From assembly GCA_030605285.1 (NCBI GenBank), contig JAUWIQ010000006.1, positions 1 to 15,616 on the forward strand: a stretch of 15,616 nucleotides of DNA, in the 5' to 3' direction. Shown piece by piece: positions 1-15,616 of this stretch. The translations under genes and the position numbers were made by a program. The notes below the pieces were generated by a model, which did no database searches, had not been told where the DNA came from, and saw only the letters and a program-made list of their open reading frames with translations. The stretch's first letter is position 1. Each line of letters opens with the position of its first letter. The stretch comes from Planctomycetota bacterium. Lineage in GTDB: Bacteria; Planctomycetota; Planctomycetia; Pirellulales; UBA7805.

Positions 1-186
1 AGCAGTGTAGTTTTTCTAGCATCTCCGTGGCATCTCTTCTGCTCGTACGTGGACCGGGGATGGTTGGTTTATCCGATAGATGGGCCGGTGCAGTCAGGTC
101 AGGTTGCCTGCCGGTCGCGGGGTACTTTTCAGCAAAAAATGAAGTCTTTGGCTAGATTGTCCGATCTTTCCCTCCATTCAGGCGCC

Positions 187-195
187 TGTTAGAAT
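187..195 (+). promoter_or_regulatory. Candidate extended -10 promoter for the small basic protein gene
   Basis: TAGAAT at 190-195 is preceded by TG at 187-188, giving an extended -10 (TGtTAGAAT). Seventeen bases upstream there is only a poor -35 (TTTCCC, 167-172). Transcription would start near 202, leaving a leader of about 80 bases before the ATG at 283. The rest of 1-282 shows no convincing gene: two plus-strand frames stay open from the left edge to about 154 and 192, but their translations resemble nothing I know. Confidence 0.3.
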
Positions 196-282
196 CGGAG
201 GCCCTGGAGAAAACAGGTATCGAGCCTTGGTGGAAGCCTTTGGCAAGACGGTTTTTTCGACAAGTTTTAAAAGGAGTCTCTG

Positions 283-381
283 ATGTCAAAACCTGGACGT
301 ATTGCAAAAAAAGCCAATCATGGCAAGCGGCCGGCAAACAGTAAGGCCCGTAAATCTAAACGCAGAAGGGTGAAGACCTAG
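283..381 (+). CDS. Small basic ribosomal-type protein, bL37-like (32 aa)
   Basis: This ORF encodes 32 residues, about half of them Lys or Arg, with no hydrophobic stretch and no Cys. The start is set by AAGGAG at 271-276, six bases before ATG 283; the stop is TAG 379-381. The central motif ANHGKRPA resembles, from memory, the ANHGKRPN core of the tiny actinobacterial large-subunit protein bL37, although here an extra basic tail follows the motif, whereas in bL37 the motif ends the protein. I infer an rRNA-binding ribosomal or ribosome-associated protein. Its stop is one base from the GTG of the dehydratase gene, so the two are probably co-transcribed and translationally coupled. Its size makes it easy for gene finders to miss. 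Alternatives are another small nucleic-acid-binding peptide. The gene is convincing; the bL37 relationship is an unchecked similarity. Confidence 0.75.
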   Translation: MSKPGRIAKKANHGKRPANSKARKSKRRRVKT

Positions 382-382
382 C

Positions 383-898
383 GTGGCGAGTAGAGAGCCG
401 CTAATACCGTTTTTGAAATACGATGTAGAAACCGTAGTCGCGGATCTGGATGCGATACGTAAATACAATCCGCAGCGGTACGAGATTGAGCAGCTCACCG
501 CGGTGGTATTTGAAGATCTAGAAGCGATGTCCATTGTGGGATATGTCGATACGACGATGGAGGACTTCTGGGTCCGAGGTCATATGCCGGGAATACCGCT
601 GATGCCGGGTGTACTGATGTGCGAAGCCGCTGCCCAACTGGCTTCCTATTTTGTTCAAAAAAATGACATGATGGGTTGTGAGATGATCGGGTTCGGTGGT
701 ATGGATGGTGTGCGGTTTCGGGGTGCGGTTCGTCCGGGCGACCGTCTTGTGATTCAATGCCAGCAAAAAAAGGTGCGTCGCGGTGCGGTAATCGTCTGTC
801 AGTTCATGGGATTTGTCAATGAGAACCGAGTGGTCGAAGGTTCCATCCGGGGGATTCCTCTTCCCGCCCAAGAGTTGCGGCAGATGAGCCAGAGTTGA
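383..898 (+). CDS. FabZ-like 3-hydroxyacyl-ACP dehydratase (hot-dog fold)
   Basis: The 171-residue product is a single hot-dog domain. It carries the FabZ active-site block GHMPGIPLMPGVLMCEAAAQ at 66-85, with the expected catalytic His67 and Glu81. FabZ enzymes remove water from 3-hydroxyacyl-ACP in fatty acid elongation, in the cytoplasm. The usual N-terminal block around the HRYPFLLVDR-type motif is not recognisable; instead there are about 50 residues with the unusual element NPQRYEIEQL (29-38). This suggests a planctomycete subfamily that may act on a different acyl chain or a specialised lipid. The start is GTG 383, one base after the stop of the small basic gene. The nearest SD-like sequence, GAAGGG at 365-370, is 12 bases away, so translation is probably coupled to the upstream gene. 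Fold and family are clear; substrate is not. Confidence 0.85.
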   Translation: MASREPLIPFLKYDVETVVADLDAIRKYNPQRYEIEQLTAVVFEDLEAMSIVGYVDTTMEDFWVRGHMPGIPLMPGVLMCEAAAQLASYFVQKNDMMGCEMIGFGGMDGVRFRGAVRPGDRLVIQCQQKKVRRGAVIVCQFMGFVNENRVVEGSIRGIPLPAQELRQMSQS

Positions 899-960
899 CC
901 CCTGTTCTCTCCTGGACCGCCTCGTGGAGGGTGGTACTATCAGGCTGCTGCAGAGAGTGA

Positions 961-978
961 CTTGGCGTACCCGCCAAG
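961..978. repeat. Perfect 7-bp inverted repeat in the fabZ-like/trmB gap
   Basis: CTTGGCG (961-967) and CGCCAAG (972-978) form a perfect stem around a TACC loop. It lies 63 bases after the dehydratase stop. An A-run, not a T-run, follows on the plus strand, so it is not a standard intrinsic terminator. It could be an mRNA 3' end structure or a protein-binding site. The rest of the 899-1141 gap holds no gene; TACAAT at 1040-1045 could be a -10 for trmB but has no recognisable -35. Confidence 0.35.
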
Positions 979-1141
979 AAAAATCACCCGGGCCCGAATC
1001 CTCTAGCCGCAACGAATGATGTTTTTTCTCTGGTACGAGTACAATCGAATCGGTTCTTTGTTCCGAATCACAATAGTCGCTGTGCCGGAACTCGGAAACC
1101 ACTGGGGGGACGGCGCCGAACGCGAGTTCGAGGCGGTTTGA

Positions 1142-1783
1142 ATGGGACGAAGAGCACTTGGTAAATGGGATCCCGCACTTGATTTAAGTCGGCATTTTCT
1201 TGAGTGGGATGATCTGCCGTCGCCTTGGGATCAGCGGCCCGTGTTTGAGATTTCACAGCCCCTAGAAATCGAAGTCGGTACTGGCAAGGGGTTGTTCCTG
1301 CAGAGCGAGGCCGCTGCCGTGCCAGAAAGAAATTTTCTAGGCATCGAAATTTCGCGGAAGTATGCTCGTTTTTCTGCCGCCAGACTCGCAGGACAGGGCC
1401 TAAAAAACGCTTGTGTTGTCCGGGCCGATGCGAGGCAGTGCTTTCGCGAAAAACTGCCTGCGGCCTCCTTGGTGGCGGTCCATGTCTATTTTCCAGACCC
1501 TTGGTGGAAAAAGCGGCATCACAAACGCCGGATCATGACCGCTCCGTTTGTGAGTGAAATTGCGCGAACACTCCAATCCGCGGGCACCTTGCATTTTTGG
1601 ACAGATGTAAAAGAAGTTTTTGAGAACGCCCTGGAGGTATTGGCAAACGAGCGTTTGCTTCGTGGACCGAATGAAGTGGGTCCTCGGAAGGCCGAGTACG
1701 ATCTTGATTATCGTACGCACTTTGAACGCCGAATGCGGTTAGCCGGAATCGGAGTACACCGCGCAGAATTTACGAAACATTGA
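1142..1783 (+). CDS. trmB: tRNA (guanine-N7-)-methyltransferase TrmB
   Basis: TrmB transfers a methyl group from S-adenosylmethionine to N7 of G46 in the variable loop of tRNAs, in the cytoplasm. The 213-residue protein is near the normal family length. It shows SAM-binding motif I (EIEVGTGKG, 42-50), the acidic end of motif II (FLGIEIS, 65-71), the family signature VYFPDPWWKKRHHKRR (115-130), and a C-terminal T192-x-x-E195 of the TxxE kind used in catalysis and tRNA binding. ATG 1142 follows a weak purine-rich stretch (GAGGCGG near 1129-1136). The gene ends 15 bases from the purF stop on the opposite strand, leaving no room for separate terminators. I see nothing unusual in the protein. Confidence 0.96.
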   Translation: MGRRALGKWDPALDLSRHFLEWDDLPSPWDQRPVFEISQPLEIEVGTGKGLFLQSEAAAVPERNFLGIEISRKYARFSAARLAGQGLKNACVVRADARQCFREKLPAASLVAVHVYFPDPWWKKRHHKRRIMTAPFVSEIARTLQSAGTLHFWTDVKEVFENALEVLANERLLRGPNEVGPRKAEYDLDYRTHFERRMRLAGIGVHRAEFTKH

Positions 1784-1798
1784 ACCACGCAGACCGAA

Positions 1799-3382
1799 TC
1801 AATTCATGACGTGTTCCGTATCGTAGGTCCGTGATTTGTCATCACTTTTCGAATTCGCAAGGGCGATTTGGTAAAGATGCTCCCCACTGGGGGTCGGGTA
1901 ATTTCCAGTAATGCAGGCTTGGCAAAGCTGGTTTGATTTTAGGCCAATAGCTCGTGCAATTGAGCTTACCGGTAGATAGCGCAATGAATCCGCCCCCAGC
2001 GCCTCGGCCATGCTTGTCTGGGAATCCGCGTTCAATTCGGAACCTTTGAGAAACGCAGGCGCGAATAATTCCGAGATTCTCGACATATCGATGCCATAAA
2101 AGCAGGGGGCCAAAATGGGAGGACATGCAACTCGAACGTGAATCTCACTGGCGCCACCAAGCTTACGGATGCGTTCGGTCAAGACACGCATTGTGGTCGA
2201 TCGCACAATCGAATCTTCCACTAAAAGTACTCGCTTGCCGCGCAAGACCTCGGGCAAGGGAGTATATTTCGTCTCTGCTTTTTGTTTGCGGCTGGTGCCT
2301 CCCTCAATGAAGGTCCGTCCCGAATAGCGGTTCCGGATCAGACCCTCCAGCGATGGGAGTTTGAGGCGATAGGCCATGGCATCCGCGGCCGCCTTACTGG
2401 TATCAGGTACTGGCACCACGATGGTATTTTCGTCCAGAGAGACTGAGCCATCTGCCAGTTCAAGCCGTGCGAGTTCTTCACCGAGAGCCTTCCTCGCAAG
2501 ATAAACGCTTTGTTCATCCAGAGTACTTGCAACATTTGCAAAATAGACCCACTCGAAAAAACAGTGGGCTTGACGATTACTTTCCGCAAAGGTTTCGATG
2601 CGAAATTGCCCATCAATAATCGTGATTGCCTGGCCAGGTGGGAGGGATTTGATATCTTCCGGCGCAAAACCCAGGTTGAGCAGGGCGACGCTTTCGCTTG
2701 CCGCTGCAAACAAGGGCCCCTTTTTGGCATAGGTCATGGGTTTAATGCCCAAGGGATCTCTCGCGACAACCATGTCGCCAACCGCGTTGATGAGAGCCAA
2801 GCTGTAAGCACCATCGAATCGCTTGCCAAATTGTCTGCAGACCTCGATCAAGGAGGGATTTGTCTCTCTCGACCAGACACTACAGATCTCGTGCATGATG
2901 ATCTCGGTATCGGTATCCCTGGCCAGATAATTGTCTTTGTCTAAAAGTAATTCCGCTCGCAATTCCTGATAGTTTGCCAGTTGTCCATTAAAAGCGAAGC
3001 TGAACCACTTGTGCTTTTTTATGTGATGCCTTTCAAAAGGTTGCGCGTAACTACGGTCATCCTGTCCACAAGTTGCATAGCGAACGTGGCCGATTGCTGC
3101 GCGGCCCCCATATTTCTGCATCAGGCTCTCATGCTTGCCCTGATGGGACATGCGAAAGACTTCTGTGACGGTGCCGGTTTCCTTGTGGGTATCAATCAGC
3201 TGGTTGCGGTGGGGATTGAATGTTGTGAATCCGGCGGCCAACTGGCCACGATTCTGCACGTCCAGCAGCATCCGTGGCAAGAGTCGTGAAACTTCCTCGG
3301 GGTCGCTGCAGAGCGAACTCCGCTCCTTACCAGGGAGATGATAGATTGCGACGACACCGCACTCGTGATGAATTTCGCTCAT
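1799..3382 (-). CDS. purF: Amidophosphoribosyltransferase PurF (glutamine PRPP amidotransferase)
   Basis: PurF makes 5-phosphoribosylamine from PRPP and glutamine, the first committed step of purine synthesis. I start it at ATG 3382 (527 aa), so that the catalytic Cys8 follows a seven-residue propeptide (MSEIHHE), as in enzymes that mature by propeptide cleavage. The frame stays open upstream to 3544, but that would bury the nucleophile and overrun the promoter at 3503-3531. The N-terminal glutaminase domain shows GHVRYAT (98-104) and FNGQLANY (131-138). The phosphoribosyltransferase domain shows the PRPP loop [13 protein letters not shown] (385-397). Cys274, Cys427, Cys487 and Cys490 sit in contexts matching the four [4Fe-4S] ligands of the Bacillus-type enzyme. 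The usual RGQESAG motif reads RGQLAAG here. No other pur gene is adjacent. The ribosome-binding site is weak. Confidence 0.96.
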
Positions 3383-3502
3383 GGAATCTCTGGTAAAGGC
3401 ATCCTGCACTGATCCACAGATGAATCGGTAGGAAAAAGAAGCAGAGGCCATGTGCTGGGGGAGCTGGAGGCCTATTCGATTCCCACAATCCCACGGAAAA
3501 CC

Positions 3503-3531
3503 ATTGTACGCGGTTGAGGCTGTTTTCTCAA
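3503..3531 (-). promoter_or_regulatory. Sigma-70-type promoter of purF
   Basis: On the minus strand TTGAGA (3531-3526) is followed after exactly 17 bases by TACAAT (3508-3503). Transcription would begin near 3496 and give a leader of about 113 bases before ATG 3382. No PurR operator or purine riboswitch could be recognised in that leader. Confidence 0.6.
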
Positions 3532-3544
3532 GCGATGCTGGCAC

Positions 3545-3882
3545 GAACTCTTGACATCTAGCCGATTCGGTGCGATTTTTCTGATTGCTTTATGGGACGG
3601 GTCGCAATTGCCAGACAGAATCCCCACCGGTGGTTGTTAAAACCTTTCGGGTCTGGACAAAGTCCAGTTTTGGCCCTAGCATCCTCGATTTTCTATCCCG
3701 ATTTATCGAGGGCGGTGATCTTGCTCGCGGCAAACTGCTGCGACACAATGATTATTAGATTATTTCCCGGCTAGCTACGATCACCACTTTTCCCTGCTGA
3801 CTGAGGCCCCAGAATGAAGCGATGGCACTTTCAAACGACAGTCTTGGCCACCGGCCCTAGCTGTTGGAAGGTATGATGGAGC
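3545..3882. other. Intergenic region between purF and proB
   Basis: No gene is supported in this stretch between divergent purF and proB. The best proB promoter candidate is TTGCTC (3721-3726), a 17-base spacer and CACAAT (3744-3749), a mediocre match to sigma-70 sites. A perfect TTGACA at 3551-3556 has no acceptable -10 at normal spacing. I saw no tRNA, repeat or riboswitch fold that I could recognise. Confidence 0.4.
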
Positions 3883-5031
3883 ATGGTTGATCTTTTGCGC
3901 CAGGAAATCGCGGCAACAGCGGACCTTGTGGTTGTTAAAGTGGGTACACGCGTGCTGACCGGCGAGGGAGGCCTGTTGAATCATGGCCGTATTGCCGAAC
4001 TGGCCGAACAGATTCATTTGGCGATGCAAAACGGTCGCAAGGTGGTCTTGGTCAGTTCCGGTGCAGTGGGTGCCGGGATAGGGCAACTGGGTTTGAAGCA
4101 GCGTCCTGCCGACTTGGCGCATCTGCAAGCTGTCGCAGCAGTTGGGCAATCACGCTTGGTGGAATCTTATGACAAAGCACTCGGACACTACGGTCGCTGT
4201 GCGGCCCAGGTTCTGCTTACCGCCGAGGACATGGACCACCGGGACCGCTATCTGAACGTCCGCAATACTCTGCTCACTCTGATGGAGTATGGTGCTGTTC
4301 CCATCGTTAACGAAAACGACACCGTGGCGGTCGATGAGTTATCAGGAACTTTTGGCGACAATGATCGCCTCGCTGCGCTGGTCACCCAGTTGCTTCGCGC
4401 TCCTTTATTGGTAATCCTTTCAGACGTCGAAGGATTATTCGATGGAGACCCGGAGGATCCCGATTCAAAGGTCTTAGCGAGTGTATCAGCAATCGATGAG
4501 TCGGTCAGAAAGCTTGTCAAACCAAGCACTTCCAGTGGCGGGCGCGGGGGTATGGCGAGCAAACTGGAGGCAGCTCGTATTGCTACCGCAGCGGGTGAGA
4601 GTGTGATACTTGCCAGCGGTTTTGAGGCCGGAAATCTGACAGCGATTCTTGCCGGGGAGCCGATAGGGACCCTTTTTGTTCCCCAAGGGCAGAGCGTGTC
4701 ATTGCGTAAACGTTGGATCGGATATACGGTTCAGCCACGCGGGTGGTTGGTTGTGGATCATGGCGCTGAGCAGGCCGTGGCCCAGCAGGGGCGGAGCCTT
4801 CTCCCTATCGGTGTGGTTGCGATGCGGGGCAATTTCCAAAAGGGAGATGTGGTTGTCGTTCAAGATGAGGCAGGCTTGGAAATCGGTCGTGGACTTACAA
4901 ATTATGGCGTGGTGGAACTTAGAAAGATCAAAGGGTTAAGGAGTGATGAAATAGCAGCGGTCCTTTCTCATTGCCCCTATGTGGAGGTCATTCATCGCGA
5001 CAATCTTGTCGTGACATCGAGAGAACCATGA
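3883..5031 (+). CDS. proB: Glutamate 5-kinase ProB with C-terminal PUA domain
   Basis: ProB phosphorylates L-glutamate on its gamma-carboxylate with ATP, the first step of proline synthesis; proline feedback inhibition is usual in the family. The 382-residue protein has an amino-acid kinase domain: VVKVGTRVLTG (17-27, where most homologues have GSS), SSGAVGAG (58-65), VNENDTV (142-148), GDND (158-161), SDVEGLFDGDP (180-190) and GGRGGMASKLEAA (219-231). A C-terminal PUA domain follows at roughly 283-375. ATG 3883 is preceded by GGAAGG at 3866-3871, a rather long 11-base spacing. The overlapping ATGs at 3873 and 3876 are out of frame or stop at once. proA is not adjacent. It converges on sppA with a 24-base gap. 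Confidence 0.96.
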   Translation: MVDLLRQEIAATADLVVVKVGTRVLTGEGGLLNHGRIAELAEQIHLAMQNGRKVVLVSSGAVGAGIGQLGLKQRPADLAHLQAVAAVGQSRLVESYDKALGHYGRCAAQVLLTAEDMDHRDRYLNVRNTLLTLMEYGAVPIVNENDTVAVDELSGTFGDNDRLAALVTQLLRAPLLVILSDVEGLFDGDPEDPDSKVLASVSAIDESVRKLVKPSTSSGGRGGMASKLEAARIATAAGESVILASGFEAGNLTAILAGEPIGTLFVPQGQSVSLRKRWIGYTVQPRGWLVVDHGAEQAVAQQGRSLLPIGVVAMRGNFQKGDVVVVQDEAGLEIGRGLTNYGVVELRKIKGLRSDEIAAVLSHCPYVEVIHRDNLVVTSREP

Positions 5032-5036
5032 GGGGC

Positions 5037-5050
5037 ACTCCTGACGGAGT
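5037..5050. terminator. Short hairpin between convergent proB and sppA
   Basis: ACTCC (5037-5041), loop TGAC and GGAGT (5046-5050) form a five-base-pair stem filling most of the 24-base gap between the two stops. Only short T-rich tails flank it, so it is at best a weak bidirectional terminator. Confidence 0.3.
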
Positions 5051-5055
5051 TTGGT

Positions 5056-6882
5056 TCAACGAATGATTACGCGGTAGGGTAGCATCGCGCTTACGGGTTG
5101 GCGGAACAGATGCTGTAGAATTTCCAGCTCTGCCAGAGTCGCTGTCCAATCCGGCGCAAGTTTCCGAAGAGCTGTCCCCTGCGCCCCGGTCTCCAGGGAC
5201 TGGCTGCTCAAAAGCTGTTCCAGAAAGCTCTTGGGCTTGGGCAGTATCAGCAGTTCCATCTCTTTGTCTGCTGGCAGACCCGCTGATTTTTTGGCTGCCA
5301 GGATTGCATCATGGAGGGTACCGACTTCATCAATCAGGCCCAGTTGCTTGGCCTGCCTGCCAGTATAGACTTTGCCCTCGGCAAGTTGTTGCATCTGTGC
5401 TAATTCCATTTTACGGCTTTGTGCGGCTTTGGTGGTAAATTGCCGATAGATTTCCTGCATCATTTTCCTCATCGCATCATGTTCACTCGTCGTATAGGGG
5501 GTAATGATCGAGAAGAGGCCGCTGTTTTTTCCGCGACTGACGATGTCGGTTGTAACCCCGAGCTTTTGAAAGGTTTCTCCAAAAGCAATTTTGCCACCAA
5601 TCACACCAATAGAACCAGTCAGTGTTCCTGGTTGGGCCAGGATTTTGTGAGCCCCCATTGCAATATAGTAACCTCCGCTGGCAGCAATATCTCCCATGCT
5701 GGCGATCACGGGCTTCTTGCATTGCCGAATTTGATGCCAGATAAGATCGCTCGCGAGTGCTGAACCCCCAGGGCTGTCAACTCGGAGCACGATTGCTTTC
5801 ACCTCATCGTCCTGTTCGGCTTTTTTCAGGGCTTTGATTACGGTATCCGCTCCGACAATTTGTCCACCTAAAAGACTGAGTTTGCTTTCGCCATTTACGA
5901 TTACGCCAACCACATAGATAAGAGCAATCTTTTCACCGCGCCTGCGGGATGACTTGGACGAATCCTTCATCAACAAATTCATCAGCTTCATCATTCCTGA
6001 AAAACCGGAAAAGTCCGTATCCATTTTTTTCTTGCCATAATTCCTCACGATTGTGACTTGGTTTGCTTTCCCCTCGGGTAGGATGGCTGCTTTGAATTGG
6101 TCTTCGTAGCCGATCCGATCAATGAGTCCGGCTTTTTTGGCATCTTCTGCCATGAAAAGACCACGATCCAAAAGCTCTTGGACCCGCTGTGAATCAATCG
6201 CACGGTCTTTGGCTATGTTGCTGACGAGTTGTTCATAAAGATCCCCAATAATCGATTCGTATTGCTTTCGAAGTTCGGGGGTCATCGAGGAACGGACAAA
6301 CGGCTCACCCGCGCCCTTGAAATCGCCAACCTGTAAGATGTCAGCCTTTGCACCTATCTTCGCCAGAAGATCTTTGTAGAAATTGATTTCTGCTCGCACA
6401 CCGGTAATCAGTAGCGAACCGGAAGGGGGCATGACAATTTCATCACAACGACAGGCAATCAGATAATCGGATGCTGTGCCCATTTCAAGGTCCGCATAGA
6501 CCTTCATGCCCGCCTTGCGAGCGCGTGAAATAGCCTCCCGAAGTTCATTCACTTTGCCGCGTCCAATCGAGGGATTACGAATCTTCAGAATGATTCCGGA
6601 GATTTCCTTATCCTTGGTTGCTTTCGCAATCCGGTGTAGCAGCCCATTCAACGTGGTTTCCATTTCGCCAAAAGGCCCTCCTTGATCCCCAGTTTCTGGG
6701 AATGAACCTTTGATGGGGAACAACGCAATGCGGAATTTTGTTTCCGTGTTCTTTTCGGTGTTTTTTCCAGTTGCTGGGATTGATTGTTTTTCCGCTGCCA
6801 CCCCGGTCGGTGGCAGCAGGGCACCACCAAGGAGCATGCCACATACTGCGAAGGCGCAAGTTGCAATCAAGATTTTGGGCAT
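5056..6882 (-). CDS. sppA: Signal peptide peptidase SppA, tandem-domain (67K) type, family S49
   Basis: SppA is a serine/lysine protease that degrades cleaved signal peptides and other membrane-associated substrates. The 608-residue protein opens with a Sec signal or anchor (hydrophobic 4-22; possible cleavage after VAA at 28-30), which places the catalytic part outside the cytoplasm. It has two S49 domains. The N-terminal one supplies the general-base lysine (VGDFKGAGEPF, Lys189), and the C-terminal one the nucleophile (MGDIAASGGYY, Ser402), matching Lys209 and Ser409 of the E. coli enzyme. Both catalytic residues are therefore present in one chain. A basic, low-complexity linker (306-316) joins the halves. 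ATG 6882 follows AGGAG with a seven-base gap, a clear ribosome-binding site. The gene is divergent from lexA and convergent with proB. Confidence 0.94.
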   Translation of the reverse strand: MPKILIATCAFAVCGMLLGGALLPPTGVAAEKQSIPATGKNTEKNTETKFRIALFPIKGSFPETGDQGGPFGEMETTLNGLLHRIAKATKDKEISGIILKIRNPSIGRGKVNELREAISRARKAGMKVYADLEMGTASDYLIACRCDEIVMPPSGSLLITGVRAEINFYKDLLAKIGAKADILQVGDFKGAGEPFVRSSMTPELRKQYESIIGDLYEQLVSNIAKDRAIDSQRVQELLDRGLFMAEDAKKAGLIDRIGYEDQFKAAILPEGKANQVTIVRNYGKKKMDTDFSGFSGMMKLMNLLMKDSSKSSRRRGEKIALIYVVGVIVNGESKLSLLGGQIVGADTVIKALKKAEQDDEVKAIVLRVDSPGGSALASDLIWHQIRQCKKPVIASMGDIAASGGYYIAMGAHKILAQPGTLTGSIGVIGGKIAFGETFQKLGVTTDIVSRGKNSGLFSIITPYTTSEHDAMRKMMQEIYRQFTTKAAQSRKMELAQMQQLAEGKVYTGRQAKQLGLIDEVGTLHDAILAAKKSAGLPADKEMELLILPKPKSFLEQLLSSQSLETGAQGTALRKLAPDWTATLAELEILQHLFRQPVSAMLPYRVIIR

Positions 6883-7005
6883 TGTAAGGGCTCCTGGAAT
6901 CTTTGTTATTGGTTGGATGTTGCGCTCTTACGCACACGACTTTGTTGGTATCTTTCGCCCTATTTTGGTTGAACTTCCCGCCGCGAAAGTGATGTCGATT
7001 GCGAA

Positions 7006-7011
7006 ATTATA
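7006..7011 (-). promoter_or_regulatory. Candidate -10 element of the sppA promoter
   Basis: A perfect TATAAT (7011-7006, minus strand) lies about 120 bases upstream of the sppA ATG. The hexamer 17 bases upstream of it is CATACA, which keeps only the last half of TTGACA; a better TTGCAT is 20 bases away. Transcription would start near 7000. Confidence 0.45.
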
Positions 7012-7110
7012 CGCTCTGAACTCGTTTCTGTATGCAATCCTTGGTGTCTCTCTTGTGGCAGACCGTGAGAGTTCGAGGGGGAGCCAGTCCCAGGTTGTTC
7101 TTCGGACCCC

Positions 7111-7139
7111 TTGCTCCGATTCCGAGCATACTGTATAAA
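7111..7139 (+). promoter_or_regulatory. Sigma-70-type promoter of lexA
   Basis: TTGCTC (7111-7116), a 17-base spacer and TATAAA (7134-7139) form a good vegetative promoter. The start would be near 7146, giving a leader of about 115 bases before ATG 7262. It faces away from the sppA -10, in the same intergenic region. Confidence 0.55.
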
Positions 7140-7151
7140 TGAATACTATGG

Positions 7152-7170
7152 CTATCTGTACACTATCTGT
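7152..7170 (+). promoter_or_regulatory. Direct repeat, candidate LexA operator
   Basis: CTATCTGT occurs at 7152-7159 and again at 7163-7170, an 11-base period, about one helical turn. It lies just downstream of the predicted lexA start point, a position where bound repressor would block transcription. lexA genes are usually autoregulated, and alphaproteobacterial LexA recognises a direct repeat with the same 11-base period (GTTC-N7-GTTC), though the bases differ. No E. coli-type CTGT-N8-ACAG box is present. Assignment to LexA is inference. Confidence 0.35.
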
Positions 7171-7261
7171 TGTGGGGTCTTAACGGGCTCAAAACAAAAG
7201 CCTTTTTTCGCAGTACAAATCCCGAATCCTCGAGCAGATACCAGAAGGGAAAAGGTGTCGC

Positions 7262-7864
7262 ATGGCTCTCACCGATGTCCTAACGAAACGGCAGAAAGCC
7301 GTTTATGATTTCATCCGTGACAAGATTCGCAATCGGGGGTATGGCCCCACGGTCCGTGAAATTGGTGATGAATTCAACATTCGATCCCCTAATGGTGTCA
7401 TGTGCCATCTCAAGGCGATTGAGAAGAAAGGTTTAATCACGCGCGAGAAAAACTTGTCCCGTGCCATTAATCTTGTCCGCGAACCGGTGGAGGAGCGGGG
7501 CTTGCCGCTCTACGGTATGATTGCGGCGGGCGTACTGCACGAGGCGGTCGAGCAGGATGAGCGCATCGACTTTACCGGCCTGTTCAATAAAAAAAATCTG
7601 TTTGCACTAAAAGTCAATGGAGATTCCATGATCGAAGATTCGATCATGGATGGTGATCATGTGATTGTTCGCAAACAGCGGACTGCGCAAAAGGGTCAGA
7701 TTGTGGTCGCGATCACCGAAGAGGGCGAGGCGACGCTAAAGCGCTGGTATCCGGAGGCGAATCGGATTCGTCTGGAACCTGCAAATTCCGCTATGAAGCC
7801 GATCTACGTCGATGATGCCCGAATCTTGGGGACCGTTGTGGGCGTGGTTCGTCGGATCGAATGA
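7262..7864 (+). CDS. lexA: LexA repressor, autoproteolytic SOS regulator (family S24)
   Basis: LexA represses DNA-damage genes until RecA filaments trigger its self-cleavage. The 200-residue protein has the family length and order. The N-terminal winged helix spans about 1-68, with TVREIGDEFNI (30-40) leading into the recognition region. The cleavage site is Ala89-Gly90 (GMIAAGVLHEA), the nucleophile is Ser122 (NGDSMIEDSI) and the general base is Lys160 (ATLKRW). All residues needed for self-cleavage are therefore present. The recognition segment SPNGVMCHLKAIEKKG (42-57) differs from E. coli, as expected for a different operator. ATG 7262 follows AAAGG at 7251-7255 with six bases between. It is monocistronic and divergent from sppA, with a promoter and a possible operator upstream. 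Confidence 0.96.
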   Translation: MALTDVLTKRQKAVYDFIRDKIRNRGYGPTVREIGDEFNIRSPNGVMCHLKAIEKKGLITREKNLSRAINLVREPVEERGLPLYGMIAAGVLHEAVEQDERIDFTGLFNKKNLFALKVNGDSMIEDSIMDGDHVIVRKQRTAQKGQIVVAITEEGEATLKRWYPEANRIRLEPANSAMKPIYVDDARILGTVVGVVRRIE

Positions 7865-7886
7865 TCGCTTACTCATTTTGCGATCA
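7862..7886. repeat. Perfect 7-bp stem-loop overlapping the lexA stop codon
   Basis: TGATCGC (7862-7868) contains the lexA TGA stop and pairs perfectly with GCGATCA (7880-7886) across an 11-base loop. No T-tract follows on either strand, so it is not a canonical intrinsic terminator. Further along, a run of eight A (7926-7933) gives a U-tract on the minus strand downstream of the response regulator gene, but the only stem before it is the three-base-pair CCG/CGG. Confidence 0.35.
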
Positions 7887-8008
7887 GAAATTAGGCCCTG
7901 CTCTTAACGCGCTTGCCAGATTTCGAAAAAAAAGCCCGTAGCGGATGGACTCCTCCTCGCGCCCTGATCGTTCGGTGGCACGAGTCGATGGATTCGACAG
8001 GTGAGAAC

Positions 8009-9382
8009 CTATTCAGATTCCTTCAGGAGGGACTGGTTTAGCTTGTTGTAAAGTGTTTTGAGACTGATGCCAAGTTCCTCTGCTGTCTTGGGCTTGTTTC
8101 CGTCGTTGCGCGTGAGTGCCTGCTCGATGGCTTGCATTTCAAGATCTCGAAGAGTCAGGGTTCCAATGTTTGTCATTTTTAAGCTTCGTATACGACGGGT
8201 CTCGAAATTATTTGGCAGATGTTCTGGGAGAATGGGCCCTGAATCACACAAGATTGAGGCATGTTCAATCGCGTTGGCCAGTTCTCGTACGTTGCCAGGC
8301 CAGGAGTGACTCGAGAGAACTTTGATTGCCTGAGGGGAAATCTTTTTTGCGGTTGAGTGCGAGGGCCGAAAACGATTTAACAAATGCTCAGTCAATAACG
8401 GCAGATCTTCAATGTGTGTCCGAAGCGAAGGCAACGAAATTTCAAAGGTATTAATGCGAAACATCAAGTCTTCGCGAAAATCGCCTGCGACTACCATATC
8501 CTGCAAATTCCGGTGCGTTGCACAAAGCACCCGCACGTCAAATACGAAGGAATCGTTCTCGCCAACTCGACGAATCTCACCACTTTCAAGAAAACGAAGA
8601 AGTTTTGCCTGCATCGCTTTCGGTAATTCGCCGATTTCGTCCAGGAATAAGGTTCCTCCACTGGCGACCTCAAAAAGTCCTTTACGATTGTCATTCGCAC
8701 CAGTAAACGCACCTTTACGATGACCAAAGAGTTCGCTTTCGATCAGACTCTCGGGCAAGGCGCCGCAATTAATTGCTACAAACGGTTTGTCTGCACGCTT
8801 GCTCTGGTCGTGTAGTTCGCGCGCGGCCAGTTCCTTGCCCGTGCCAGTTTCTCCAAGAACAAGCACGGTCGAGTTTGTAGGAGCCACTTTAGTGATTAGG
8901 TCACGGACATTTTTTATTGCCTCACTATTACCAACCAAACGAGCGGATCCCTGCAGTTGTTTGACACTGCGTTTGAGTGCGACACACTGGTTTTTTAGAT
9001 CGCGCTTCTCGCAAACTTTATTGAGAACATTTTCCAGTTCGACAAGTGTGCATGGTTTTGTGAGATAATCGAAAGCGCCATGGCGCAAAGCAGCAATTGC
9101 AGTTTCGATGGAAGACTTTCCAGTCAGGACAATGGCATCTGTATCTGGCGCGAGTTCAGCTGCTTTTTCGATAACACCGATACCGTCGATTCCGGGCATG
9201 TTGAGGTCGATCAGGAGACAGTCATACGTATTACGCTCTAATGCTGCGACCGCGGTCAGGCCATCCGGACAGACAGTGACTTCGTGCCCCATTCTGGGCA
9301 GTTCCTCGCTCATCAATTCCTGCAAATGTTTTTCATCATCTGCAAACAGAAGTTTGAGTCCTGTTGTCGGTTTGCTGGCGAT
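8009..9382 (-). CDS. Sigma-54-dependent response regulator, NtrC family (ATC start proposed)
   Basis: This is a full three-domain activator: receiver, AAA+ and Fis-type helix-turn-helix. It is expected to open sigma-54 promoters after phosphorylation by the kinase encoded just upstream. With the proposed ATC start at 9382 it has 457 residues: acidic pair Asp15/Asp16, phosphoacceptor Asp59, Thr87 and Lys109 in the receiver; Walker A GETGTGKE (177-184); the sigma-54 contact loop GAFTGA (224-229); Walker B GGTLFLDEI (242-250); HTH at about 429-449. No in-frame ATG, GTG or TTG precedes the acidic pair. TTG 9325 would delete it, and CTG 9349 would start at FADDE and lack the first beta strand. ATC 9382 lies seven bases after GGAG (9393-9390) and gives MASKPTTGLKLLFADDE. 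Either a rare ATC start is used or an ATG has been mutated or misread. The kinase gene ends 81 bases upstream, in the same frame. Confidence 0.85.
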   Translation of the reverse strand: MASKPTTGLKLLFADDEKHLQELMSEELPRMGHEVTVCPDGLTAVAALERNTYDCLLIDLNMPGIDGIGVIEKAAELAPDTDAIVLTGKSSIETAIAALRHGAFDYLTKPCTLVELENVLNKVCEKRDLKNQCVALKRSVKQLQGSARLVGNSEAIKNVRDLITKVAPTNSTVLVLGETGTGKELAARELHDQSKRADKPFVAINCGALPESLIESELFGHRKGAFTGANDNRKGLFEVASGGTLFLDEIGELPKAMQAKLLRFLESGEIRRVGENDSFVFDVRVLCATHRNLQDMVVAGDFREDLMFRINTFEISLPSLRTHIEDLPLLTEHLLNRFRPSHSTAKKISPQAIKVLSSHSWPGNVRELANAIEHASILCDSGPILPEHLPNNFETRRIRSLKMTNIGTLTLRDLEMQAIEQALTRNDGNKPKTAEELGISLKTLYNKLNQSLLKESE

Positions 9383-9389
9383 TTGAATT

Positions 9390-9393
9390 CTCC
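9390..9393 (-). promoter_or_regulatory. Ribosome-binding site that decides the response regulator start
   Basis: On the minus strand AAAAAGGAGA covers 9398-9389, with GGAG at 9393-9390. Its spacing to ATC 9382 is seven bases. To the alternative ATT at 9388 it is only one base, and the CTG and TTG alternatives at 9349 and 9325 have no comparable site. It therefore points to the ATC codon as the start. Confidence 0.6.
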
Positions 9394-9463
9394 TTTTTAG
9401 TACGTCTGAATCTGTTCTACAAATTTTGGCTATTCTCTGAATCGCTTTTGGGTAGATGCCGTT

Positions 9464-11062
9464 TTATGCCGCCTGATAATGTAGCGTTTTTGTTTTTTCT
9501 TTTTTGCCTGCCAGTGGCAATAAGATATGAAATTGCGAACCCTTGCCGGTGCCGATACTTTTTGCCTCGATCCGTCCACCATGGTCTTGAATGATGCGAT
9601 GCGCAATCGATAAGCCCAAACCAGTCCCCTGACCATCTTTCCGCTGTGTGAAAAAGGGCTCAAAAAGGTTCTGCTGCACCTCTTCCGTCATGCCACAACC
9701 GTTGTCTGAAACCACAATTTCCGCCATCCCCTCGCGAATTCCCAAAGTCAAAGTGATGCTGCCCTCGCTATCGACGCTATCCATGGCATTCGTGATCAAG
9801 TTGAGAATGACTTGTTTAAGTCCCTGGGGATTCGCAGTGGCCATGATCGATTTGCAGGGCTTGAGCTCAATATGTTTTTGTTGTGTCTTAATCAATGGCC
9901 CAACCATTTCAACAATGCCCTGGACCAAACTCCGCAAATCAGTATTTTCCTCCGTTCCATCACCGGTTCTCGAAAAATCCAGAAGCTGTGCGGTGATTTC
10001 CTTGCAGCGAAACGCTTCTTCTTGGATCATGCGCAGGTACTTGTGGATGGCATCCACCTGTTCTTTATCGATAACGGTATTTTCTTCCAATCGTTGCTCA
10101 AGGGATTCAGCACAAAGGGCAATCGATGCCATGGGATTATTGATTTCGTGGGCCACACCCGCTGCCAGGAAGCCCACACTCGCCAATTTTTCACTGCTCA
10201 CCATTTGGATCGTTCTCTGTTCCACTTTCTGATCCAAGTCGTTGCATATGATTTGGAACTGATCGGTCATGTTGTTCATCGCTTCGGCAAGTTCTGACAT
10301 CTCATCATGACCCGGCAAATAAATTCGGTAATTGAAATCGCCCAAGGCAACGCGTCTCGATCCTTCAATCAGTGCACGTAAGGGCTTAAAAATCCAGATT
10401 ACGAATAGCTTAATAAATATGAGAATCATACCAGTGGCCAGCAGAATACATGCCCAAGTGGTCACAATGAGAGTTCGATAATGAATGCGGACACTATCGG
10501 CCAAGGTCCGTATGCGTGTATGAAGGTAGCTCGGAAGCTCCACGCTAAATTGCTGTAGACTTTGAAGGTCTTTGTCAATTTGTTCAACTTCAGCTTCATC
10601 AATGATCCAGTCAGGATCACGAGTTATGCCTTCAATATGTGACAAGATGCTTTCTATTCTGTGTGCCGTCTGGCGCTCCTTATGACCATGACCAATACCG
10701 GATGCATTCCACTCATTACCGCGCAGTTGCTTGCGGTACTGGATTAACGTTTGCTCAAATGTCTGCAAAGATAGGCCGAATTGCTCGCGTAAAATGGGAT
10801 AGCGGGTAACAGGCTTTTGAGAGCTCGTGCGATAGAGGTTATGCAATTGATCAATCTCAGTGAGCGTGACACGAAGATCGGTTACCTGCTGGCCCAGTGC
10901 AGTGGCGAATGGCAACTCGTCCGCTCGGCGATTAATGCTTTTGACGAGGTTGCGATATGAATACAGTCCAATCAGGCCCGCCGTTGAGAGCGTGGCCATG
11001 AGGACCAGCAGCAGCAGGAGCATGAGACACAGCTTGTATCGAATGGGCCATTTAGCGAGCAA
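9464..11062 (-). CDS. Membrane sensor histidine kinase (HAMP, HisKA, HATPase)
   Basis: The kinase presumably phosphorylates Asp59 of the sigma-54 regulator encoded next. I start it at TTG 11062 (532 aa), because a perfect AGGAGG (11074-11069) lies six bases upstream and the protein then begins directly before TM1. A GTG at 11143 would add 27 residues that contain this SD. TM1 is about 11-33, an extracytoplasmic helical sensor region about 34-197, TM2 about 198-225 and HAMP about 226-280. The phosphoacceptor is His305 in GVAHEINNP. The ATPase domain has the N box NLITNAMDS (421-429), G1 DNGCG (453-457), the F box FEPFFT (467-472) and G2 GTGLGLS (479-485). The sensor region is mostly amphipathic helix and its ligand is unknown. 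The stop is TAA 9466-9464. Confidence 0.93.
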   Translation of the reverse strand: MLAKWPIRYKLCLMLLLLLVLMATLSTAGLIGLYSYRNLVKSINRRADELPFATALGQQVTDLRVTLTEIDQLHNLYRTSSQKPVTRYPILREQFGLSLQTFEQTLIQYRKQLRGNEWNASGIGHGHKERQTAHRIESILSHIEGITRDPDWIIDEAEVEQIDKDLQSLQQFSVELPSYLHTRIRTLADSVRIHYRTLIVTTWACILLATGMILIFIKLFVIWIFKPLRALIEGSRRVALGDFNYRIYLPGHDEMSELAEAMNNMTDQFQIICNDLDQKVEQRTIQMVSSEKLASVGFLAAGVAHEINNPMASIALCAESLEQRLEENTVIDKEQVDAIHKYLRMIQEEAFRCKEITAQLLDFSRTGDGTEENTDLRSLVQGIVEMVGPLIKTQQKHIELKPCKSIMATANPQGLKQVILNLITNAMDSVDSEGSITLTLGIREGMAEIVVSDNGCGMTEEVQQNLFEPFFTQRKDGQGTGLGLSIAHRIIQDHGGRIEAKSIGTGKGSQFHILLPLAGKKEKTKTLHYQAA

Positions 11063-11068
11063 CGGCGA

Positions 11069-11074
11069 CCTCCT
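11069..11074 (-). promoter_or_regulatory. Perfect Shine-Dalgarno that sets the kinase TTG start
   Basis: AGGAGG (11074-11069 on the minus strand), then six bases, then TTG 11062-11060. This is the strongest ribosome-binding site in the window and argues for the shorter kinase. Confidence 0.75.
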
Positions 11075-11131
11075 TGTCGCTCGTAGTTCAATCTGCCACA
11101 CCGCGAAAAATGTTGGGTGGCAACTCCTGCC

Positions 11132-11147
11132 AGATGTTGACACATCT
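11132..11147. repeat. Perfect 6-bp inverted repeat upstream of the kinase gene
   Basis: AGATGT (11132-11137) and ACATCT (11142-11147) flank a TGAC spacer in the 186-base gap between the permease and kinase genes. It could be an operator or an intercistronic mRNA structure. It overlaps the upstream GTG codon that I rejected as a start. Confidence 0.3.
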
Positions 11148-11248
11148 TGAGCCGGAGAAGTCTAGCATTCGGATAGGTGCGAAACAAGCCAGAAGCTGCT
11201 TCAGGATGCTAGCAATGAAACCATCAGCAACGGCAACTACGTGTCTGA

Positions 11249-12430
11249 TCAATATCGCATGACTCTTCTGATCAGAATCGCACTCCAGATTACCAGCGTT
11301 ATGTTGCCCAGCCATACGCAATAGGGGGGCCACTCGCCATTTTTTGCCTGCTCGATACTGATCATCAGGACAGGATAATAGACAATTAAAATAGGCAAAA
11401 AGCAAAGAAAAAAGGTGGTCCAGAATTCACCATGGCGCCGGCGAATTGCCAAGGGCGCACCGACTGCGACGAAAAATAGGCAACTAAATCCTGCCGCCCA
11501 TCGCCGATGCGGCTCGGTGTTTAAACGAAATATTTTTGCCTTTTCCCCGGCGATTCCCCGGCTTAGAGATTCGCCCGACTCAAATAGTTTTTCAAAATCC
11601 CCTGAAACCATTTTGAAGGCGGAGGTCACCGCAAGTTGTTGTTCAAAGGATTCGATACGCTTGTTTTGAATAATGACTTCTTGAGGGATCTCGCTGAGCG
11701 CCATTTGCGATGGACTGCCTCGAGACTGTGATTTTCGAGCCGCGCGATTCAGCGGTATGACGCGAGTGATAGTGTCGGGGAATACGCCTTCCACGTCACC
11801 ACCAACCGCACTGCCATTATGCATTAAAATCGTGAGAGAATCATTCTCTACATCGGAGTGGAGTTCTGCCCATTCGGCGCGAATAACAATTGTTGGAGAT
11901 TGTCCAGACGGCTTGAATGTAAGTGTTGGATGAATCAGACGTTTCCCCTCAACCGATTTTACATTGATCGAAAATTGGTTGGTATAATGTGAACCGTGAT
12001 TTTTTAAACGGCTATAAGCAACTTCCTCAATGGATTCGAGTACAATGCGCTGCATCCCCCGTCGACCCCAAGAGACTGCAAGGTCATTAAGCCAAACGGT
12101 GGTAAAACTAAGTAGAACAAAGGCGGCTAAGCTTGGCCAAAGGATCCGCCAGGGTGAAATGCCGAGTGCCTTGATTGCAATAATTTCATTGGAAGAGGCC
12201 AGGCGTCCAAAAACCAGACAGGCAGCGAACAGAGATGTTGCGGGAATCGCAAAACGCAGGGCATCTGGGAGAATATAGGGTAACAATTCAGCGATTTGGG
12301 AGAACTGAAGTCCCTGCAAGTGGAGCTCACGGATGATCACAAACAGTAGCATGACCGTTGTGATCGCACTGATGGCGATCAGAAAGACAGCCAGCAGCTG
12401 CGAGAGGACGTATCGCGTGAAGATGTACAT
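11249..12430 (-). CDS. LptF/LptG-family permease (YjgP/YjgQ)
   Basis: Members of this family form the membrane part of the ABC exporter (with LptB) that lifts lipopolysaccharide from the inner membrane. The 393-residue protein (from ATG 12430) has the expected plan: three N-terminal membrane helices, a periplasmic beta-jellyroll-type region (roughly 130-300) and three C-terminal helices. The typical N-terminal stretch LFAACLVFGRLASSNEIIAI contains the conserved G-R-L-x-x-x-x-E segment before TM3. LptF and LptG cannot be told apart here, so no symbol is given. The frame could start at TTG 12460, but ATG 12430 places the start just before TM1 as in homologues. Neither start has a clear ribosome-binding site. 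It lies between the PP2C and kinase genes on the same strand. No LptA, LptB or LptC gene is visible. Confidence 0.88.
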   Translation of the reverse strand: MYIFTRYVLSQLLAVFLIAISAITTVMLLFVIIRELHLQGLQFSQIAELLPYILPDALRFAIPATSLFAACLVFGRLASSNEIIAIKALGISPWRILWPSLAAFVLLSFTTVWLNDLAVSWGRRGMQRIVLESIEEVAYSRLKNHGSHYTNQFSINVKSVEGKRLIHPTLTFKPSGQSPTIVIRAEWAELHSDVENDSLTILMHNGSAVGGDVEGVFPDTITRVIPLNRAARKSQSRGSPSQMALSEIPQEVIIQNKRIESFEQQLAVTSAFKMVSGDFEKLFESGESLSRGIAGEKAKIFRLNTEPHRRWAAGFSCLFFVAVGAPLAIRRRHGEFWTTFFLCFLPILIVYYPVLMISIEQAKNGEWPPYCVWLGNITLVIWSAILIRRVMRY

Positions 12431-12490
12431 GAATCGCAAATAACCAAGGAATCGCGGCAAAGAAAAAATGCTGAGCGTTATTTTGCGGCT

Positions 12491-12504
12491 ACCCCAGAAG
12501 GGGT
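12491..12504. repeat. Intercistronic hairpin between the PP2C and permease genes
   Basis: ACCCC (12491-12495), loop AGAA and GGGGT (12500-12504) form a GC-rich five-base-pair stem in the 104-base gap. On the minus strand it is not followed by a U-run, so it more likely stabilises or marks processing of a joint mRNA than terminates it. Confidence 0.3.
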
Positions 12505-12534
12505 CAATACGAATCGAGCTCTGACGACCCGCAA

Positions 12535-13830
12535 TCAGAACAAATCAACGTGGGAATCGCTGATCTGTTGTGCAGAATTGCGATTTTTGAAAGCGGCGAC
12601 TAAAAAGGAAATTCCCCGGCTATAGTGGTAAATGCCACCCTTCAAATCGTTGTTGTGAATGGCTTCGCTTGCACGTTCGATGATCGTATCGTAGTTCTGC
12701 CATTCGATTGGGGTGCCGTTCTGCTCTGCCGTTTGTCTTAATTCCGCTACCATGTTGGCGAAATTTTCAACGGTATTGGTAGAAGGCTTGCAATCATAGC
12801 TTCGATAGGGCCCTCGGCCGAACATTTGGACCGGTTGCGCTACTAAAGTGTCTTCTTCATTCGAATCAAATTTTTGCAAAATAGCGATAATGCCAGCAAC
12901 GGTGGCACCGATGCCGCAGAAAACACCCCAAAATGGTTCCTGCAAAACAAATAGCACGATGGCCACAATCGATAACAGGAAGGCCGTAATCCAAGTAAAG
13001 GGGATCCCATTCGGTGGAGACGTTTCCATCGTGTTCACATTGTTTTGGGCAACAGGCGGATGGTCCACCTGGACCACAACGACTGAAATATTATCGGGCC
13101 CTCCGCGAAGGTTTGCTAGGTCGATGAAGGTGCGCGCCGCCTCAGCCGGTGGCATGCAGCCAAGGATAGTACCGATTTGCTGATCACTGATCGGCCCAGT
13201 CAATCCATCACTACAGAGCAGATAGACATCGCCCACAATTATTGGGAAGGGCCCCTCCAGGTCGATCTGGACTGTCGGGTTAGGTCCCAGGGAACGCGTG
13301 ATGATATTTTTTGGCAAATGCATTTCGGCGGCCTCCGGCGATACCCGCCCGGTGGCCTGCATTTCCCAAACAAGGCTATGGTCAAAAGAGAGTTGGTCCA
13401 ACTGCCCATTTCGTAATCGGTAGATGCGGCTGTCGCCCACGTGTGCCACAATTGCACCTTCCGGAAGCAGCAGTAATGTACTGCAGGTCGTGCCCATCCC
13501 CTGAAATTCCAGGTCTACCTGTCCCCGCTGAAAAATAGTCTCGTTGGCTTCGATCATCGCTTGTCGCAATGCAGGTACAGGTTCCGTAGCCAAATCCTTG
13601 GAATAGGAATGGGGGATGCTGTCTGCTGCTAGCTTACTGGCCAATTCCCCGGCAGCATGTGCACCCATGCCGTCTGCAACCAGGAAAAGATGTCCTCTTT
13701 TCCTCCAAAAGGCCTCGTCGCTGGAGACCAGAGTATTTGTAGCATCCTGGTTGTTCTTGCGCCGCATTCCTACATCTGAGAGCGACGCAAACCGGATACA
13801 CCGTTCGAATTGAGGAAGATTCTGCATCAT
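12535..13830 (-). CDS. PP2C-type protein phosphatase with C-terminal membrane anchor and helical tail
   Basis: This metal-dependent Ser/Thr phosphatase resembles Stp/PrpC, the partner of Hanks-type kinases. The domain fills about 10-256 and keeps the metal-binding and core motifs: DVGMRRKNNQD (19-29), ADGMGAHAAGE (52-62), GMGTTCSTLL (111-120), HVGDSRIYRLR (130-140), CSDGLT (206-211) and GGPDNISVVVV (243-253). Two close hydrophobic helices follow at about 280-297 and 299-318, so the phosphatase is tethered to the membrane with its catalytic domain in the cytoplasm. A tail of about 110 residues ends in a predicted helical segment (355-417) like those seen on other planctomycete phosphatases; I cannot name a domain for it. 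ATG 13830 is immediately followed by ATG 13827, with no good ribosome-binding site for either. It is the first gene of the four-gene minus-strand block. No protein kinase is in the window. Confidence 0.9.
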   Translation of the reverse strand: MMQNLPQFERCIRFASLSDVGMRRKNNQDATNTLVSSDEAFWRKRGHLFLVADGMGAHAAGELASKLAADSIPHSYSKDLATEPVPALRQAMIEANETIFQRGQVDLEFQGMGTTCSTLLLLPEGAIVAHVGDSRIYRLRNGQLDQLSFDHSLVWEMQATGRVSPEAAEMHLPKNIITRSLGPNPTVQIDLEGPFPIIVGDVYLLCSDGLTGPISDQQIGTILGCMPPAEAARTFIDLANLRGGPDNISVVVVQVDHPPVAQNNVNTMETSPPNGIPFTWITAFLLSIVAIVLFVLQEPFWGVFCGIGATVAGIIAILQKFDSNEEDTLVAQPVQMFGRGPYRSYDCKPSTNTVENFANMVAELRQTAEQNGTPIEWQNYDTIIERASEAIHNNDLKGGIYHYSRGISFLVAAFKNRNSAQQISDSHVDLF

Positions 13831-13942
13831 ATCTAAGTCGCAAGATTGCCAGTCGGAGGAACATGTTCTGTCTTCCGTAACACTTTCATGCCCGAAAAAA
13901 ACCAGAAGCGGCCCATTTCTGCCAACACGGTACTGACCCTTC

Positions 13943-13957
13943 GCTAGCTAGCTGCCA
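13943..13957 (-). promoter_or_regulatory. Sigma-54-like -24/-12 element upstream of the PP2C block
   Basis: On the minus strand TGGCAG (13957-13952), five bases, then TAGCG (13946-13942) matches TGGCAC-N5-TTGCW at most positions and keeps the required GG-N10-GC. Transcription would start near 13931, about 100 bases before ATG 13830. The site partly consists of the repeat GCTAGCTAGC, so chance is possible. The presence of a sigma-54 activator as the last gene of the block makes it plausible. Confidence 0.35.
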
Positions 13958-13998
13958 AAATCAGCAGAGAAAATATTTGTCACAAGTGATAGCATCCT

Positions 13999-14027
13999 GG
14001 GGAGTTCATTCTAACGTCCCCGTTTTT
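13999..14027 (+). terminator. Terminator-like hairpin in the lipoprotein upstream region
   Basis: GGGGAGTT (13999-14006), loop CATTCT, AAC (14013-14015), a bulged G, TCCCC (14017-14021), then G and TTTTT (14023-14027). This has the form of a plus-strand intrinsic terminator, but no plus-strand gene ends nearby. Confidence 0.35.
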
Positions 14028-14080
14028 CATAGGCCAGATGGATACGTTTCTCTGAAATTTAAGAGCAGAGAATATCGGTC

Positions 14081-14109
14081 TGGATGGTATAGCAAGCTAA
14101 AACTATACT
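14081..14109 (+). promoter_or_regulatory. Candidate promoter with overlapping inverted repeat for the lipoprotein gene
   Basis: TGGATG (14081-14086), 17 bases, TATACT (14104-14109) is a weak -35 with a good -10. The perfect inverted repeat GTATAG (14087-14092) / CTATAC (14103-14108) spans the spacer and overlaps the -10, as an operator might. Transcription would begin near 14115, about 90 bases before the ATG. Confidence 0.35.
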
Positions 14110-14205
14110 CCGGCCCATTTTTATACCTTCGTTCAGCCGTAGTCCGTGTGGTATCAGTTTCGGGATTTTATCAGAGGGACTGGTACAATCAGGTCGGTAA
14201 GTATT

Positions 14206-14748
14206 ATGGACTCTAAAACTAAGAGAGGGTGTCAGCTGCCGATTCTATGTTTCTTTTTGGTATGCAGCATTTCGCTCACGGGATGCATTCAACGCCGGTT
14301 GACGGTTTCCTCCAATCCCCCTGGTGCGTTAGTAAAGGTCGATGACGTTGAAATCGGCACAACGCCCGTATCGACAAGCTTTGTCTATTATGGCACACGC
14401 AAAATACAATTGAGCAAATCCGGGTATGAAACCCTAACCGTTCTTCAGCCGGTTCGTGCCCCGTGGTATCAGTGGCCAGGGATCGATTTTTTCAGCGAGC
14501 ATTTTGTCCCGGGTAAGATTTATGATGACCGATTATTCAACTACAATTTACACCCTTCCCAGGTTGTTCCAACCGAACAACTTCTTGAGCGAGCTGAGCA
14601 ACTGCGAGAGGAAGCCAACGTTCCAGGATCGATCGAGGAGACCTTAGTCGAGCCTTTGCCATCACCGGTTGTGCCACTACCGCCGTTACCTAACCAGCCG
14701 TTGCCTGATTCGAGGTCCTTACCGCCGGATGGCCGCTTGCCGTTCTAA
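14206..14748 (+). CDS. PEGA-domain outer-envelope lipoprotein
   Basis: The 180-residue product begins with a lipoprotein signal: hydrophobic 11-25 and lipobox LTGC with Cys27 as the lipidated residue. A PEGA domain follows directly at about 30-75, with RLTVSSNPPGALVKVDD (30-46) and the G-T-T-P turn. A middle segment rich in Trp, Tyr and Phe (APWYQWPGIDFFSEHFVP) comes next, then a short helix with LLERAEQLREEA, and a proline-rich C-terminus (about 145-180). PEGA domains are found in surface and envelope proteins; the partner here is unknown. I start at ATG 14206 because it sits at the signal peptide; the frame is open to GTG 14146, which would add 20 polar residues before it. The ribosome-binding site is weak (AGG near 14191). 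It converges on the MCE-like gene, a pairing I recall from planctomycete genomes. Confidence 0.85.
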   Translation: MDSKTKRGCQLPILCFFLVCSISLTGCIQRRLTVSSNPPGALVKVDDVEIGTTPVSTSFVYYGTRKIQLSKSGYETLTVLQPVRAPWYQWPGIDFFSEHFVPGKIYDDRLFNYNLHPSQVVPTEQLLERAEQLREEANVPGSIEETLVEPLPSPVVPLPPLPNQPLPDSRSLPPDGRLPF

Positions 14749-14766
14749 TTGATGGAAAAAGAGAAA

Positions 14767-14788
14767 CTCCAAACATTAGGATCTGGAG
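14767..14788. terminator. Weak hairpin between convergent lipoprotein and MCE-like genes
   Basis: CTCCA (14767-14771) and TGGAG (14784-14788) pair across a 12-base loop in the 71-base gap. Only a short TTTT (14797-14800) follows after eight bases, so it is a weak terminator candidate. Confidence 0.2.
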
Positions 14789-14819
14789 CATTGCGCTTTT
14801 GATGTCGGGCGAATGGATT

Positions 14820-15616
14820 TCAGTAGGGCTGAATAGGGGTTGGCTCCAAGGGAGTTGTGCGCCAGTTAGCCGGAGGCCGGAGATCGTCACGCCAAGTCAT
14901 TGGTGGCTGTTCAGAAATTTCAAAGTTCGGATACTTTGATTGATCTCGCCTGGGATGAATTGCTCCAGCGAGCCCCAGTTGTGAGGGGTTTCGCGCAATC
15001 TTATCTGAAAAGATGCGAATATCCCCCATGATCGGCTGCATTTCAGTGGTTACGCGTTCGATGTTCAAGGCGGCACGATTTAGATTGTTATAGAGTTCCG
15101 GATTATTCAGTAATTGACCGATTGTGCCGTCCTGACTATTGATATGGGTGGAAAATAGGGCAAGCTGATTCATCACGTCGTCGAATTTTCCCAGGCTCGA
15201 ATCAAGCCGGTTTACAATATCCGCCCCATGTTCTCCGAGTGGGCCTGTGAGACCCTCCAGGTTTTCCAGATTGCGATCGGCGTGCTGAACGGCACGCTGA
15301 ATATTTGCCAGAGTATTATGGGTCTGTTCCATAATCTCGGGTATTTCGCCCAGGCCGTTTTTAATTTTCTCCTGCATGGCATCATCGCCGAGAATATGGC
15401 TCAGCTTGCTCATGGTTGTATGAATGCTCTCGAGAGTTTGTTCGGATTTGGTGACGATCCGATGAAATTGTGCTTCATTCTGGTCGCTAACCATCTTGTT
15501 TAGTTGCTCCCCCAATTTGTCAAACTGTTCGCCCGCAGAACTCACAGAACCCAGTGTTTTCCGCAGATCATTTTCCAAGCTCCCAAGCATCTCGAGAGGA
15601 TTTCGTCTGGAATGAC
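14820..15616 (-). CDS. MCE/MlaD-like protein, C-terminal helical part (5' end outside the window)
   Basis: The reading frame is open through the right edge; the first visible in-frame ATG (15590) is internal, because eight sense codons precede it in the window. What is visible, 264 residues, is the long alpha-helical, coiled-coil-like part that follows the MCE domain in MlaD/YrbD-type proteins of phospholipid transport between membranes. The region IGQLLNNPELYNNLNRAA (heptad-like) and the segment MGDIRIFSDKIARNPSQLGL match, as I recall them, the end of planctomycete MCE proteins. The C-terminus is proline-rich. The MCE domain itself and the membrane helix would lie beyond 15616, so the family call rests on the tail alone. 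No other mla gene is visible. Confidence 0.7.
   Translation of the reverse strand, partial: HSRRNPLEMLGSLENDLRKTLGSVSSAGEQFDKLGEQLNKMVSDQNEAQFHRIVTKSEQTLESIHTTMSKLSHILGDDAMQEKIKNGLGEIPEIMEQTHNTLANIQRAVQHADRNLENLEGLTGPLGEHGADIVNRLDSSLGKFDDVMNQLALFSTHINSQDGTIGQLLNNPELYNNLNRAALNIERVTTEMQPIMGDIRIFSDKIARNPSQLGLAGAIHPRRDQSKYPNFEISEQPPMTWRDDLRPPANWRTTPLEPTPIQPY

Follow-up and report, generated by a model that had tools for sequence, protein, structure and literature searches.

Gene organization and the proposed start site

On the minus strand of the window (the whole 15,616-nt stretch of DNA analysed), genes for a PP2C-type phosphatase (12535..13830), an LptF/LptG-type permease (11249..12460), a histidine kinase (9464..11062; HAMP, HisKA and HATPase_c domains) and a response regulator (RR; 8009..9382, read from AUC and including the stop codon) lie in this order, and lexA (7262..7864, plus strand) faces the RR gene; all were assigned by Pfam. 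The same order of the phosphatase and permease genes is present in the related locus L001, and lexA adjoins the RR gene in L032 too. The RR contains the Pfam domains Response_reg, Sigma54_activat, AAA_lid_14 and HTH_8, i.e. a receiver, a sigma-54 AAA+ domain and a Fis-type HTH, which is the architecture of the NtrC family, and its translation includes KGAFTGAND, with the GAFTGA loop that is a motif of NtrC-family response regulators. It scored below the NCBIfam curated cut-offs for AtoC, NtrC and ZraR (401 bits for the best AtoC model, with a cut-off of 714). ZraR-like regulators of Planctomycetota are tied to sigma-54 in a passage of PMC12316311.

The RR frame is open from the kinase stop codon (TAA, 9466-9464) to the RR stop. 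The first canonical start codon (ATG, GTG or TTG) within it is the TTG at 9325, downstream of the acidic pair of the receiver (GAT GAT, 9340-9335), and a start there loses the pair. ATC at 9382-9380 (minus strand), the proposed AUC start, is located seven bases 3' of GGAG (9393-9390), part of the full Shine-Dalgarno (SD) site AAGGAG (9390..9395, minus strand; duplex energy -8.7 kcal/mol), and the N-terminus read from it is (M)ASKPTTGLKLLFADDE. An earlier note on this DNA had reported that no canonical codon preserves the receiver, that TTG 9325 costs two acidic residues and that ATC 9382 follows GGAG by seven bases; all three observations held exactly. The other near-start codons in this stretch are only ATTs farther upstream and a CTG within the first receiver strand (LLFADDE), and the RR thus has a codon other than AUG, GUG and UUG at the sole place that keeps the protein intact. 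No RNA structure masking the RR start was found beyond that of shuffled sequences (z 0.59, -0.32, 0.79).

An 81-nt gap (9383..9463) separates the kinase stop from the AUC; no such gap is present in most of the AUC relatives, where the two genes overlap. By eye, TTG at 11062-11060, 6 nt after AAGGAGG (site and codon together 11075-11060, minus strand), was proposed as the kinase start, and in both genes a weak codon may go together with a strong SD.

The window kinase ends with LHYQAA-stop (9484-9467 without the stop). Its Ala-Ala is retained among the relatives (L001-L215) while the rest of the tail varies, and was found in 126 of the 144 loci with a kinase end (90/105 overlapping and 36/39 non-overlapping). 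Elsewhere, Ala-Ala ends 11 of 161 other long ORFs (L001-L035) and 0 of 19 kinase-like ORFs (L036-L080). The Ala-Ala of the kinase is possibly a C-terminal degradation signal of the ssrA type.

Start codons among the related loci

Named relatives at 65-72% identity were fetched, and ATC was present at the equivalent place in L001-L006 and L032, with ATG in others. A search of the family of one genome gave matches in 10 of 10, and among 396 genomes of its order 309 had a match at E 1e-140; as the 100 loci fetched are the better-scoring part of these 309, the share of AUC in our sample is not that in the order. Duplicate fetches of seven loci (L081-L087) were removed and L033, which starts inside the gene, and the paralogues L088-L090 were left out, whereas two pairs of apparently identical records (L011/L209 and L018/L215, none of them AUC/AUU) were kept unmerged. 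This left 160 loci including the window, of which 156 were read automatically, 3 by eye, and one (L206) was unreadable. The automatic reading gave 83 AUC/AUU (including L127, L193, L093 and L094, assigned by hand, which have ATG elsewhere in frame), 69 ATG and 4 GTG/TTG loci; by eye, L190 and L200 were AUC/AUU and L139 was ATG. AUC or AUU is therefore found at the place of the window's RR start in 85 of the 159 related loci read, and 70 have AUG. The 83 measured loci comprise 75 ATC and 8 ATT; 78 of them share an identical SD spacing of 6 in the alignment.

The alignment of orthologous starts, proposed as a check in the earlier note, thus favours a genuine AUC start, and that note's other suggestion, that 9380 carries a base error or an isolated ATG-to-ATC change, is refuted. 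Four AUC/AUU loci are in genomes assembled as one full contig (AUC in L124, L131 and L159, AUU in L204); since one contig spans the whole genome, draft quality does not explain them. The window belongs to a clade of eight genomes without overlap (window, L091, L092, L002, L003, L096, L093 and L094), all of which keep AAGGAG-N7-AU(C/U), and in this clade agreement at fourfold sites of the RR gene is 0.22-0.38 between lineages (near-saturated) and 0.76-0.78 in two close pairs. The codon is thus conserved against a one-step change to AUG in 8/8 genomes of this clade and in 85/159 loci, although AUG is nonetheless used in 70/159.

In trees based on 267 columns, with many weak forks, AUC/AUU is scattered across most of the tree, and ATG arose several times in addition to one large ATG group. 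FastTree (156 rows) gave 14 start-class changes, and 11 for the AUC/AUU label versus ATG; a quick IQ-TREE run (147 rows, with 9 rows left out) gave 12 and 10, respectively. From the class at large, order unspecified, 20 more distant loci (55-61% identity) were fetched, and the 19 read by eye had 11 ATG, 6 TTG and 2 GTG starts, with no AUC/AUU start among them; one, L256, has the same kinase tail, with TTG at the homologous position and SD distance above it. Three NtrC-type paralogues (L088-L090, three genes only) from the same set of genomes start with ATG. One genome (G174) carries two RR copies (L103 and L143), both AUC-started. Two or three consecutive ATC codons occur at the start in L006, L032, L134, L142, L145 and others, so that the exact first codon is ambiguous in these loci.

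The strength of the SD differs between the start classes. Its median duplex energy is -8.5 kcal/mol in AUC/AUU loci, whether or not the genes overlap; in ATG loci it is -3.3 where they overlap and -1.3 where they do not. An SD at -6 kcal/mol or below was found in 82/83 AUC/AUU loci versus 12/69 ATG loci, counts that are uncorrected for kinship and a contrast that is partly built in, because assignment to the AUC/AUU class demanded an SD of at least 4 nt, but not for the 69 loci lacking a canonical codon (see below). Ribosomal-protein starts were not used as a control, the search pattern having demanded M. Since the weak codon pairs with a strong SD and the strong codon with a weak one, selection for a set, modest initiation rate is suggested; L133, L136 and L178, with AUG at the identical place and a strong SD, are left unexplained by this idea.

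Alternative starts and overlap with the kinase gene

Initiation at a canonical codon up- or downstream, or by kinase read-through or frameshift, with the AUC as an ordinary isoleucine codon, would agree with the databases, in which other starts are often annotated: the FADDE motif is missing in 32 of the 120 homologues listed. However, the entry P0018 (NCBI; apparently the L001 gene) is annotated with M at the ATC position. No canonical codon is present at or before codon -4 from LFADDE in 69 of the 156 loci, the window included, and every one of the 69 carries an in-frame ATC/ATT that follows an SD by 2-10 nt; since the other two frames of these stretches gave 1 SD-spaced ATC/ATT/ATA in 138, this is more than expected by chance. 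Among the 83 AUC/AUU loci, the stretch is free of canonical codons in 41, holds one at -2 only in 28 and holds others in 14. A start at the -2 codon would leave the receiver intact, but this codon is mostly TTG, most copies are without an SD, it is CTC in the window and it is not conserved, whereas the SD is placed for the AUC. Twelve of the 14 loci with other canonical codons show no SD of 4 nt at these (in L142 solely the -2 TTG has one), and two of the 14, L093 and L094, have ATG four codons before LFADDE. Furthermore, an in-frame stop lies no more than 9 codons 5' of the AUC/AUU in 21/83 loci, 6 of which lack any canonical codon before LFADDE. As the kinase and RR share a frame in the window, read-through of the TAA would fuse them; the relative frames differ, however, between close relatives (L092, L002, L003) and in the overlapping loci, and fusion by read-through or frameshift was rejected. 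Initiation elsewhere is therefore quite improbable. An error of sequencing at 9380, or a loss-of-function change that arose there recently, has in its favour that ATC is one base from ATG, but with the same codon class in independent assemblies of the related loci its probability is negligible.

A point missed by the earlier note is that in most relatives the RR start lies within the kinase gene. In 60 of the 83 AUC/AUU loci it is covered by the end of that gene, which is read in another frame: shifted by one frame, the RR-start bases ATC GCT ACC AAG CCG CNT AA read CAT CGC TAC CAA GCC GCN TAA (HRYQAA-stop). The SD encodes KE in the kinase frame. Kinase codons of the form NAT-CNN/TNN make the AU(C/U), of which the NAT part follows from the definition of the AUC/AUU class and is no independent proof. 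Kinase overlap alone could fix the AUC, a conserved kinase tail dictating the bases and the regulator tolerating a poor start, and the frequency of AUG in loci without overlap (22/39) is consistent with this. However, the kinase residues encoded across the start are variable (H49, D5, N3 and Y3, followed by R50, Q4, H4 and F2), a single base change suffices for AUG, as in the overlapping L133 and L178 (and in L136, in which no kinase end was called), though few loci have made it, and the independent-pairs test of overlap versus start codon, corrected for kinship, was not significant. Moreover, 15 loci without overlap keep AUC/AUU, among them the near-saturated clade of the window; L203 and L211 weigh less here because a relic of the kinase tail remains, and where the kinase of L172 ends is uncertain. 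Overlap as the sole cause is disfavoured by these 15 loci and by the overlapping loci that reached AUG, and the codon as a mere by-product of it is improbable, somewhat less so than initiation elsewhere. Since AUG is common without overlap, overlap may still slow reversion to AUG. AUC/AUU is kept at a fixed SD spacing even where the kinase frame demands nothing, and the RR AUC is most likely a weak start favoured by selection, for which a strong SD makes up.

A proposed weak start under initiation control

The comparison of loci indicates that the conserved AUC start in a two-component regulator is real. The RR is probably translated from AUC 9382-9380 by way of the strong, optimally spaced SD, and the weak codon and strong SD together would set a modest, IF3-sensitive initiation. 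The SD would select the AUC as the start; initiator tRNA would read AUC poorly, which with the strong SD would give a modest initiation rate; and the RR would be sensitive to IF3, which rejects such starts. Orthologues with AUG would reach a similar rate through a weak SD. In most relatives, where the start lies within the last codons of the kinase, coupling to kinase translation may also act. The earlier note's alternative proposal of a deliberately weak start is thus supported by conservation in near-saturated lineages without overlap and by the pairing of weak codon and strong SD; as that note has it, such a start would keep the regulator scarce relative to its kinase.

The gene for IF3 itself bears on this reading. 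We found infC in 29 (L216-L244) of the 30 genomes of this order examined, with ATC at its start, as judged by eye, in 23 of the 29 (a few also with GTG, TTG or ATG nearby), which indicates that this group uses AUC starts. ATC was present in all 17 genomes with an AUC/AUU regulator and in 6 of the 12 others (9 with an ATG regulator and 3 unread). The six infC genes without ATC (L220, L221, L228, L232, L239 and L240) are apparently N-terminally extended. By analogy, IF3 control of the RR is plausible: repression by IF3 of non-canonical starts in E. coli and of the sigR start in Streptomyces is described in PMC5472188, exclusion of weaker third-base pairs by IF3 in PMC10158994, and a lowering of re-initiation, too, by excess IF3 in PMC2268962.

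Several known genes resemble the RR in part. Like infC, which is autoregulated and starts with AUU/AUC, the latter also in these genomes, the RR has a near-cognate AUY start apparently kept by selection. Unlike infC, it is a transcriptional regulator with no self-feedback through IF3, its start is often embedded in the partner kinase gene, and in several lineages its codon has gone back to AUG, accompanied by a weaker SD. In E. coli pcnB, a gene named in the earlier note, an AUU codon is a weak start limiting an enzyme, and the RR resembles it in its weak AUY start. Autoregulation of infC and its ATC start in Streptomyces are mentioned in PMC5472188, where sigR is described as starting with GTC or GTT (32 and 2 species, respectively, out of 34) and as repressed by IF3. 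According to that account, sigR is similar to the RR in being a regulator gene with a conserved non-canonical start, an extensive SD and misannotation in databases. It differs in codon, phylum and regulator family; the gene for its partner RsrA lies downstream, and its repression by IF3 was established experimentally, whereas that of the RR is inferred. In Listeria, as summarized in PMC13068326, rare or flexible starts account for under 0.3% of the core genes and six conserved genes have fixed non-canonical ones, with infC (ATT) and rnhC (ATC) confirmed by experiment; rnhC shares the fixed AUC start with the RR, but is no two-component regulator. At the level of titles and abstracts in the open-access literature, we found no response regulator described as having a near-cognate start.

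More broadly, and with some doubt, it is possible that this is an order-wide two-component system in which initiation fidelity keeps the output of the regulator at a set point. Here the AUC and strong SD would sense IF3 and the initiation state, and in most species the start would double as coding sequence of the kinase tail; with the Ala-Ala of the kinase as a possible degradation signal, both partners would be scarce. If the AUC start is right, gene finders misplace the RR start, removing the phospho-acceptor part of the receiver in many database entries. The AUC, AUU and AUG loci, with and without kinase overlap, are natural replicates for testing the trade-off between start codon and SD strength. 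If the selected AUC start is true, a response regulator would join the very few bacterial genes in which selection keeps a near-cognate start, with an example from a phylum in which little work on translation has been done.
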